NCBI GenBank assembly: GCA_036271555.1
Contig: DATBAK010000001.1
Span: forward strand, 1-64,000
Source of the DNA: Acidimicrobiia bacterium
GTDB lineage: Bacteria; Actinomycetota; Acidimicrobiia; IMCC26256; PALSA-610
Length of the DNA stretch: 64,000 nucleotides
Direction: 5' to 3'
Under the pieces are notes generated by a model. The model was not told where the DNA came from. It was given only the letters and a program-made list of their open reading frames with translations, and did no database searches. The first letter of the stretch is position 1, and the number at the start of each line of letters is the position of its first letter. The position numbers and the translations under genes are program-made. Below are positions 1 through 64,000 of the stretch, piece after piece.

Positions 1-141
1 CGGCGTGAACGCCGTCGACGGATCCGCGTCGTGCAACACCTTCGTGATCGCCGCCGTCAACGTCGTTTTCCCGTGATCGATATGACCGATCGTCCCGATG
101 TTCAGATGCGGCTTGGTCCGCTCGAACTTCGCCTTCGCCAT
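1..141 (-). CDS. tuf: Elongation factor Tu, N-terminal fragment (runs off window start)
   Basis: The reading frame from the ATG at 141 gives the N-terminus of EF-Tu, the GTPase that carries aminoacyl-tRNA to the ribosome. The opening [20 protein letters not shown] is diagnostic and leads into the P-loop GHIDHGKTT that binds GTP phosphates. Only about 47 residues are inside the window. A GGAG Shine-Dalgarno lies about 8 bases before the ATG. tRNA-Met ends roughly 55 bases upstream on the same strand, so tuf probably shares a transcript with the tRNAs, as tufB does in Escherichia coli. The identity is secure; only the rest of the gene is missing. Confidence 0.97.
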
Positions 142-196
142 TCGGAACTCTCCGTCGTTTCTCTCGGGGCTGGATCGCCGTGACCGGCGTCGGGGC

Positions 197-273
197 TGGT
201 AGCGGAGGCGGGACTCGAACCCGCGACCCCACGATTATGAGCCGTGTGCTCTTGCCAACTGAGCTACTCCGCC
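197..273 (-). tRNA. tRNA-Met (CAT), elongator type
   Basis: On the minus strand a complete cloverleaf can be read: 7-bp acceptor GGCGGAG/CTCCGCT with a G-U first pair, a D-arm, an anticodon loop with CAT, and a T-arm with GGTTCGAGTCC. The 3' CCA is encoded (197-199). The first pair is not the unpaired C-A of initiator tRNA, so this is the elongator type; an Ile2 (lysidine) identity is less likely. It lies directly upstream of tuf. Confidence 0.95.
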
Positions 274-310
274 GAAACGGGGCCTGCACGCACGCGTGCG
301 TGGCCCCCGG

Positions 311-383
311 AGCCCCCTTACGGAATCGAACCGTAGACCCCTTCCTTACCATGGAAGTGCTCTGCCGTCTGAGCTAAGGGGGC
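311..383 (-). tRNA. tRNA-Thr (GGT)
   Basis: Minus-strand cloverleaf with acceptor GCCCCCT/AGGGGGC, anticodon stem CTTCC/GGAAG and loop ATGGTAA, giving anticodon GGT. The T-arm is ACGGTTCGATTCCGT. CCA is not encoded. It is 37 bases upstream of tRNA-Met. Confidence 0.95.
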
Positions 384-427
384 GGCCGGAGAAGGATAGC
401 GGACGCCCCGCGATACCTTCCTTGCCC

Positions 428-919
428 GTGGACCTGCGCCTGCGTCTCGTCGATCGACGCGACGCCGAGGCGATCCTGGCGATCTACAACCCCGAGGTGC
501 TCGAGTCGACCGTGACGTTCGACCTCGTGCCCCGGAGCCTCGCCGACCAGCTCGCGTGGATCGAGGAGCACTCGGGCGGGCACCCCGCGATCGTCGCGAC
601 CGCCGGCGACGAGGTCGTCGGCTTCGGCTCGCTCACGCCGTACCGGCCGCGCGCCGCGTACGCGACGACGGTCGAGGACTCGGTGTACGTGCGCCGCGAT
701 CGGCGCGGCAACGGAGTCGGTGCCGCGGTGCTCGAAGAGCTCGTGCGGCTCGGCACCGCGCACGGGTTCCACTCCGCGATCGCGCGCATCGTCGGCAACC
801 ACGAGGCGTCGATCGCGCTCCACTCGCGCTGCGGCTTCCAGACCATCGGCGTCGAACGCGAGATCGGGCGCAAGTTCGGCAGGTGGCTCGATGTCGTCTT
901 GATGCAGATCCTGCTCTGA
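428..919 (+). CDS. GNAT-family N-acetyltransferase (phosphinothricin acetyltransferase-like)
   Basis: This 163-residue protein has the GNAT fold signature. The acetyl-CoA pyrophosphate loop is seen in YVRRDRRGNGVGAAVL, and the C-terminal NHEASIALHSRCGFQTIG is typical of the phosphinothricin/methionine-sulfoximine acetyltransferase subfamily, which N-acetylates small amino-acid-like molecules. The substrate here is unknown. The open frame extends upstream to 296 through the tRNA-Thr gene, so I take the GTG at 428 as the start (VDLRLRLVD is a usual GNAT beginning). The gene is antisense to the tRNA-tuf cluster and stands alone. A resistance role is possible but cannot be claimed from sequence. 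Confidence 0.85.
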   Translation: MDLRLRLVDRRDAEAILAIYNPEVLESTVTFDLVPRSLADQLAWIEEHSGGHPAIVATAGDEVVGFGSLTPYRPRAAYATTVEDSVYVRRDRRGNGVGAAVLEELVRLGTAHGFHSAIARIVGNHEASIALHSRCGFQTIGVEREIGRKFGRWLDVVLMQILL

Positions 920-1106
920 CGTCCGGAGCAGTCGGCGGCCGGTCCGACGTTCGCGGCGACCTCGTTGAGCTTGCGCCGGAGTGGCGCGGGAACCTGCGTC
1001 GACGCGACGCGGAGCGACAGATCGAACTGCTCGAGCTGCGCGGCGTAGCCGGACGCGCCGTCCCGCGGGACGCATCCCGTCGGTGTTTCCCCGCAGGCAG
1101 AAAACG

Positions 1107-1189
1107 TGGGCCGGGTTGGATTCGAACCAACGTAGCGATAACGCAACGGGTTTACAGCCCGTCCCCTTTGGCCACTCGGGTACCGACCC
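1107..1189 (-). tRNA. tRNA-Tyr (GTA)
   Basis: Class II tRNA of 83 bases on the minus strand. Acceptor GGGTCGG pairs with CCGGCCC (one G-U), the anticodon loop reads CTGTAAA (GTA), a long variable arm follows, then T-arm GTTGGTTCGAATCCAAC. CCA is not encoded. It is about 720 bases upstream of tRNA-Thr, with the oppositely oriented GNAT gene between. Confidence 0.95.
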
Positions 1190-1239
1190 GGCGCTACGTT
1201 AGCAGCGGCCTTCACGAGCTCTTCTGGGAGTGAATCGTC

Positions 1240-1728
1240 ATGCCGTCATTCGACGTCGTCTCCGAAATCGACCAGCAAGAGGTGCGCAACGCGGTCGATC
1301 AGACCGCGCGCGAGCTCGCGACGCGCTTCGACTTCAAGGGCACCGACAGCACGGTCGAGCTCAAGGAGCACACGATCGAGCTCGCGTCCGCGAGCGACGA
1401 TCGGCTCAAGGCGCTCACGCAGGTGCTCGAGGAGAAGCTCGTCAAGCGCAAGGTCTCGCTCAAGGCGCTGACCTACGGCAACGTCGAGGAAGCCGCGAAG
1501 GGCAGCGTGCGCCAGACCGCCACGATCAACGTCGGCATCTCCTCGGACAAGGCGCGCGAGATCGGCAAGTACATCAAGGGTCTCGGCCTCAAGGGCGTGC
1601 AGCACCAGGTGCAGGGCGAGCAGCTGCGCGTCACCGGCAAGAAGCGCGACGACCTCCAGTCCGCGATCACGTCATTGCGCGAGCACGACTTCGAAGTCCC
1701 GCTGCAGTTCACGAACTTCCGCGACTGA
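1240..1728 (+). CDS. yajQ: YajQ/UPF0234 family nucleotide-binding protein
   Basis: The 162-residue product matches YajQ along its full length, from MPSFDVVSEID to the conserved end VPLQFTNFRD. The family has two similar alpha/beta halves; the central GLKGVQHQVQGEQLRVTGKK and the terminal LQFTNFR are hallmark segments. Proteins of this family bind nucleotides, and Xanthomonas and Pseudomonas members bind cyclic di-GMP and act as regulators. That activity is known for relatives and only possible here. GGGAG lies about 8 bases before the ATG. The gene is monocistronic, between tRNA-Tyr (opposite strand) and a convergent permease gene. A c-di-GMP link would fit the rsiG-like gene at 61336-61845. 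Confidence 0.95.
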   Translation: MPSFDVVSEIDQQEVRNAVDQTARELATRFDFKGTDSTVELKEHTIELASASDDRLKALTQVLEEKLVKRKVSLKALTYGNVEEAAKGSVRQTATINVGISSDKAREIGKYIKGLGLKGVQHQVQGEQLRVTGKKRDDLQSAITSLREHDFEVPLQFTNFRD

Positions 1729-1802
1729 GGCCGTTCTCACCGCAGCGCCGGACGCTGTCGGCCGAATGGAGACGCGCGATCGCGGCGCGACCCGGTCGCG
1801 AC

Positions 1803-4220
1803 CTACTCGGCCGCGAGTGCGAGGCTCGTGCGGACACGCGCCGCCGCGCGGGCCGGCAACGACGCGACCAGGTTGACGAGCAACACCGCGGCCGGAATCA
1901 GCGTGGCGACCGTAACGAGCGGCACGGCGACGCTCGGCCCGACGCCGATCCGCCCCGCGACCGCGAGCCACGCGAACCGGCCGACGACGATCCCGGAGGG
2001 CACACCGATCACGAGCCCGACGACCGCGAGCGTCGTCGCCTGCCAAGCGAGAGTCGCCCGCACCTGTCGGCGATCGAAGCCGAGCGCCTTCAGCACCGCG
2101 AACTCGGAGCGGCGACGACGGGCGGTCGCGATCAGCGCGTGCGCGACGGCCGCGAGCGCCAGGACGATCATCAGCAGCGCGAGCACCGGTGCGACGCGCG
2201 CGGCCGTGCGCAAGCGGTCGATCTCGGGCGGTCGGGTCGGTCCGCCGATCGCCTCGCCGAGGTTGAACGGGACGAGCCGCGCGGTTTCGGCGAAGGCCGG
2301 AATCGCAAGGACGCGCCGTTGCAAGGTGTCGACGCTGACTCCGCGATCGAGACGCAGCAGCAGGAACCGCGTCGTCGAGCCGCTGTCGTCGGTGTCGTCG
2401 CGGTGCACGGTCGCGTAGCCCTCCGGCGTCACGATCGCGCCGTCGGCGAGGTGCTGCGCGTCGGCGGCGACGAGCGACGGGAACACGGTGCGACCGACCA
2501 CGCGAAACGTCCGCGCGGCCTTGCCGGCTTCGAGGCGGACCGTGTCGCCGACGCGCTTGTGCAGCGCGTCGAGCGTGTCGCGACCCAGCGCCACCTCGCC
2601 GGTCGTCCGCGGCTCACGTCCCGCGACGATCGTCGGTTCGATCTCGCCTCGGATCCCCGTGAACGACCAGAGCACCGTGTCGCGACCATCGATCTCGCTC
2701 GACGAGTAGCACAGCGCGCCGATGTCGCCGACGCCGCGCGTCCGGTCGAGACCGCTGGTACCGGTGTTGCATCGCGTCGGCGACGCGATGTCGCGAACCT
2801 GCGCATCCCACGTCCACCCGTAGAGCCGGGGCGTGTCGGAGAGGCGCCCGAGCGACGTCGTGAACACGAGCACCGCGGTCACGCCGAGCACACCGAGGGC
2901 GGCCCCGACAAACGCCGAACGGACCGGAACCGCATGATCCTCGCGCCCCGGGTCGAACGCCATGCGCACGCCGCTCGCAACCGTCGGCCGCAGGTGCGCG
3001 ACCGCGAGGGCGTCGATCACCGAACGCGAGCGACGGGTGTCGCGCGGATCGACGCGCGCCGCCCGGACGGCCGTCGCCACGATCAGCCCGAACAGCAGCG
3101 CGAGCAGGGCGATCGCACCGAGGCCGAGCACGAGCCAGTCGGCGTGCACGCCGACGTCGGGATCCGCGCGCCGCGCCACGCCGAGGGGGAAGAGCGGCGA
3201 CAACGCGATCGCACCGACGCCCGCGAACGCGGCGCCGCCGACGCCGACCACGAGCGCGCGCGGGACGCTCACGGCGGCGCGCTCGTTGCGGGTGAGACCG
3301 AGCGCGCGCCACGTCGCCTGCTGCTGCCGGACGCGTGAGAAGTCGCGGACGACGACGATGCCGACCGCGAACATGCCCGCGATCGCGGCGACCGCGGCGA
3401 AGATCCACAGCGCGGTCGTGAGCACGTCGATGGCGTGCTGCGCGCCCGTGTTCTCCGGCGTCGGGTCGAGGACACGGAACCCGTCGTCCTTCCCGAAGGA
3501 ACGTTCCGCGATCGCGCGTACCCGCGCGAGATCGGCCGGCCCACCAGGCACCGCGACGCGAAGGTCGAAGGCGAACGAGACGATCTTGCTCTCGTACGCA
3601 CGCCGGAAGGCCTCGGTCAGCGAGACGATGCCGCCACCGGCGGCGAGATCGCTGAGGTCCGCGGGGCGCCGCACGATGCCGACGATGCGCAATCGGGGGT
3701 GCGGGTTCGAGGCGACCGGTGTGAAGTTGCCCCGCTCGACCTGCGCGGGCGTCAACGTGATCGTGTCGATGACACTGCCGATGGTGAGCTGCGTCTGCTT
3801 CGCGAACGCCTCGCCGATCGTCACCTCGTCGGGCGCGTTCGGGTCGGCCAACCGACCCTTGACGAGGCGCGGTCGGTCGACGACGGTGCCCCAGGTTCCG
3901 TCCTCGTCGGTCGCGAACGAGACGTTCGGTCGTTGCACCGCGGTGATCCCGAACACGCGGATCACACCGGCCCGGGTCACGCGCGCACGTCGTTCGAACT
4001 CGTGGATCCGCGCCTCGCTGTCGACGCCGATGTTGAGCTCGAGATTGGTCGTGCCGCTCACGACGTTGAAGCGGCGCAAGGACGCGTTGCTGCGGCGCGC
4101 ACCCGCGACCGCCGCGAGCACGATCGACCCGACGACACCGACGAGTACGACGATGGCAATCGTCGCGACGCGCCGCCGGCGCAAGTCGTTGACGGCCAGC
4201 CAGCCGATGGGCCCACCCAT
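1803..4220 (-). CDS. FtsX-type ABC transporter permease (MacB/LolC-like)
   Basis: An 805-residue membrane protein with the architecture of a fused FtsX permease. A first membrane helix (VATIAIVVLVGVVGSIVLAA) is followed by a large extracytoplasmic domain. Three helices lie around residues 265-390, a second extracytoplasmic domain and a final three-helix FtsX block close the protein. Relatives couple ATP hydrolysis on a separate ATPase to mechanical work on lipids, lipoproteins, peptides or peptidoglycan hydrolases. No ABC ATPase gene is adjacent, so the partner must be encoded elsewhere. The gene converges on yajQ. The family is clear; the substrate is unknown. Confidence 0.85.
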   Translation of the reverse strand: MGGPIGWLAVNDLRRRRVATIAIVVLVGVVGSIVLAAVAGARRSNASLRRFNVVSGTTNLELNIGVDSEARIHEFERRARVTRAGVIRVFGITAVQRPNVSFATDEDGTWGTVVDRPRLVKGRLADPNAPDEVTIGEAFAKQTQLTIGSVIDTITLTPAQVERGNFTPVASNPHPRLRIVGIVRRPADLSDLAAGGGIVSLTEAFRRAYESKIVSFAFDLRVAVPGGPADLARVRAIAERSFGKDDGFRVLDPTPENTGAQHAIDVLTTALWIFAAVAAIAGMFAVGIVVVRDFSRVRQQQATWRALGLTRNERAAVSVPRALVVGVGGAAFAGVGAIALSPLFPLGVARRADPDVGVHADWLVLGLGAIALLALLFGLIVATAVRAARVDPRDTRRSRSVIDALAVAHLRPTVASGVRMAFDPGREDHAVPVRSAFVGAALGVLGVTAVLVFTTSLGRLSDTPRLYGWTWDAQVRDIASPTRCNTGTSGLDRTRGVGDIGALCYSSSEIDGRDTVLWSFTGIRGEIEPTIVAGREPRTTGEVALGRDTLDALHKRVGDTVRLEAGKAARTFRVVGRTVFPSLVAADAQHLADGAIVTPEGYATVHRDDTDDSGSTTRFLLLRLDRGVSVDTLQRRVLAIPAFAETARLVPFNLGEAIGGPTRPPEIDRLRTAARVAPVLALLMIVLALAAVAHALIATARRRRSEFAVLKALGFDRRQVRATLAWQATTLAVVGLVIGVPSGIVVGRFAWLAVAGRIGVGPSVAVPLVTVATLIPAAVLLVNLVASLPARAAARVRTSLALAAE

Positions 4221-4323
4221 GCGCTGTCACTGTTGCCCGTCATCGCGCGCGCCGACAATGTGGCGCGCACCCAGCGGCGAGGGGTAGTAGCACCCTGCTT
4301 CGCCGTTCCCAGGAGATCGGACG

Positions 4324-4351
4324 GGTCGCTTCGCTCGGGCGCGACCGACCG
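4324..4351 (-). repeat. Stop-codon-proximal REP-like hairpin
   Basis: Just after the stop codon of the DUF4389 gene, the minus strand carries GGTCGC and GCGACC arms (4341-4346 and 4324-4329) around CCGAGCGAA. It resembles the dispersed repeat found after several other stop codons in this window. It could serve as a terminator-like hairpin; no U-tract follows. The rest of 4221-4357 shows nothing else. Confidence 0.5.
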
Positions 4352-4357
4352 GAAGGG

Positions 4358-4957
4358 TCAGTCCAGCTCGAACGGTGGATACACGTCGTTCAGGAGCAGG
4401 AAGTACGACTGGACGCGGACACTCCAGCGCATCAGCTTGACGATGAAATCGCGCAGACCCTCGGGCCAGCGGCCGGTGAACAGCACCGCGAAGAACGCGA
4501 TGACCGCCGCGATCCACCCGCCGATCGCGAGGATCGCGAGCACGATGAGGTGCGGGATCACGAGGATGATCCGGAAGAACACCGTCAGCCGGTTGCGGTC
4601 GGTGAGCTGCGGCAGGAAGTCGACGCGCACGCGCGGGTCGTCGCCGGGATCCGCGGCGCTGGTCTCGAACGAGAACGGCGGGTACTCCTCGCGCATGAAC
4701 AGCACGTACGTGTAGGTACGGACCGTGTAGCGGATGTACATCGCCTGCACACCGGCGAGCCCTTCCGGCAGCTTGCCGGTGAACAAGATCAACAGCCACG
4801 ACACGAAGCCGACGACCTCGGACACGAACTGCAACACGTACAGCACGATGAGGTGCGGGATCGCCATGAACACATGGCCGATCGCCCGCCAGTTCGCGAC
4901 CTGCTCCGGCGCGTCGATCGCGAACGTGGCCGGGTACGCGCTGCTCGGTGCCTGCAT
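4358..4957 (-). CDS. DUF4389 membrane protein with two tandem repeats
   Basis: The 199-residue protein has two copies of one unit. Each contains IPHLIVL, a pair of hydrophobic helices, LFTG-x-x-PEGL, an Arg-rich stretch and a terminal YPPF. The units span about residues 20-100 and 125-199, so four membrane helices are expected. This is the DUF4389 pattern, common in actinobacteria and of unknown function. The start ATG at 4957 is followed by MQAPSSAYPATF, as in relatives. It is flanked by hairpins on both sides and appears to be its own transcription unit. No function can be assigned. Confidence 0.85.
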   Translation of the reverse strand: MQAPSSAYPATFAIDAPEQVANWRAIGHVFMAIPHLIVLYVLQFVSEVVGFVSWLLILFTGKLPEGLAGVQAMYIRYTVRTYTYVLFMREEYPPFSFETSAADPGDDPRVRVDFLPQLTDRNRLTVFFRIILVIPHLIVLAILAIGGWIAAVIAFFAVLFTGRWPEGLRDFIVKLMRWSVRVQSYFLLLNDVYPPFELD

Positions 4958-4995
4958 GGTCCCACCCCCAAGTCGCCCGAGACCGTAGCGCTCGC

Positions 4996-5031
4996 GATCA
5001 CCGCCCGGAAGGTTCCCGGGCGGCGGTGATC
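4996..5031 (-). terminator. Hairpin after htpX (probable terminator)
   Basis: GATCACCGCC (4996-5005) pairs with GGCGGTGATC (5022-5031), with extra G-C pairs inside the loop. It begins 15 bases after the htpX stop on the minus strand. There is no U-run, as is usual for stem-only actinobacterial terminators. Confidence 0.6.
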
Positions 5032-5045
5032 GGACGGCGGGTTCG

Positions 5046-5885
5046 CTACTGGGCGCGCAGGCGGGCGACCCGGTCGGCCGTCGGCGGGTGGCTCGAGTAG
5101 AAGTTCGCGAACTTGACCTTGCGGCCCGTGAACGGGTTGATGATGTACGCCGTCGCGTGCGCGGGGTCGACGTCCATCGGCACCTGCCGCGCGTAGCTCT
5201 CGATCTTCAGCAGCGCGTTCGCGAGCGGCTCGCCCGTGCCGATGAGCTCGGCGCCGCTGCGGTCGGCTTCGTACTCACGCGAACGCGAGAGCGCCATCTG
5301 CAGAAGGCCGGCCGCGATCGGAGCGAGGATCGCCATCGCGAGCACACCGAAGATGTTCTCGTCGCGGCTGCGGCCACCGCCGCCGAAGATCGCGCCCCAC
5401 ATCACCATGCGGGCGAGGAACGTGATCGCGAGCGCGACGGTCGCGGCGACCGAGCCGATGAGGATGTCGTGGTTGCGCACGTGCGAGATCTCGTGTGCGA
5501 GCACGCCGCGCAGCTCGTCCTGATCGACGACCTGGAGCAGACCCTGCGTGACCGCGACCGCCGCGTGGTGCTCGTTGCGGCCGGTCGCGAAGGCGTTGGG
5601 CTGCGAAGCCGGCGCGATGTAGATCGACGGCATCGGCATGGCGGCCCGCTGGGTGAGATCACGGACGATGGCGTAGAGCTGCGGTGCTTCCTGCTCCGTG
5701 ACCGGCTTGGCGCGAGCGGCCTTCACGGCCACCTTGTCGCTGAACCAGTAGGAGCCACCGACGAAGACGAGGCCGAGGACCAGGCCGATGATCAGCCCAC
5801 CCTGGCCGAAGAACGAACCGACACCGAGGAACAGTGCGCCGAGAACGGTGAGCAGTACGACGGTCTTGGTCGTGTTCTTGAGCAT
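5046..5885 (-). CDS. htpX: HtpX-type membrane zinc metalloprotease
   Basis: 279 residues. Two N-terminal membrane helices (about residues 10-50) precede the catalytic GVLAHEISHVRNHD, where HEISH supplies two zinc ligands and the catalytic Glu. A later pair of hydrophobic helices and SREYEADRSGAELIG, with the third zinc ligand Glu, complete the M48 peptidase site. HtpX degrades misfolded or damaged membrane proteins at the cytoplasmic face, with the FtsH system. The length matches the actinobacterial family. The gene is monocistronic with a hairpin after it. The 5' region (5886-6050) holds no recognisable operator. Confidence 0.95.
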   Translation of the reverse strand: MLKNTTKTVVLLTVLGALFLGVGSFFGQGGLIIGLVLGLVFVGGSYWFSDKVAVKAARAKPVTEQEAPQLYAIVRDLTQRAAMPMPSIYIAPASQPNAFATGRNEHHAAVAVTQGLLQVVDQDELRGVLAHEISHVRNHDILIGSVAATVALAITFLARMVMWGAIFGGGGRSRDENIFGVLAMAILAPIAAGLLQMALSRSREYEADRSGAELIGTGEPLANALLKIESYARQVPMDVDPAHATAYIINPFTGRKVKFANFYSSHPPTADRVARLRAQ

Positions 5886-6050
5886 GTCCGATCACCTTGT
5901 TCACGGTTGGGTCGAGCCGCACAACACGGGCCCATGTGAAGACGTTCCCAAAGGGTACGAGCCGGGCGCCCGAGCACTCCGCCGCTCTCAGTATCGGCTC
6001 AGCGGTCCTTGCCTGAGCGCGCGCGGCGCGAGCGGCGCGGCCTCGCGTGG

Positions 6051-6094
6051 GGCCTGAGGCGTCGAGGAGGGCGAGCTTGCGAGCCCGGACCAAC
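6051..6094 (-). repeat. REP-like element after the HAD gene stop
   Basis: Read on the minus strand from just past the stop at 6098, the sequence contains GGTCCGGGCTCGCAAGCTCG then CCTCCTCGACGCCTCAGG. It shares the CCTCGACGCCTCAGG half with the copy at 58928-58985 and has the same position relative to a stop codon. Confidence 0.6.
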
Positions 6095-6097
6095 AGA

Positions 6098-6597
6098 TCA
6101 GTCGTAATAACCGGAGTGGACGTAGAGGCACGGGATGTTCTCGGAGCGGAACATCTCGACGTTACGGCGGTCGTCTTCGAAGGCGAGCTTCGGGTCGAAG
6201 CCCGCGTGTCGCAGCTCCCAGACCGTCGCCTGCTTGAAGTCGCGCGACAGGTCGTAGTCGCCCCACGGACGCATCACGAGCAGGTCCCACCGGATCTGGT
6301 ACCGGCGCAACCACGCCTCGGTGACCTCGTGCACGCGGTGCGGGCGCGCGGTGAGCAGCACGATGCGCAGGTTCGGCTCGAGCAGGTCGAGCAGGCCGCG
6401 CACTTCTTCGATGACGGGGTCCTCACCGCACGCGTCGAAGAACGCGCGCCAGTTCGCGCGCGGCGCCTCGATGTAGTGCTGGCGCGTCGACGCATCGGAC
6501 AGCACGCCGTCGATGTCGACGACGACCGCCGCGCCGGGTTCGACCGGTCCGTCGCGCCAGGTCCAGTGCTCGGGGATGTATCGCAAGCGCGCGCCGC

Positions 6598-6601
<4 letters not shown>
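6098..6601 (-). CDS. HAD-superfamily phosphatase (polynucleotide kinase 3'-phosphatase-like)
   Basis: A 167-residue HAD protein. [11 protein letters not shown] carries the nucleophile Asp and the second Asp of motif [10 protein letters not shown] gives motif II, a Lys in [10 protein letters not shown] may be motif III, and [12 protein letters not shown] gives the acidic motif IV. The small cap and the DIDG...LTARP spacing resemble the phosphatase domain of polynucleotide kinases and related small-substrate HADs. The true substrate is unknown. Its ATG overlaps the acsA stop by four bases (ATGA), so it is translated from the acsA message. Confidence 0.75.
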
Positions 6602-8553
<1,952 letters not shown>

Positions 8554-8664
8554 GGATGTCCCTCCGTTCGCCGTAACCGGCCCAAAACTATCCGTCGCGG
8601 GTGCGCGGTCAGCTCGTGAACCGAGTCGAAGCTCCGTGCCGCGACGAGCAAGCACGCGACCGTG

Positions 8665-9843
8665 TTACCGCCTCCGCGGGCGCGTTCCCTTCGAGAGCAC
8701 GACGACTCGGTGCGCACCGAGCCCTGCGGGATCCGTGAGCGCGGCGGCCTGCGGCGCGCGGCTGCGCCCTTCGAGCGCGACGAGATCACCGACCGCGGCG
8801 CGCGCCTCCCAGGTGTCGCGCCCGTCGGCGACGGCCGCGTCGATGCCGAGCTCGGCGAGCCAATCGGCCTGCGTGACGTCGCGCTCGACCGTGAATCCGG
8901 CGTCGGCGGCGGCGTGGTGCAGCTGCTCGACGACGACGTCGGACACGAGGTCGCGCGAGCCGGGATCGACGAGCGGCTCCCCACTCCGCGCGTGGCCGCG
9001 GTACGTGCGCAACCACGCAGATTCGCCGCGTGCGAGCACGCCCGCGGCGGTATCCATCGTGTCGAGGAGCACGACGAACCCGTGGTGCAGTGTCGCCGAC
9101 GCGCGCCGGATCCACTCGTCGATGCCGCGCGGGATCGGCAGCCGCGCGCCGACCGCGACGTCGAGACCGTGCGTGACACGCCCGAGTGCGGCGGCGTCGG
9201 TCGCGCGCGCGGGCACGACCATCTCGACGAAGCGGTCGTCGTCGAGCGCGACGCGTACCTCGGCCCATCCCGCGGCGGTGAAGACGGCGATTCCGAACGG
9301 CAGGTTGTCGAGCAGCTCGTTCGCGAAGACGACACCGTCGACTTCCACGCCGGGAAGCTCGTCGAGCGCGGTGACGACGGGACCGCTCGCGGGTACCGGT
9401 ACCGAGGCGTCGGCGCCGTCGGGTGCGGCCGCGAACGGGCCGAACGCCTCGTCCGGCGGCTCGAGTCGGAGCCGCTCGCGTTGCGCGTCGCGCAGCGCGG
9501 GCGAGCGTTCGACGAGCACGTATCGCAGCGCGCGCAGACACGCGGGCGTGGCGCGCAGCACGTCGGACGCGAGCCGGCCCCGACCCGCGCCGGCCTCGAC
9601 GACGACGAACGGATCCGGACGTTCGAGCGCGTCCCACCAACCGTCGATCGCGGTCGCGACGAGCGCGCCGAACAGCGGACCGACTTCGGGACTCGTGATG
9701 AAGTCGGCCGTGTCGCGTCCCGCGCCGCGGCCCGACGCGAAGAAGCCCCCGGCGCCGTAGAGCGCGTGCTCGACGAACACGTCGAAGGGCACGGGGCCCT
9801 CGCGGCGGATCAGCCGGGCGAGCGAGGCAGCCGGCCCGTCCAT
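8665..9843 (-). CDS. MidA/NDUFAF7-family SAM-dependent methyltransferase
   Basis: 392 residues of the DUF185/MidA family. The N-terminal FDVFVEHALYGAGGFFASG, then DFITSPEVGPLFGALVA, is the family signature, and VVVEAGAGRGRLASDVL is the SAM-binding GxGxG-type loop. In mitochondria the family member NDUFAF7 methylates an arginine of NDUFS2 (the NuoD homologue) during complex I assembly. Bacterial members are usually uncharacterised. Here the gene starts 12 bases after nuoN as the last gene of the 11-subunit nuo operon, so a role in modifying NuoD is a strong inference. Nothing in the sequence proves the substrate. Confidence 0.88.
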   Translation of the reverse strand: MDGPAASLARLIRREGPVPFDVFVEHALYGAGGFFASGRGAGRDTADFITSPEVGPLFGALVATAIDGWWDALERPDPFVVVEAGAGRGRLASDVLRATPACLRALRYVLVERSPALRDAQRERLRLEPPDEAFGPFAAAPDGADASVPVPASGPVVTALDELPGVEVDGVVFANELLDNLPFGIAVFTAAGWAEVRVALDDDRFVEMVVPARATDAAALGRVTHGLDVAVGARLPIPRGIDEWIRRASATLHHGFVVLLDTMDTAAGVLARGESAWLRTYRGHARSGEPLVDPGSRDLVSDVVVEQLHHAAADAGFTVERDVTQADWLAELGIDAAVADGRDTWEARAAVGDLVALEGRSRAPQAAALTDPAGLGAHRVVVLSKGTRPRRR

Positions 9844-9855
9844 GTGGTCGTTACG

Positions 9856-11346
9856 TCAGGAGACGAATCGCGTCGCGAGGTCGCCGACGCGTGCGAACAG
9901 CTCCGGGTACACGCCGACGACGAGCACGGCCGCGGTCGTGAGCGCGATCGACGCGCCGAGTGCGGGCGGCAGGTTCGTCTGCACGCGGCCACCGCCGTCG
10001 GCCGGCTCGCGGAACCACATCTGCCGGATCACGCCCGCGTAGTAGAAGAACGCGATCACCGAGTTCACCGCCGCGATGATCGCGAGCACCACCGCCCAGT
10101 GGTTGCTCGACCCGGCCTGGATGATGGCCCGGAACATCACGAACTTGGCGTACCAGCCCGCGAGCGGCGGGATGCCGGCAAGCGAGGCGAGGAAGATCGT
10201 CATCGCCACCGCGAGACCCGGCGACGTGCTGAACAGGCCCGCGTAGCTGTCGATCTCCGCGGAACGCGTGCGGCGCGCCACCGCGATGAGCACGGCGAAG
10301 GCGCCGAGGTTCATCGCGCCGTAGATGAGCAGGTACACGATCGTCGCCTCGAACGACGACGTGCGCACGTCGTTCGTGCGGGCGATGCCGTAGGCCGCGA
10401 ACGGCACGAGCAGGAAGCCGCCCTGCGCGATCGACGAGTAGGCGAGCATGCGGACGAGATTGGTCTGGCGCAGCGCGGCGAGGTTGCCGAGCGTCATCGA
10501 CAGTGCGGCGAGGATCGCGATGACCCACCACCACGCCTTGCCGTCGTTGCCGAAGCCGAAGAAGACGATGTTCAGCATCGCCACGAAGCCGCCGGCCTTC
10601 GACGCGACCGAGAGGAACGCGGTGACCGGAGTCGGCGCGCCGTCGTACGTGTCCGGCGCCCAGAAGTGGAACGGCACCGCGCTCACCTTGAACGCGAAGC
10701 CGACGAGCGAGAGGAAGATCGCGACCGTGAGCAGCGCGGGCGCATGGTGGTGCGTGCCGATCCAGTGCGAGATGCCGGAGAGGGTCGTCGCTCCGGTGAG
10801 CCCGAAGATCAACGACATGCCGTAGAGCATCACCGCCGACGACAGCACACCGATCAGGTAGTACTTGATGCCCGCCTCGTTCGACCGGCGGTCGTGCTTG
10901 CGATAGCCGGCGAGCACGTAGGTGGGGATCGAGATGGTCTCGAGCGCCACGAACAACGTGATGAGGTCGCGTGCCGACGCCATGATGCTCATGCCGAGCA
11001 CGGCCGTGAGCAGCAGGAAATAGAACTCGTTCTGCGAGTAGTCGCCCTCGGCGATGTAGTCGGCGGAGAGCAGGATCGTCAGGTAGGCGACGATCAGGAA
11101 GAAGCCCTTGAGCGCGAGCGCGTAGTTGTCGACCGCGTAGGCGCCGCCGAACAGCAGGCGGTTGTGGCCGTCGGCCCCGAGCGTGAACACCGGGACGAGC
11201 GCGCCGAGCACACCGAGCGCGGCGATGCGCGACGACTGCCACCGCGCGCGGCCCGGCGCGAGCAGGTCCACGAGCAGCACGATGATGATCGTCCCCGTGA
11301 GGACGACATCGGGCGCGAGTGCGTGCCAATCGACGTGTGGATTCAC
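9856..11346 (-). CDS. nuoN: NADH-quinone oxidoreductase subunit N (11-subunit complex)
   Basis: 496 residues, about 14 membrane helices, of the antiporter-like family shared with NuoL and NuoM. The region around KVSAVPFHFWAPDTYDGAPTP carries the conserved Lys and the broken-helix proline typical of the proton channel, and YLIGVLSSAVMLYG is the usual NuoN helix. It forms one of three proton-pumping modules in the membrane arm. The start ATG is 7 bases after the nuoM stop. The gene is the last nuo gene before the MidA-like methyltransferase. Confidence 0.95.
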   Translation of the reverse strand: MNPHVDWHALAPDVVLTGTIIIVLLVDLLAPGRARWQSSRIAALGVLGALVPVFTLGADGHNRLLFGGAYAVDNYALALKGFFLIVAYLTILLSADYIAEGDYSQNEFYFLLLTAVLGMSIMASARDLITLFVALETISIPTYVLAGYRKHDRRSNEAGIKYYLIGVLSSAVMLYGMSLIFGLTGATTLSGISHWIGTHHHAPALLTVAIFLSLVGFAFKVSAVPFHFWAPDTYDGAPTPVTAFLSVASKAGGFVAMLNIVFFGFGNDGKAWWWVIAILAALSMTLGNLAALRQTNLVRMLAYSSIAQGGFLLVPFAAYGIARTNDVRTSSFEATIVYLLIYGAMNLGAFAVLIAVARRTRSAEIDSYAGLFSTSPGLAVAMTIFLASLAGIPPLAGWYAKFVMFRAIIQAGSSNHWAVVLAIIAAVNSVIAFFYYAGVIRQMWFREPADGGGRVQTNLPPALGASIALTTAAVLVVGVYPELFARVGDLATRFVS

Positions 11347-11353
11347 GAACTCA

Positions 11354-12919
11354 TCACCGCACGATCGCCTTGCCGATCGCCGTCGTCATCGGGTGCACCG
11401 CGACGTCGGAGATCTTGAACAGCAGGTTCGGGTAGATGCCGAGCACGAGGATGAGAACCAGCATCGGGGTCCACGCGATCCACTCGGCGATTCCGACGTC
11501 GTGGATGTGCGCGGACGCGAACTCCTCGCGCACCGTGCCGAACGCCACCTTCTGCAGCATGAAGAGCAGATAGCCCGCAGCGAACACGGTGCCGACCGCG
11601 GCGACGACCATGAACGTCCGGAAGATGGGCTCGCTCAGCGGCGCCGCGGGCGAGAACGCCGACAGGATCGCGGGGAACTCACCCCAGAAGCCGGCGAGGC
11701 CGGGCAGACCGAGCGACGCCATCACGCAGAAGCCGAGGATCCAGCCCATCTTCGGCGCCTGCAGCAACAGACCGCCGAGCCGACTCATCTCGCGCGTCTT
11801 GAAGTTGTGCTGCACCGAGCCGGCGAGGAAGAAGAGCATGCCGGTGATGAGGCCGTGCGCGACCATGCCGAAGATCGCGGCGTTGATGCCGAACGACGTG
11901 AGCGACGCGATGCCGAGCATCACGAAGCCCATGTGCGCGATCGACGAGAACGCGATGAGACGTTTCATGTCTGTCTGCGCGAGGCAGTTCAACGCGCCGT
12001 AGATGATGCCGATCACGGCGAGCAGTCCGATCCACGGTGCCCAGGTGCGCGCCGCGACCGGGAGCACCGGCAACGCGATCCGTACGAAGCCGTACGTACC
12101 GAGCTTCAGCAGGATCGCGGCCAGCAGCACGGAGCCGACGGTCGGCGCCTCCGTGTGCGCGTCCGGGAGCCAGGTATGGAAGGGGAACATCGGCACCTTG
12201 ATCGCGAAGCCGATGAACAGGCCGCCGAAGATCAGAACCTGCGTGCTGTGCACGAGACCCGCGCCGTGCGCCTTCGCGAGCGTCGGGATGTCGAACGTGT
12301 GGTGCATCGCTCCGTGCGTGACCGCGGTCACGTCGACCTTGAAGTAGAGCGCGAGGAAGCTCAGCAGCATCAGCGCGGAGCCGAACATCGTGAACAGGAA
12401 GAACTTGATCGACGCGTATTCCTTGTTGGGTCCGCCCCAGACCCCGATCATGAAGAACATCGGGAGCAGGACCAACTCGAAGAAGATGAAGAAGAGGATG
12501 AGGTCCTGCGCGACGAACGTGCCGTTCATGCCCGTCTCGAGCAGGAGCAGCAGCGCGAGGAACGCCTTCGGGTTGTGCGGGTCGGGGAAGTGGTTCCACG
12601 AGTAGACGACGCACAGCAGGCTGATGAACGGCGAGAGCGCGAGCAGCGGCAACGAGATGCCGTCGACCGCGACGTGGTAGCGGCTGTTGATGACGTCGAT
12701 CCAGCTCTTGTTCACGTCGAACTGGAGGCCGGGGTGGCCGGCGCCGTAGTGGTAGCGGGCGAGCACCCCGATCGTGAGGCCGAGCGTGACGAGCGTGGTG
12801 AGCAACGTCGTCACCTTGATCGCCTGCTCGTCCTCGCGGGGGATCAGCAGCAGGAGTGCCATGCCCACGACGGGCACGAACACCACCAGTGTCAGCGCCC
12901 AGGAATCGAACCAGTTCAT
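11354..12919 (-). CDS. nuoM: NADH-quinone oxidoreductase subunit M (11-subunit complex)
   Basis: 521 residues with about 14 helices. KVPMFPFHTWLPDAHTEAPT, with the pumping Lys, and FFIFFELVLLPMFFMIG, with the conserved Glu of helix TM5, identify NuoM rather than NuoL or NuoN. It is the middle antiporter-like proton channel. It lies 19 bases after nuoL and 7 before nuoN in the operon. Confidence 0.95.
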   Translation of the reverse strand: MNWFDSWALTLVVFVPVVGMALLLLIPREDEQAIKVTTLLTTLVTLGLTIGVLARYHYGAGHPGLQFDVNKSWIDVINSRYHVAVDGISLPLLALSPFISLLCVVYSWNHFPDPHNPKAFLALLLLLETGMNGTFVAQDLILFFIFFELVLLPMFFMIGVWGGPNKEYASIKFFLFTMFGSALMLLSFLALYFKVDVTAVTHGAMHHTFDIPTLAKAHGAGLVHSTQVLIFGGLFIGFAIKVPMFPFHTWLPDAHTEAPTVGSVLLAAILLKLGTYGFVRIALPVLPVAARTWAPWIGLLAVIGIIYGALNCLAQTDMKRLIAFSSIAHMGFVMLGIASLTSFGINAAIFGMVAHGLITGMLFFLAGSVQHNFKTREMSRLGGLLLQAPKMGWILGFCVMASLGLPGLAGFWGEFPAILSAFSPAAPLSEPIFRTFMVVAAVGTVFAAGYLLFMLQKVAFGTVREEFASAHIHDVGIAEWIAWTPMLVLILVLGIYPNLLFKISDVAVHPMTTAIGKAIVR

Positions 12920-12938
12920 CGGACGAGAACCCCTCCGG

Positions 12939-15107
12939 TCAGTGCGCGATCCAGAGGAAGACGCTGAACAGCGCCACCCCGGAGAACATCATGAGTGCGT
13001 ACCACTGCAAACGGCCGGTCTCGACCGACCGGGCCGCTCCACCCGCGTCGCCCGTGCCGACCGCGATGCCGTTGACGATCCCGTCGACGCCGCGCTGGTC
13101 GAGGATGTCGTACGTGAAGCGCGCGACCGCGAGCGAGCCGCGTCCGACGCCGTTGAGCACCGCGTCGATGACGTGCTGGTTGATCCAGTACGACGCGTCG
13201 GCGATCGGACCCTTGATCGAACGGACGATGACGTCGGTGTAGAGGACGTCGAGGTAGTACTTGTTGACGAGGAACGTCTTGCCGGCGCGCGCGGCCGCGC
13301 TCTTCTCGGTGAAGTTCACGAGCCCCTGGTTGCGCCAGTAGAACGCGTAGCCCGCGTACACACCGAGCAGCGCGATCGCGACCGAGATGCCCGCCGCGCC
13401 CCAGCTGAACGCGGGGTGCAGCAGGTCGGGGAAGGCGACGCGTGGCTCGAACCACTCCTTGAACTTCTCGATGTGGAACGCCTCGGCGTTGAGGAAGCCC
13501 GCGGTCACCGCGAAGAACGACAGGACCCAGAGCGGCCCGGTGATCGCGAGCGGCGACTCGTGCGGCTCGTGCGCGTGCACGTCGTGGGTCGCGTGCGTGT
13601 CGTGCGCGTCGGCGGCGACCGCGTGGCCGTGGTCGTCGGCGTGGCCGCCGCGGTACTCGCCGAAGAACGTGAGGTACACGCAGCGGGTCATGTACGCGGC
13701 GGTCATGAACGCGCCGATCAGGCCGACGACCATGAAGAACGTGTATCCGCTCTTCCCCGCGGTCACGAGGATCTCGTCCTTCGACCAGAAGCCCGCGAGC
13801 GGGAAGATCCCCGCGAGCGCGATCGATCCGATGACGAACGTTGCGAACGTCTGCGGCATCTTCGTGCGCAGACCGCCCATGTCCTTCTTCATGTCGAACG
13901 AGTGGTGCGAGCCCGAGTGGCTCACCGATCCCGCGCCGAGGAAGAGGTCGGCCTTGAAGAAGGCGTGCGTGAAGAGGTGGAAGATCGCGGCGATCCACGC
14001 GCCGACGCCGAGCCCCATCACCATGTAACCGAGCTGGCTGATCGTCGAGTACGCGAGGACCTTCTTGATGTCGTCCTGCACGAACGCGAGCCCGGCCCCG
14101 ATGATGATCGTCACGCCGCCGATCGCCGACATCATGTTGACGCCGCCGTGCCCGATCGAGAAGCCCTCGAAGAAGACCGGATACAGGCGCGCACCGAGGT
14201 ACACACCCGCGACCACCATCGTGGCCGCGTGGATCAGCGCCGACACCGGTGTGGGGCCCGCCATCGCGTCGGGCAACCAGGTGTGGAGCGGGAACTGACC
14301 GCTCTTGCCGATGATGGCGCACATCAACGCGATCGCGCACATGAGCAGGAGCAGGTGGCTGACCTTGCCCGAGAGCGCGGCGTTGTTGAGGGCGAGGATG
14401 TTGAACGACGGCGTGCCCGTCGCGCGACCCACGATGAAGTAGGTCATGATCACGCCGGTCAGCAGGCCGATGTCGCCGGTGCGCGTGGTGAGGAACGCCT
14501 TCAGCGCGGCGTCGGAGTTCGGCTTCTCCTCCCACCAGTGCCCGATGAGCATGAACGAGCAGAGACCGACGAGCTCCCAACCGGCGAGCAGCTGGAGCGT
14601 GTTGTTCGCGACGACGAGCACGAGCATCGACGCGGTGAAGAGGCTGAGGCACGCGAAGAAGTAGGTGTAGCGGCGATCCCCGCGCATGTACTCGGTCGAG
14701 TAGATGTGCACGAGCAGCGAGATCGTCGTGACGACGAACATCATCATCACGGCGAGGCCGTCGATCTGGATGCCGACGTCGAACTTGATGCCGCCGCTCT
14801 GGAACCACGTGAGCGAGTGGACGATCGGCTGCACCGGCGCGAGGTGCTCGCCGCTGCTCGTCGCCGCGAGCTTGAGGCTCGACGCGAAGGCCTTGACGGT
14901 GCCGAGCGCGCCCGAGGCGTCGGAGGCCTGGTTGACGCGGTGGATCCACTGGAACAGCGCGCCGACCGAGAGCACCCACGACGCGCCGAGCGCGACGATC
15001 CCGATCTCGGATCCGCCCTTCGGGAAGCGCTTGCCGAAGAACAGGATGATCGCGAACGACACCGCCGGGATCAGCGGCACCAACCATGCGTGGTCGAGGA
15101 AGAACAC
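12939..15107 (-). CDS. nuoL: NADH-quinone oxidoreductase subunit L (11-subunit complex)
   Basis: 722 residues. The antiporter core includes KSGQFPLHTWLPDAMAGPTP and AAIFHLFTHAFFKADLFLGAGSV, with the distal pumping residues. A C-terminal extension provides the long lateral helix that clamps NuoL, M and N. A His-rich loop (about 13557-13650) is discussed under findings. The start is GTG 15107, 10 bases after nuoK. NuoL forms the outermost proton channel. Confidence 0.95.
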   Translation of the reverse strand: MFFLDHAWLVPLIPAVSFAIILFFGKRFPKGGSEIGIVALGASWVLSVGALFQWIHRVNQASDASGALGTVKAFASSLKLAATSSGEHLAPVQPIVHSLTWFQSGGIKFDVGIQIDGLAVMMMFVVTTISLLVHIYSTEYMRGDRRYTYFFACLSLFTASMLVLVVANNTLQLLAGWELVGLCSFMLIGHWWEEKPNSDAALKAFLTTRTGDIGLLTGVIMTYFIVGRATGTPSFNILALNNAALSGKVSHLLLLMCAIALMCAIIGKSGQFPLHTWLPDAMAGPTPVSALIHAATMVVAGVYLGARLYPVFFEGFSIGHGGVNMMSAIGGVTIIIGAGLAFVQDDIKKVLAYSTISQLGYMVMGLGVGAWIAAIFHLFTHAFFKADLFLGAGSVSHSGSHHSFDMKKDMGGLRTKMPQTFATFVIGSIALAGIFPLAGFWSKDEILVTAGKSGYTFFMVVGLIGAFMTAAYMTRCVYLTFFGEYRGGHADDHGHAVAADAHDTHATHDVHAHEPHESPLAITGPLWVLSFFAVTAGFLNAEAFHIEKFKEWFEPRVAFPDLLHPAFSWGAAGISVAIALLGVYAGYAFYWRNQGLVNFTEKSAAARAGKTFLVNKYYLDVLYTDVIVRSIKGPIADASYWINQHVIDAVLNGVGRGSLAVARFTYDILDQRGVDGIVNGIAVGTGDAGGAARSVETGRLQWYALMMFSGVALFSVFLWIAH

Positions 15108-15117
15108 CCGGCTGCCC

Positions 15118-15417
15118 CTAGCCCTTCAGCACGTCGACGTCGTCGAGATCGGAGCTGTGCAGGTTGCGGTAGATCAGCAGCACCATCGCGAGGCCGACGC
15201 CGACCTCGGCCGCCGCGATCGTGAGCACGAACAGCGCGAACACCTGGCCGGCGACGTCGTGCACGCGCGCCGAGAAGGCGACGAGGTTCACGTTCACCGC
15301 CGCGAGCATCAGCTCGACGCTCATCAGCACGAGCACGCTGTTGCGCCGCGTCACCACGCCGTACACGCCGGTCGCGAACAGGAACGCTCCGAGGAGCAGG
15401 AACTCGTTGAGCGGCAC
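15118..15417 (-). CDS. nuoK: NADH-quinone oxidoreductase subunit K (11-subunit complex)
   Basis: 99 residues with three membrane helices. VLMSVELMLAAVNVNLV carries the conserved Glu of TM2, and a second acidic residue follows in VLTIAAAEVGVGLAMVLL (TM3). Both are needed for proton transfer next to the quinone module. It is two bases after nuoJ, so the two are coupled. Confidence 0.95.
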   Translation of the reverse strand: MPLNEFLLLGAFLFATGVYGVVTRRNSVLVLMSVELMLAAVNVNLVAFSARVHDVAGQVFALFVLTIAAAEVGVGLAMVLLIYRNLHSSDLDDVDVLKG

Positions 15418-15419
15418 GG

Positions 15420-15911
15420 TCAGTCCTTCCGAGCCAGCACGACGGCGCCGATCAGCGCGGCGAGGAGCAGCACGCCGACGACTTCGAACGGGATCAGATA
15501 CACCCGGAAGATCGAGTTCGTGATCGCGGCGTTCGGCGTGGGCGCGTCCAGATGGATCTTGTCGTTGCCGAAGGCGTCGATCAGCAGCCCGCCGAGCACG
15601 ACCGCGATGAGGAGCGACGGCAGCAGCGCCCAGGCGCGCAGGTTGTTGTCCATCTTCTCGGTCGGGTGCATGGGCGCGTGCGTCAGCATGATCCCGAAGA
15701 GGAACAGCACGATCACCGCGCCGATGTAGACGAGCACCTGCACCCAGGCGACGAACTCCGCGCCGAGCAGGATGTACTGCGCGGCGCCGCCCGCGAGGAC
15801 GACGACGAGGAACAGCGCCGCGTGCACGATGTTCTGCGTGCGCACGACACCGATCGCGCCGACCGCCATCGCGGCCGCGATGATGCCGAAGGCGACGTTC
15901 TCGGCGACCAC
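15420..15911 (-). CDS. nuoJ: NADH-quinone oxidoreductase subunit J (11-subunit complex)
   Basis: 163 residues, five membrane helices. IVHAALFLVVVLAGGAAQYILLGAEFVA and VQVLVYIGAVIVLFLFGIML are the TM2-TM3 signature; the latter contains the YIGAV segment whose pi-bulge helix couples quinone reduction to pumping. The GTG start at 15911 is four bases after the nuoI stop. Confidence 0.95.
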   Translation of the reverse strand: MVAENVAFGIIAAAMAVGAIGVVRTQNIVHAALFLVVVLAGGAAQYILLGAEFVAWVQVLVYIGAVIVLFLFGIMLTHAPMHPTEKMDNNLRAWALLPSLLIAVVLGGLLIDAFGNDKIHLDAPTPNAAITNSIFRVYLIPFEVVGVLLLAALIGAVVLARKD

Positions 15912-15915
15912 GGGA

Positions 15916-16404
15916 CTACTTCTTGCCCTTCACGTCCGCGCCGAGCTCGAGCGGCTCGGGTTCCGGGACGGACTCCATCCACTCGCCGAGACGCTCCTTG
16001 TCGTGCAGCAGCGACGCGATGTTGGGCTCGGAGTACTCGAACTCGGGGCTCCAGAACAACGCGTCGAACGGGCACACCTCGACGCAGATGCCGCAGTACA
16101 TGCACAGCGCGTAGTCGATGTCGAAGCGGTCGAGGATGCTGACCGTGCGGTCGCGGCCACCCTCGCGGCGCGGCGGGCGCTTCTCCTTGTGGCCCTCGAT
16201 GTAGATGCACCAATCGGGGCACGAGCGCGCGCACAGCATGCAGACGGTGCAGTTCTCTTCCTTCAGCGCGATGACACCGCGCGCGCGCGGCGCCGGGTCT
16301 TCGCGCTCGTGCGGGTACTGCACCGTGACCGCGGGCTTCAGCATCGTCTTGAACGTCACGCCGAGCCCGCCGAGCATGCCCTTGATCTGCTTGCCGGCTG
16401 CCAT
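15916..16404 (-). CDS. nuoI: NADH-quinone oxidoreductase subunit I (11-subunit complex)
   Basis: 162 residues with two 4Fe-4S motifs, [12 protein letters not shown] (Cys 52, 55, 58, 62) and [12 protein letters not shown] (Cys 101, 104, 107, 111), the ligands of clusters N6a and N6b that pass electrons toward N2. The frame is open further upstream, but the ATG at 16404 shares its A with the nuoH stop (TGATG) and begins with the family-typical [15 protein letters not shown]. In a complex without NuoEFG these clusters are the likely entry point for electrons from an external donor. Confidence 0.95.
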
Positions 16405-17474
16405 CAGAACGCCACCTTCAGGATGCCGGTCACGAGGATGTTCGCGAGCGCGATCGGGATCAGCCACTTCCACGCGAGCGCCTGGAGCTGGTCCTCCCGG
16501 AAGCGCGGGTACGTGAAGCGCGCCCAGAACATCAGGAACGCGACCGCCATGATCTTCGTGAACAGCACGATCGGACCGAGCACGTCGGCCGCGCTCCCGT
16601 GCACCCACGGCACCGCCCAGCCGCCCAGGAACAACGTCGCCGCGAGCGCGGCGAACGCGAACGCGGTGCCGAACTCACCGATGAAGAAGAAGAGGAAGCG
16701 GAAGCCCGTGTACTCGACCATGTAGCCGGCGACGAGCTCCGACTCCGCGACCGGCATGTCGAACGGGGGCTGCGTGAGCTCGGCCTGCGCGGCGACCATG
16801 AACAGCGCGAAGCCGACGAACTGCGTGAGGATCAGCGGGAAGCCGACTCCGGACCAGCCGAAGATGTGGCCGCTCTGCTGCCACAGGACGATGCCCTGCA
16901 GGCTCATCGTGCCGGCCTGCACGACGACGCCGACGACCGCGAGCACAAGCGGGAGCTCGTAGGCGATCAGCTGCGCGGCGGCGCGCAGCGCGCCGAGCAA
17001 CGCGTACTTGTTCGCGCTCGCCCAGCCCGCCATGAGCACGCCGATGACCGACAGGCTCGACACTGCGAGCGCGTAGAACACGCCGACGTCCATGCCGAAC
17101 GGCGCGCTCGCGCTGCCCTGGCGCGCCACCGCGATGCGCGGGCCGCCGGGGATCACCACGAAGATCAGGAACGTCGACATCACGACGACGACCGGTGCGA
17201 GCGCGAACACGCGCCGATCGGCCTCCGACGGGAAGACGTCCTCCTTCTGCATGAACTTGATGCCGTCACCGATGAGCTGGAACCAGCCGTGGAACCCGCC
17301 CGGGTCCATCGGACCGAGCCGGCTCTGCATGTGGCTCATCATCTTCAGCAGGAAGACGTAGCCGAGGATCAGCGCCGCGAGCGGCACGAGCGCCAGCACG
17401 ATCAGCGTCTTGATCGCGAGCGTGGTGCCCCACCCGACCTGGAACGCCAGGACATGCGTCGTGAGGGCGGTCAT
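16404..17474 (-). CDS. nuoH: NADH-quinone oxidoreductase subunit H (11-subunit complex)
   Basis: 356 residues, eight or nine helices. [23 protein letters not shown] and the Glu-rich loop near [26 protein letters not shown] are the NuoH signatures that line the quinone channel. The ATG at 17474 and the AGGAG ahead of it both lie inside a 54-bp repeat. In operon 2 the nuoE, nuoF and nuoG genes stand upstream of nuoH; here only the short repeated stretch does. Confidence 0.95.
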
Positions 17475-17524
17475 CGCTCCGCTCCTGGCGCCTTCGGCGC
17501 CGGGCCGCTCAGGCCACGCTCGCT
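17471..17524 (-). repeat. 54-bp repeat, copy 1 (covers nuoH start)
   Basis: Identical over 54 bases to the copy at 17557-17610. On the minus strand it contains the hairpin GGCGCC-GAA-GGCGCC and ends AGGAGCGGAGCGATGA, which supplies the Shine-Dalgarno and ATG of nuoH. The hairpin half resembles the REP copies at 46601-46640 and 58928-58985. Confidence 0.9.
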
Positions 17525-17560
17525 GCTCAGCGGGATACCCGCCTCCCGACGCTCGCTCAT
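17471..17560 (-). CDS. 29-codon linker reading frame between nuoD and nuoH (second of two)
   Basis: The frame starts with ATG at 17560 and ends with TGA at 17471-17473. Its stop overlaps the nuoH start as ATGA, and its start overlaps the stop of the preceding 24-codon frame as ATGA. The peptide begins MSERREAGIPLSSERG, and its last 17 residues equal those of its neighbour ([17 protein letters not shown]). It has no membrane helix or known domain. It may matter for translational coupling rather than as a peptide. Expression is unproven. Confidence 0.45.
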   Translation of the reverse strand: MSERREAGIPLSSERGLSGPAPKAPGAER

Positions 17561-17610
17561 CGCTCCGCTCCTGGCGCCTTCGGCGCCGGGCCGCTCAGGC
17601 CACGCTCGCT
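17557..17610 (-). repeat. 54-bp repeat, copy 2
   Basis: Second identical copy, offset 86 bases from copy 1. After it, GATGAGCG is reiterated up to the nuoD stop (17611-17630). It contains the same GGCGCC-GAA-GGCGCC hairpin. Confidence 0.9.
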
Positions 17611-17631
17611 CATCGCTCGCTCATCGCTCAT
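17557..17631 (-). CDS. 24-codon linker reading frame after nuoD (first of two)
   Basis: The ATG at 17631 overlaps the nuoD stop (ATGA) and the TGA at 17557-17559 overlaps the next short frame (ATGA). The peptide opens MSDERAMSERG and ends [12 protein letters not shown]. It looks like a repeat-derived linker carried in frame between nuoD and nuoH. No function is recognised, and the frame may exist only to keep ribosomes moving to nuoH. Confidence 0.4.
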   Translation of the reverse strand: MSDERAMSERGLSGPAPKAPGAER

Positions 17632-18824
17632 CTGTCGATGTCGCCGAGGATGAAGTAGAGGCCCGCGAGGATCGTCACGATGTCCGGAACGTAGACGCCC
17701 TTGAGCAACCAGGGCAGGATCGAGACGTTGCTGAACGAGGCCGAGCGGATCTTCACGCGGAACGGTCCCGTCGCGCCCTTCGAGACGACGTAGTAGCCCA
17801 TCTCGCCGAGGGGGTTCTCGGTGTTCACCCACACCTCGCCCTCGGGCACCTTGATGATGCGCGGGACCTTCGCCATGAGCGGGCCGCTCGGCAGCCCGTC
17901 GAGGAGCTGCAGCACCATGCGCGCCGACTCGCGCGTCTCCTGTAGCCGCACCCAGTAGCGCGCGAACGAGTCGCCGTCGGGATGCGTCCAGACCTTCCAG
18001 TCGAGCTCGCGGTACGCGAGGTAGGGCTTGCCGTCGCGGCGGAGGTCCCAGTCGACGCCCGATGCGCGCAGGTTCGATCCCGACACGCCGTACGCGGCAC
18101 CGAGCTCGGGCGGGATGATGCCGATCGATCGGGTGCGCTGCTCGAAGATCGGGTTCTGGAGCACGAGGTTGTCGAAGGTGTCGCAGCTCTCGAACACCTT
18201 GCGCATCGTCGTGCGGCAGTCGGCGATCCAGCCCCACGGCAGGTCGTCCTTGATGCCGCCGATGCGGTTGAAGTTCGGGTGGAAGCGTCCGCCGGTGACG
18301 GCCTCGATGAGGTTGAGCACGTACTCGCGGTCGCGGAAGCCGTAGAACGCGGGCGTGATCGCGCCGACCTGGAGGCCCATCTCGCCGAGGAACAGCAGGA
18401 ACGTCGAGATGCGGGAGAGCTCGGTGAGGATCGTGCGGATCCACTCGGAGCGCGGCGGCGCCTCGATGCCCATGAGCCGCTCGGCCGCGTGGATGAACGG
18501 CACCTCGTTCGCGAAGCTCGACAGCCAGTCGATGCGGTTGATGAGGGTCGTGATCTGCGGGTACGTGCGGTACTCGGTGAGCTTCTCGTAGCCGCGGTGC
18601 ATGTACCCGATGATCGGGTCGGCCGCGATGACGCGCTCGCCGTCGAGGCGCACGACGAGCCGCAGCGTGCCGTGCGTCGCAGGGTGCTGCGGGCCGAGCG
18701 AGAGGATCATGTCGCCGGTGTCGAGCTCGACGTTCACCTGCGCGTCGGCGAGGTGCCGGTACGCGGCCGGGTCGACCTGGATCTCGGGCAGTCCGCCGGG
18801 TCCCGGCAGATCGGTGGTGGTCAT
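17628..18824 (-). CDS. nuoD: NADH-quinone oxidoreductase subunit D (11-subunit complex)
   Basis: 398 residues of the 49-kDa subunit. LSLGPQHPATHGTLRLVVRLDGE contains the quinone-site His loop, and IGYMHRGYEKLTEYRTYPQ follows as expected. It sits with NuoB at the quinone-binding site. The nickel ligands of group 4 hydrogenases are absent, so this is a true complex I subunit. It abuts nuoC directly. If the MidA-like protein works as in mitochondria, an Arg near the N-terminal loop of NuoD would be its target. Confidence 0.95.
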   Translation of the reverse strand: MTTTDLPGPGGLPEIQVDPAAYRHLADAQVNVELDTGDMILSLGPQHPATHGTLRLVVRLDGERVIAADPIIGYMHRGYEKLTEYRTYPQITTLINRIDWLSSFANEVPFIHAAERLMGIEAPPRSEWIRTILTELSRISTFLLFLGEMGLQVGAITPAFYGFRDREYVLNLIEAVTGGRFHPNFNRIGGIKDDLPWGWIADCRTTMRKVFESCDTFDNLVLQNPIFEQRTRSIGIIPPELGAAYGVSGSNLRASGVDWDLRRDGKPYLAYRELDWKVWTHPDGDSFARYWVRLQETRESARMVLQLLDGLPSGPLMAKVPRIIKVPEGEVWVNTENPLGEMGYYVVSKGATGPFRVKIRSASFSNVSILPWLLKGVYVPDIVTILAGLYFILGDIDR

Positions 18825-19514
18825 CTACTCACCTCCCGCCGACTCGTCGTCGCCGTCGCCTTCCTCGCCGGGCATCGCCTCGACGTCGACGAGGCCCGGC
18901 CACGGCTTCACCTCGCGCGCGAGCAACGGGTAGTCCTTGCGCAGCGGGTGACCGTCGAACTCCGACGGCAGGTAGAGGTGACGCAGCGCGGGATGGCCGT
19001 CGAACTCGATGCCGTACATCTCCCACGTCTCACGCTCGTGCCAGTCGGCACCCGGATACACCGACGTCCACGACGCGACGCGCATCGCGTCCTCCGCGAC
19101 ATCGGTCTTCAACGTGATGCCGGCGCCGGTGCTCGTCGACTGCATGCGCGCGAGCAGCTGGAAGCGGCCCTCGGAACCGGTGACGCCGTACGTGGTGTCG
19201 CGCGGCTGGACCGGCGCCGAGGTGTCGCCCGAGCCGGCGTCGTCGTCGGCGACCGGAGTGGGCATCCAGTCGATGCCGGCGATGAAGGAGAGGTAGTCGC
19301 AACCGAGCTCGTCGTGCACGACGCGCGCGGCTCGCAGCCACGCGTCGGGTGTGACGCGCACGACCGCGTCACCGAAGCACGGCTGCGCGTCGACGACCGC
19401 GTCGCCGAGGCGGGCGCGGAAGCGCTCGAGCAGCGCCGCGGCTTCCGGCAGCAGCGCGGTGCGTGGGTCGGCCGGCGCCTCCGACTCGGCCGCCGTGTCC
19501 GTGTCAGCGGCCAA
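18825..19514 (-). CDS. nuoC: NADH-quinone oxidoreductase subunit C (11-subunit complex)
   Basis: 229 residues of the 30-kDa subunit. The hallmark [23 protein letters not shown] and [17 protein letters not shown] lie in the C-terminal half. There is a low-complexity acidic insert around residues 95-105 ([10 protein letters not shown]) and an acidic tail. The GTG start overlaps nuoB by 11 bases; the stop touches the nuoD start. Confidence 0.95.
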
Positions 19515-20028
19515 CGACGATCGGCTCCCAGTTCTCGCCGCGGTTCCGCGCCGCGGGGTCCTCGTCCATGATCCGCTGCTGGAGGAGCGTGATGCCCTCG
19601 ATGAACGCCTCCGGACGGGGCGGGCAGCCGGGCACGTACACGTCGACGGGGATGATCTGGTCGACGCCCTTGGTGACCGAGTACGAGTCCCAGTACGGAC
19701 CGCCGCAGTTCGCGCACGAGCCCATCGAGATCACGTACTTCGGGTCGGGCATCTGCTCGTAGAGCCGCTTGATCGACGGCGCCATCTTGTCGGTGACCGT
19801 GCCCGAGATGACCATGAGGTCGGCCTGGCGCGGGCTGGCGGGGAAAGGGATGACGCCGAGGCGCATGACGTCGTAGCGCGGGCTCGCGAGCGCCGCGCCC
19901 ATCTCGATCGCGCAGCACGCGAGGCCCCACTGGAACATCCACAGCGAGTACTTGCGGCTGTAGTTGAGGAGGTCGCCGAGCGGCTTGAGCGGCCCCTTGC
20001 GCAGCGTGCCCTTGTCGATCAGGCCCAC
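19504..20028 (-). CDS. nuoB: NADH-quinone oxidoreductase subunit B (11-subunit complex)
   Basis: 174 residues. The four N2 cluster ligands are visible: adjacent Cys 38 and 39 in [11 protein letters not shown], Cys 105 in [11 protein letters not shown] and Cys 135 in [10 protein letters not shown]2 is the terminal 4Fe-4S cluster that reduces the quinone. An additional Cys lies at 108. The GTG start at 20028 has AAGGGG 8 bases upstream and overlaps nuoA by 10 bases. Confidence 0.95.
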
Positions 20029-20381
20029 GTGAGCAGCCCCTTGCGCCACAGGTAGGCGAGTCCGACGAGGAGGATGGCGATGAAGGCGAAGATCTCGGCG
20101 ATGCCGAACCAGCCGAGCGACTCGGCCGAGATCGCCCACGGGAACACGAACACCGCTTCGACGTCGAAGATCACGAACAGCAGCGCGTAGATGTAGTAGC
20201 GGACGGTCATCTGGCCGAAGCCACCGAGCGCGTCCGAGCCCGATTCGTAGGTCAGGTACTTCTCCGGCTGGGGCCGGGTCGGCCGCAGGAGACGCCCCAC
20301 ACCGAGCATCGCGCCCACCATGCCCATAGCGGCGACGACGAAGACCGCGACGGCCAAATACTGCCTGTAGAACTCCGACAC
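20019..20381 (-). CDS. nuoA: NADH-quinone oxidoreductase subunit A (11-subunit complex)
   Basis: 120 residues with three helices. [43 protein letters not shown] contains the usual YESG loop (the ordinary family Cys is Ser here) and the DxE pair of TM2. I start it at GTG 20381, which has GGAG upstream and yields the family length; a much longer frame is open 5'. It is the first gene of nuo operon 1, with a promoter candidate about 40 bases ahead. Confidence 0.95.
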
Positions 20382-20417
20382 GCGCGCTCCGTTGCCGGCT
20401 CCGGATCGACTCGGCGG

Positions 20418-20445
20418 AGTATACGCGGGGCCTGATTTCCACAAG
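20418..20445 (-). promoter_or_regulatory. Candidate promoter of nuo operon 1
   Basis: On the minus strand CTTGTG (20440-20445) and TATACT (20418-20423) are 16 bases apart, 36 bases ahead of the nuoA GTG. TATACT is close to the vegetative -10 consensus; the -35 is weak. Just upstream, 20445-20470 holds two palindromes, GCAATTGC and GGGAATTCCC, which are possible operator sites. Confidence 0.55.
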
Positions 20446-20516
20446 CAATTGCGGGAATTCCCCCACAACCAGGCCGCGTTGGCGCCGATGTGATCCATCG
20501 TGGAGGCGAATCCGAG

Positions 20517-21431
20517 GTGGTGACTCGCGGCCCGATCCCGGGGCCCCGGACCGCGGCGCGGCCGCGTACCGCGTTCGTGCTCTCGGGTGGGGGGAACCAG
20601 GGCGTGTCGCAGGTGGGCATGCTGCGGGCGCTCGTCGAGCGGGGGGTCGTGCCCGATGTCGTCATCGGCACGTCTGCGGGCGCGCTGAACGGCGCCGCGC
20701 TCTGCTACGCGCCGAACCTCACCGGCATCGCCAAGCTCGCCAACACGTGGATGGCGCTCACGACCGCGAAGGTGTTCCCGGGCGGGAAGATCGTGCGCGC
20801 CTGGAACATCATGCGGCGGGGCACGCACCTCTTCTCCGCCGAGGGCCTCGACGACATCATCGAGACCGCGACGCCGGCGCGCTCCTTCGCCGACCTCCAG
20901 GTGCCGCTGCGCGTGATCGCCGCCGATCTCGACACCGGTGAGGAGGTCGTGATCGCACGGGGTCCGTTGAAGCCCGCGCTGCTCGCGAGCGCCTGCCTGC
21001 CCGGCGTGTTCCCGATCGTCGAGCACGACGGCCGGCGCCTCGTCGACGGCGGCGTCGTCAACTCCGTGCCGCTGTGGCACGCGCTGTCGGGACCGGTCGA
21101 CCGCGTCTTCGTGATGAACGTGTCGGGCACGATCACCGACCGCATGCAGCGCTCGCCGCTCGACGTCGTGATGACCTCGTTCGCGCACGCCCGCAACCAG
21201 CGGTACGACCTCGAGCGGCGGTACGTGCCGGCGGGGATCGAGCTCTTGGAGCTGCCGCGACCGCGCGACACGCGCGACATCTTCGACTTCTCGGGCGGCG
21301 AGGAGCTGATCGAGGAGGCCTACCGGCTCACGCTCGGCTTCCTCGACGTCTACGAGGCCCGGGGCGCCGCCGCCGCGGCCCGCCAGCACCGCCGGCACCT
21401 GCCGTTCCGCCGGCGCGCCGTCGAGGCGTAG
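20517..21431 (+). CDS. Patatin-like phospholipase (RssA/NTE-type)
   Basis: About 304 residues. The oxyanion-hole loop [22 protein letters not shown], the nucleophile elbow GTSAGA (catalytic Ser) and the dyad Asp in [11 protein letters not shown] define a patatin-family serine lipid hydrolase of the bacterial RssA/YchK type. The lipid substrate is unknown. No membrane helix or signal peptide is visible, so it is cytoplasmic. GGAGG at 20502-20506 is correctly spaced for the GTG at 20517; a GTG at 20490 is also in frame but lacks a ribosome-binding site. It is divergent from nuo operon 1 with about 135 bases between. Confidence 0.88.
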
Positions 21432-21518
21432 CCCAGAGGCCACACCCGCGGACGGGCGTGGACCGGGCGGTGTGCGCGACGATCTGCGGTTCACGAACAG
21501 CGACGGCGGGGGCGAAAC

Positions 21519-23516
21519 ATGCGCGGTTCACGGATTCGACGCGGCGCGTTCGCGATGGCGGTGGTACTCGGCCTGGCCACGTGCTGGGTCGCGCCGGCCG
21601 TCGCGGCCGCGCCCCATCACGACTGGCACGTCACCGCGACGCTCGCCCTCGGTGTCGACGACACCGCGGTGTCGTGCGCGGGAACCCGGTGCTGGTCACT
21701 CGAGGCCGGTCAACTGTTGTCGTCGACCGACGGTGGCGCGAGCTGGTCGTCGGAGCGCGCGGCCGTGCCCGACGGGATCGCCGCGCTGAACGACGTCGAT
21801 TGCCCGCGCGCGTCGGTGTGCTACTTCCTCGCGACCACCGACGCCCAGCAGAGTGTCGTGCTCGTCGAGCGGCACGGCGCGTTCGATGTGCACGACGTCG
21901 GCGCGACCACGGCGTGGATCTCGATCTCGTGTGCCGGTCCCCAACACTGCGTCGCGACCGACGGGTTCTCGTCGTTCTCGACGCGTAACAGCTGGGACTC
22001 GCACACCACGCACCCGTTCGCGCAGGCGCTCTACGGGACGGCCGCCATCGGCTGCACTCGGGGGACCAACACGTGCGCGGCGGTCGGCGACTTCGGCGAG
22101 ACGCCACGCATCGAGTACACGGCGAACGACGGCGAGACGTGGACGCCACAGACCGTGCCCAACCCGAGCGACGGGATGTACGCGGTCGCGTGCCCGACGA
22201 CGAAGACCTGTTACGCCGGCGGTGCCGACTTCTCCGACCACGCGATCGTGCTGCGCACCACCGACGGCGGCGCACACTGGGACTTCGCGTCGCTGGCGGC
22301 GTTCCAGCCCTACCCGGTGCGCTCGATCTCCTGCGTGGCCGTCACCACCTGCTTCGCAGTCGGCGACACGCCCGGCAACAGCCCGTTCGTCTTCGCGACC
22401 ACCGACGGCGCCCACTGGGACCGGCAGTCGATCGCCGCGATCGGGAGCGAGCAGCGTTCACAGGTGTCGTGCGCGTCGCCGACCCAGTGCGCCATCGTCG
22501 AGGGCGGCACCGCGTTCGAGACGGTGAACGGCGGCGCGTCCTGGACTCCGCAATCGATCCCCGCCGCGATCGAAGCGCCGCGGTCGATGGCGTGCCCGAG
22601 CACGACGCACTGTGTCGCGCTCACGAACGACGCGACCCAAGTCGCGCAGACGATCGTCTCCGACGACGGCGGCACGACGTGGGAGCCGCACGCGTTCCCG
22701 CCCGGCGCGGGCGCGCCGATGACCGTCGCGTGTCCCGCGCTCGACGCGTGTCTCTCGACGACGCGCACGCAGGCGGACGGCGGTCCGCCGGTCACGCACG
22801 TCTGGCTCAGTGGTGACGGTGGGATCACCTGGAAGGCCGGCCATCTCCAGCACCCGCGCGGCACGATCGGCCGTCTGGCGTGCGCGAATTCGAAGACGTG
22901 CCTCCTCGTCGGCTCCGACTCGCACGGTCACCCGAAGGCCGAGGCGACCACCGACGGCGGCGTGCTCTGGCACGAGATCGCGACGCCGACCGGCATCGAC
23001 GGGATCGGGGGCGCCTCGTGCGCTTCCCCCGACGCGTGCGTGCTGATCGGCGACTCCAACCGCGCGTCGCCGCAGGCGTTCACCACGACGAACCTCGGCG
23101 GGTCGTACGACGCGCACCCGCTGCCCGACGCCGACGGCACCGCGTACTTCCTCGACGTCGACTGCGCGCGCCGCACGTGCCTCGCCGTCGGCTCGACCTC
23201 CGGCAGCGTGCTCATCGAACGCTCGACCGACCGCGGCGTGACGTGGAAGGCGAGCACCCTCCCGCAGGCGATCGACTCGCCCGACTACGTCGACTGCGTC
23301 TCGCCGGTTCGCTGCGCGATGACCGCGTACGACTACGACTTCGAGACCGGCGGTCCGGTCGTCGCGATGTCGAACAACGGTGGGCGGACGTGGCGCGTCG
23401 AGCCCATCCCGGCGCGTCACGAGCAACCGCTCGGCCTCGCGTGCCACGCCGACGGTTGCATCGCGTCGGACATCAGCCCGTCCGCCAACCCGATCATGCT
23501 CGCCGGCTCGTTCTGA
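21519..23516 (+). CDS. Secreted Cys-rich beta-propeller protein with Asp-box repeats
   Basis: 665 residues. An N-terminal signal peptide (Arg-rich start, hydrophobic AMAVVLGLATCWVAPAVA, cut near AAA) exports it. The rest is built of units of about 47 residues. Each carries a pair of cysteines four to six residues apart (for example ACPTTKTC, SCASPTQC), and many carry an Asp-box such as STDGGASW, TTDGGAHW or SDDGGTTW. I count 14 Cys pairs, fitting two seven-bladed propellers with one disulfide per blade. Asp-boxes occur in sialidases and in Ycf48-type assembly factors, but no sialidase catalytic residues can be recognised. Function unknown; probably extracellular. Confidence 0.75.
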   Translation: MRGSRIRRGAFAMAVVLGLATCWVAPAVAAAPHHDWHVTATLALGVDDTAVSCAGTRCWSLEAGQLLSSTDGGASWSSERAAVPDGIAALNDVDCPRASVCYFLATTDAQQSVVLVERHGAFDVHDVGATTAWISISCAGPQHCVATDGFSSFSTRNSWDSHTTHPFAQALYGTAAIGCTRGTNTCAAVGDFGETPRIEYTANDGETWTPQTVPNPSDGMYAVACPTTKTCYAGGADFSDHAIVLRTTDGGAHWDFASLAAFQPYPVRSISCVAVTTCFAVGDTPGNSPFVFATTDGAHWDRQSIAAIGSEQRSQVSCASPTQCAIVEGGTAFETVNGGASWTPQSIPAAIEAPRSMACPSTTHCVALTNDATQVAQTIVSDDGGTTWEPHAFPPGAGAPMTVACPALDACLSTTRTQADGGPPVTHVWLSGDGGITWKAGHLQHPRGTIGRLACANSKTCLLVGSDSHGHPKAEATTDGGVLWHEIATPTGIDGIGGASCASPDACVLIGDSNRASPQAFTTTNLGGSYDAHPLPDADGTAYFLDVDCARRTCLAVGSTSGSVLIERSTDRGVTWKASTLPQAIDSPDYVDCVSPVRCAMTAYDYDFETGGPVVAMSNNGGRTWRVEPIPARHEQPLGLACHADGCIASDISPSANPIMLAGSF

Positions 23517-23518
23517 CT

Positions 23519-23634
23519 CGCTCGCTCCTTCGCCGGCTTCACTCTGCTCGCCGACTCGCACGCTCGCTGGCGAGCCTCGACGCTCGCTCCGCTCGGCGCG
23601 TTCGGCCGCGTGGGCGTCGCCGCGCGGGCGCGAG
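23519..23634 (+). repeat. REP-like GC-rich repeat region between convergent genes
   Basis: Begins right after the propeller-gene stop and fills the gap to the nuoN stop. It contains several CTCGCTCGCT/GCTCGCTCCGCTCGGCG blocks related to the dispersed repeat. It probably insulates two convergent transcription units; no U-tract is seen. Confidence 0.45.
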
Positions 23635-25169
23635 CTACTTGGCGCCGACGAGCAACAGGGTGGCGTCGCGGGCGAAGTCGAGGGCGAAGCCGGGGAGCAC
23701 GCCGAGGAACACGATCGCGGCGACCGCGACCGTGAGCACCGCGGAGCTCGGGAAGTCGATCGCGAGTCCACCGTCGGAGGTCTCGTCGACCGCGTCGTCG
23801 CCCTCGATCCCGCCGTACATCGTCACGACGATGCGCAGGTAGACGAACGCGCCGACCGCGGACGCGAGCGTGGCGATGAGCACCAGCGCGTACTGACCCG
23901 AGTCGATCGCGGCCTTGAACACACCCAGCTTCGCGACGAACCCGCCCGTCAACGGCACGCCCGCCTGCGCGAGCAGGAACAGCGTGAGGACGCCGGCGAG
24001 CACGGGCCGGCGCACGCCGAGCCCGCGGTACTCCTCGAGCCCGTGGCGCGTGTCGCCGCGGCGCGCCATCACGCCGACGACACCGAACGAGCCGACCACC
24101 ATGAAGGCGTAGACGAGCAGATAGAAGAGCGCGGCCGACGTGCCCGAGCGCGTCGCGACCTGCACCCCGATGAGCACGAAGCCCGCGTGGCTGATCGACG
24201 AGTACGCGAGCATCCGCTTCACGTCGGTCTGGATCAGCGCCGCGACCGTGCCGACCACCATCGAGAGCACCGCGAGACCCCACACCGCAGGGCGCCAGTC
24301 GATGCCGTACAGCGGGAAGGTGCCGACGAAGATGCGGAGGAAGGCGGCGAACGCGGCGACCTTCGTCGCCGAGCCCATGAACGCGGTGACGGGCGTCGGC
24401 GCGCCCTGGTACACGTCGGGCGTCCACATGTGGAACGGCGCGGCCGCGACCTTGAAGCCGAGCCCGACGAGCAGGAACGCGAAGCCGGCGACGAGGACGC
24501 CGCTGTGCGGCAGGTCGTTCGTCGCGAGGAACTTGGCGATGCCGGTGAGCGACGTCGTGCCGGTCGCGCCGTACGTGAGCGCGATGCCGTAGAGGAAGAT
24601 CGCCGACGAGAACGCGCCGAGCACGAAGTACTTGAGCCCCGCCTCTTGCGACTCGAGCCGGCGGCGGTCGAACGCGGCGAGCACGTACAACGCGATCGAC
24701 AGGATCTCGAGCGCGAGGAAGACCATCACGAGGTCGTTCGCGCTCGACATCACGAGCATGCCGGTCGCCGAGAGCAAGAGCAGCGCGAGGTATTCGGGTC
24801 CGTCGAGCTGCTCGCGGCGGAGATAGCCGGCCGACAGGAACACGACGAGCACGGTCGCGACGAGGACGACCGTGCGCACGAAGACGGAGAAGCCGTCGAC
24901 CGCGACCATGCCGCCGATCGCCTGGTACGGGCCGTGCTCGTGCACGACGTGCCACACGATCGCGGTGAACACGCCGCTCGTCGCGATGCCGAGCACCGCG
25001 AGCACGACCGACCACGTGAACACGTGCTTCGACTTCCGAACGAGCGAACGCAGCAACACGATCGCGAGCGCGGACGCGAACAGGCTCAGCTCGGGTGCGA
25101 TCGCGACGAAGTCGATCGGCGGCGTGGAGAGTCGTCGTGTGGGCGCGCTGCTCGCGGCGAGGAGGAAGT

Positions 25170-25173
<4 letters not shown>
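23635..25173 (-). CDS. nuoN: NADH-quinone oxidoreductase subunit N (14-subunit complex)
   Basis: 512 residues of the antiporter-like family, about 14 helices. KVAAAPFHMWTPDVYQGAPTPVTAFMG and GLKYFVLGAFSSAIFLYG identify NuoN. It is the last gene of the complete nuo operon and overlaps nuoM by four bases. It is clearly distinct from the other NuoN in the window, so the two operons are old paralogues, not a recent duplication. Confidence 0.95.
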
Positions 25174-28825
<3,652 letters not shown>

Positions 28826-28837
28826 GTTGGTTCTGCC

Positions 28838-29143
28838 TCAGCCCTTCAGCAGATCGATGTCGTCGGCCGTCGCGCCGGGTCGGCGCCGGAAGATCGCCAC
28901 GATGATGCCGAGGCCGACCGCGACCTCCGCGGCCGCGACGACGAGCGTGAAGAACACGATGACCTGACCGCCCACGTCGTTCAGCGCCTTGGCGAACGAC
29001 ACGAACGTGAGGTTCACGGCGTTCAACATGAGCTCGACGCACATGAACATCACGAGCGTGTTGCGCCGGATCAGCAGCCCGACCGCGCCGATCGTGAACA
29101 GCAGCGCGGCGACCGTGAGGTAGTAGCCCGGCGTGATCGTCAT
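28838..29143 (-). CDS. nuoK: NADH-quinone oxidoreductase subunit K (14-subunit complex)
   Basis: 101 residues, three helices. [20 protein letters not shown] and [20 protein letters not shown] carry the two membrane Glu residues of the family. ATG 29143 overlaps the nuoJ stop (ATGA). Longer upstream frames are out of family. Confidence 0.95.
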
Positions 29144-29694
29144 GGCCGGCTCCCGACCGTGCCCGCCTCGCTGTGCTCGGGCTTCTGCCGCGAGCGGCGC
29201 GCGAGCACCACGGAACCGACCACCGCGATGACGAGCAGAGCCGCGGTGACCTCGAAGGGCCAGATGAAGTCGGTGAAGAGCCGGCTCGCGAGGTTGTGCA
29301 CGTTGCCGTCGGAGGGCGAGTTCAGCGCGCCCCGTTGCGAGTGCGCGCCCGTGACCCAGTGCCGGCCCGCGAGCACGAGCACTTCGACGACGAGCAGCAG
29401 ACCGAGCGCGATCGCGGCCGGGCGCTGCGCCTTGCGCGGCTCCTCGAACGCCTCGCGCCGGTCGACACCCAGCAGCATGATGACGAACAGGAACAGCACG
29501 ACGATCGCGCTCGCGTAGACGATGATCTGCACGATCGCGACGAGGTCGGCGTCCTGCAGCAGGAAGAAGCCGGCGATCGCGACCAGCGTGAGCACGAGGA
29601 ACAGCGCCGAGTGCACCGGGTTGCGGGCGAGGATCACGCCGAACGCGCTCGCGAGCGTGATCGCGGTGAAGGCGAAGAAGAGGACCGCGGTCAC
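29140..29694 (-). CDS. nuoJ: NADH-quinone oxidoreductase subunit J (14-subunit complex)
   Basis: 184 residues, five helices. [22 protein letters not shown] and [22 protein letters not shown] are the TM2-TM3 signature. A hydrophilic loop of about 30 residues precedes the last helix. I start it at GTG 29694, which overlaps the nuoI stop (GTGA). Confidence 0.93.
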
Positions 29695-30305
29695 CCGGGC
29701 TCCTCGGTCGGTTCGGTCGGCGCGGTCTGTCCGGTCTCCGCGGCGCGCACGCCGAAGCCGAGCTCGCCCGACCAGTTCGCGCGCCCCTCGTACTGCACCG
29801 CGCCCGACGGCGAGGTCGCGCGCATCCACTCGCTGGTGTGCTCGTCCTCGTGGCCGTCCCACAGCTCCCAGGGCTGGCGTCGCGCGCGCCCGTCGTCGCC
29901 GACGAGCAGCTGGTCCTTCGTGTAGATCGCGTCGGCGCGGCTCGTGAACGAGAACTCGAACAGCTTCGTCTCGGTGATCGCCTCGGTGGGGCACGCCTCG
30001 ACGCACAGGTCGCAGTGAATGCACCGGAGGTAGTTGATCTCGTAGACGAATCCGTAGCGCTCACCCGGCGAGACGGGATCGTCGATCGGGTTGTCGGCGC
30101 CGCGCACGTAGATGCAGCGCGCCGGGCACACGCCCGCGCAGAGCTCGCAGCCGATGCACTTCTCCATGCCGTCCTCGTAGCGATTGAGGACGTGGCGGCC
30201 GTGCAGCCGTACCGGACGCGCGCTCTTCTCGACCGGGTACTCGGTCGTGAGGCGCGGCTTGAACATCTGCCGGAAGGTGACGCCGAATCCCGCGAGCCGG
30301 CCCAT
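29691..30305 (-). CDS. nuoI: NADH-quinone oxidoreductase subunit I (14-subunit complex)
   Basis: 204 residues, longer than the other NuoI because of a C-terminal acidic tail ([11 protein letters not shown]). Two 4Fe-4S motifs, [12 protein letters not shown] (Cys 50, 53, 56, 60) and [12 protein letters not shown], bind clusters N6a and N6b. ATG 30305 shares one base with the nuoH stop, as in operon 1. Confidence 0.95.
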
Positions 30306-31519
30306 CAGCGGAACTCCTCGACCGTCTCGCCGACCTTCGGGATCGCGAGGTACAGCATCCCGTAGGCGAACAGCGCGAGCACCACGGCGAGCGGCAGCGC
30401 GACGAACAGGTGCCAGTGCAGCTGGCGCGCGACGACGATCGTCGCCGAGACCATCACCCAGAGGATCGCGATCTCGATCAGGTACTTCCACCCGAGCGCC
30501 ATGAGCTGGTCGTAGCGCAAGCGCGGCAGCGACGCGCGGAGCCACACGGTGCCGAACAGCAGCGCGAGCACCTTCACGGCGAACCAGAGGAACGGCATGA
30601 GCCAGACGTTGATCGTCGAGCCGCGACCGAGGAAGCCGAGCGCGGGACCCGACGGTCCGCCGAGGAACAAGGTCGTCGCGACCGCCGACATCGTGATGAG
30701 GTTCATGAACTCGGCGAGGAAGAAGATCGCGAAGCGGATGCCCGTGTACTCGGTGTGGAAGCCACCGACGAGCTCCTGCTCGGCCTCGACGAGGTCGAAG
30801 GGCGGGTGGTTCGTCTCCGCGACCGCGGCGATGACGAAGATCACGAACGGCACGAGCGCGGGGAGCCAGTACCACGCCCGCACGAGCGACCCGATGTTCA
30901 CCCACGCCTGGTCGTTCACGATCGTGCGCGTCGAGAGCGAGCCGGACTGGATGAGCACGCCGAGGATGCCGAGCCCGAACGCGGCTTCGTACGACAGCAG
31001 CTGCGCGGACGCGCGCACCGAGCCGAGCAGCGGGTACTTCGAGCCCGACGACCAGCCCGCGAGCATCACGCCGTACACACCGATACCCGACATCGCGAGG
31101 ATGAACAGCACGCCCATCGGCAGCTCGGCGACCTGCAGGTACGTGTGGTGGCCGAGGATCGACACCCGCCCGCCGACCGGGATCACGCAGAACATGAGGA
31201 ATGCGGGGAGGATCGAGAGGTAGGGCGCGAGCTTGAACACCGGTCGGTCCGCGGTGTCGGGGATCGATTGCTCCTTGAAGAAGAGCTTGATGCCGTCGGC
31301 GAGCGTCTGGAGCACGCCGTAGGGACCCGCGTTGTCGGGACCGATGCGGTTCTGCATGTCGGCGATGACCTTGCGCATGCCCCAGATGTAGAGGAGCACC
31401 GACAGCAGCAGCATCACGAACGCGCCGACGACCTTGATCAGGACGACGCCCACGACCGACCAGCTGACGTGACCCGTGAGCGCGGGGTCGGATGCGATCA
31501 GGTGCGCGAGCGGGCTCAT
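30305..31519 (-). CDS. nuoH: NADH-quinone oxidoreductase subunit H (14-subunit complex)
   Basis: 404 residues; eight family helices plus about 45 extra C-terminal residues containing an additional hydrophobic segment. [23 protein letters not shown] and the quinone-channel loop [26 protein letters not shown] are diagnostic. The ATG overlaps the nuoG stop by four bases. Confidence 0.95.
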
Positions 31520-34233
31520 CGCAAGGTCTCCACGCGCACGTCGGTGACGGGCGCGCTCACGTCGATGAGATCGGCGGCGCCGCGCGCGCCGGGCGTGAAG
31601 TCGAGCCGCGCGACACCCGCAGGGAGCGACGCGTCGACGTGCAGCGCGACGTCGAGGCTGCCGCGCGCCGAGGTGACACGCACGGTCGCGCCGTCGTCGA
31701 CGCCGATACGCGTGAGATCGCTCGCGTTGACGCGCAGTCGGCGCGGCTGCACGAGACCCGCGAGCGGCGGCGACGAGACAACCGTGCGACCGCCTTCGTA
31801 GAGCGTGTGCCCGGTCACGAGGCGCAGAGCGTAGGCGTCGCGCCCGGGAGCGTCCGGGGAACCGAAGCTGCGGTCCCAGACGACCGAACGCGGCGGGGCC
31901 GGTGCGGCGCTGACGGTGTCGGCCGCGGCGGCGGTCTCTTCAGGCGCCTCGGGCGCGGTGCCGGTCTCGGCGGTCGTGTCGTTCAGGTCGGGCGACCCCG
32001 CCGCGCCCGCACGGATCGGCTCCCACGACGCGCCGGAACCGTCCTCGGCGAGGATCGTCAACGCGCCGCCGCGCCACACGATCTCGTCGCGGTGCTCGGC
32101 CACGGGCAGCACCACGCCGTCGCGCGCGCGGCGCAGCACGGCCGCGGTCGCGCCGGCGAACGCGGGGGCGACCCGCGCGATCTCCTCGGTGACCTCGTCG
32201 ATCTGCTCGAGATCGAAGTCGGAGCCGAGCCGCAGCGCGAGCTCACCCGCGATGCGCCAGTCGTCCATCGCGCTGCCGGGCGGCGAGACCTTGCGGCCGA
32301 GCCTCTGCACGCGGCCTTCGAGGTTCGTGACCGTGCCCTGCTTCTCGCCCCACATCGTCGGCGGCAGCACGACGTCGGCCTGCTTCACCGAGTCGGAGAG
32401 GAAGCCGTCGACCGCGATGATCGACGAGACCGCCTCGAGCGCGTCGCGCGCGAGCGTGCGGTCGGGGAAATCGCTCAGCGGGTCGCAACCGAGCAACACG
32501 AGCGCGTGGATCTTGCCCGCCGCGGCGGCCTGCAGGATGCCGGTCGCGTCGAGGCCGCGCGCGTCCGGCACGCCGCCCCACGCCTCGGTGAACGCGGCGC
32601 GGCCGTCGTCGAGCGCGACGCGCCCGGGCAGCACGCCCGGCGCGAGGCCGACTTCGAGCGCGCCGTGCACGTTGCCGCGCCGCAGCGCGGAGAGGAACTT
32701 GACGTTCGGGAGTGCGGCCAGCGCGGCGGCCGCGCGCAACGTCGCGTCGGGCTGCTCCGCGACCGAGCCCCGTCCGAGCACGACGACGACGTCGCCCGCG
32801 CGCTCACGCAGCGTCGTCGCCGCGTTCGCGATCGCATCGTCGCCGCCACCGCCGGCCTTGCCGATCGCGGCGACGAGCCGCTCCGCGACCACGCCGACCT
32901 CGCCCGGAGCCGGCCGCAACGCGATCGTCGTCGGCGTGATCGGCGCGCCGACCACGGTGAGATCGATGACCGGGACCTTCAACTCGATCGCGGCGCGCCG
33001 GAGGCGCAGGTGCAGGACCGGCAGCTCGTCCTTGAGGTCGGGACCGATGAGCACGATCGCGGCGGCGTGGTCGAGATCGGAGATCTCGGCGCGCGGCAGA
33101 CCGAGCACCGCTTCCGCGGGGAGGCCGTCGCCGAGCTGCGCGTCGACGTGATCGGTGCCCAGCACGCCCTTGGCGAGACGCGCCCATACGTAGGCGTCCT
33201 CGTTGCTCCCGTGCGCGCCGCCGAGTACCGCGATCGCGCCCGCGCCGTGCAGCGACTTCGTCTTCTCGAGGATCGCGGCCGCGGCGTCGAGCGCCTCCGG
33301 CCAGGGCTTCTCGACGAAGCCGTTGCCCTCGCGCACGAGCGGCTCGACGACGCGCGACTCGTCGTGCACGTACTCGAACCCGTAGCGGCCCTTGTCGCAC
33401 AGCCAGCCGTGGTTCACCGCGTCCGAGTCGACGCCGAGGAAGCGCACGAGCCGGTCGGTCGACGACTGCAGCGCACCACGGCACTGCACCGCGCACGCAG
33501 TGCACGAGGTCTCGACGGTCGCGAGGTCCCAGGGTCGCGCGCGGAAGCGGTACGGCTTCGCGGTGAGCGCGCCCACCGGGCAGATCTGCACGACGTTGCC
33601 GGAGAAGTACGACGCGAACGGGTGGTCGGGGAAGTTGAGGACTTCCGTGCGGTCACCGCGGTCGACGAACGTGATCAGCGGGTCGCCCGCGATCTCGTCG
33701 GCGAAGCGCGTGCAGCGCGCGCACTGGATGCAGCGCTCGCGGTCGAGCATGACGATGTCGCTGATCGGGATCGGCTTCTCGAAGTGCCGCTTCTCCTCGG
33801 TGAAGCGCGACTCGCCGGGCCCGAACGACAGCGTCTGGTCCTGGAGCGGGCACTCGCCGCCCCGGTCGCACACCGGGCAGTCGAGCGGGTGGTTCACGAG
33901 CAGGAACTCGAGCACGCCGTCCTGGATCTTGTGCACCGGGTCGGTCTGCGTGCGGCACACCATCCCGTCGTTGACGGTCGTCGTGCACGCGGGCGGGAAG
34001 CCGCGCACGCCTTCGACCTCGACGAGACACATACGGCACATGCCGACGGGCTTCATGCGCTCGTGCCAGCAGAAGCGCGGGATGTAGACGCCGTTGTCCT
34101 GCGCGACCTTGATGAGGAGGTCGCCCTTCTTCGCCCGCACCTCGCGACCGTCGATCGAGACCGTGACGTCGTCGGTGCTCGCCGGTTGCGGCGTCTTCGG
34201 CGTCGGGTTCGGGTTCGGTTGGGTGACGGTCAT
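31516..34233 (-). CDS. nuoG: NADH-quinone oxidoreductase subunit G (14-subunit complex)
   Basis: 905 residues. The N-terminal ferredoxin domain has the 2Fe-2S ligands Cys 55, 66, 69 and 83 (N1b). [18 protein letters not shown] holds the His/Cys ligands of N5, and [10 protein letters not shown] plus a later Cys in VQICPVGA hold N4. A molybdopterin-oxidoreductase-like domain follows and begins with C-x2-C-x3-C-x27-C, the ligand pattern of the extra cluster N7 known from E. coli and Thermus. ATG 34233 has GGGAG upstream. The subunit is the electron wire of the NADH module. Confidence 0.95.
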
Positions 34234-34252
34234 GCCGGCGCTCCCGCGGTGC

Positions 34253-35616
<1,364 letters not shown>

Positions 35617-35620
<4 letters not shown>

Positions 35621-36105
35621 CGCGTACTTCCCGAAATGGTGCGCGCGGCGCGGCGGCCGGCCTTGTAATCCTCGATCACGGCCTCGGCGCCCTCGGGCGT
35701 CATCCCTTCGTGGAACTCGTAGTTCACCTGCATCGCGGGCGCACCACCGCACGCCGCGAGGCACTCGACTTCCTCGACGTACACGTCGTCGTCCTCCGCG
35801 TAGCGGCGGTCGAGGTGGTCGAGCACCGCGGGGCCACCGGTCACGAGGCAGGTGACGTTGGTGCACACCGACACGAGCAGCGAACCGGACGGGCGGCGCT
35901 TGAACATCGTGTAGAAGGAGCACGTGCCCTGCACCTCGGCCGGCGACACGCCGACGAGGTCTGCGATCTCTTCCATCGCCTCGCGCGTGAGCCAGCCGTC
36001 CTGATCCTGCGCGAGGTGCGCGAGCGGCAGGATCGCCGACTTCGGGCGCGGGTAGCGCGCCACGATCTCCCGCGCGCGGGTGAGGTTCGCGTCGGAGAAC
36101 GCCAT
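35617..36105 (-). CDS. nuoE: NADH-quinone oxidoreductase subunit E (14-subunit complex)
   Basis: 162 residues with a thioredoxin-like C-terminal domain. The 2Fe-2S cluster N1a ligands are Cys 81 and 86 (CTNVTC) and Cys 115 and 119 (CLAAC). GVSPAEVQGTCSFYTMF is the family-typical helical region. ATG 36105 is two bases after the nuoD stop. It completes the NADH-oxidising module with NuoF and NuoG. Confidence 0.95.
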
Positions 36106-36107
36106 CG

Positions 36108-37502
36108 CTAGCGGTCGACCTCCCCCATGATCGGATCGATGCTCGACACGATCGCGACCGCGTCGGCGACGAGGCTGTCGTGCACCATCGGTCCCATCGA
36201 CTGGAGGTTGTAGAAGGACGGACCGCGGATGTGCATGCGCACCGGCTTCGACGATCCGTCGCTCACCATGTAGCAACCGATCTCACCGCGCGGCGACTCG
36301 ATCGCGGTGTACGTCTCGCCCGCCGGCACCTTGAAGCCCTCGGTGAAGAGCTTGAAGTGGTGGATCAGCGCTTCCATCGACTCGTCGATGCGGGCGCGCG
36401 GCGGTGGGGTCACCTTGCGATCCTGCACGCGGTAGTCGCCACCGGGCATCTTCGCGACGCACTGGCGCACGATCTTCACCGACTCGAGGATCTCGTAGAG
36501 ACGGATGCGGTACCGGTCGAAGACGTCGCCGTTGTCGGTGTAGATCACGTCGAAGTCGACGTCCTCGTAGGCGAGGTACGGCTGGTTCTTGCGCAGGTCC
36601 CACGCGAAACCGGTCGAGCGCAGGATGGGTCCGGTGATCGAGAGCTCGAGGCACTGCTCGGTCGTGATGCAACCGATGCCGACGGTGCGTTCCTGCCAGA
36701 TCGGGTTCTGCGTGAGCAGCGCGTCGTAGTCGGCGACACCTTCCTCGACGACGTCCATCACGCCGAGCACGCGTTCGCGCCAGCCGTCGGGCAGGTCGGC
36801 CGCGACACCACCCGGTCGGATGTAGTTGTGGTTCATCCGCAGGCCGGTGATCGTCTCGAGCAGGCGCAGCACCTCTTCGCGCTCGCGCCACCCGTAGAGC
36901 ATCATCGAGACCGCGCCGATGTCCATGCCGTTCGTCGCCTGGAACAGCAGGTGCGACGAGATGCGGTTGAGCTCGACGAGCATCATGCGCATCCACGTCG
37001 CGCGCTCGGGCACTCCGATGTCGAGCAGTCGTTCGACGGCCGTCGAGTACACGAGCTCGTTCGACAACGGCGACGCGTAGTCCATGCGCGTCACGTTCGT
37101 CGCGCCCTGCACGTACGTCAGCTCCTCACCGGTCTTCTCCATGCCGGTGTGCAGGTAGCCGATGACGGCCTTGGCGCGGACGAGCTCTTCGGAGTCGAGC
37201 TCCATCATGATGCGCAGCACACCGTGCGTCGACGGGTGCTGCGGGCCCATGTTGATGACCATCGTGTCGCCGAGCTCGTCGGTCGGCCACAGACCGCCGG
37301 TGAGGACGATCTCCTTCGCGCGCGTGCGCAGCTCCTGCGCACCCTCCGCGGTCTGGCGCTCGAGGCGCGCCTCGTCGGCGGGGACGTGGTGGAACGGATG
37401 GTCGAGCGCGGCGTCGGCCGAACCGACGCGTTCCGCGACCGCGTCGTCGCTCGGGTCACCCGTGTTCGGATCCGTCACCTCGGTCAGATTCTCGTTACTC
37501 AT
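36108..37502 (-). CDS. nuoD: NADH-quinone oxidoreductase subunit D (14-subunit complex)
   Basis: 464 residues, about 65 longer than the NuoD of operon 1 because of an acidic, unstructured N-terminal region (residues 1-70). The quinone-site loop INMGPQHPSTHGVLRIMMELDSE and GYLHTGMEKTGEELTYVQGATNVTRMDY are diagnostic. The ATG at 37502 overlaps the stop of a 29-codon linker frame (ATGA). The C-terminus ends in the usual IDPIMGEVDR. Confidence 0.95.
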   Translation of the reverse strand: MSNENLTEVTDPNTGDPSDDAVAERVGSADAALDHPFHHVPADEARLERQTAEGAQELRTRAKEIVLTGGLWPTDELGDTMVINMGPQHPSTHGVLRIMMELDSEELVRAKAVIGYLHTGMEKTGEELTYVQGATNVTRMDYASPLSNELVYSTAVERLLDIGVPERATWMRMMLVELNRISSHLLFQATNGMDIGAVSMMLYGWREREEVLRLLETITGLRMNHNYIRPGGVAADLPDGWRERVLGVMDVVEEGVADYDALLTQNPIWQERTVGIGCITTEQCLELSITGPILRSTGFAWDLRKNQPYLAYEDVDFDVIYTDNGDVFDRYRIRLYEILESVKIVRQCVAKMPGGDYRVQDRKVTPPPRARIDESMEALIHHFKLFTEGFKVPAGETYTAIESPRGEIGCYMVSDGSSKPVRMHIRGPSFYNLQSMGPMVHDSLVADAVAIVSSIDPIMGEVDR

Positions 37503-37588
37503 GCGGCTCCGACCTTCGGCGCTCGATCCAGAGATCCACGCCGGATTCGTTCGGGAGCCGCGCCTGCGGTCTGCGCCTGACTGCTCAT
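37499..37588 (-). CDS. 29-codon linker reading frame between nuoC and nuoD (family-1 copy B)
   Basis: ATG 37588 overlaps the nuoC stop (ATGA) and the TGA at 37499-37501 overlaps the nuoD start (ATGA). The peptide begins MSSQAQTAGAAPERIRRG and ends DRAPKVGAA. Its DNA is related to copies at the nuoF end and between mshA and the YbjN gene. No domain is recognised. It is probably a translational-coupling linker derived from a dispersed element; whether a peptide accumulates is unknown. Confidence 0.5.
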   Translation of the reverse strand: MSSQAQTAGAAPERIRRGSLDRAPKVGAA

Positions 37589-38160
37589 CGCGGCCTCGGA
37601 TCGCCCTTGAAGGTGACCGGGACGCGCGCCGACGGATCGTCCTTGCGCAGCGGGTGCCCGTTCCAGTCGTCGGGCATGAGGATGCGCGTGAGGTCGGGGT
37701 GGCCGTCGAAGCGGATGCCGAGCAGGTCGTAGGTCTCGCGCTCGGGGAAGTTGGTCCCCGGGTAGACGCCCGTGAGCGACGGCACCGTCGGGTCGTCCCC
37801 GGGCACCTCGCAGATCAACCGGATACGGCGGTTGCGCGCGTGCGAGAGGAAGTTGGCGACGACCTCGAAGCGCTCGGGCGTCACGCCCGCGGGGCAGTGG
37901 CGCACGCCGTCGACGAGGTGGTCGACCGCCGTCACGTCGACGCACATCGTGAACTGCTCGTGATCGCGCAGGTACGCGGCGGCCTCGCCGAGTTGCGAGC
38001 GATCGAGGTAGACGACGTTCTGCCCGTGGGACTCGAAGTGCACCGAGCCTTCGAAGCGCTCGCAGAGCGCGGCCGCGACCTCGTCTGCGGGCGGCGTGGC
38101 GGCGACGGCCTCGGCCGCGCCGCCCTCGTGATCTGGTTCACGAACTTCGTCGTCGGCCAT
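37585..38160 (-). CDS. nuoC: NADH-quinone oxidoreductase subunit C (14-subunit complex)
   Basis: 191 residues. YPGTNFPERETYDLLGIRFDGHPDLTRILMPDDWNGHPLRKDDP is the strongly conserved NuoC C-terminal block (read here in two parts: the ERETYD motif and the HPLRKD motif). An acidic N-terminal stretch of 25 residues is outside the domain. The ATG is 24 bases after nuoB; the stop overlaps the 29-codon linker frame. Confidence 0.95.
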   Translation of the reverse strand: MADDEVREPDHEGGAAEAVAATPPADEVAAALCERFEGSVHFESHGQNVVYLDRSQLGEAAAYLRDHEQFTMCVDVTAVDHLVDGVRHCPAGVTPERFEVVANFLSHARNRRIRLICEVPGDDPTVPSLTGVYPGTNFPERETYDLLGIRFDGHPDLTRILMPDDWNGHPLRKDDPSARVPVTFKGDPRPR

Positions 38161-38184
38161 CGGGCAGCGTCTCGGCTGGTGGAC

Positions 38185-38712
38185 TCAGGTGCTCGCGGGC
38201 TCGAGCGCGACGCCGGCCCCACCGTGCGGGGTGGCGGCGCGCCGCCGGAGCAGCTCGCCGGTGCGGATCATGTCGTGCAGGGTCAGGATCCCGTGCATGA
38301 GCGTCTCGGGACCGGGCGGGCAACCGGGCACGTAGACGTCGACGGGCACGATCTGGTCGACGCCCTGCACGATCGCGTAGTTGTTGAACATCCCGCCGCT
38401 GCTCGCGCAGACCCCCATCGAGATCACCCACTTGGGGTCGACCATCTGGTCGTAGACCTGTCGCAGCACGGGCGCCATCTTGTTGCTCACGCGCCCGGCC
38501 ACGATCATGAGGTCGGCCTGGCGCGGGCTCGCGCGGAAGACCTCCATGCCGTAACGCGCGAGGTCGTAGTGCGCGGCCCCGGTCGCCATCATCTCCAGCG
38601 CGCAGCACGCAAGCCCGAACGTCGCGGGGAACACGGAGTTGCGGCGCGCCCAGCGCACCAGATCCTCGAGCTGCCCGGTGACGACGTTGTGCGGAATCTG
38701 CTCGAGTCCCAT
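38185..38712 (-). CDS. nuoB: NADH-quinone oxidoreductase subunit B (14-subunit complex)
   Basis: 175 residues. The N2 ligands are Cys 36 and 37 ([10 protein letters not shown]), Cys 102 ([14 protein letters not shown]) and Cys 131 (VPGCPPGPE). The form [11 protein letters not shown] is the common one and differs from [12 protein letters not shown] of the other operon, evidence that the two complexes belong to separate subfamilies. It lies four bases after nuoA. Confidence 0.95.
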
Positions 38713-38716
38713 CGGC

Positions 38717-39187
38717 TCAGGCCGCTTCGTGCTCGGCCGCGGCGGCGTCGACCGCGCGTGCCGCCGCGGGATCGAAGACCGCGCTCGACACGCGGCGCAC
38801 CGGCCCGATGCCGGACGCGAGCCGGCGCTGCACCGGACCCCACGCGAGCGCGCCGACCGACAGCAGGTACGCGAACGGGATGAGCAAACCGAAGACGAAC
38901 GCGCCCATCGCCACGAGTCCGAACAGGCCGAGCTGTCGGAAGACGACGGCGAAGGGATAGAGGAACACGATCTCGACGTCGAGCACGATGAACGCCATCG
39001 CGACCAGATAGAACTTCACCGGGAAGCGCTCGGCCGGCTCGACCTCGGGGACGATGCCGCACTCGTAGGGCGCCTGCTTCGCCGAGTTCGGCGACTGTGG
39101 CGCGAGCAGACCCGATGCGACGAACGACAGACCGGCGAAGGCGATCACGAGCCCGATCATCAGCAGGATCGGCAGGTAGTCGTTCAC
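38717..39187 (-). CDS. nuoA: NADH-quinone oxidoreductase subunit A (14-subunit complex)
   Basis: 156 residues. Three membrane helices, the loop [42 protein letters not shown] with the conserved Cys and DxE pair (YECG, DVE), and an extra hydrophilic Ala-rich C-terminal tail of about 35 residues. The GTG start at 39187 has no Shine-Dalgarno, and a -10-like TAGCCT lies seven bases ahead, so the transcript may be leaderless. First gene of nuo operon 2. Confidence 0.93.
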
Positions 39188-39194
39188 GTTTCGG

Positions 39195-39200
39195 AGGCTA
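39195..39200 (-). promoter_or_regulatory. Candidate -10 box (TAGCCT) of nuo operon 2, leaderless
   Basis: TAGCCT on the minus strand ends seven bases before the nuoA GTG, which would place the start of transcription on the start codon. No clear -35 is seen. The absence of a ribosome-binding site agrees with a leaderless message, which is common in actinobacteria. Confidence 0.35.
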
Positions 39201-39253
39201 GTGCCTCGACCGAATCACGGGCAGATTGCCGCCGGCCATCGTTCCCGCGACAG

Positions 39254-39332
39254 CCCGCGAGCGGAGCGAGCGGGGCGACCTCGGCCATTCCCGTCCCGCG
39301 TCGTGGCGCGGCGAGCGGAGCGAGCGCGACCG
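39254..39332 (-). repeat. Two REP-like elements after the reductase gene stop
   Basis: Starting one base after the stop at 39333, the minus strand reads GGTCGCGCTCGCTCCGCTCG (39310-39330). A second related block lies at 39257-39280, with TCCCGTCCCGCG-type sequence between. The same composite occurs after hemA (51383-51503). Confidence 0.65.
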
Positions 39333-40571
39333 TCAAGACAGCGCGACGAGCCGCTCGACGACCTTGTAGGCGGCCTCGGCGGGGCCGAGCTCGTCGGGCC
39401 GGAGCAGGTTCGCCATGATCCGCAGCACCCACTCCATGAGCGTGCGGCTCTGCATGCCGACCCGGGTGAGCTCGCGCATCACGGCGGGGTTGCCGATCGC
39501 GGCGACGAACACGCGCGCCACCTTGAAGTAGAGGCCGTACATCTCCTGCACCCGCTCCGTGTACGTCTGGAGCGCCAGCCCGTCGTCGGTCGCGAGCGCG
39601 AGGTCGACCGCCTCGGCCGCGATCCGGCCGGTCTCGTACGCGATCGAGATGCCCTCGCCGTTGAACGGGTTCACGCTGCCGGCGGCGTCGCCGGCGACGA
39701 CGAAGTTGGGACCGACCGCGGGGTGCACCGACGTGCCGGTCGGGAGCTTGCCGCCGGTCGGCGGGCCGCACGCGGTGTCGGGGCCGATCCCCCACCGGGC
39801 CGGCGCGGTGTCGCAGAACGCCTCCATCAGACGGGAGGTGTTCACGTCCTTCCAGCCCTTGAAGGTCGACAGCAGCCCGACCCCGACGTTCACCGTGCCG
39901 TCGCCAACCGGGAAGATCCACCCATACCCCGGCAAATGGTTCCCGTCCCGATCACGGAGGTCGAGATGGCTCTCGATCCAGGGCTCGTCATGGTACGGAC
40001 TGGTGAAATAGCCGCGAATCGCCATGCCGAGCGGGTAGCTGCGATCGCGCGCGGTGCCCAGGGCGCGGCCGAAGCGGGAGTTGGCGCCGTCGGCGACCAC
40101 CACGTAGTCGGCCCGGACGGTCTCGGTGGTGCCGGTCTCGGCCCGGCGGACCACCGCACCGTCGAGCACGCCATCCGACAGGGCGGGCGCGATCGCCTCG
40201 GTCGCCGGCCAGAGCGTCGCCCCGGCCTTCACCGCGGCCTCGGCGACCATCTGGTCGAGCTCGCGGCGGCGCACGACGTAGCCGTAGGGCGGGAAATCGG
40301 GGTGGTCGGGCCATTCGAGCTCGAGCGTGATCCCGTGTGCGATCGAGCGCAGGCCGCCGAAGCGCTGGAACTCGGAGAGGGGCTCGGCGAGACCCATGTC
40401 GTGGAGTTGGCGCACCGCGCGTGGCGTGAGCCCGTCGCCGCAGGTCTTCTCGCGCGGGAAGCGCTTCTTCTCGACGACGAGCACGCGCCGCCCGCGCTCC
40501 GCGAGCCAGTACGCGGCCGACGCGCCGCACGGTCCCGCGCCCACGACGAGTGCGTCATACCGATCTGTCAT
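39333..40571 (-). CDS. Geranylgeranyl reductase family flavoprotein (menaquinone reductase-like)
   Basis: 412 residues. The N-terminal YDALVVGAGPCGASAAYWLAERG is the FAD-binding GxGxxG fold, TCGDGLTPRAVRQL follows as in geranylgeranyl reductases, and VVAGDAAGSVNPFNGEGISIAYETG is the second FAD motif (GD). Actinobacterial relatives such as MenJ reduce one isoprene double bond of menaquinone; archaeal ones reduce lipid chains. The position directly upstream of nuo operon 2 and next to the quinol:cytochrome c cluster favours a menaquinone substrate, by inference. Confidence 0.85.
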   Translation of the reverse strand: MTDRYDALVVGAGPCGASAAYWLAERGRRVLVVEKKRFPREKTCGDGLTPRAVRQLHDMGLAEPLSEFQRFGGLRSIAHGITLELEWPDHPDFPPYGYVVRRRELDQMVAEAAVKAGATLWPATEAIAPALSDGVLDGAVVRRAETGTTETVRADYVVVADGANSRFGRALGTARDRSYPLGMAIRGYFTSPYHDEPWIESHLDLRDRDGNHLPGYGWIFPVGDGTVNVGVGLLSTFKGWKDVNTSRLMEAFCDTAPARWGIGPDTACGPPTGGKLPTGTSVHPAVGPNFVVAGDAAGSVNPFNGEGISIAYETGRIAAEAVDLALATDDGLALQTYTERVQEMYGLYFKVARVFVAAIGNPAVMRELTRVGMQSRTLMEWVLRIMANLLRPDELGPAEAAYKVVERLVALS

Positions 40572-40589
40572 TCAGGCGTCCGAGAGTTC

Positions 40590-40603
40590 GTGCATTTGTG
40601 CAC
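40590..40603. promoter_or_regulatory. Inverted repeat GTGCATTTGTGCAC between divergent units
   Basis: GTGCA (40590-40594) and TGCAC (40599-40603) flank a 4-base centre. It lies 19 bases ahead of the reductase ATG on one side and 167 bases before the cytochrome cluster on the other. A regulator site is possible; no family is recognised. The rest of 40604-40770 shows only a weak TAGCGT -10-like hexamer at 40719-40724. Confidence 0.3.
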
Positions 40604-40770
40604 CTGAGGTCCGCGATTGCGTCACGCGCCATGCTCCCATGCCCGCGACGGATCGCGCCCACGGAAGCGCGACGATCGGCACGTAGGCGCTGGTCCAACA
40701 ATGTGCCCATGCCTCATCTAGCGTGGTAGCAATCCGCACTACGGACAGAGGAGATCGGGGAGCGTTTCGA

Positions 40771-41283
40771 ATGCTCGCGGCACACATTCCCAACCCTCTT
40801 CCGAAGAGCGTCCTGACGTTCAATCTGTCGTGGACGCACGCGGCGGGTCGCCTCATCTGGGCCACCGTGCTGCTGCTCATCGGCATCGGGATCGTGCTGT
40901 ACCTCGCGCGCCGGCCGAAGTCCCCCGAACCGCCGACGTGGGCTCAGTGCATGGTCGGCGCGCTCGGCGTCTTCACGCTGATGCTCGTCGCCTACGGCAC
41001 CGTGCCGCACGAGTGGATCGTCTTCGCCAACTCGTACCTCAAGTGGGGCACGGCGAAGTACGTCATGACGCGCAACCACATCCTGCACTTCGACATCAAC
41101 CTGCAGGCCGTGAACGACGCCGTCGCCGCGGGCATCTACGGCGTGATGCTCGGCCTCAACATCTTCCTCATCGCGATCTGGCAGAAGCGCCCGGTGCGCG
41201 TGCCGGAAGCGAGCGACGAGACAGAAGCGCGTCAGCCCGCCGGCACGTCCGCGTACAACCGACCCGTCACGTCGAAGGTCTGA
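40771..41283 (+). CDS. Small membrane protein heading the cytochrome b/c cluster
   Basis: 170 residues with three hydrophobic helices (IWATVLLLIGIGIVLYLA, then GALGVFTLMLVAYG, then GIYGVMLGLNIFLIAI) and soluble loops containing TAKYVMTRNHILHFDIN. I do not recognise the family. It is the first gene of the eight-gene unit with the b6/subunit IV complex and ends five bases before the ferredoxin, so it is probably a subunit or assembly factor of that complex. I chose ATG 40771, with GGGGAG upstream, over a GTG start 48 bases 5'. The internal His residues could bind a cofactor, but this is speculation. Confidence 0.7.
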   Translation: MLAAHIPNPLPKSVLTFNLSWTHAAGRLIWATVLLLIGIGIVLYLARRPKSPEPPTWAQCMVGALGVFTLMLVAYGTVPHEWIVFANSYLKWGTAKYVMTRNHILHFDINLQAVNDAVAAGIYGVMLGLNIFLIAIWQKRPVRVPEASDETEARQPAGTSAYNRPVTSKV

Positions 41284-41287
41284 CGCG

Positions 41288-41701
41288 ATGCCGCGCAACG
41301 ACGCCAACCCCCCGATGCCGGAGTTCGCGGCCGACTACGTGCTGCAAGAGGTCGACCCGACCTGGCTCACGTCCGCGGTGAAGCCGAAGCAGTTCCTGCA
41401 CATCGACCAGGCCGAGTGCATCCTCTGCGAGGGCTGCGTCGACATCTGCCCGTGGAAGTGCATCCACATGCTCTCGGTCAACGCGATCGACGAGTCGGTG
41501 AACGCCGACCGTCCCGGCGACGATCCGAAGGACCATGTGTTCTTCGTCGTCGACGAGGACGTGTGCACGCGCTGCGCGCTGTGCGTCGACCGCTGCCCCA
41601 CCGGCGTCATCATCCTCGGCAAGGTCACGAACGACTGGGCCGAGGGCGATCCGAACGTCCGCACCAACCGGCACGGCTACGCCTACGGCGTGCGTTTCTA
41701 G
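41288..41701 (+). CDS. Two-cluster (4Fe-4S) ferredoxin of the cytochrome b/c cluster
   Basis: 137 residues with two complete 4Fe-4S motifs, CILCEGCVDICPWKC and CTRCALCVDRCPTG, about 45 residues apart; a short hydrophilic linker separates them. There is no membrane helix. It sits between a membrane protein and cytochrome b6, five bases after the former, so it is likely a peripheral electron-transfer subunit of the complex or its link to a low-potential donor. The role is inferred from position. Confidence 0.85.
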   Translation: MPRNDANPPMPEFAADYVLQEVDPTWLTSAVKPKQFLHIDQAECILCEGCVDICPWKCIHMLSVNAIDESVNADRPGDDPKDHVFFVVDEDVCTRCALCVDRCPTGVIILGKVTNDWAEGDPNVRTNRHGYAYGVRF

Positions 41702-41710
41702 GAGACATCG

Positions 41711-42508
41711 TTGGCCAACGGCAACGGTACGAACGGCAACGGGCACGGCGGGCTGAACGTCGGCGCGAAGGTCGCCGAGGTCGGCGACAAGGTCCAGAGC
41801 TCGCAGGCGTGGAACTCGATCTTCCGACCGGGCTCGATCTACCGCAAGGGCTACACCGACAGCCCCCGGAACCGCTCCTACGTGATCATGAACAACGTGC
41901 TGTTCCACCTTCACCCGGTGAAGGTGAAGCGGCACGCGGTGAAGGTCTCCTACACGCTGTGCCTCGGCGGACTCTCGTTCTTCCTGTTCATCCTGCTCAC
42001 GGTCACCGGCATCTTCTTGATGTTCTTCTACCGGCCGACCGCGACGGACGCGTGGAACACGGTGCAGAACCTCGAGACCGCGGTCACCTTCGGCTCACTC
42101 GTGCGCAACATGCATCGCTGGGCCGCGCACCTCATGGTGCTCACGGTCTTCCTGCACATGAGTCGCGTCTTCTACCACGGCGCGTACAAGGCGCCGCGTG
42201 AGTTCAACTGGGTGATCGGCGTCATCCTGCTGACGCTCACCCTGCTGCTCTCGTTCACCGGCTACCTGCTGCCGTGGGACCAGCTCGCACTCTGGGCCGT
42301 CACCGTCGGCACGAACATGATGGGCTACACCCCGGTGTTCGGCAGCCAGGTCCGGTTCGTGCTGCTGGGTTCGAAGGAGATCGGCAACGACACGTTGCTG
42401 CGGTGGTACGTACTCCACGTGCTGATGTTGCCGTTCGTCATCGTCATCTTCATGGCCGTCCACTTCTGGCGCGTCCGTAAGGACGGCGGCATCTCCGGTC
42501 CGCTGTAG
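41711..42508 (+). CDS. Cytochrome b6-type N-terminal half of cytochrome b
   Basis: 265 residues. Helices carry haem b ligands in MHRWAAHLMVLTVFLHMSR (two His 14 apart) and in RWYVLHVLMLPFVIVIFMAVHF (two His 15 apart). The end RVRKDGGISGPL equals the C-terminus of b6 proteins, so cytochrome b is split after four helices. Cys 84 in TLCLGGLSFF aligns with the Cys that covalently binds the extra haem c of b6 and Bacillus QcrB. The start is TTG 41711, with GGAG nine bases upstream. It oxidises quinol with the subunit IV-like protein and the Rieske protein. Confidence 0.93.
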   Translation: MANGNGTNGNGHGGLNVGAKVAEVGDKVQSSQAWNSIFRPGSIYRKGYTDSPRNRSYVIMNNVLFHLHPVKVKRHAVKVSYTLCLGGLSFFLFILLTVTGIFLMFFYRPTATDAWNTVQNLETAVTFGSLVRNMHRWAAHLMVLTVFLHMSRVFYHGAYKAPREFNWVIGVILLTLTLLLSFTGYLLPWDQLALWAVTVGTNMMGYTPVFGSQVRFVLLGSKEIGNDTLLRWYVLHVLMLPFVIVIFMAVHFWRVRKDGGISGPL

Positions 42509-42523
42509 GCCGCAAGGAGCACC

Positions 42524-43375
42524 ATGGCCGAAGTACCCGAACATCTGCTGCGCCGCAGCCGGGAGCGCCGCAAGGCGTTGGGCCTCCCCGTCGAGGGCGA
42601 GGAGGCCGAAGCCGGCGCGGCCGAAGCCGAGCCCGAGGCGGAAACGGTCGCGCCTGCGGAAGAGGCCGCGCCCGTCGCCGCGAGCGCGGATGCCGGCGAG
42701 GCGATCACCGAGAGCAAGGGCGGCATCCCCGCGCACCTGCTCGAGCGGTCGCGCAAGCGCAAGGCCGCGCTCGCCGGTGGCGACGCGGGAGCGGGTGCCG
42801 CCGCCGGCGGGACCGCGACGGCGACGCTGCCGCGTGCGAAGACCGCAGCCGCGCCCGCGCCGAGCGGCACCGGCCCCGGTGGTCACACGCAGCGACTGCT
42901 CACCGTCGTCAAGTCGGGATCGATCCAGCAGACACGCGCCGAGGCGCAGGACAAGGTGCACGTCTGGCCGCATCTGCTCGTCATCGAGTTCGCGTCGATC
43001 CTCTCGGTCACCGCGTTCCTCACGATCTTCTCCGCGCTCGTGAAGGCGCCGCTCCTCGGGCTCGCCGATGTCAACCAGACGCCGAACCCGTCGAAGGCGC
43101 CGTGGTACTTCCTCGGTCTGCAGGAGCTGTTGACGATGTTCACGCCGATGGTCGCGGGCGTGACCATCCCGGGCATCGCGTTGTTCCTGCTGATCCTCAC
43201 TCCCTACATGGACCACAACCCGTCGCAGAAACCCCACGATCGCAAGTTCGCGATCTGCGTCTTCACGATCTTCATGATGTTCTGGTCCGTGCTGGTCATC
43301 ATCGGTTCGTTCTTCCGTGGGCAGGGCTTCAACTTCACCTTCCCGTGGAACGACCACGTGTTCTTCGAGCTCTAA
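42524..43375 (+). CDS. Cytochrome b subunit IV-type C-terminal half with long N-extension
   Basis: 283 residues. Residues 150-283 form three membrane helices with NPSKAPWYFLGLQELL, the quinol-oxidation loop of subunit IV. The canonical PEWY Glu is replaced, giving APWY at residues 192-195. The first 130 residues are a charged, Ala-rich extension with two copies of a motif, VPEHLLRRSRERRKAL (4-19) and IPAHLLERSRKRKAAL (68-83). The protein follows b6 by 15 bases. The extension is probably a cytoplasmic docking segment; its partner is unknown. Confidence 0.9.
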   Translation: MAEVPEHLLRRSRERRKALGLPVEGEEAEAGAAEAEPEAETVAPAEEAAPVAASADAGEAITESKGGIPAHLLERSRKRKAALAGGDAGAGAAAGGTATATLPRAKTAAAPAPSGTGPGGHTQRLLTVVKSGSIQQTRAEAQDKVHVWPHLLVIEFASILSVTAFLTIFSALVKAPLLGLADVNQTPNPSKAPWYFLGLQELLTMFTPMVAGVTIPGIALFLLILTPYMDHNPSQKPHDRKFAICVFTIFMMFWSVLVIIGSFFRGQGFNFTFPWNDHVFFEL

Positions 43376-43387
43376 GGCAAGCCAGCC

Positions 43388-44230
43388 ATGTTCGTAGCCA
43401 TCATCGTCATCGTCATCGTCGTCATCGCCGCCGCGAGCGTGTTGCTGCTCGCGAACCGGCAGCGCGCGGCGACCGGCAACCTGAGCCGCGAGACGCGCAA
43501 GCGCGACCACGACGCGACCGCGGGCGAGTCCACCGCGGCGGGCACCGAGCTCGAGCTGAGCGAGGAAGCCCGCGCGCGCGCCGACGAAGCCGCCGCACAG
43601 GCGGGCGCGCCCGCAGTGCGTCGCCGCGGCGACATCACCGTATGGGAGCCCGTCGACGAAGAGGAGATCGGCGTCACCCGCCGGCAGTTCCTCAACCGAG
43701 GGATCCTCGTGGCGATGCTCGGCGCGCTCGGCACGTTCGGTGCGAGCCTGCTCGCGTTCCTCTGGCCTTCGAGCAGCGGCGGGTTCGGTGGCACGATCAA
43801 CGCCGGGAAGCTCTCCGACATCAACGCGTACATCGCGACGAACGCGCAGCCGTTCTACGTGCCCGAGGCACGCACCTACATCCAGCCGTATCCGAAGGCC
43901 GACCTGCCCGCGGCGAAGAAGGTCTACGACGACTACATCTACGCGAGCATGGAGAAGGGCATCGTCGCCCTCTACCAGAAGTGCGTGCACCTCGGATGCC
44001 GCGTGCCGTGGTGCCAGTCGGCGCAGTGGTTCGAGTGCCCCTGCCACGGCTCGAAGTACAACCGCGTGGGCGAGAAGCGCGACGGGCCCGCGCCGCGCGG
44101 CCTCGACCGCTTCCAGTCGATCATCAGCGGCGACAACGTCACGGTGAACACGGGACTGCTCTCGGTCGGTCCGCCGATCGGCACGAACACAACCGGCCAG
44201 GTGGCCGAAGGCCCGCACTGCGTCGGGTGA
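43388..44230 (+). CDS. Rieske iron-sulfur protein
   Basis: 280 residues. Haem-side electron acceptor of the complex: CVHLGC (Cys 199, His 201) and CPCHGS (Cys 217, His 220) bind the 2Fe-2S cluster, with Cys 204 and 219 for the stabilising disulfide. TRRQFLNRGILVAMLGALG (97-115) is a twin-arginine-type export signal and membrane anchor, and an additional N-terminal hydrophobic helix (2-22) is present. The acidic linker of about 70 residues between them is unusual. It begins 12 bases after the subunit IV gene. Confidence 0.93.
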   Translation: MFVAIIVIVIVVIAAASVLLLANRQRAATGNLSRETRKRDHDATAGESTAAGTELELSEEARARADEAAAQAGAPAVRRRGDITVWEPVDEEEIGVTRRQFLNRGILVAMLGALGTFGASLLAFLWPSSSGGFGGTINAGKLSDINAYIATNAQPFYVPEARTYIQPYPKADLPAAKKVYDDYIYASMEKGIVALYQKCVHLGCRVPWCQSAQWFECPCHGSKYNRVGEKRDGPAPRGLDRFQSIISGDNVTVNTGLLSVGPPIGTNTTGQVAEGPHCVG

Positions 44231-44270
44231 TGGATCGACCGTTGACTCCCGGTACCGAGGTGCCCCTTTC

Positions 44271-45524
44271 GTGAGCGTTCGTCATGTACTCGTCGTGGTC
44301 AACGTCCTCGCGCTCGTCGCGGTGGCGGTGTTCGCGTACATCGCGGTGCAACGCAACCGTGAGAAGAAGACGCCGCAGAACCTCGCCGTCTTCCACAACG
44401 ACGAGACGCTCGAGGGTCCGCACCTCGAGCGCGTGCTCGGCTGGTCGCTGTTCTTCGCGGCGATCATCGCGGTCGCGCTGCCCGTCTACTGGTTGCGGGA
44501 GCCGAACCGTCAGCACGAGTCGGTGCAGTACTTCGACGACGGCGCCGTCTCACGGGGCGCGACGCTGTTCTCGAACTCGTCGATGCCCGCGTACAACCAG
44601 GCGATCTCGCTGCAGTGCGCGAACTGTCACGGCGCCGACCTCGGCGGTGGCAGCACGAGCGTCGCGCACACGTTCAAGGACAACAGCGGCGCGTTCGTCG
44701 AGTGGAAGGCACCCGCGCTCAACACGGTGCTGCAGCGCTTCACGCCCGACGAGGTCTCGCAGATCATCACCTACGGGCGACCCGGCACGCCGATGCAGGC
44801 GTGGGGAGTCGAGGGTGGCGGTCCGAAGAACGACCAGAGCATCAGCGACCTCGTCGCGTTCATCACGTCGGAGCAGCTGACGGCCAAGCAGGCGAAAGCG
44901 CAGTCGAACGCGAACCTGAAGGCGTGGGCCGAGGAGCCGTCGACGCAGCTCGCCACGGCCCAGAAGGCACTGAGCGATGCGCAGTCGGCGCTCTCGAAGG
45001 CGCAGGCCGACACGAAGTCGACGAGCGCCGACATCAAGTCCGCGCAGGCCGCGGTCGACACGGCCGACAAGGCGTTCAAGTGGGCGCAGAGCTGGTCGGC
45101 GCGAAGACAGAACGCCTCCGAGGGCCAGCTGCTGTTCGAAGTGAACTGCGCGCGCTGTCACACGTTGTACTGGTCGATCCTCGATCCCGCGTTCCCCACG
45201 ACGGTGGAGAAGCCCGAGAACGTCATCGGGCAGCCCGGCGGCGGCGCGTTCGGACCCGACCTCAGCCAAGAGAAGGAACGGTTCACCGACAGTCCGACGG
45301 GAACCGGCGTCCAGGCGCAGATCGACTTCGTCACGCAGGGCTCCATCGCGAACGCGCCGTACGGCAACAACGGCGTCGGTACCGGACGCATGCCGGGCTT
45401 CGGCGGGATGCTCACGAAGGACCAGATCGCTGCGATCGTCACGTACGAGCGTGAAGGCCTCGACAAGACCACCGACCAGCTCGCTGCCGTCTCGTATCCC
45501 GGCGCGAAGTACACGACGTTCTAG
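44271..45524 (+). CDS. Membrane-anchored dihaem cytochrome c
   Basis: 417 residues. Two N-terminal membrane helices (about 5-26 and 57-74) precede the first haem site CANCH (116-120). A helical, Ala/Lys/Gln-rich linker of about 60 residues (225-280), probably coiled coil, leads to the second site CARCH (293-297). Met-containing GTPMQAWG and GRMPGFGGML are probable axial-ligand loops. It is the cytochrome c1/f equivalent that takes electrons from the Rieske protein. The GTG start at 44271 lies 40 bases after the Rieske stop. This differs from the standard actinobacterial QcrC, whose two sites are CxxCH in the N-terminal half. Confidence 0.9.
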   Translation: MSVRHVLVVVNVLALVAVAVFAYIAVQRNREKKTPQNLAVFHNDETLEGPHLERVLGWSLFFAAIIAVALPVYWLREPNRQHESVQYFDDGAVSRGATLFSNSSMPAYNQAISLQCANCHGADLGGGSTSVAHTFKDNSGAFVEWKAPALNTVLQRFTPDEVSQIITYGRPGTPMQAWGVEGGGPKNDQSISDLVAFITSEQLTAKQAKAQSNANLKAWAEEPSTQLATAQKALSDAQSALSKAQADTKSTSADIKSAQAAVDTADKAFKWAQSWSARRQNASEGQLLFEVNCARCHTLYWSILDPAFPTTVEKPENVIGQPGGGAFGPDLSQEKERFTDSPTGTGVQAQIDFVTQGSIANAPYGNNGVGTGRMPGFGGMLTKDQIAAIVTYEREGLDKTTDQLAAVSYPGAKYTTF

Positions 45525-45533
45525 GAGCCGTTG

Positions 45534-46343
45534 ATGACTTCGCTCGCCTTGATGTTGGCGGCCACGAAGACGCTGTGGGACCCGACGATCATCGGCATCC
45601 TCGCGCCGGTGTCGGGTGTCTTCCTGTTCTGCGGCTCGTGCTACCTGCTGCTCGCGACGAACCTCGGCGCGCGCCTCGGGTTCCTCATCGCCGCGACCGC
45701 GCTCACCGGCTTCATGGTGCTCCTCAGCACGCTGTGGCTCACCACGAGCACGCCGCTCGAGAGCCCGAAGGGGCGGACCGCGGCGTGGAAGGTCAAGGAG
45801 GTCGTGAAGTCGACGAGCGACTCGAAGATCGGCGCGATACGCGCCCTCTCCGAGACGAAACCCGCCGACACGACCGACGCGACGACGGTCCGCTCGTTCC
45901 TCGACAGCGCGTTCGTGACCGTCGTGCCGGCGTTCGGTGTGGCGAAGCCGAACCAACCCTTCGCACGCTTCGCACAGGCGGCGCAGTACCTGACCGACAA
46001 CCCGAGCCAGCAGCTGAACACGTACATCACCGGTGGTCGCGACAGCTGGTACGTGTTGCACACACCGGAGTACGCGGCCGTGAACTTCTGCGTCGCGAAG
46101 GTGCAGACGGTTCCGTTCGGCGCCAAGCCGCCGACCCCCGTGTGCGATCCCGCGCAGGCCAAGCAGGTCGCGATCCTCCAATACGACTTCGGATCGATCC
46201 GGCTGCCACCCGTCTGTTACCTCTTCGGTTCGATCATCCTGTTCCTCCTGAGCCTGCTCGGTTTGCACTGGTTCGAGATGGACGAGCGCGAGCGCGCCAA
46301 GCACGCGGCCACGCTCGAGTCGACCTCGACCTCGACGTCGTGA
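45534..46343 (+). CDS. Membrane protein of the cytochrome b/c cluster, function unknown
   Basis: 269 residues. Two helices near the N-terminus (IIGILAPVSGVFLFCG and RLGFLIAATALTGFMVLLS) and one near the C-terminus (YLFGSIILFLLSLLGLHWF) enclose a soluble domain of about 150 residues with Cys residues in VNFCVAKVQ and PTPVCDPAQ. ATG 45534 is preferred over the overlapping TTG at 45531. It ends in a Ser/Thr-rich tail. Operon position suggests a subunit or assembly factor of the quinol:cytochrome c complex. Family not recognised. Confidence 0.75.
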   Translation: MTSLALMLAATKTLWDPTIIGILAPVSGVFLFCGSCYLLLATNLGARLGFLIAATALTGFMVLLSTLWLTTSTPLESPKGRTAAWKVKEVVKSTSDSKIGAIRALSETKPADTTDATTVRSFLDSAFVTVVPAFGVAKPNQPFARFAQAAQYLTDNPSQQLNTYITGGRDSWYVLHTPEYAAVNFCVAKVQTVPFGAKPPTPVCDPAQAKQVAILQYDFGSIRLPPVCYLFGSIILFLLSLLGLHWFEMDERERAKHAATLESTSTSTS

Positions 46344-46354
46344 GGAGCCGCACC

Positions 46355-46594
46355 GTGTTCGACCGTTCCCGTCACTCGATCCGCAGCGCCGGCGCGCGGT
46401 TCTTTGCGCTCTTCGCCGCGCTCTTGGCCGTGCTCGCGACCGCGGCGCCGGCGGGAGCGCTCGTGCCCCAACCGGTCGACGCGTCCGATCAGGGTGCGCT
46501 CGCCTTCGTCTGCTTCGCGATCATGTGTGGCCTGATCGCGGCGTCGCTGTTCTACATGGACCGCGTGCGCCGCCGCCGCTTCCCCGACGACTGA
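46355..46594 (+). CDS. Small membrane protein at the end of the cytochrome b/c cluster
   Basis: 79 residues. An N-terminal hydrophobic stretch (FFALFAALLAVLATAAPAGA) looks like a cleavable signal, then a second helix (ALAFVCFAIMCGLIAASLFYM) and a basic tail RVRRRRFPDD. GGAG is 8 bases before GTG 46355. The size and layout recall small accessory subunits of b6f/bc complexes, but I cannot assign a name. It is the last gene of the cluster; a hairpin follows. Confidence 0.7.
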   Translation: MFDRSRHSIRSAGARFFALFAALLAVLATAAPAGALVPQPVDASDQGALAFVCFAIMCGLIAASLFYMDRVRRRRFPDD

Positions 46595-46600
46595 GTTTCT

Positions 46601-46640
46601 GGTCGCACTCGCTTCGCTCGCCGTTCCTGACGCCTCCGGC
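46601..46640 (+). repeat. REP-like element after the cluster's last stop
   Basis: GGTCGCACTCGCTTCGCTCG then CCGTTCCTGACGCCTCCGG, six bases after the stop. This is the clearest copy of the dispersed repeat and is nearly matched, in the opposite direction, by 58947-58985. Confidence 0.75.
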
Positions 46641-46645
46641 GACAA

Positions 46646-46664
46646 GTCGGGCGGGCCGCCCGAC
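46646..46664. terminator. Strong hairpin between convergent genes
   Basis: GTCGGGCGG and CCGCCCGAC form nine pairs around one base (seven with a normal loop). It separates the cytochrome cluster from hemL and could stop transcription from both sides. No U-tract. Confidence 0.55.
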
Positions 46665-46695
46665 CCGCCCGTTCCTGTAGGAGCGAAGTGCGTCG

Positions 46696-47973
46696 CTATT
46701 CGATTGCCGCGACGGTGGCGATCGCGGCGCTGAACGATGCGGCCGTGTGCTCCAGCGCGGCGTCGTCGTGTGCGAGGGACACGAACAGCGTCTCGTAGCC
46801 GCTCGGAGCGAAGAACACGCCGCGATCGAGCAGACCGTGGAAGCACTGCGCGTACCGCTCGTGATTCGCAGCCTGCGCGCCCGCGTAGTCGACGACCGGC
46901 GCCGTCGCGAAGAACAGGCCGACGAGCGTGTGGACGCGCGTGACCTGCGCGGGCACACCGACGGCTGAACACGCGTCGCGCAGCAACGATTCGAGACGCG
47001 CGGCCTTGTGCTCGAGCTCGGCGTACGCGGCTTCGTCGAGATGCGCGAGCGCGGCGAGCCCGGCCGCCGTCGCGAGCGGGTTCCCCGACAACGTGCCCGC
47101 TTGGTACACGGGACCGACCGGCGCGAGCTCGTCCATGAGTGCCGCCGCTCCGCCGACCGCGGCGAGCGGCAGCCCGCCGCCGACGACCTTGCCGAGGATC
47201 GTGAGGTCGGGGCGGATCGCGAAGCGGCCCTGCGCGCCGGAGGGACCGACGCGAAAGCCGGTGATCACCTCGTCGAGGATCAACAGCGCGCCGACGCGCG
47301 TGCAGCGTTCGCGCAGGCCCTCGAGATAGCCGGGCGCGGGTGGGACGAGGCCCATGTTCGCGGCGATCGGCTCGACGAGCACCGCCGCGATCTCGGCGCC
47401 GCGCTCGGCGAGCACCGCGTCGAGCGCGTCGAGATCGTTGTACGGAACGACGATCGTGTCGGCGACCGCGCCGGGCGTCACTCCCGCGGATCCGGGAAGC
47501 CCGAGCGTCGCGACTCCGCTGCCCGCGGCGACGAGCAGCGCGTCGAGGTGGCCGTGGTAGCAGCCCGCGAACTTCACGATCTTCGTGCGCGTGGTCGCGC
47601 CGCGTGCGACGCGCACTGCGGTCATCGCGGCTTCGGTGCCCGACGACACGAGCCGCAGCTTCTCGACGTTCGGCATGCGCTCGCACACGAGCTCCGCGAG
47701 CTCGACCTCGGCCGCGGTCGGCGTGCCGTACGACGTGCCCGCCGCGGCCGCGCGCTGCACGGCTTCGACGATCGCCGGGTGCGCGTGCCCGAGGATCGAC
47801 GCGCCCCACGACTGCACGTAGTCGACGTACCGGTTGCCGTCGGTGTCGACGAGGTACGCGCCCTCACCGCGCGCGGTGAAGAACGGCGTGCCCCGCACCG
47901 AGGCGAACGAACGGACCGGCGAGTTCACACCGCCGGGGATGCGCTCGAGCGCGCGGGCGAACAGATCGGACAC
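46696..47973 (-). CDS. hemL: Glutamate-1-semialdehyde 2,1-aminomutase
   Basis: 425 residues. ILDEVITGFRVGPSGAQ contains the PLP Asp and TILGKVVGGGLPLAAVGG the Schiff-base Lys. VQSWGASILGHAHPAIVEAVQRA is the N-terminal substrate segment. It converts glutamate semialdehyde from HemA to 5-aminolevulinate, the C5 route. Last gene of the rex/haem operon, 14 bases after hemB. Confidence 0.96.
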   Translation of the reverse strand: MSDLFARALERIPGGVNSPVRSFASVRGTPFFTARGEGAYLVDTDGNRYVDYVQSWGASILGHAHPAIVEAVQRAAAAGTSYGTPTAAEVELAELVCERMPNVEKLRLVSSGTEAAMTAVRVARGATTRTKIVKFAGCYHGHLDALLVAAGSGVATLGLPGSAGVTPGAVADTIVVPYNDLDALDAVLAERGAEIAAVLVEPIAANMGLVPPAPGYLEGLRERCTRVGALLILDEVITGFRVGPSGAQGRFAIRPDLTILGKVVGGGLPLAAVGGAAALMDELAPVGPVYQAGTLSGNPLATAAGLAALAHLDEAAYAELEHKAARLESLLRDACSAVGVPAQVTRVHTLVGLFFATAPVVDYAGAQAANHERYAQCFHGLLDRGVFFAPSGYETLFVSLAHDDAALEHTAASFSAAIATVAAIE

Positions 47974-47987
47974 GACGGTCGCTCCCC

Positions 47988-48968
47988 TCAGGAGCTCAGG
48001 AGTTCGGCGACGTCGCGCGCGCAGTAGGTGAGGATGATGTCGGCCCCCGCACGCTTGATCGCGACGAGATGTTCGAGCGCGACCGCGTCGCCGTCGAGCC
48101 AGCCGAGCTGCGCGGCGGCCTTCACCATCGCGTACTCACCGCTCACGTGATACGCCGCGACGGGCAGCGAGTGCCGCGCGCGAATCGCGGCGATGACGTC
48201 GAGGTACGCGAGCGCAGGCTTCACCATCACCATGTCGGCGCCCTCGGCGACGTCGAGCGCGACCTCGTCGATCGCCTCGCGCGCGTTCGCAGGATCCATC
48301 TGGTAGCCGCGTCGGTCGCCGAACTGCGGTGCGCACTCGGCGGCGTCGCGGAACGGGCCGTACAGCGCCGACGCGTACTTCGCCGCGTAGGCGAGGATCG
48401 CCACGTTCTCGTGACCGGTGCCGTCGAGCGCGGCACGGATCGCGCCGACCTGCCCGTCCATCATCCCCGACGGCGCGATCACATCGGCCCCCGCGCCGGC
48501 CTGGCTCGTTGCGATCGAGGCGTAGCGCACGATCGTCGCGTCGTTGTCGACTTCACCGGCGTCGGTGAGCACGCCGCAGTGCCCGTGGTCGGTGAACTCG
48601 TCGAGGCAATCGTCGGTCATCAACACGAGCGAGTCGCCGACCTCGTCGCGCAGATTGCGCAGCGCGATCTGAATGACGCCGTCGCGCGCGTCGGCGCCCG
48701 AGCCGCGCGCGTCCTTGACCGCCGGGATGCCGAACAACATGACGGCCGGGATGCCGAGCCCGGCGAGCTCGCGCACCTCTTTGCGCAGGCTCTCCTGGCT
48801 GTGCTGCACGACCCCGGGCATCGACACGATCGGTTCCGGTCCGTCGAGCCCTTCCTTCACGAACAGCGGCGCGACGAGCCCGTCGACCGAGAGGCGGGTC
48901 TCCGCGACGAGCCTGCGCAACGCCGGGGTGCGGCGCAGGCGACGGAGGCGGCGCTCGGGGAACGGCAT
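47988..48968 (-). CDS. hemB: Porphobilinogen synthase (delta-aminolevulinate dehydratase)
   Basis: 326 residues. It condenses two aminolevulinates. The metal loop reads MTDDCLDEFTDHGHCGV: two Cys and an Asp in place of the three Cys of the zinc enzyme. The Schiff-base Lys lies in MVKPALAYLDVI and the other active Lys in LAYAAKYASALYGPFR. The gene lies nine bases after the cobA-hemD fusion and 14 before hemL. Confidence 0.96.
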   Translation of the reverse strand: MPFPERRLRRLRRTPALRRLVAETRLSVDGLVAPLFVKEGLDGPEPIVSMPGVVQHSQESLRKEVRELAGLGIPAVMLFGIPAVKDARGSGADARDGVIQIALRNLRDEVGDSLVLMTDDCLDEFTDHGHCGVLTDAGEVDNDATIVRYASIATSQAGAGADVIAPSGMMDGQVGAIRAALDGTGHENVAILAYAAKYASALYGPFRDAAECAPQFGDRRGYQMDPANAREAIDEVALDVAEGADMVMVKPALAYLDVIAAIRARHSLPVAAYHVSGEYAMVKAAAQLGWLDGDAVALEHLVAIKRAGADIILTYCARDVAELLSS

Positions 48969-48977
48969 GCGATCAGG

Positions 48978-50441
48978 CTACCGGCGGCCCAGCGCGCCGA
49001 GGACGGCGGCGACGAGCCCGTCGATGTCGTGCGGATCGGCTTCCGCGTCGACGCGCAGATTCGCGGCGCGCGCGGTGTCGGAGGTGATCGGCCCGATCGA
49101 GATCGTGACCGGTTGCGTCGCGAGCGGGCCGACGAGGCGGCAGAAGTTCGTGACCGTCGACGACGACGTGAACGTGATCGCGTCGACCTCGCCGGCGCGA
49201 ACGCGCGCCAGGTCGACGGCATCGGGTTCGGCCGTCACCGTGCGGTAGACGGGCAGCACGTCGACGGCGTAGCCGAGCTCCGTGAGCCCGTCGGGCAGCG
49301 CGTCGCGCGCCTGCTCGGCGCGCGCGATCAGGACGCGCTCGCCCGCGTCGCGCGGCGGTGGGAACGCGGCGACGAGTGACTCCGCGACGAAGCGCTCGGG
49401 CACGAGGTCGGCGCGTACACCGGACCGTTCGAGCGCGGCCGCGGTGCCGGGACCGATCGCCGCGACCATCACGCCCGCGAGCGCGCGTGCATCGAGGCCG
49501 CGCGCGCGGAGACCGCGCGTGAACAGCGCGTCGACGCCGTTCGGGGAGGTGACGACGAGCCACCCGTACTTCGCGAGCTCGGGTAGGTCGAACTCGATCG
49601 GCTCGATCGCGATCGACGGGAGCTCGACGACGTCCGCGCCGAGCTCGGCGAGACGCGCCCGCAGGCCGCTCGCCTGCTCCCGCGCGCGGGTGACGACGAC
49701 GCGCCGACCGAACAACGGCCGGTTCTCGAACCACGCGAGCTCGAGCGCGGCGACCGGCCCGACCACGATCGCCGACGGCGCCTCGACCACTTCGCTGCCG
49801 ATGCGCGCGAGCGTGCTGCGGATCGTGTGCTGAGTCGGGTGTGTGCCCCACCGGACCGCGGCGACCGGCGTTTCCGGCGCGCGCCCACCATCGATCAGTC
49901 GCCGCGCGATCTCCTCGACACGACCCGCGCCCATGAGCACGACGAGCGTGCCGCCCGCGCGTGCGAGCGCGTCCCAGTCGGTGTCGGTCGTGCCCTTCGC
50001 GGGGTCCTCGTGACCGGTGACGATCGTGACGTGCGTCGACAGGCCCCGATGCGTGACCGGGATCCCGGCGTAGGCGGGCGCCGCGATCGCACTGGTCACG
50101 CCGGGCACGACCTCGAACGGCACGCCGGCGGCGCGCAACGCTTCGGCCTCTTCGCCCCCGCGCCCGAACACGAACGGATCGCCGCCCTTGAGCCGCACGA
50201 CCGTCGCGCCGGTGCGGCCGCGCTCGACGAGCAGCGCGTCGATCTCGGGCTGCGTCATCGCGACGCGACCGGGCGCCTTGCCCACGTCGATGCGCTCGGC
50301 CGTCGCCGGCGCGAGATCGAGCAGGCCCGCGTTGGCGAGCCGGTCGTGCACGACGATGTCGGCGCGCGCGAGCAGCTCGGCACCCCGCACGGTCAGCAGA
50401 CCGGGATCGCCGGGCCCCGCGCCGACCAGGTACACGGTCAC
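48978..50441 (-). CDS. Fused uroporphyrinogen-III C-methyltransferase / uroporphyrinogen-III synthase
   Basis: 487 residues. Residues 1-240 are CobA-type (SUMT): VYLVGAGPGDPGLLTVRG, VVRLKGGDPFVFGRGGEE and VPGVTSAIAAPAYAGIPVTHRG are its SAM- and substrate-binding motifs. Residues about 245-487 are HemD-like (RRVVVTRAREQASGLRARL, then VTSPNGVDALFTRG, then TFTSSSTVTNF). One chain thus makes uroporphyrinogen III and starts siroheme or cobalamin synthesis. The fusion is common in actinobacteria. It overlaps hemC by four bases (GTGA). Confidence 0.95.
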   Translation of the reverse strand: MTVYLVGAGPGDPGLLTVRGAELLARADIVVHDRLANAGLLDLAPATAERIDVGKAPGRVAMTQPEIDALLVERGRTGATVVRLKGGDPFVFGRGGEEAEALRAAGVPFEVVPGVTSAIAAPAYAGIPVTHRGLSTHVTIVTGHEDPAKGTTDTDWDALARAGGTLVVLMGAGRVEEIARRLIDGGRAPETPVAAVRWGTHPTQHTIRSTLARIGSEVVEAPSAIVVGPVAALELAWFENRPLFGRRVVVTRAREQASGLRARLAELGADVVELPSIAIEPIEFDLPELAKYGWLVVTSPNGVDALFTRGLRARGLDARALAGVMVAAIGPGTAAALERSGVRADLVPERFVAESLVAAFPPPRDAGERVLIARAEQARDALPDGLTELGYAVDVLPVYRTVTAEPDAVDLARVRAGEVDAITFTSSSTVTNFCRLVGPLATQPVTISIGPITSDTARAANLRVDAEADPHDIDGLVAAVLGALGRR

Positions 50442-51343
50442 GCGATCGCTTCCTCGTCGAGCAGCGCGCGTCCGCCGGCGCCGTCGAGCAGCGCGACCGC
50501 GGCGGCGCGACCGGTCGCCTCGGGCTCGGTGCCGCGCGCGTGCGCGCGCACGACCCGCACACCGTCGAGCGACGCGAGCAGCACGCGCAGTGCGAGCTCG
50601 CCGTCGTCGATGTGCGCGAGCGCGCCGACCGGCAGGTCACACCCACCTCCGAGCTCGGCGAGGAACGCGCGCTCGGCCCGCACGCAGCGGTGCACGGTGG
50701 CGTCGTCGATCGCGGCCAGGATCTTGTGCGTCGTCTCGTCGTCGGCGCGGCACTCGACCGCGAGCGCGCCCTGCGCGACCTGCGGCAGCAAGACCTCGGG
50801 TTCGAGCACCTCGGCCGCCTCGTCGGCGCGCCCGAGCCGGTCGAGCGCGGCCGCCGCGACCACGACGGCGTCGACCGGATCGTCGCGGTCGTGCACGCGC
50901 GCGAGCCGGGTGTCGAGGTTGCCGCGCAGCCCGGTGAACTGGAGGTCGGGACGCAGCGACGCGAGCTGCGCGCGCCGTCGCACCGAACCGGTCGCGACGC
51001 GACCGCCGGTCGGGAGTCCGTCGAGGCTGCAACCGACGAGCGCGTCGCGCGGGTCGGCCCGCTCGGGCACGGCCGCGAGCACGAGGCCGGCCTCGGTCGT
51101 CGACGGCAGGTCCTTCGCCGAGTGCACCGCGAGATCCGCGCGCCCGTCGAGCACCGCCTGCTCGACCTCCTTCACGAACACGCCTTGACCGCCGAGCCGG
51201 TGGATCTCGACGTCGCGGCGCTCGTCACCCTTCGTCGACACGATGACGAGCTCGGCGTCCACGCCGAGCAGCGCCGCCACCCGCTCCGCCTGCCATCTCG
51301 CCAGCACGCTGCCCCTGGTTGCAATCCGCAGCGGTGCCACCAT
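50438..51343 (-). CDS. hemC: Porphobilinogen deaminase (hydroxymethylbilane synthase)
   Basis: 301 residues. IATRGSVLARWQAERVAALLG is the substrate-site N-terminus, DLAVHSAKDLPS the catalytic Asp segment, and GGGCDLPVGA holds the Cys that binds the dipyrromethane cofactor. It joins four porphobilinogens. A REP-containing gap of 160 bases separates it from hemA, but the genes are on one strand. Confidence 0.96.
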   Translation of the reverse strand: MVAPLRIATRGSVLARWQAERVAALLGVDAELVIVSTKGDERRDVEIHRLGGQGVFVKEVEQAVLDGRADLAVHSAKDLPSTTEAGLVLAAVPERADPRDALVGCSLDGLPTGGRVATGSVRRRAQLASLRPDLQFTGLRGNLDTRLARVHDRDDPVDAVVVAAAALDRLGRADEAAEVLEPEVLLPQVAQGALAVECRADDETTHKILAAIDDATVHRCVRAERAFLAELGGGCDLPVGALAHIDDGELALRVLLASLDGVRVVRAHARGTEPEATGRAAAVALLDGAGGRALLDEEAIA

Positions 51344-51382
51344 CAGCCGCGCACGAGGCGGAGGCGACCACGAGAACCGTGA

Positions 51383-51503
51383 CCGGCACGAGCGGCGAGC
51401 GAAGCGAGCGAGCGACCCCGCCCAGTCCCGTCCCGCGGCACGGAGCGGCGAGCGGCCCCGCCAGGGCGGCGGCGGGAAACCCGCCGCCGAGCGAGCGCGA
51501 CCA
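51383..51503 (-). repeat. REP-like composite between hemA and hemC
   Basis: Right after the hemA stop, GGTCGCGCTCGCTCGG (51488-51503) begins a composite like that at 39254-39332, with a second GCGAAGCGAGCG block at 51395-51410. A perfect hairpin, GGCGGCGGG-AAA-CCCGCCGCC (51468-51488), is embedded. It could modulate the level of downstream hem genes. Confidence 0.65.
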
Positions 51504-52769
51504 TCAGCTCGGGAGGTCGAAGAGTGCGGCCAGCGCGTCGGCGTAGGCGGCGCCCTGGTCGGTGCCCGCGGTCGCCTTGAGCCGCACCGTCGGCTCGTGC
51601 AACAGCTTGTTCACGATGCCCTGCGCGAGCGCTTCGACGTCGGCACGCGTCGCGTCGTCGAGCTTCGCGAAGCGCGCCGCGAAGCGCGCGAGCTCGTGCT
51701 CGCGGACTTCATCGCCCATCTCGCGCAGCGCGACCACGAGCGGCACGGCCTGCCGTGCGTCGCGCGCGGCGCGGTAGCGCTCGAGCTCTTCGTTGAGGAT
51801 CTCGCGCGCCTTGCCGATCTCGGCGCGCCGGCGCTCGGTGGAGCGGCGCGCGAAGTCCTTCAGGTCGTCGATGTCGAGCAGCCGGACGCCGTCGATGAGG
51901 CCGACGCCCGGATCGATGTCGCGCGGCATGGCGACGTCGACGATCAACAACGGGCGATCGGTGCGACCAACGACGGCGGCCTCGACCGCGCCGCGCTCGA
52001 CGAGCACGTCGCTCGACCCCGTCGACGCGAGCACGAGGTCGGCCTGCGCGAGCTCCGCGGGCAGCGCGTCGAGCTCGACCGCGCGGCCGCCGACCCGCGC
52101 CGCGAGGTCTTCACCGTGATCGAGTGTGCGGTTCGCGACGCAGATGCCGGCAACGCCGCGGTTCGCCAGCGCGACGGCCATGCCGTCGGCCATCTCGCCC
52201 GCGCCGATCACGAGCACGCGGCAGCCCTCGAGCCCGCCGAGGTGCTCGGCCGCGACCGCGACCGCGGCCGACGAGATCGACACCGGATGCCGGCCGATCT
52301 GGGTCTCGGTGCGCACGCGCTTGCCCGATTCGACCGCGTGCCGGAACACGCCCGCGAGCAGGTGGCCCGCGGTCTCTTCCTGCTGGGCCGCGAGCCACGC
52401 GCTGCGGACCTGCCCGAGGATCTCGCTCTCGCCGACGATCATCGAATCGAGGCCCGCCGCGACGGAGAAGAGGTGCGCGGTCGCGGCGTCGTCGACGTAG
52501 GTGTAGAGGTGATCGGAGAGCTCGTCGGGATCCGCGCCCGAGACCTCGGCGAGGAAGTCGCGCACGTCGCCCACCGCGGGGTGGAAGCGGGTGCAGCGCG
52601 CGTAGACCTCGGTGCGGTTGCACGTCGAGAGCACGACCGCCTCCGCGAGATGCTCGCGAGCGGCGATGTCGTGAAGGGATTTGGAGAGTCGCGACGCCGG
52701 GACGCTGACCCGTTCGAGCACCCCGACCGGGACCGTCCGGTGGTTGAGACCGACGACGATCAGAGACAC
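51504..52769 (-). CDS. hemA: Glutamyl-tRNA reductase
   Basis: 421 residues. VVLSTCNRTEVYAR contains the catalytic Cys, and GLDSMIVGESEILGQVRSAW and GCRVLVIGAGEMADGMAVAL (NADPH site) follow. It makes glutamate-1-semialdehyde from glutamyl-tRNA, the committed haem step. The GTG at 52769 lies within the end of the upstream gene (10-base overlap). Its position after rex suggests redox control of tetrapyrrole entry. Confidence 0.96.
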   Translation of the reverse strand: MSLIVVGLNHRTVPVGVLERVSVPASRLSKSLHDIAAREHLAEAVVLSTCNRTEVYARCTRFHPAVGDVRDFLAEVSGADPDELSDHLYTYVDDAATAHLFSVAAGLDSMIVGESEILGQVRSAWLAAQQEETAGHLLAGVFRHAVESGKRVRTETQIGRHPVSISSAAVAVAAEHLGGLEGCRVLVIGAGEMADGMAVALANRGVAGICVANRTLDHGEDLAARVGGRAVELDALPAELAQADLVLASTGSSDVLVERGAVEAAVVGRTDRPLLIVDVAMPRDIDPGVGLIDGVRLLDIDDLKDFARRSTERRRAEIGKAREILNEELERYRAARDARQAVPLVVALREMGDEVREHELARFAARFAKLDDATRADVEALAQGIVNKLLHEPTVRLKATAGTDQGAAYADALAALFDLPS

Positions 52770-53404
52770 GTGCGGAGCAACTCCTTCGCCTCGTCGATTC
52801 GTCCCGACCTGACGAGGTCGAGGATGCCGGACTCGAAGGCGCGTTGCCAATCGGCGTCCTCCGAGCTCGCGCCGGTCGCGCGCAGCGCCTCCCGGTGCTC
52901 GGAGAGGAGGTCGAGCAGGGTCGCGTACTCGGGCCCGAGCTCGGTCCGGGCCCGCCGCTTCAGCCAGGTCGCGAGCGCGGGACTGCGACCCCCCGTCCCG
53001 ATCGCGACGACGACGTCGGCCTGGCGAACCACTGACAACAGCGTAAAGGAGCAGTGCGCGGGATCGTCCGCGGAGTTCACGAACACCCGACGCGCGTCCC
53101 CCGCGGCCTTCACCGCGGCGTTCACGGCGGCGTCGGGGGTCGCGGTGACCGCGAGCCACACACCGTCGAGGTCGGCATCGTCGAAGCGACGCTCGTGCAA
53201 CGTGAGCCGGCCCTCCTCGTGCCAGGCCCGGATCTCGTCGCCCACAGCGGGCGCCACCACGATCACGACCGCGCCCAGCTCGAGGAGCGGCTCGATCTTG
53301 CGGGCCGCGATACGCCCCGCGCCGACGACGACCACCGGCCGGTCGCGTACGAGCAGGTTCACCGGCCAGCCGGCGAGCCCCGGACGGCCCGGGGTCTCGC
53401 TCAC
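52760..53404 (-). CDS. Precorrin-2 dehydrogenase / sirohydrochlorin ferrochelatase-like (CysG N-terminal domain, Met8 type)
   Basis: 214 residues. RPVVVVGAGRIAARKIEPLLELGAVVIVVAP is the NAD-binding fold; VFVNSADDPAHCSF and VVAIGTGGRSPALATWLKRR are the conserved family blocks. It oxidises precorrin-2 to sirohydrochlorin on the siroheme branch, alongside the CobA activity encoded downstream. The GTG start overlaps rex by four bases (GTGA). The separate ferrochelatase activity of Met8 is not certain here. Confidence 0.9.
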   Translation of the reverse strand: MSETPGRPGLAGWPVNLLVRDRPVVVVGAGRIAARKIEPLLELGAVVIVVAPAVGDEIRAWHEEGRLTLHERRFDDADLDGVWLAVTATPDAAVNAAVKAAGDARRVFVNSADDPAHCSFTLLSVVRQADVVVAIGTGGRSPALATWLKRRARTELGPEYATLLDLLSEHREALRATGASSEDADWQRAFESGILDLVRSGRIDEAKELLRTCL

Positions 53405-54081
53405 CGCGCGACCTCGCGCGGCGCGGCCGCGGCGGGCGTGGCTGCGGTGAGGCGACGTTGGTAGAACGAGAGGATCTGCAGCTCGGTCGCGAGGTCGACC
53501 TTGCGGAGCGACACGTGCGCCGGAACCGTGATGACCGCGGGCGCGAAGTTCAGGATCGACCGGACGCCCGCATCCACGAGCCGGTCGGCGACCTCCTGCG
53601 CGGCGGCCGCGGGCGTGGCGACGATGCCGATCGCGATGGCGCTTTCGTCGACGACGCGGACGAGCTCGTCGAGGTCGTCGACCACCATGCCGCCGATGTG
53701 GCGCCCGATCTTGTCGGGGTCGGAGTCGACGAGTGCGGTGACGCGGAAGCCCCGGGCGCCGAAGCCCCGATAGTTCGCGAGCGCGGCGCCGAGGTTGCCG
53801 ACGCCGACGATGACGACGGGCCAGTCCTCGGTGAGCCCGAGCTCGCGGGAGATCTCGTGGAGCAGGTACTGCACCTCGTAGCCGACGCCCCGGGTGCCGT
53901 AGGAGCCGAGATAGCTGAGGTCCTTGCGCACCTTGGCCGCGTTCACGCCGGCGAGCTCCGCGAGCCGCTCCGAGGAGACGGTTCCGACATCCTTGTCGGC
54001 GACCTCGAGGAGTGCCCGGTAGTAGAGCGGCAGACGGGCGACCGTCGCCTCGGGGATACGCCGCCGGGAGGGAACGGCCAC
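53401..54081 (-). CDS. rex: Redox-sensing transcriptional repressor Rex
   Basis: 226 residues. An N-terminal winged helix (RIPEATVARLPLYYRALLEV through ELAGVNAAKVRKDLSYLG) and a Rossmann domain (VVIVGVGNLGAALANY, NAD(H)-binding GxGxxG) with a C-terminal swapped helix. Rex senses the NADH/NAD+ ratio and represses respiratory genes when NADH is low. I use GTG 54081, with AGGGAG six bases upstream; a TTG at 54132 lies ahead of the predicted transcription start. First gene of the haem operon. Confidence 0.95.
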   Translation of the reverse strand: MAVPSRRRIPEATVARLPLYYRALLEVADKDVGTVSSERLAELAGVNAAKVRKDLSYLGSYGTRGVGYEVQYLLHEISRELGLTEDWPVVIVGVGNLGAALANYRGFGARGFRVTALVDSDPDKIGRHIGGMVVDDLDELVRVVDESAIAIGIVATPAAAAQEVADRLVDAGVRSILNFAPAVITVPAHVSLRKVDLATELQILSFYQRRLTAATPAAAAPREVAR

Positions 54082-54131
54082 GAGTTGCTCCCTGATCGAG
54101 GTGGTCGAGGTCCGTTGGGCGGTACCCCGCA

Positions 54132-54160
54132 AGCGTACGACCTTGTGACCGGATTCTCAA
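54132..54160 (-). promoter_or_regulatory. Predicted rex promoter
   Basis: TTGAGA (54155-54160) and TACGCT (54132-54137) are separated by exactly 17 bases on the minus strand. The predicted start is near 54125, about 45 bases ahead of the rex GTG. The -35 box and most of the spacer are covered by the Rex box. Confidence 0.65.
54143..54160. promoter_or_regulatory. Rex operator (TTGTGACCGGATTCTCAA)
   Basis: An inverted repeat TTGTGA-N6-TCTCAA that differs from the Rex consensus TTGTGA-N6-TCACAA at one base. It overlaps the rex promoter and lies 28 bases ahead of the divergent membrane-protein gene, so Rex probably represses itself and possibly that gene. Confidence 0.7.
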
Positions 54161-54187
54161 AGTCGGAGCGGTAGCGTTGCGGACGAA

Positions 54188-54913
54188 ATGGTGGCCGGCC
54201 TCGCCTTCCTCGCAACCGCGATCGCCACGGTGTTCGCGCAGGCCACCGGGGTGCGCTTCACGCGCAAGCGCAAGCCCCACGAGCGGGCCTGGACGATCGC
54301 CCTCGCGCTGTTCGCGCTCGCCTCCGCCGCGCTCGCGACGGGCGCCTCGACGGGCTGGGACAAGGGGACGTTCCGGGTCTTCTATCTCCTCGGCGCGGTG
54401 CTCTGCGTGCCCTGGCTCGCGCTCGGCACGATCTACCTGCTCGCCGGCCTGACGGTCGCCCGGCGCACCGAGACCGCGCTCATCCTGTTCACCGGGTTCG
54501 CGATCGGCGTGATGCTGAGCGCGCCGATCCACGGCCCGATCGCGCCCGACGGCGGCATCCCCGTCGGGAAGGACCACTTCGGCGTGCTGCCGCGCGTGCT
54601 CGCAGGAGTGTCGAGCGGCGTGGGCGCGACGGTGATCCTCGTCGGCGCGGTGTGGTCGGCGATCCGATTCGCGCGCTCGCACGCGGAAGGGTCGTCGCGA
54701 CTCGCAGCCGGCAACGGGCTCATCGCGCTCGGCACCCTCGTGCTCTCGAGTGGTGGGCTCGTGCAGGGCGCGGTCGGCAAGGACGAGGCGTTCGCGCTCA
54801 CGCTCGCGACCGGGATCGCGGTGATCTACGCGGGGTTCGCGGTCGCGTCGTCGGTCGCGCGTCCCGCGAGCTCGCGCAGCGCGCGCCGCGGCACCTTGCC
54901 CGCGAAGCTGTGA
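54188..54913 (+). CDS. Seven-helix membrane protein, function unknown
   Basis: 241 residues with about seven hydrophobic helices (for example GLAFLATAIATVFAQATG, AWTIALALFALASAALATG, FALTLATGIAVIYAGFAVAS). I recognise no family. It is divergent from rex, with the Rex box between, so redox control is plausible. The last 88 bases overlap the convergent acyl-CoA ligase gene, and its tail (ASSRSARRGTLPAKL) is basic and probably unstructured. The start is ATG 54188, without an obvious ribosome-binding site. Confidence 0.65.
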   Translation: MVAGLAFLATAIATVFAQATGVRFTRKRKPHERAWTIALALFALASAALATGASTGWDKGTFRVFYLLGAVLCVPWLALGTIYLLAGLTVARRTETALILFTGFAIGVMLSAPIHGPIAPDGGIPVGKDHFGVLPRVLAGVSSGVGATVILVGAVWSAIRFARSHAEGSSRLAAGNGLIALGTLVLSSGGLVQGAVGKDEAFALTLATGIAVIYAGFAVASSVARPASSRSARRGTLPAKL

Positions 54914-56355
54914 GGGAGCGCGTCGACGAAGTCGATGCGCGTCGGCAGCTTGTAGCGCGCGAGTCGCTTGCGCAGGTGCGCGGTGAGTTGCGTCGCGGTC
55001 GGACGCGCGCCCGCGCACGGCACGACGAACGCGACGACGGCCTCGCCCGAGCGCGCGTCGGGCACGCCGACGACGGCGGCCTCGGCAACGTCGGGATGCT
55101 CGACGAGCGCCTCCTCGACCTCGGCCGGGTACACGTTGAATCCCGAGACGATGATCAGGTCCTTGGCGCGATCGACGAGCCGTAACCAACCGTCGTCGTC
55201 GGTCACCGCGAGATCGCCGGTGTGCAGCCAGCCCTGTTCGTCGACGACGCGCGCGCTCGCGTCGGGATCGTTCCAGTACCCCGCGAACACATTGGGTCCG
55301 CGCACCCAGATCTCGCCGGGATCACCGGCGAGCACGTCGGATCCGTCGACATCCTTCAGCGCGACCTCGACGCCCGGCAGCGGCGGTCCGATCGAACCCG
55401 CGCGCGCGGTCGTTCCGATCGCCGACGTCGTGACGATCGGCGACGCTTCGGTGAGGCCGTAGCCCTCGTGCACGTCGACGCCGAAACGCACGCGCATCGC
55501 GTCGGCGGTGTCGACGGCGAGCGCGGCCGCGCCCGAGACCGCGAGTCGCACGCTCGCAAACGAATCGCGCGGTGCTCGATCGTCGGAGAGATCCAGCCAC
55601 GCGCCGAACACCGCGGGTACGCCCGCGACGACGGTGACCCGTCCGTCGCGTACGCGCGCGAGTGAGCCCGCGGGATCGAAGCGCTCGATCAGAACGAGCG
55701 ACGCGCCCGCCGCGAGCGTGAGCCCGAGCACGACGTTCAGACCGAAGACGTGGAAGAAAGGCAGCAGACCGAGGCCGATGTCGTCGGCGCGCAACGCGAG
55801 CCCGGGGTGGTGCTGCACCTGCTCGAGGTTCGCGCCGAGCGATCCGTGCGTGAGGATCGCGGGCTTCGGCGCGCCCGCGGTGCCGGACGTGAACAGCAGC
55901 ACCGCGGGATCGCTAGGTTGCACTGTCGCGATCGCGGCGGGCGGCAGCTCGAGGTTCGCGGTCGCGACGATGCCCTGCGCGTCGAGCGCGACGACGTCGC
56001 GGTCGGCGAGACCGGGATGCGCGCGATGCGGCTCGGACGCGAGCACGAGGCCCGCGCCGACGGTCGCGAGCGCGCGACCGAGCTCACCGGCGGGCGCGCT
56101 CGGATCGAGCGGGACTGCGATGAGCCCGGCGCGCAGCACCGCGAGGTACGCGACGACGAAGGCGACGCTGTTGCCCGCGACCAGCGCGACGCGGGTGCCG
56201 GGCTCGAGGCCGCCGAGGGCCAGCGTCGCGAGGCGGGCGGAGCGGCCGTCGAGGTCGCCGTAGGTGACGATGCCCTGCCGGCCGTCATCCGTGCGCAGCG
56301 CCGGCGCCTTCGGCTCGGCGCCCGCACGCGCCAGCAGCACCGCCGCCAGGTTCAT
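54826..56355 (-). CDS. Acyl-CoA synthetase / long-chain fatty acid-CoA ligase (ANL superfamily)
   Basis: 509 residues. LLFTSGTAGAPKPAILTH is the ATP-binding motif, YGLTEASPIVTTSA the A5 segment, GWLHTGDLAVTDDDGW A7, and the catalytic Lys lies in the C-terminal FAGKVPRRALRE. It forms acyl-AMP and then acyl-CoA from a carboxylic acid; the chain length cannot be judged. ATG 56355 is chosen because MNLAAVLLARAG matches the family N-terminus. The stop lies within the convergent gene (88-base overlap). Confidence 0.88.
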   Translation of the reverse strand: MNLAAVLLARAGAEPKAPALRTDDGRQGIVTYGDLDGRSARLATLALGGLEPGTRVALVAGNSVAFVVAYLAVLRAGLIAVPLDPSAPAGELGRALATVGAGLVLASEPHRAHPGLADRDVVALDAQGIVATANLELPPAAIATVQPSDPAVLLFTSGTAGAPKPAILTHGSLGANLEQVQHHPGLALRADDIGLGLLPFFHVFGLNVVLGLTLAAGASLVLIERFDPAGSLARVRDGRVTVVAGVPAVFGAWLDLSDDRAPRDSFASVRLAVSGAAALAVDTADAMRVRFGVDVHEGYGLTEASPIVTTSAIGTTARAGSIGPPLPGVEVALKDVDGSDVLAGDPGEIWVRGPNVFAGYWNDPDASARVVDEQGWLHTGDLAVTDDDGWLRLVDRAKDLIIVSGFNVYPAEVEEALVEHPDVAEAAVVGVPDARSGEAVVAFVVPCAGARPTATQLTAHLRKRLARYKLPTRIDFVDALPHSFAGKVPRRALRELAGRATDDATANPA

Positions 56356-56741
56356 CCCCCGAATCGTACGGGGGCGCCTTCGATCTGATCGAGAAAAGTG
56401 ACGCCCTCGCGTCATCTCACTCGATCAGGTCCGCGAAGCCCCCGGGCAGTTCGCTCCCGTGCGACCGAAGAAGTGAGCGAAGCGGCTCAGTAACCAGGGT
56501 CCCGGCCGCGGGTGCGGACGTTTCTGGGGCGGGCTGGGAGGCATTGCACGAACATCGGCCTCTGCTAGCGCAGTACCGATCTGCCGTGCCGCCCACGCCC
56601 ACGAACCGGAACCCCGGATCTGAGTCCCCCTCTCAGGGGTGTAACCCAGATGTCGGCGCACGGACCGCGCGACTTGAGCGATCTTCACCACTCTCCGCGA
56701 TCTTTCCCCTGTCCGAAATGCCGGGCTTCAGGGGAGAAGGG
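56356..56741. ncRNA. 386-bp hairpin-rich non-coding region (candidate structured RNA)
   Basis: No gene is convincing here. Five stem-loops can be drawn: 56385-56428 (CTGATCGAG/CTCGATCAG with inner TGACGC/GCGTCA), 56450-56481 (TTCGCTC/GAGCGAA), 56546-56589 (GCACG, ATCGG and CTGC nested with their complements), 56618-56651 (ATCTGAGT/ACCCAGAT with inner CCCCT/AGGGG) and 56705-56735. In the fourth, a pair that is A-C on the plus strand is a G-U on the minus strand, which favours a minus-strand transcript. No known riboswitch core was recognised. It could be the leader of the acyl-CoA ligase gene or an independent RNA. Confidence 0.35.
56705..56735 (-). terminator. Hairpin after the SAM hydrolase unit
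   Basis: TCCCCTG (56705-56711) pairs with CAGGGGA (56729-56735), seven bases after the stop of the 29-codon membrane frame. A GCCCGGC-type loop separates the arms; no U-run follows. Confidence 0.5.
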
Positions 56742-56831
56742 TCAATGGCCCTGGACGAAGAATTGGATCAGCGACGCCAGCAGGATCAAGACCAGGAGCC
56801 CCGCCAGCACGAACGCCGTGCCCCGCCTCAC
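56742..56831 (-). CDS. 29-residue single-helix membrane peptide
   Basis: GTG 56831 overlaps the stop of the SAM hydrolase gene (GTGA). The peptide starts VRRGTAFVLAGLLVLILLAS and continues as one hydrophobic helix ending FVQGH. The composition (basic start, about 20 hydrophobic residues) is that of a real membrane miniprotein, not of random high-GC frame. No homologue is known to me. A hairpin follows. Confidence 0.5.
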   Translation of the reverse strand: MRRGTAFVLAGLLVLILLASLIQFFVQGH

Positions 56832-57691
56832 GAGATCACCCCCGCGTCCGGCGCGCCGGCGCCCTCGGGCAGGAGCGTCACCGCGGTGCCGACGCCCATG
56901 TGGTGCCGCTCGGCCGCGCTCTGGCGGTCGAGCGCGAGGGCGAGCAGCCCGTACGAGTCGACGAGCACGACGAGCTCCGACGGCTTGGCGTCGGCGAACG
57001 TGCTGACCCACCGGACGCGTCCGGCGGTGTCGCCGACCCGGACCTCGAACCCGTCACCGGGACCGAGATCGTGTGCGCGGAGCAGATCGGCGTCGAGGTT
57101 CAGCTGGCAGTTGCCGAACCGGTCGACCCAGAGGACCTCGCCGACGAGCGCGCCGTCGTCGGCTTCGCTCGGCAGGGGCAGCATGCCGGGCACGAGGGAG
57201 GCGGCGTCGATGACGTCGCCGAGGTCGGTGATCGGCAGGCCGTCGGCGAGATACGCGGCCGCGGGCGCCATCACGTCGCGACCCGCGAACGTCTCGCTCG
57301 GCGCGTCGAGCCGATGCTCCTCGCTCGTGAGCGCGACGACGCGGCGGGGACCGCCCAGCATCGCGACCGCCGGCGCGAGCAAGCCGTTGTCGGGGCCGAC
57401 GAGATAGCCGTTCTCGACCTCGATCGCGATGCAGCGCCGCGCGGTGCCGACGCCCGGATCGACGATCGCGAGCACGACCCCTGCGGGCAGGTACTGCACC
57501 GCACGCGACAGCGTGAGCGCGCCGGCGCGGATGTCGAACGGGGGAACGTCGTGCGTGATGTCGACGATCGAGAGGTGCGGGGCGACGCCGAGCATCACGC
57601 CCTTGCACACGCCCACGAACTCGTCGCGCTGCCCGTAGTCGGACAGGAACGAGACGAACCGCAGCGGTTCGGATGGCGATGGATCGGACAC
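56828..57691 (-). CDS. SAM hydroxide adenosyltransferase / SAM hydrolase (DUF62 family)
   Basis: 287 residues. RFVSFLSDYGQRDEFVGVCKGVM, DITHDVPPFDIRAGALTLSRAVQYLP and GVVLAIVDPGVGTARRCIAIE are the family blocks shared with SalL/FlA chlorinase and fluorinase. VGPDNGLLAPA carries SAM-binding residues. The common members split SAM with water into adenosine and methionine. The halogenase-specific substitutions cannot be judged by eye, so hydrolase is the default. It ends in the 29-codon membrane frame. Confidence 0.9.
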   Translation of the reverse strand: MSDPSPSEPLRFVSFLSDYGQRDEFVGVCKGVMLGVAPHLSIVDITHDVPPFDIRAGALTLSRAVQYLPAGVVLAIVDPGVGTARRCIAIEVENGYLVGPDNGLLAPAVAMLGGPRRVVALTSEEHRLDAPSETFAGRDVMAPAAAYLADGLPITDLGDVIDAASLVPGMLPLPSEADDGALVGEVLWVDRFGNCQLNLDADLLRAHDLGPGDGFEVRVGDTAGRVRWVSTFADAKPSELVVLVDSYGLLALALDRQSAAERHHMGVGTAVTLLPEGAGAPDAGVIS

Positions 57692-57777
57692 GGCGTTCCT
57701 TCGACGCGCGCTCGGATCACCCGCGCCGCGGCGAAGGTATCGCGCGCGCCCCGAAGATCAGGCGTCGAGGAAGCGGG

Positions 57778-57972
57778 TCAGCCGGCTTGCGTGTAGCGCG
57801 ACGCGAGATAGGCGTCGACGTCGAGCTCGGACACCCGGAACGAGCGCCCCACGCGAACGGCCGGCAGATCGCCCGCCTTGATGAGCCGGTACACCGTCAT
57901 CGACGAGACCCGCATCAGATCTGCCACTTCTTGCACCGTCAAGAAGCGCGCCTTGCTCAGCCCCTGCGCCAC
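57778..57972 (-). CDS. Small MerR/excisionase-type DNA-binding protein (BldC-like)
   Basis: 64 residues. FLTVQEVADLMRVSSMTVYRLIKAGDLPAVRVGRSFRVSELDVDAYL is a winged helix-turn-helix of the excisionase family (helix-turn-helix at residues about 11-35, wing VGRSFRV). This short type occurs next to proC in many actinobacteria and is related to BldC, which controls development. No integrase or attachment site is nearby, so phage excision is not indicated. It lies 103 bases after the proC start and may be transcribed alone. Confidence 0.85.
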   Translation of the reverse strand: MAQGLSKARFLTVQEVADLMRVSSMTVYRLIKAGDLPAVRVGRSFRVSELDVDAYLASRYTQAG

Positions 57973-58075
57973 GCGGAATCTCCCTACTCCGACCGCTCGG
58001 GAGACCTTACGCCGGGTGGCACATGTTGTCGAGTGTGGCCAGGGTCATCCAGCTTTGGGCGGTTTCGCGCGCCCG

Positions 58076-58885
58076 TCAGCCGGGGGGTCCACCGAGCTCC
58101 TCGGAGCGGCGCGTGGCGGCGACGACCGCGTCGATGAACGCGCTGCGCACGCCCGCGGCCTCGAGGCTCCGGAGCCCGGCCGCGGTCGTACCGCCGGGAG
58201 ACGTGACGGCCGCGCGCAACGCTTCGGGCCCTTCGCCGCTCGTCGACAAGAGGGTCGCGGCGCCGAGCAGGGTCTGGTTCACGAGGGCCGTCGCGGTCGG
58301 CCGCGGGAGCCCGACGAGGACGCCCGCCTCGACCAGCGCCTCGGCGACGAGGAACACGTACGCAGGTCCCGAGCCCGACAGGCCGGTGACCGCGTCGAGC
58401 ATCGTCTCGGGCAGGCGCACGACGAGCCCGAGCGCGCCGAGCAGCTGCTCGGCGAGGTCCAGATGACGGTCTTGTGCGTGCGTGCCGCCCGCGATCGCGG
58501 CGGCACCGAGCCCGATCGTCGCGGGCGTGTTCGGCATCGCGCGCACGACGGGTCGACCCGGCGCCGCGGCCTCGAGCGCGGCGATCGTCACCCCCGCCGC
58601 GATCGACAGCACCAGCGCGTCGGCCGCGAGCGCCGCGCCCGCGGTCTCGAGCGCTTCCGCGACGTCACCCGGCTTCAGGCAGACGACGACGACCTCCGCG
58701 TCCGCGACCGCCCACGACGCGCTCGGCACGACGCGCACGCCCTTGAAGCGGCTCTCGAGCTCGCGCCGTCGCTCGGCGTCGACCTCCGCGACCGCGAGAT
58801 CCGAGGCCTCGGTGTCGGCCTCGAGCAGGCCCTGCACGAACGCGGCCCCCATCTTCCCGCCGCCGAGCAGCGCCACGCGTGTCAC
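58076..58885 (-). CDS. proC: Pyrroline-5-carboxylate reductase
   Basis: 269 residues. RVALLGGGKMGAAFVQGLLEA is the NAD(P)-binding GxGxxG, VVCLKPGDVAEALE and VVRAMPNTPATIGLGAAAIAGG follow, and DAVTGLSGSGPAYVFLVAEALVEAGVLVGLPR is the P5C-binding C-terminal domain. It catalyses the last step of proline synthesis. The gap to the helix-turn-helix gene (57973-58075) shows nothing else. Confidence 0.96.
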   Translation of the reverse strand: MTRVALLGGGKMGAAFVQGLLEADTEASDLAVAEVDAERRRELESRFKGVRVVPSASWAVADAEVVVVCLKPGDVAEALETAGAALAADALVLSIAAGVTIAALEAAAPGRPVVRAMPNTPATIGLGAAAIAGGTHAQDRHLDLAEQLLGALGLVVRLPETMLDAVTGLSGSGPAYVFLVAEALVEAGVLVGLPRPTATALVNQTLLGAATLLSTSGEGPEALRAAVTSPGGTTAAGLRSLEAAGVRSAFIDAVVAATRRSEELGGPPG

Positions 58886-58927
58886 CGCCGAAGGCTAACG
58901 CTGCGGTGTCGCGATTCGTCGCTTCGC

Positions 58928-58985
58928 GGCCCGGCCGAACCGGGCCCTGAGGCGTCGAGGAGCGGCAAGCGAAGCGAGTGCGACC
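58928..58985 (-). repeat. REP-like element with GGCCCGG hairpin
   Basis: On the minus strand, directly after the terminator's U-run, GGTCGCACTCGCTTCGCTTG then CCTCGACGCCTCAGG, ending in a GGCCCGG-CCGAA-CCGGGCC hairpin (58928-58946). It matches 46601-46640 and the half at 6051-6094. Confidence 0.75.
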
Positions 58986-59061
58986 AAAAAACACAGGCCC
59001 GAGGAACTTCGGACGCACCGTCGTACTTCCCCGAACGACGGCGGCTTCAGCACCTCGGGCC
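58985..59061 (-). terminator. Rho-independent terminator of the mshA operon
   Basis: Minus strand: GGCCCGAGG (59053-59061) pairs with CCTCGGGCC (58996-59004), an inner hairpin CCGTCGT/ACGACGG (59018-59024 and 59035-59041) fills the loop, and TGTGTTTTTT follows the stem. It is the one clear U-tract terminator in this window, 75 bases after the YbjN gene stop. Confidence 0.85.
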
Positions 59062-59135
59062 CGCGCTGCACCGTAGCGAACGGTCGCGGACGATGCAAGC
59101 CTGTCAGTCACACTTCTCGACGGTGAGAGATGACT

Positions 59136-59597
59136 TCAGCGTCGACCGAAAGCGATCCGCAGCACCGGCTGGAACCACTGTTCGACGAGCTCGTAGAGCA
59201 CGCCGATGATGCGATCGAGCTCGGGCACGTCGAGGTGCTCGAGCAGCGTGCGACCGGTGAGGTACAGGTCGCCGTCGGGACCGATCGAGAAGCGTGCGCC
59301 GTACAGCGCGTGGTTGCGCTGGAGCAGGAACCGATAGAGCTCTTCGTGGTTCTGCGGCGGGTCGGGCAGGAAGTACAGCTCCCAGCGCAACGTGCGCTGG
59401 TGTAGGTCGAAGTAGATCGTCGACGCGTCGCGACCGTCGCAGCCGAAGCGCACGTACCACCGCGGGATCGACGCGTCGTACTCGACGGTCTGCACCCACG
59501 GCTCGTGCGCGACGTCGCCTTCGAGGTGCGACGCGATCAACGCGTGCGCGGCCGCGTAATGCTCGGGATCGGGCGTACCCGAGCTCGCGGCGCTCAT
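59136..59597 (-). CDS. YbjN-domain protein
   Basis: 153 residues with the secretion-chaperone-like YbjN fold: VEYDASIPRWYVRFGCDGRDASTIYFDL, then LRWELYFLPDPPQNHEELYRFLLQRNHALYGARFSIG and DLYLTGRTLLEHLDVPELDRIIG. The family lies next to mshA in many actinobacteria; its function is unknown. The ATG at 59597 overlaps the stop of a 29-codon linker frame. The gene ends 75 bases before the U-tract terminator. Confidence 0.88.
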   Translation of the reverse strand: MSAASSGTPDPEHYAAAHALIASHLEGDVAHEPWVQTVEYDASIPRWYVRFGCDGRDASTIYFDLHQRTLRWELYFLPDPPQNHEELYRFLLQRNHALYGARFSIGPDGDLYLTGRTLLEHLDVPELDRIIGVLYELVEQWFQPVLRIAFGRR

Positions 59598-59689
59598 GGG
59601 GCTGCGACCTCCGCCGCTCGATCCGGACGAGTGGAGTCGAGCGCACGGCTGACCGCGGCGGCGATCTGCGCCTGGCTGCTCAGCGACAC
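59594..59689 (-). CDS. Linker reading frame between mshA and the YbjN gene (family-1 copy C)
   Basis: The TGA at 59594-59596 overlaps the YbjN-gene start (ATGA). The in-frame GTG at 59689 gives 31 residues; the repeat-equivalent start is the CTG at 59683, which overlaps the mshA stop (CTGA) and gives 29 residues. The peptide reads LSSQAQIAAAVSRALDS and ends PDRAAEVAAP, related to the frame between nuoC and nuoD. Probably a coupling linker. Confidence 0.4.
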   Translation of the reverse strand: MSLSSQAQIAAAVSRALDSTRPDRAAEVAAP

Positions 59690-60912
59690 TGCACGAGGCT
59701 GCGCGCGACGAGGTCGCCGTAGGAGCGGCGCAGACGCGCGGCGGTGATGCTCCACGAGTAGCGACCCGAGCGCGCGACCGCGGCCTCGCCCATCTCCGCG
59801 GCGAGCAACGGGTTCGCGAGCACCTCTTCGACCCGCGCCGCGAACGCGGCGGGATCGTGACCGTCGACGAGGAAGCCGGTGACACCGTCGTCGACGAGTG
59901 AGCGCAAGCCTCCGACGGCCGCGGCGACGACCGGTGTGCCGCACGCGGCGGCCTCGAGCGCGACGAGGCCGAACGACTCGCTGCGCGACGGCACGACGCA
60001 GACGTCGGCCGCGCGGTAGAAGTCGGCGAGCCCGTCGTGAGGCTGCGGCGGTACGAAGCGCACCCGTTCGTCGAGCCCGAGCTCGGCGACGAGACGCTCG
60101 AGGCGGGCCGATTCGGCTGCGCCCGACGGGCCGCTCGGTCCACCGACGACGAGCAGGGTCGTGCGGTCGTCGGGGAGACCCGCGAGCGCCCGCAGCGCCA
60201 CGTCGGCGCCCTTCAGCGGCTGGATCCGGCCGACGAACAGGGCGAGCGGGCGGCCGTCGAGTCCGAGGCGCCCGCGCAGCGCGGCGCCGGCGCGCGGGTC
60301 CGGACGGAAGACGGAGTGGTCGACGCCGGGCGGCACGATCTCGACGCGGGAGGGCTCGGCGCCGTAGAGCTCTGCGAGCTGGTCGCGTTCCTCGGCGGTC
60401 GACGCGAGCATCAGGTCCGCGCAGTCGACGACTTCGTGCTCGAGCCGCGCGCGCTGCTCGGGCTCGTCGTCGAAGCCGGCTTCGGCTTTCACGCGCGCGA
60501 GCGTGTGGAACGTCGCGACGAGCGGACGGTCGAGCGCGTGCTTCAAGCGATGACCGACGGCCCCGGACACCCAGTAGTTCGCGTGCAGCACGTCGTAGTC
60601 GTCACCGGTCGCGTGCATGCGATCCAGCACCGCGTCGACGAACGGATCGACGAGCGTGGTGAGATCGTGCAGAGGGATCGGACGCGGCGGACCGACGTCG
60701 ATGTGCACGACGCGGAAGCCCTCTTCGACGCGCGTCACGGCGGGAACGTGTGGATCTTCGCGGCGCGTGAACACGTCGCACTCGACGCCGGCGCGCGTGA
60801 GCGCGCCCGCGAGCGCGCGCACGTACACGTTCATCCCGCCGCCGTCGCCGGAACCTGGCTGCGCGAGCGGCGACGTGTGAACGCTGAGAATGGCGACCCG
60901 GCGTACCGGCAT
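59680..60912 (-). CDS. mshA: D-inositol-3-phosphate glycosyltransferase (mycothiol synthesis)
   Basis: 410 residues of glycosyltransferase family 4. LSVHTSPLAQPGSGDGGGMNVYVRALA is the MshA-specific N-terminus, LFVGRIQPLKGADVALRAL the donor domain, and SRSESFGLVALEAAACGTPVVA the EX7E motif. It joins GlcNAc to inositol-phosphate, the first step of mycothiol, the low-molecular-weight thiol of actinobacteria. ATG 60912 is chosen for the family N-terminus (MPVRRVAILSVH). Confidence 0.95.
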   Translation of the reverse strand: MPVRRVAILSVHTSPLAQPGSGDGGGMNVYVRALAGALTRAGVECDVFTRREDPHVPAVTRVEEGFRVVHIDVGPPRPIPLHDLTTLVDPFVDAVLDRMHATGDDYDVLHANYWVSGAVGHRLKHALDRPLVATFHTLARVKAEAGFDDEPEQRARLEHEVVDCADLMLASTAEERDQLAELYGAEPSRVEIVPPGVDHSVFRPDPRAGAALRGRLGLDGRPLALFVGRIQPLKGADVALRALAGLPDDRTTLLVVGGPSGPSGAAESARLERLVAELGLDERVRFVPPQPHDGLADFYRAADVCVVPSRSESFGLVALEAAACGTPVVAAAVGGLRSLVDDGVTGFLVDGHDPAAFAARVEEVLANPLLAAEMGEAAVARSGRYSWSITAARLRRSYGDLVARSLVQCR

Positions 60913-60938
60913 GAACCCGGATGCTACCCGGGCCCTCC

Positions 60939-61334
60939 TCACTCGAACGCGGCGACCTCGCGCGCGCGTTCGGCGGCCGTCTCGGCCTGGAACGAGCGGT
61001 AGATCTCGATCAACGCTTGTTTCTGCCGCTCCGTGACGCTGTGGTCTCGGAGGATCTCGGCCTCGAAATCGGTGCCGTCGCCGCGTTCGTCGAGGATGCC
61101 GGCGCGCACGTAGAGCGTCTCCGCGGAGATGCGCAGACCCTTCGCGATCGCCTGCAGGATCTCGGCCGACGGCTTGCGCACCCCGCGCTCGATCTGGCTG
61201 AGGTACGGGTTCGAGATGCCCGCGAGCTCGCTCAGCTTGCGCAGCGAGAGCCGCGCCGTGCGGCGTTGATCACGGATGAACTCCCCGAGGTCGTGACGCC
61301 GGCTCGCCGAGGTCGCGTGCGCGGGTGCGCTCAT
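60939..61334 (-). CDS. XRE-family transcriptional regulator
   Basis: 131 residues. LGEFIRDQRRTARLSLRKLSELAGISNPYLSQIERGVRKPSAEILQAIAKGL is a Cro/cI-type helix-turn-helix, and a C-terminal helical region (EAEILRDHSVTERQKQALIEIYRSFQ) follows. Actinobacterial homologues occur beside rsiG-like and mshA genes. Start ATG 61334 is one base after the rsiG-like stop. Target genes unknown. Confidence 0.88.
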   Translation of the reverse strand: MSAPAHATSASRRHDLGEFIRDQRRTARLSLRKLSELAGISNPYLSQIERGVRKPSAEILQAIAKGLRISAETLYVRAGILDERGDGTDFEAEILRDHSVTERQKQALIEIYRSFQAETAAERAREVAAFE

Positions 61335-61335
61335 C

Positions 61336-61845
61336 TCAGCCGACGTCGGCGGCCGCGCGCGTCGCGATCTCGCGCTCGATCATGTCGAGCACGCGATGCA
61401 GCTCGCGGCGGTACTCGGACAGGTCGCGCTCGAACTCACCGAGCGCGTCGCGCATCTCACTGAGCTCCGTGTCGGAGAGCCCGTCGAGCGTGACCAACGA
61501 GTCGTCGGCGACGAGCCGACCCCGCGGACCCCACTCGATGTCGACGAGCGGTTCGTCGGCGACGGTGTGTCGCGCGTCCGCGACCGACGCGCGTCCGCGA
61601 TCGTCGCCGAGGATGCGAGGCAGGTCGGCAACGAGATCGCCGACGGACGCGCCCGACGCGCGCCGCTCCTGCTCTGCGGTGAGGATCTCGAACCGGCCCT
61701 GCGCGAGCCGGCGCGTGTACGAGACCGCATGCTCGATCGAGCTGCACTCGGCGCGCATCGCACGCAGCGACTCGAGATCGCGCCCGCCGAGATCGGCCGA
61801 GAACTCGGGAGCGATGATGCGTTGGATCCGTTGCGTCGTTCTCAC
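61336..61845 (-). CDS. rsiG: RsiG-family anti-sigma factor homologue (c-di-GMP-binding motif)
   Basis: 169 residues, helical, with two helices joined by a loop of about 70 residues. RsiG of Streptomyces sequesters sigma WhiG when bound to cyclic di-GMP through the motif E(x3)S(x2)R(x3)Q(x3)D in each helix. Here helix 1 has E38-S42-R45-Q49-E53 (the last residue Glu instead of Asp), and helix 2 has E139-S143-R146-H150-D154 (His for Gln). GTG 61845 is the start. The assignment rests on this motif match; the cognate sigma gene is not in the window. Confidence 0.72.
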   Translation of the reverse strand: MRTTQRIQRIIAPEFSADLGGRDLESLRAMRAECSSIEHAVSYTRRLAQGRFEILTAEQERRASGASVGDLVADLPRILGDDRGRASVADARHTVADEPLVDIEWGPRGRLVADDSLVTLDGLSDTELSEMRDALGEFERDLSEYRRELHRVLDMIEREIATRAAADVG

Positions 61846-61912
61846 CTCGATCGGCCCGCGAGCGCTGCCGCGCGCGCACGGGGCGGGCGGGAATGCAGGC
61901 GTTCAGGCTATC

Positions 61913-62176
61913 TCAGCAGGTCGCGACGGCCCCGCCACTCACGGGCGGCAGCACGGCGACCTCGTCACCGGCGGCCAACGTGGTCGCGAGGCCGCGCTCC
62001 GGCTCGTCGCCGTTGACCCAGACGCGCGACGCGTCCAGCACCGCGCCGAAGTCGGCTCCGTAGCGATCCCGCGCGATGGCCAGGAGCTCCGCGAGCGTCG
62101 CCGCGTCGATCGTGTCGTCGCGCCGGGCCGCGACCTCACGCGCGCGCGCGAAGAACAGGACACGAACGACCGGCAC
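61913..62176 (-). CDS. MoaD/ThiS-family sulfur carrier protein with C-terminal extension
   Basis: 87 residues. VVRVLFFARAREVAARRDDTI and the end VAVLPPVSGG are MoaD signatures (beta-grasp fold, thiocarboxylated Gly-Gly tail). Five residues (AVATC) follow the Gly-Gly before the stop, so the carrier would need trimming or is not a canonical donor. GTG 62176 is used. No moaE, moeB or JAMM protease is nearby. It lies four bases after the DksA-like gene. Confidence 0.75.
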   Translation of the reverse strand: MPVVRVLFFARAREVAARRDDTIDAATLAELLAIARDRYGADFGAVLDASRVWVNGDEPERGLATTLAAGDEVAVLPPVSGGAVATC

Positions 62177-62180
62177 GCCG

Positions 62181-62576
62181 TCAGTCGCGCGTGGTATCGA
62201 CGTTCGTGCGCGCCGCGGGGATCGCGTCGAGTCGCTCGGGATCGATGCGCTCGCCGGTGACCTCGTCGACGCCGTACGTGCCGTCGTCGAGGCGCTGGAG
62301 CGCGGCCTCGATCTCCGCGAGCTCGAACTCGAGACCTTCGAGGATCGACAGGTCCTTCTCGCGCTCGAAGGTCTCGCCGGTGACGGCGCCCGGCGGGCCT
62401 GCGACGTCGATCTTCTCGCCGCTGTCGTCGTCGCGCGCGGTCTCGTCGCGCAACTCGGACACGAGACCCTGCAAGCGCTCGCGCTCGGCGTCGAGTCGCT
62501 CCCGCGCGGCACCTTCGTCGATCGGGGTGTCGTCCATGGCGCCGAGGCTACCCATCCACGGTGAACACACACTCAT
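62181..62576 (-). CDS. DksA/TraR-like protein lacking the zinc cysteines
   Basis: 131 residues (118 if started at ATG 62537). The long helical hairpin (RERLDAERERLQGLVSELR and FELAEIEAALQRLDDGTYG) and the tail GTYGVDEVTGERIDPERLDAIPAARTNV match TraR/DksA, but the four Cys of the zinc knuckle are replaced (D, T, N and T-type residues). Such proteins bind the RNA polymerase secondary channel. ATG 62576 overlaps the upstream stop (ATGA), which favours that start. Confidence 0.72.
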   Translation of the reverse strand: MSVCSPWMGSLGAMDDTPIDEGAARERLDAERERLQGLVSELRDETARDDDSGEKIDVAGPPGAVTGETFEREKDLSILEGLEFELAEIEAALQRLDDGTYGVDEVTGERIDPERLDAIPAARTNVDTTRD

Positions 62577-63196
62577 GCCCCCGCGAGCCGGGCGCGCAGC
62601 ACCATCGCGGTCTCATCGAGGTGCGCGCGCAGGGTCGACAATCGCGACGAGGGGTCGGGCAGCTCGAGCACGCGTTGCGCGTCGAGGGGACCGAGGGCGG
62701 CGAACGCGGCGATCTCGTACGCGGCCTGCGCGGGGTCGGTCGCGACGTCGGGCATCGCGACCTCGGTCGAGCCGGGAAGCTGCGCCGCGAGCGCGAGCAC
62801 TTCGCGCAACCCGTCGAGCGCGGCGGCGCGCAGTGCTGTCGAATCGCCGGCGCGGTCGTCGACTTCGGGCAGCTCCACGACCTCGGCGCGCGGGTACGGG
62901 TCTTCCGGCAGCCAGCGCTCGATCTTCAACCGGGCCGCACCGACGACCGCCAGCGCGAAGCGACCGTCGGCGAGCGGGGCGAACTGCACGACGTGCGCGA
63001 GCGTGCCCACTTCGAAGCGGACGTCGCCACCGCCGACCTCGCTCCCCCGCTCGATGAGGACGATGCCGAACTCCTGGTCGCCGTCGAGCACGTCGCGCAC
63101 GAGCGCGCGATACCGCGGTTCGAACACGTGCAGCGGCAACACGGCGTACGGCATGAGCACGGTGCCGAGCGGGAACATGGGCAGCGTTCGCGTCAC
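62573..63196 (-). CDS. Lon N-terminal (LON substrate-binding) domain protein
   Basis: 207 residues. LPMFPLGTVLMPYAVLPLHVFEPRYRALVRDVLDGDQEFGIVLIERG is the LAN/PUA-like domain of Lon protease, and a helical C-terminal half (residues 115-207) follows. There is no ATPase or protease domain, so it is a stand-alone substrate-recognition-type protein of unknown role. ATG 63196 is seven bases after the SirB1-type gene. Confidence 0.85.
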   Translation of the reverse strand: MTRTLPMFPLGTVLMPYAVLPLHVFEPRYRALVRDVLDGDQEFGIVLIERGSEVGGGDVRFEVGTLAHVVQFAPLADGRFALAVVGAARLKIERWLPEDPYPRAEVVELPEVDDRAGDSTALRAAALDGLREVLALAAQLPGSTEVAMPDVATDPAQAAYEIAAFAALGPLDAQRVLELPDPSSRLSTLRAHLDETAMVLRARLAGA

Positions 63197-63203
63197 GTCG
63201 CGC

Positions 63204-63986
63204 TCAGTTCAGGCGGGCGCGCAACGAGCGCGCCTCACCGCGTAGGCGCGGTGCGACATCGCCGGGAATCTCGTCCGCGAGCTGATCGAGCGCGTCCGCG
63301 GCATTGGTGATGTTGCCGAGCTGTCCGAGGCGGCGCGCGACGACGACCCGTTCGGGAGCCGGGAGTCCCGCGATCGACAGGTGCAGCGTCGCCATCCACG
63401 TCGCGTGCACGGGATCGGCCGCGAGCGGCGAGCGTTCGAGGTTGGCAAGCATGCGGGCGAGGATCTGGCGCGGTCGAACGGGTGCGAGCATCGACGGCTC
63501 GAACGCGTGATTCGCGCCGACCGCGCGCCGGAAGATCGCCGCGCACTCGTCATCGTCGAGGATCGCACCGCCGGCGAAGACGTCGCAGAACCGGCCCGGG
63601 CTCTCGGGATCGCCGACGAGGAAGTGGCCGGGCATGCCGACCCCGACGGCGGGAACGTCGAGCCGACGTGCGACTTCGAGCATCACCACCGCGAGCGAGA
63701 TGGGAATGCCGAGCCGGCGTTCGAGCACGTCGTCGAGGAACGAGTTCGCAGGATCGTCGTAGCGCTCGACGTTGCCGCGGAACCCTTCGACTGCGAACAG
63801 GAGCCGGCGGACACTGTCGAAGTCGGCGGCATCGCACGCGGCCGCGAGCGTGTCGAGCCGACCGAGCCACTGGTCGAGATCGAGGTTCGCGTGCACGTGC
63901 GCAGCGATGAGCAACGCCGCGCGATCGAGCGGCGGCTCCTGCTTCGCGTCGCCCACCAGCGACGCGAAGCGACCCGTCACGTCCAC
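63204..63986 (-). CDS. SirB1-family transglutaminase-like protein
   Basis: 260 residues. SFLDDVLERRLGIPISLAVVMLEVARRLDVPAVGVGMPGHFLVGDP is the SirB1 transglutaminase-like core, with a His in the GMPGHF loop. TPR-like helices follow (residues 150-260). The catalytic Cys of true transglutaminases is not evident; IS replaces it. GTG 63986 is the start, 14 bases from the window end. Function unknown. Confidence 0.8.
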   Translation of the reverse strand: MDVTGRFASLVGDAKQEPPLDRAALLIAAHVHANLDLDQWLGRLDTLAAACDAADFDSVRRLLFAVEGFRGNVERYDDPANSFLDDVLERRLGIPISLAVVMLEVARRLDVPAVGVGMPGHFLVGDPESPGRFCDVFAGGAILDDDECAAIFRRAVGANHAFEPSMLAPVRPRQILARMLANLERSPLAADPVHATWMATLHLSIAGLPAPERVVVARRLGQLGNITNAADALDQLADEIPGDVAPRLRGEARSLRARLN

Positions 63987-64000
63987 CCGGCCCAGGCTAG

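Follow-up and report, generated by a model that had tools for sequence, protein, structure and literature searches.

Between the genes for a SAM hydrolase and an AMP-binding ligase of an Acidimicrobiia bacterium lies a gene for a small structured RNA, which is, with near certainty, real and part of a family outside Rfam. As read from the sequence, the element is a minus-strand rod with an exposed C-rich strand and a CTCAAG-N15-GCCGATA promoter, and its place next to the SAM hydrolase gene is constant. With a probability of about 0.6, we take it to be an ancient small RNA (sRNA) gene of the WhiG/FliA regulon whose C-rich loop would pair with G-rich ribosome-binding sites, as in 6C/B11. The analysis started from a 64,000-nucleotide stretch of DNA (contig DATBAK010000001.1; here called the window).

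The gap at 56,356 to 56,741 of the window has exact borders, formed by the ligase start (56,355) on one side and by the stop of a 29-amino-acid membrane-peptide frame on the other. This single-span frame (56742-56831, minus strand) has a GTGA overlap with the SAM hydrolase stop. Pfam searches of the neighbors returned SAM_HAT (the SAM hydrolase), AMP-binding (the ligase), HTH_17, P5CR, and a Rex-type domain, in agreement with the two neighbors named in the original prediction. A 64-amino-acid HTH_17 (excisionase/BldC-like) protein, encoded at 57778-57972 on the minus strand, is conserved beside the SAM hydrolase.

Both strands of the gap folded better than 100 of 100 dinucleotide shuffles (z = -5.61 for the minus and -4.20 for the plus strand), and the hairpin-rich character ascribed to it is therefore real. 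The gap is, however, a composite and not one element: besides the RNA, which takes up about 155 of its 386 bases, it includes a promoter, a hairpin resembling a terminator, and a dispersed repeat. Of the single region proposed originally, the structured RNA within it stands, while the hairpin at 56,385 to 56,428 is an unrelated dispersed repeat. Read along the minus strand, the 29-amino-acid frame is followed by the terminator-like hairpin, the promoter, a small hairpin, and the long rod (56497-56615), beyond which lie further short hairpins, the dispersed palindromic repeat (56385-56428), and the AMP-ligase start (56355). The features are as follows.

56742-56831, minus strand: 29-amino-acid membrane-peptide frame (VRRGTAFVLAGLLVLILLASLIQFFVQGH), read from the sequence; upstream border of the gap.
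56706-56734, minus strand: hairpin CCCCTG...CAGGGG, from sequence and fold; probably the end of the SAM hydrolase transcript.
56650-56678, minus strand: putative WhiG/FliA-type promoter, a pattern match with CTCAAG (56673-56678), 15 nucleotides, and GCCGACAT (56650-56657).
56488-56645, minus strand: predicted RNA, both ends approximate; fold z = -4.57, covariance model match at 56493-56619 (103.3 bits).
56590-56615, minus strand: 5' strand of the rod, GGGGUUCCGGUUCGUGGGCGUGGGCG, from alignment and fold.
56546-56589, minus strand: variable apical hairpin, from fold and covariation analysis.
56525-56542, minus strand: near-invariant unpaired C-rich strand GCCUCCCAGCCCGCCCCA; 17 of 18 columns identical in 20 of 20 sequences.
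56497-56520, minus strand: 3' strand of the rod, CGUCCGCACCCGCGGCCGGGACCC, from alignment and fold.
56385-56428, no strand assigned: dispersed palindromic repeat CTGATCGAG-n4-GTGACGC..GCGTCAC-n4-CTCGATCAG; found at 11 further places in the same genome.

A DNA search with a 405-base query against 61 genomes, the window's own included, gave matches in 40 of them (again counting the own genome). The matches fell into two parts, one order-wide (window about 56497-56622) and the other repeated within the own genome. The latter is a palindrome some 44 bases long that contains nested stems and a 4-base internal loop. At the sensitivity of this search it overlapped weakly and partially with only a few of the 60 relatives, and it does not belong to the RNA family. 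We also considered the RNA itself as a REP-like dispersed repeat and rejected this, since the own genome has one copy of the RNA and only the hairpin at 56385-56428 is repeated.

The RNA core (minus strand, about 56,490 to 56,645) is predicted to form a rod that carries a variable hairpin at its apex and, in an internal loop, the near-invariant strand AGCCUCCCAGCCCGCCCC. Common to 20 loci from the DNA search are GATCnGGGGTTCCGG...GTGGGCG, the variable hairpin, AGCCTCCCAGCCCGCCCC, and CGTCCGC...GGCCGGAACCCC, and each of the 20 folds into the same kind of rod. For the resulting 33-pair structure, 91.4% of the cells were paired compared to 86.4% after shuffling, 11 pairs had changed on both sides (5.7 after shuffling), and the covariation score of 0.266 (0.174 after shuffling) was reached by none of 500 shuffles. 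Slid versions of the structure scored at most 0.095, a control that flatters the structure because it was picked from the same sequences. Helix cells of the 20-sequence alignment contained 124 G-U against 11 A-C combinations, which identifies the minus strand as the RNA-forming one; the G-U pair first noticed on the minus strand only is thus an instance of a general pattern.

Copies of the f26 type harbor an extra conserved apical GGGCACGUUC and a linker GUGUGAACGGAU. This second apical-loop motif was seen at L083-L091, L293-L311, L092, and L280-L286, and a pseudoknot between the linker GAACG and CGUUC is possible in many f26 copies. Copies in f61, a family outside the class, have a strong GC hairpin shortly downstream of the RNA. 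RNAalifold analysis of sequence-only alignments found two-sided changes in 2 of 14 pairs for the f26 type (covariation term +0.24) and in 6 of 16 pairs for f61 (-0.12); with few two-sided changes and small covariation terms, these alignments add little on their own.

A covariance model (R1) was built from the 20 loci, and its training set includes the window's own match. Within the order, it detected the RNA in 44 of 58 genomes (24 outside the training set); within the class, in 61 of 395 (17 outside the order). In weaker matches the helices were unrelated, while the C-rich strand was kept in most. The exact 16-mer was present in 87 of 395 class genomes (2 with the reversed pattern) and in 21 of 396 genomes of a phylum sample (5 with the reversed pattern); by hand count, the latter sample included 11 of the 16 genomes of f61. 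All named records with the motif (24 contigs) are Acidimicrobiia, Actinomycetes, Actinobacteria, or Actinomycetota assemblies. G004, an f1 genome listed as 100% complete, is without the RNA.

No Rfam family matched the window at the gathering score, and below it only chance matches (E of at least 4.6) were obtained. Rfam scans of two sets of loci from relatives (16 and 10, with two in common, hence 24 distinct ones) likewise returned nothing for the RNA element. Among the papers searched, none contained the motif letters and none joined Acidimicrobi, noncoding RNA, Rfam, and the motif. With covariation, homologs in two classes, and no match in Rfam, the proposal of a structured RNA outside the described families has held up.

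Synteny was assessed by tblastn with the window's neighbors against the element loci. The element adjoins the SAM hydrolase, the ligase, or Rex at 88 of 114 distinct places, some f61 loci among them; judged by sequence, its place on the chromosome next to the SAM hydrolase gene is the same in two classes of Actinomycetota. Among the remaining 26 places, 16-mer matches with neither synteny nor promoter were rejected as chance (e.g., L123-L125, L152-L155, L167-L170, and those in f78 genomes); L091, L108, L159, L161, and L314 are probably real, with a promoter present by a looser rule. Relative to its neighbors, the RNA lies on the opposite strand in 72 of the 88 syntenic copies and on the same strand in 16, the window's included, and in most genomes it points towards the 3' end of the SAM hydrolase gene. 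This split indicates that the RNA gene with its promoter, or the neighbors, were inverted near this place more than once. Inversion of the RNA gene and promoter compared to most relatives was seen at L001, L005, L006, L008, L011, L099, L101, L102, L104, and L105, in more than one family.

To define the promoter, we required CTCAAG, CTAAAG, or TTCAAG, followed after 14 to 15 bases by nnCGA or nnCGT agreeing with GCCGATA at 4 or more of 7 positions, in the stretch 60 to 260 bases upstream of the 77 syntenic non-CAP copies. This pattern was found in 64 of the 77 copies, compared to none on the other strand of the same stretch, none downstream on either strand, and 4 in 770 mononucleotide shuffles. 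All four f21 loci (L052, L053, L057, and L068) are among the 13 copies without a promoter by this rule. Across four whole genomes, the strict pattern occurred at 32 sites and its reversed version at 17. The promoter type fits the flagellar-clade consensus for WhiG, TAAA / GCCGATAA, as given in PMC8325347.

A FliA_WhiG sigma factor scored above cut-off in 74 of 80 genomes searched, including all 44 that bear the element (the window's own, G000, among them), a count that ignores relatedness. The six genomes without this factor (G061, G076, G094, G100, G106, and G115) all lack the element, and 30 of the 36 element-less genomes still carry the factor. Downstream of some promoter-pattern sites we found a type IV pilin (N_methyl), a CheX protein, an EAL protein, and, by eye, a Flp-pilin-like frame; these sites were hand-picked from 30 loci and serve as illustration, not proof. 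A zinc-ribbon-like small frame (by eye) follows shortly after CTCAAG-N15-GCCGA at L176, L185 (another frame), and L190. Taken as a pattern-based assignment, membership of the RNA in a WhiG/FliA-type regulon is very likely.

A tie to flagella was rejected since flagellin presence does not track the element: by hand count, the 16-mer occurs in 25 of 74 class genomes with flagellin and in 62 of 321 without it, and flagellin is absent from the window's own genome. Inspection by eye of the frames in 40 kb around the FliA-like frame of the window's contig showed no obvious flagellar genes. In six genomes (G001, G003, G005, G006, G016, and G021), the contig that carries the element also has flagellin genes, 24 to 41 kb away from it.

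In families f4, f7, f8, f11, f17, and f18, the RNA lies in frame within the 3' part of a gene for a secreted CAP-domain protein; PF00188 was found in both CAP proteins tested. The promoter is located 450 to 760 bases upstream of the motif in 7 of 11 CAP genes, compared to 0 of 11 in the nearer stretch and 1 of 11 on the other strand. Synonymous sites in these genes are constrained just within the RNA. Mean third-position identity at conserved fourfold codons was 0.56 before (n = 18), 0.91 inside (n = 20), and 0.59 after (n = 10) the rod (Mann-Whitney, P = 5e-7 and 2e-5, with codons treated as independent and boundaries that were set after the values had been seen and match the ends of the rod).

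Only a CAP remnant is left at L065, where the promoter lies 254 bases upstream, and promoter distances are 222 to 230 bases in f14 and 136 to 186 bases in f1. Together, this suggests that the CAP body was lost by deletion at these loci. Copies outside the order are stand-alone, so that either state may be the older one; in f16, CAP genes retain the promoter, and the motif has decayed. At L080, L088, L089, and L092 (f26, f29, and f30), a CAP-domain gene is located 2.1 to 2.6 kb downstream of the stand-alone RNA and is a possible source of the CAP fusion. At even odds, the RNA would be a regulator that predates the separation of the two classes and has been inherited at one locus, in the WhiG (c-di-GMP) regulon, passing between stand-alone sRNA and CAP 3' coding end under dual RNA and protein selection, with helices rewritten freely and about 17 loop bases that hardly change.

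In 88 syntenic elements, the motif had a mean unpaired probability of 0.614, compared to 0.324 for the rest of the element and 0.361 for the motif with shuffled flanks; its value exceeded that of the rest in 82 of the 88 and that of the shuffled-flank control in 77. The C-rich strand includes CCUCC, the anti-Shine-Dalgarno core, and the loop carries CCUCCC. Searches for its complement with up to two mismatches (24 genomes) and for a 10-base complement 2 to 9 nucleotides before RTG (22 genomes) gave totals, with the element excluded, near those of reversed controls. One candidate target common to three genomes was discarded, as it lies inside a helicase-like coding region (protein name by eye). 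The idea that a peptide starts antisense to the C-rich strand was also discarded, since by eye no such start is present in the f26 and f61 sequences. The lack of a conserved complementary target may mean short and multiple targets or a protein partner, and pairing through the C-rich strand is perhaps the mode of action.

According to PMC10470900, B11 represses via ribosome-binding sites by C-rich loops, and the 6C/B11 sRNA (RF01066) of mycobacteria and other actinobacteria is likewise a small structured RNA with unpaired C-rich segments. B11, as described there, has two C-rich loops, whereas the RNA studied here has one long mixed C-rich strand in the internal loop of a rod, and its WhiG/FliA-type promoter and CAP overlap set it apart from 6C/B11. 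RF01066 had no match in the window or its genome and none over cut-off in 21 genomes; with one unpaired internal-loop strand instead of two C-run hairpin loops, membership in 6C/B11 was rejected. According to PMC10578931, the sigma28-dependent sRNAs UhpU, MotR, FliX, and FlgO of Escherichia coli are small RNAs under a flagellar-clade sigma factor, as is predicted here, and derive from mRNA ends. Compared by description, the RNA reported here differs in being usually a stand-alone gene with a structure conserved across classes, and its hosts are often without flagellin. The regulon of the WhiG/RsiG c-di-GMP switch in Rubrobacter has the same promoter type before pilus and c-di-GMP genes; in the accessible part of that account (PMC8325347) it comprises protein genes only and the word "noncoding" occurs 0 times, so that an RNA member is new relative to it.

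Several other readings were weighed. The RNA could be real and controlled by sigma-WhiG, with a C-rich strand that binds a protein (e.g., cold-shock, KH, or Rho) and not mRNAs. Seventeen nearly fixed bases across two classes with no conserved target detected, in a strand that is single-stranded, would suit this reading, but the CCUCC core argues against it, and we regard it as unlikely. The action of actinobacterial 6C/B11 C-rich loops on ribosome-binding sites, as reported in PMC10470900, also speaks against a protein partner. Far less probable is a second 6S-like RNA that titrates RNA polymerase: 6S RNA (RF00013) is similarly rod-like with a large internal loop, but RF00013 has no match in the window, the loop here is one-sided and C-rich, and the genome has a separate 6S gene elsewhere (62.6 bits, over cut-off, G000:C52).

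The originally suggested leader of the acyl-CoA ligase, here extended to a cis leader or riboswitch of the AMP-ligase or to antisense control of the 3' end of the SAM hydrolase gene, is similarly improbable. In the window, RNA and ligase do share a strand, with the RNA upstream, and the direction of the RNA in most genomes would suit an antisense role. However, the RNA has its own promoter, its mostly opposite strand relative to the neighbors speaks against a ligase leader, and the occurrence of both orientations means that neither arrangement is required. We give the least credence to the idea of an element acting at the DNA level, or a relic of a CAP gene, that has no function as RNA. In the window's order, the 5' strand of the rod resembles CAP codons for DPGFRYVGVG, but the excess of G-U over A-C, the two-sided changes, the synonymous constraint confined to the rod, and the unrelated stems of copies outside the order all point to an RNA.

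In the preferred reading, that of an sRNA acting on ribosome-binding sites, a FliA/WhiG-family sigma factor would transcribe the RNA together with pilus, chemotaxis, and c-di-GMP genes. The transcript would end in the rod followed by a pyrimidine-rich stretch or, in the family outside the class, at a separate strong hairpin. In some families, it would be made as the 3' end of the mRNA of the secreted CAP-domain protein, from the same type of promoter. As the least certain step, the exposed CCUCCCAGCCCGCCCC might block the translation of several mRNAs by pairing with their G-rich ribosome-binding sites, a mode of pairing modelled on the C-rich loops of mycobacterial 6C/B11.

If this is true, the WhiG/FliA (c-di-GMP) regulon of actinobacteria would gain an RNA output. 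The family would also illustrate clearly how the end of a coding gene and an sRNA gene can interconvert, with L065 as an intermediate, and the near-fixed loop, set against freely changing helices, would make the function testable by loop swaps.

What the first reader, a model, noticed from the sequence alone, without database searches (positions are those of the whole stretch)
61336..61845. RsiG-like anti-sigma factor with two altered c-di-GMP motifs
Both helices carry E(x3)S(x2)R(x3)(Q/H)(x3)(D/E), with one substitution each (D to E in helix 1, Q to H in helix 2). Streptomyces RsiG uses both motif copies, so this looks like a two-motif form with drifted ligands, next to an XRE regulator and mshA. 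It extends c-di-GMP control of sigma factors to this lineage.
Basis: partly seen in the sequence, partly recalled or inferred. Interest (0 to 1): 0.6.

Follow-up and report, generated by a model that had tools for sequence, protein, structure and literature searches.

The report
Ordinary twin-motif RsiG anti-sigma factor
The gene encodes a normal member of a known protein family that, when the signal molecule c-di-GMP is plentiful, is expected to lock up a sigma factor called WhiG; its two 'odd' motif residues are standard for its bacterial lineage, and the partner sigma factor is present in the same genome.

Summary
Window 61336-61845, minus strand, encodes a 169-aa RsiG-family protein (Pfam RsiG 2.3e-25) with two motifs, E38-S-R-Q-E53 and E139-S-R-H-D154. 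Its predicted fold matches Streptomyces venezuelae RsiG (6pfv/6pfj, Z 12.8/12.4), the only significant Foldseek matches in the PDB. The cognate sigma factor is present: one WhiG ortholog (1.2e-96 to S. venezuelae WhiG) lies beside rpsB-tsf and keeps the three residues that touch c-di-GMP. A second FliA/WhiG-like sigma lacks them. The genome also has about 17 GGDEF domains.

The "drifted ligands" reading is not supported. His in motif 2 occurs in every sampled member of the window's order, and Glu ending motif 1 in all 14 family members, mixed with Asp elsewhere in the order. Twin-motif RsiGs elsewhere carry Q, H, L, F, I or M at the motif-2 position.

Extension to a new lineage is largely pre-empted: Schumacher et al. 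2021 already found twin-motif RsiG in 3 of 4 Acidimicrobiales. This is a new member of a known kind. What WhiG controls here is unknown, because promoter searches showed no excess over controls. The rsiG-XRE-mshA gene order is widely conserved.

The parts
61336..61845 (-). rsiG, twin-motif RsiG-family anti-sigma factor, 169 aa
   Evidence: Pfam PF22802 88.5 bits vs cut-off 27; phmmer to 6pfj_T 2.6e-10; AlphaFold model matches 6pfv/6pfj RsiG
61687..61734 (-). motif 1 (residues 38-53, EHAVSYTRRLAQGRFE: E-S-R-Q-E) on the first coiled-coil helix
   Evidence: regex and shuffle control; alignment with S. venezuelae RsiG and 31 relatives
61384..61431 (-). motif 2 (residues 139-154, ERDLSEYRRELHRVLD: E-S-R-H-D) on the last coiled-coil helix
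   Evidence: regex and shuffle control; alignments; second PF22802 match in the genome search
60939..61334 (-). XRE-type helix-turn-helix regulator, starting 1 nt after the rsiG stop codon (TGAgATG)
   Evidence: Pfam HTH_3 5.1e-13; sequence of the junction; directly downstream of rsiG in 67 of 83 distinct relatives
59680..60942 (-). mshA-like glycosyltransferase, overlapping the end of the XRE gene
   Evidence: TIGR03449 1.7e-130, 435.6 bits, just under the curated cut-off of 462.5; in the conserved gene order with rsiG in 78 of 83 relatives

Best explanation
It is a standard twin-motif RsiG. Acting as a monomer, its antiparallel coiled coil uses one motif on each helix to hold a partially intercalated dimer of c-di-GMP. 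[quoted passage not shown] When c-di-GMP falls, the complex loosens and WhiG transcribes its targets. Glu at the end of motif 1 takes the place of Asp in reading the edge of the outer guanine, and His in motif 2 stacks on guanine in place of Gln. Shown here: family, both motifs, fold, the partner with its c-di-GMP contacts, and c-di-GMP synthesis genes. Inferred from S. venezuelae and Rubrobacter: c-di-GMP binding, WhiG sequestration, and the direction of control. Unknown: the genes that WhiG controls in this organism.
For: RsiG family membership: Pfam 2.3e-25; best sequence match in the PDB is S. venezuelae RsiG; AlphaFold mean pLDDT 89.8; Foldseek hits with E <= 0.001 are only the four RsiG chains 6pfv_T/B/E and 6pfj_T; VIA-align Z 12.8 and 12.4 over 150 and 138 residues, next best 9.1. 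One RsiG in the genome and one WhiG over the FliA_WhiG cut-off, 283.8 bits, 1.2e-96 to WhiG of 6pfj, beside rpsB-tsf-pyrH-frr. WhiG K40/G44/R45 align exactly with S. venezuelae K57/G61/R62 that touch c-di-GMP (contacts from PMC8325347) and all three are kept in 30 of 32 WhiG orthologs; the other two keep K and R but have S for G. The second FliA-like sigma has Q/S/E there. 17 GGDEF matches over the cut-off. Motif residues S42, R45, S143, R146 invariant in 32 aligned relatives. RsiG in 54 of 61 relatives, WhiG in nearly all of the same genomes (Fisher p 0.0009 to 0.004).
Against: No binding or interaction data. Glu at the motif-1 end has not been tested in any RsiG in the paper read here. No excess of WhiG/flagellar-type promoters was found in this genome or its relatives, so the output of the switch is not seen. 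rsiG is not next to whiG. The co-occurrence test uses incomplete genomes and related species.
Confidence: 0.88

Rival explanations
1. A decayed RsiG: the two substitutions weaken or abolish c-di-GMP binding, and the protein is a constitutive or non-functional WhiG binder.
For: Both changes are in residues that contact guanine in the solved complexes (PMC8325347); nobody has tested Glu at the motif-1 end as far as found here.
Against: All 14 sampled members of the window's family carry Glu, and Glu/Asp exchange several times elsewhere in the order, while S and R stay invariant. His at motif 2 is present in every sampled member of the order. Other twin-motif RsiGs have L, F, I or M there. His-type Conexibacter RsiG binds c-di-GMP (PMC8325347). 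WhiG keeps its own c-di-GMP contacts.
Confidence: 0.06
2. RsiG here targets a different sigma factor, for example the FliA-like sigma about 21 kb beyond the window end on the same contig.
For: That sigma (G000:C1:84949-85602, 182.7 bits) lies on the same contig as rsiG, unlike whiG.
Against: It has Q/S/E where WhiG has the c-di-GMP-contacting K/G/R, and its orthologs lack these residues too. It is below the FliA_WhiG cut-off, and the true WhiG ortholog is present.
Confidence: 0.05
3. The match is a generic coiled coil whose spaced residues resemble the motif by chance.
For: Coiled coils rich in E, R and Q give loose matches; middling structural scores are common for long helices (note).
Against: Zero of 200,000 shuffles have two motifs; Pfam 2.3e-25; four RsiG chains are the only significant Foldseek matches; conserved across the class.
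Confidence: 0.01

Closest known systems
RsiG of Streptomyces venezuelae (AmfC; PDB 6pfj, 6pfv)
   Same: [quoted passage not shown] same fold (Z 12.8 over 150 residues); partner WhiG present with the same c-di-GMP contacts.
   Different: About 30% identity; Glu instead of Asp at the end of motif 1, His instead of Gln in motif 2; in an operon-like arrangement with an XRE regulator and mshA; WhiG targets unknown.
Twin-motif RsiG of Acidimicrobiales (3 of 4 species in Schumacher et al. 2021, PMC8325347)
   Same: Same class as the window's relatives (named loci such as Acidimicrobiia bacterium KatS3mg009 and IMCC26256); same architecture.
   Different: The individual Acidimicrobiales sequences are in a supplement that could not be read here, so motif residues were not compared with those exact proteins.
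Single-motif RsiG of Rubrobacter and Conexibacter (PDB 7lq2, 7lq3, 7lq4 for Rubrobacter)
   Same: Homologous motif helix (phmmer 0.0003); Conexibacter shows that His at the stacking position is compatible with c-di-GMP binding.
   Different: Those are small proteins with one motif that act as homodimers; the window protein has both motifs in one chain.

Membership tests
RsiG (twin-motif c-di-GMP-dependent anti-sigma factor) | Sequence homology to RsiG | tested here: met
   PF22802 88.5 bits, cut-off 27; 6pfj_T 2.6e-10
RsiG (twin-motif c-di-GMP-dependent anti-sigma factor) | Two E(x3)S(x2)R(x3)[Q/H](x3)D motifs about 100 residues apart | tested here: met
   Motif 2 fits with His; motif 1 ends in Glu, the state of all 14 family members and of about a third of sampled order/class relatives. 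Met in the lineage form, not letter for letter.
RsiG (twin-motif c-di-GMP-dependent anti-sigma factor) | Antiparallel coiled-coil fold of 6pfj/6pfv | tested here: met
   AlphaFold pLDDT 89.8; Foldseek 5.8e-06 to 6pfv_T; Z 12.8
RsiG (twin-motif c-di-GMP-dependent anti-sigma factor) | Cognate WhiG in the same genome with K57/G61/R62 equivalents | tested here: met
   G000:C36:88482-89159, 283.8 bits; K40/G44/R45 align with K57/G61/R62
RsiG (twin-motif c-di-GMP-dependent anti-sigma factor) | Binds c-di-GMP | not testable with these tools
   Needs protein; residues and synthesis genes are present
RsiG (twin-motif c-di-GMP-dependent anti-sigma factor) | Sequesters WhiG only when loaded with c-di-GMP | not testable with these tools
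   Needs co-purification or two-hybrid
WhiG regulon of flagellar-type promoters (TAAA-N15-GCCGATAA) | Excess of such promoters in the genome | tested here: inconclusive
   18 matches vs 21 for the reversed-pattern control at up to 2 mismatches; about 10 exact matches over 61 genomes with a control no lower

The most novel reading that the evidence does not exclude
In this order the Glu-for-Asp exchange at the guanine-reading end of motif 1, together with a fixed His in motif 2, gives the RsiG switch a shifted c-di-GMP affinity or an asymmetric grip on the c-di-GMP dimer, so that a lineage-specific WhiG programme, perhaps linked to the co-encoded XRE regulator, fires at a different c-di-GMP level from that in Streptomyces.
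Probability: 0.15. Interest if true: 0.4.

Novelty: new member of a known kind. Interest (0 to 1): 0.2.

Why it matters
[quoted passage not shown] That gives a better pattern for annotation than the published one. It also leaves a concrete open question: what WhiG controls in these bacteria.

Tried and rejected
Drift of the ligand residues: rejected by conservation across family and order. FliA-like sigma as partner: disfavoured by missing c-di-GMP contacts. XRE neighbour as a BldD-type c-di-GMP regulator: no BldD structure among its sequence matches, only ordinary HTH repressors and ClgR, so not pursued. WhiG promoter search in the own genome, exact, relaxed and shortened, around the T2SSE-type ATPase loci and in 61 genomes: no excess over the control. 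A TACA-N16-GCCGATAT site just before a PilB-like ATPase gene (L305) lies too close to the predicted start codon to be convincing. The first own-genome search used the wrong strand of the ORF and was discarded.

Full report
The observation. The ORF lies on the minus strand at 61336-61845 (169 aa, GTG start). Two matches never arise in 200,000 shuffles of the same protein. The substitutions are as described (alignment against S. venezuelae RsiG): motif 1 is E-S-R-Q-E, motif 2 is E-S-R-H-D.

Identity. Pfam RsiG (PF22802) matches at 2.3e-25, over three times the curated cut-off in bits. The best solved relative is RsiG of S. venezuelae (2.6e-10), followed by the single-motif Rubrobacter RsiG. An AlphaFold model from 32 relatives is confident (mean pLDDT 89.8). 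It has two long helices, 24-64 and 125-168, each bearing one motif, joined by a less certain loop region. Foldseek gives only the four RsiG chains of 6pfv/6pfj at E <= 0.001. VIA-align gives Z 12.8 and 12.4 for them, with unrelated coiled coils from 9.1 down; for helical bundles that margin is supportive, not decisive alone. The genome holds just one RsiG.

The partner. The genome has one sigma factor over the FliA_WhiG cut-off (283.8 bits), whose best PDB match is WhiG of S. venezuelae (1.2e-96). It sits between a recombinase-like gene and rpsB-tsf-pyrH-frr (gene names by eye), a neighbourhood I recall from Streptomyces (memory, not tested). Its K40, G44 and R45 align with K57, G61 and R62 of S. 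venezuelae WhiG, the residues that touch c-di-GMP (PMC8325347). Of 32 WhiG orthologs read, 30 keep all three and two have Ser for Gly. Of 14 second sigmas of the FliA-like type, the own genome's included, 13 have Q or G at the Lys position and Glu at the Arg position, and the other (L334) has K/L/Q. Seventeen GGDEF matches over the cut-off point to active c-di-GMP metabolism.

Are the residues altered by drift? No. RsiG occurs in 54 of 61 relatives. Among 136 distinct twin-motif proteins, motif 1 ends in D or E in all but three, and the motif-2 fourth residue is H 83 times, F 22, Q 17, L 10, I 3, M 1. The scan behind that table required Arg, so Arg invariance is better read from the independent alignment of 32 relatives, where S42, R45, S143 and R146 are all invariant. 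The tree puts the window in a fully supported family clade of 14 proteins, all with Glu, inside a 48-protein order clade where Asp and Glu mix and His is universal. Schumacher et al. (PMC8325347) describe motif 2 as well conserved, with Gln to His only in motif 1; the sample here shows the motif-2 position is looser than that. They also report that the His-type Conexibacter RsiG binds c-di-GMP (25 uM alone, 1.7 uM with WhiG).

Neighbourhood. rsiG, the XRE gene and mshA are packed head to tail: TGAgATG at the first junction, an overlap at the second. Of 83 distinct relatives, 67 have the XRE gene directly downstream and 78 have mshA in the same order. YbjN-like and ProC genes follow. This suggests one transcript, but why a sigma antagonist should be tied to mycothiol synthesis is unexplained; it may only be old gene order.

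Output of the switch. Flagellar/WhiG-type promoters were not enriched: none exact in this genome, 18 against 21 control matches with two mismatches, about 10 over 61 genomes with a control no lower. T2SSE-type ATPases and a prepilin-like cluster exist, so pilus control as in Rubrobacter is possible but unsupported.

What is known. The RsiG-WhiG switch, both architectures and its presence in 3 of 4 Acidimicrobiales genomes were published in 2021 (PMC8325347). Named loci found here confirm an Acidimicrobiia setting. The finding is therefore a sound but ordinary new member; the small new points are the tolerated residues and the conserved gene order.

Noticed in passing
Phylum draw, loci L224-L302 (for example L246, L255, L256, L276, L279): Many small (about 80-125 aa) single-motif RsiG-like proteins, mostly E-S-R-H-D, occur in numerous families of the phylum, more widely than the five species reported in 2021; genome names are not shown, so the classes are unknown.
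   Followed up: partly
window 60939-61334 and 83 related loci: The XRE regulator next to rsiG is better conserved (mean 70% identity) than RsiG itself and directly follows it in 67 of 83 relatives; its role is unknown.
   Followed up: partly
G000:C1:84949-85602 (L005, L076): A second FliA/WhiG-like sigma with a C-terminal extension lies about 21 kb beyond the window end; orthologs are common in the family and none keeps the c-di-GMP contact residues.
   Followed up: partly
L265 (G168), L272 (G119): Two phylum genomes hold 5-6 RsiG-family matches each, hinting at several RsiG paralogs; L265 has its two motifs only 85 residues apart.
   Followed up: no
L160, L170, L197: Records titled Bifidobacterium breve carry Acidimicrobiia-type RsiG loci; the titles look like misassigned metagenome bins.
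   Followed up: no
window 62181-62576: A 131-aa protein that looks DksA/TraR-like by eye but has no Pfam match; part of the conserved upstream genes in many relatives.
   Followed up: no
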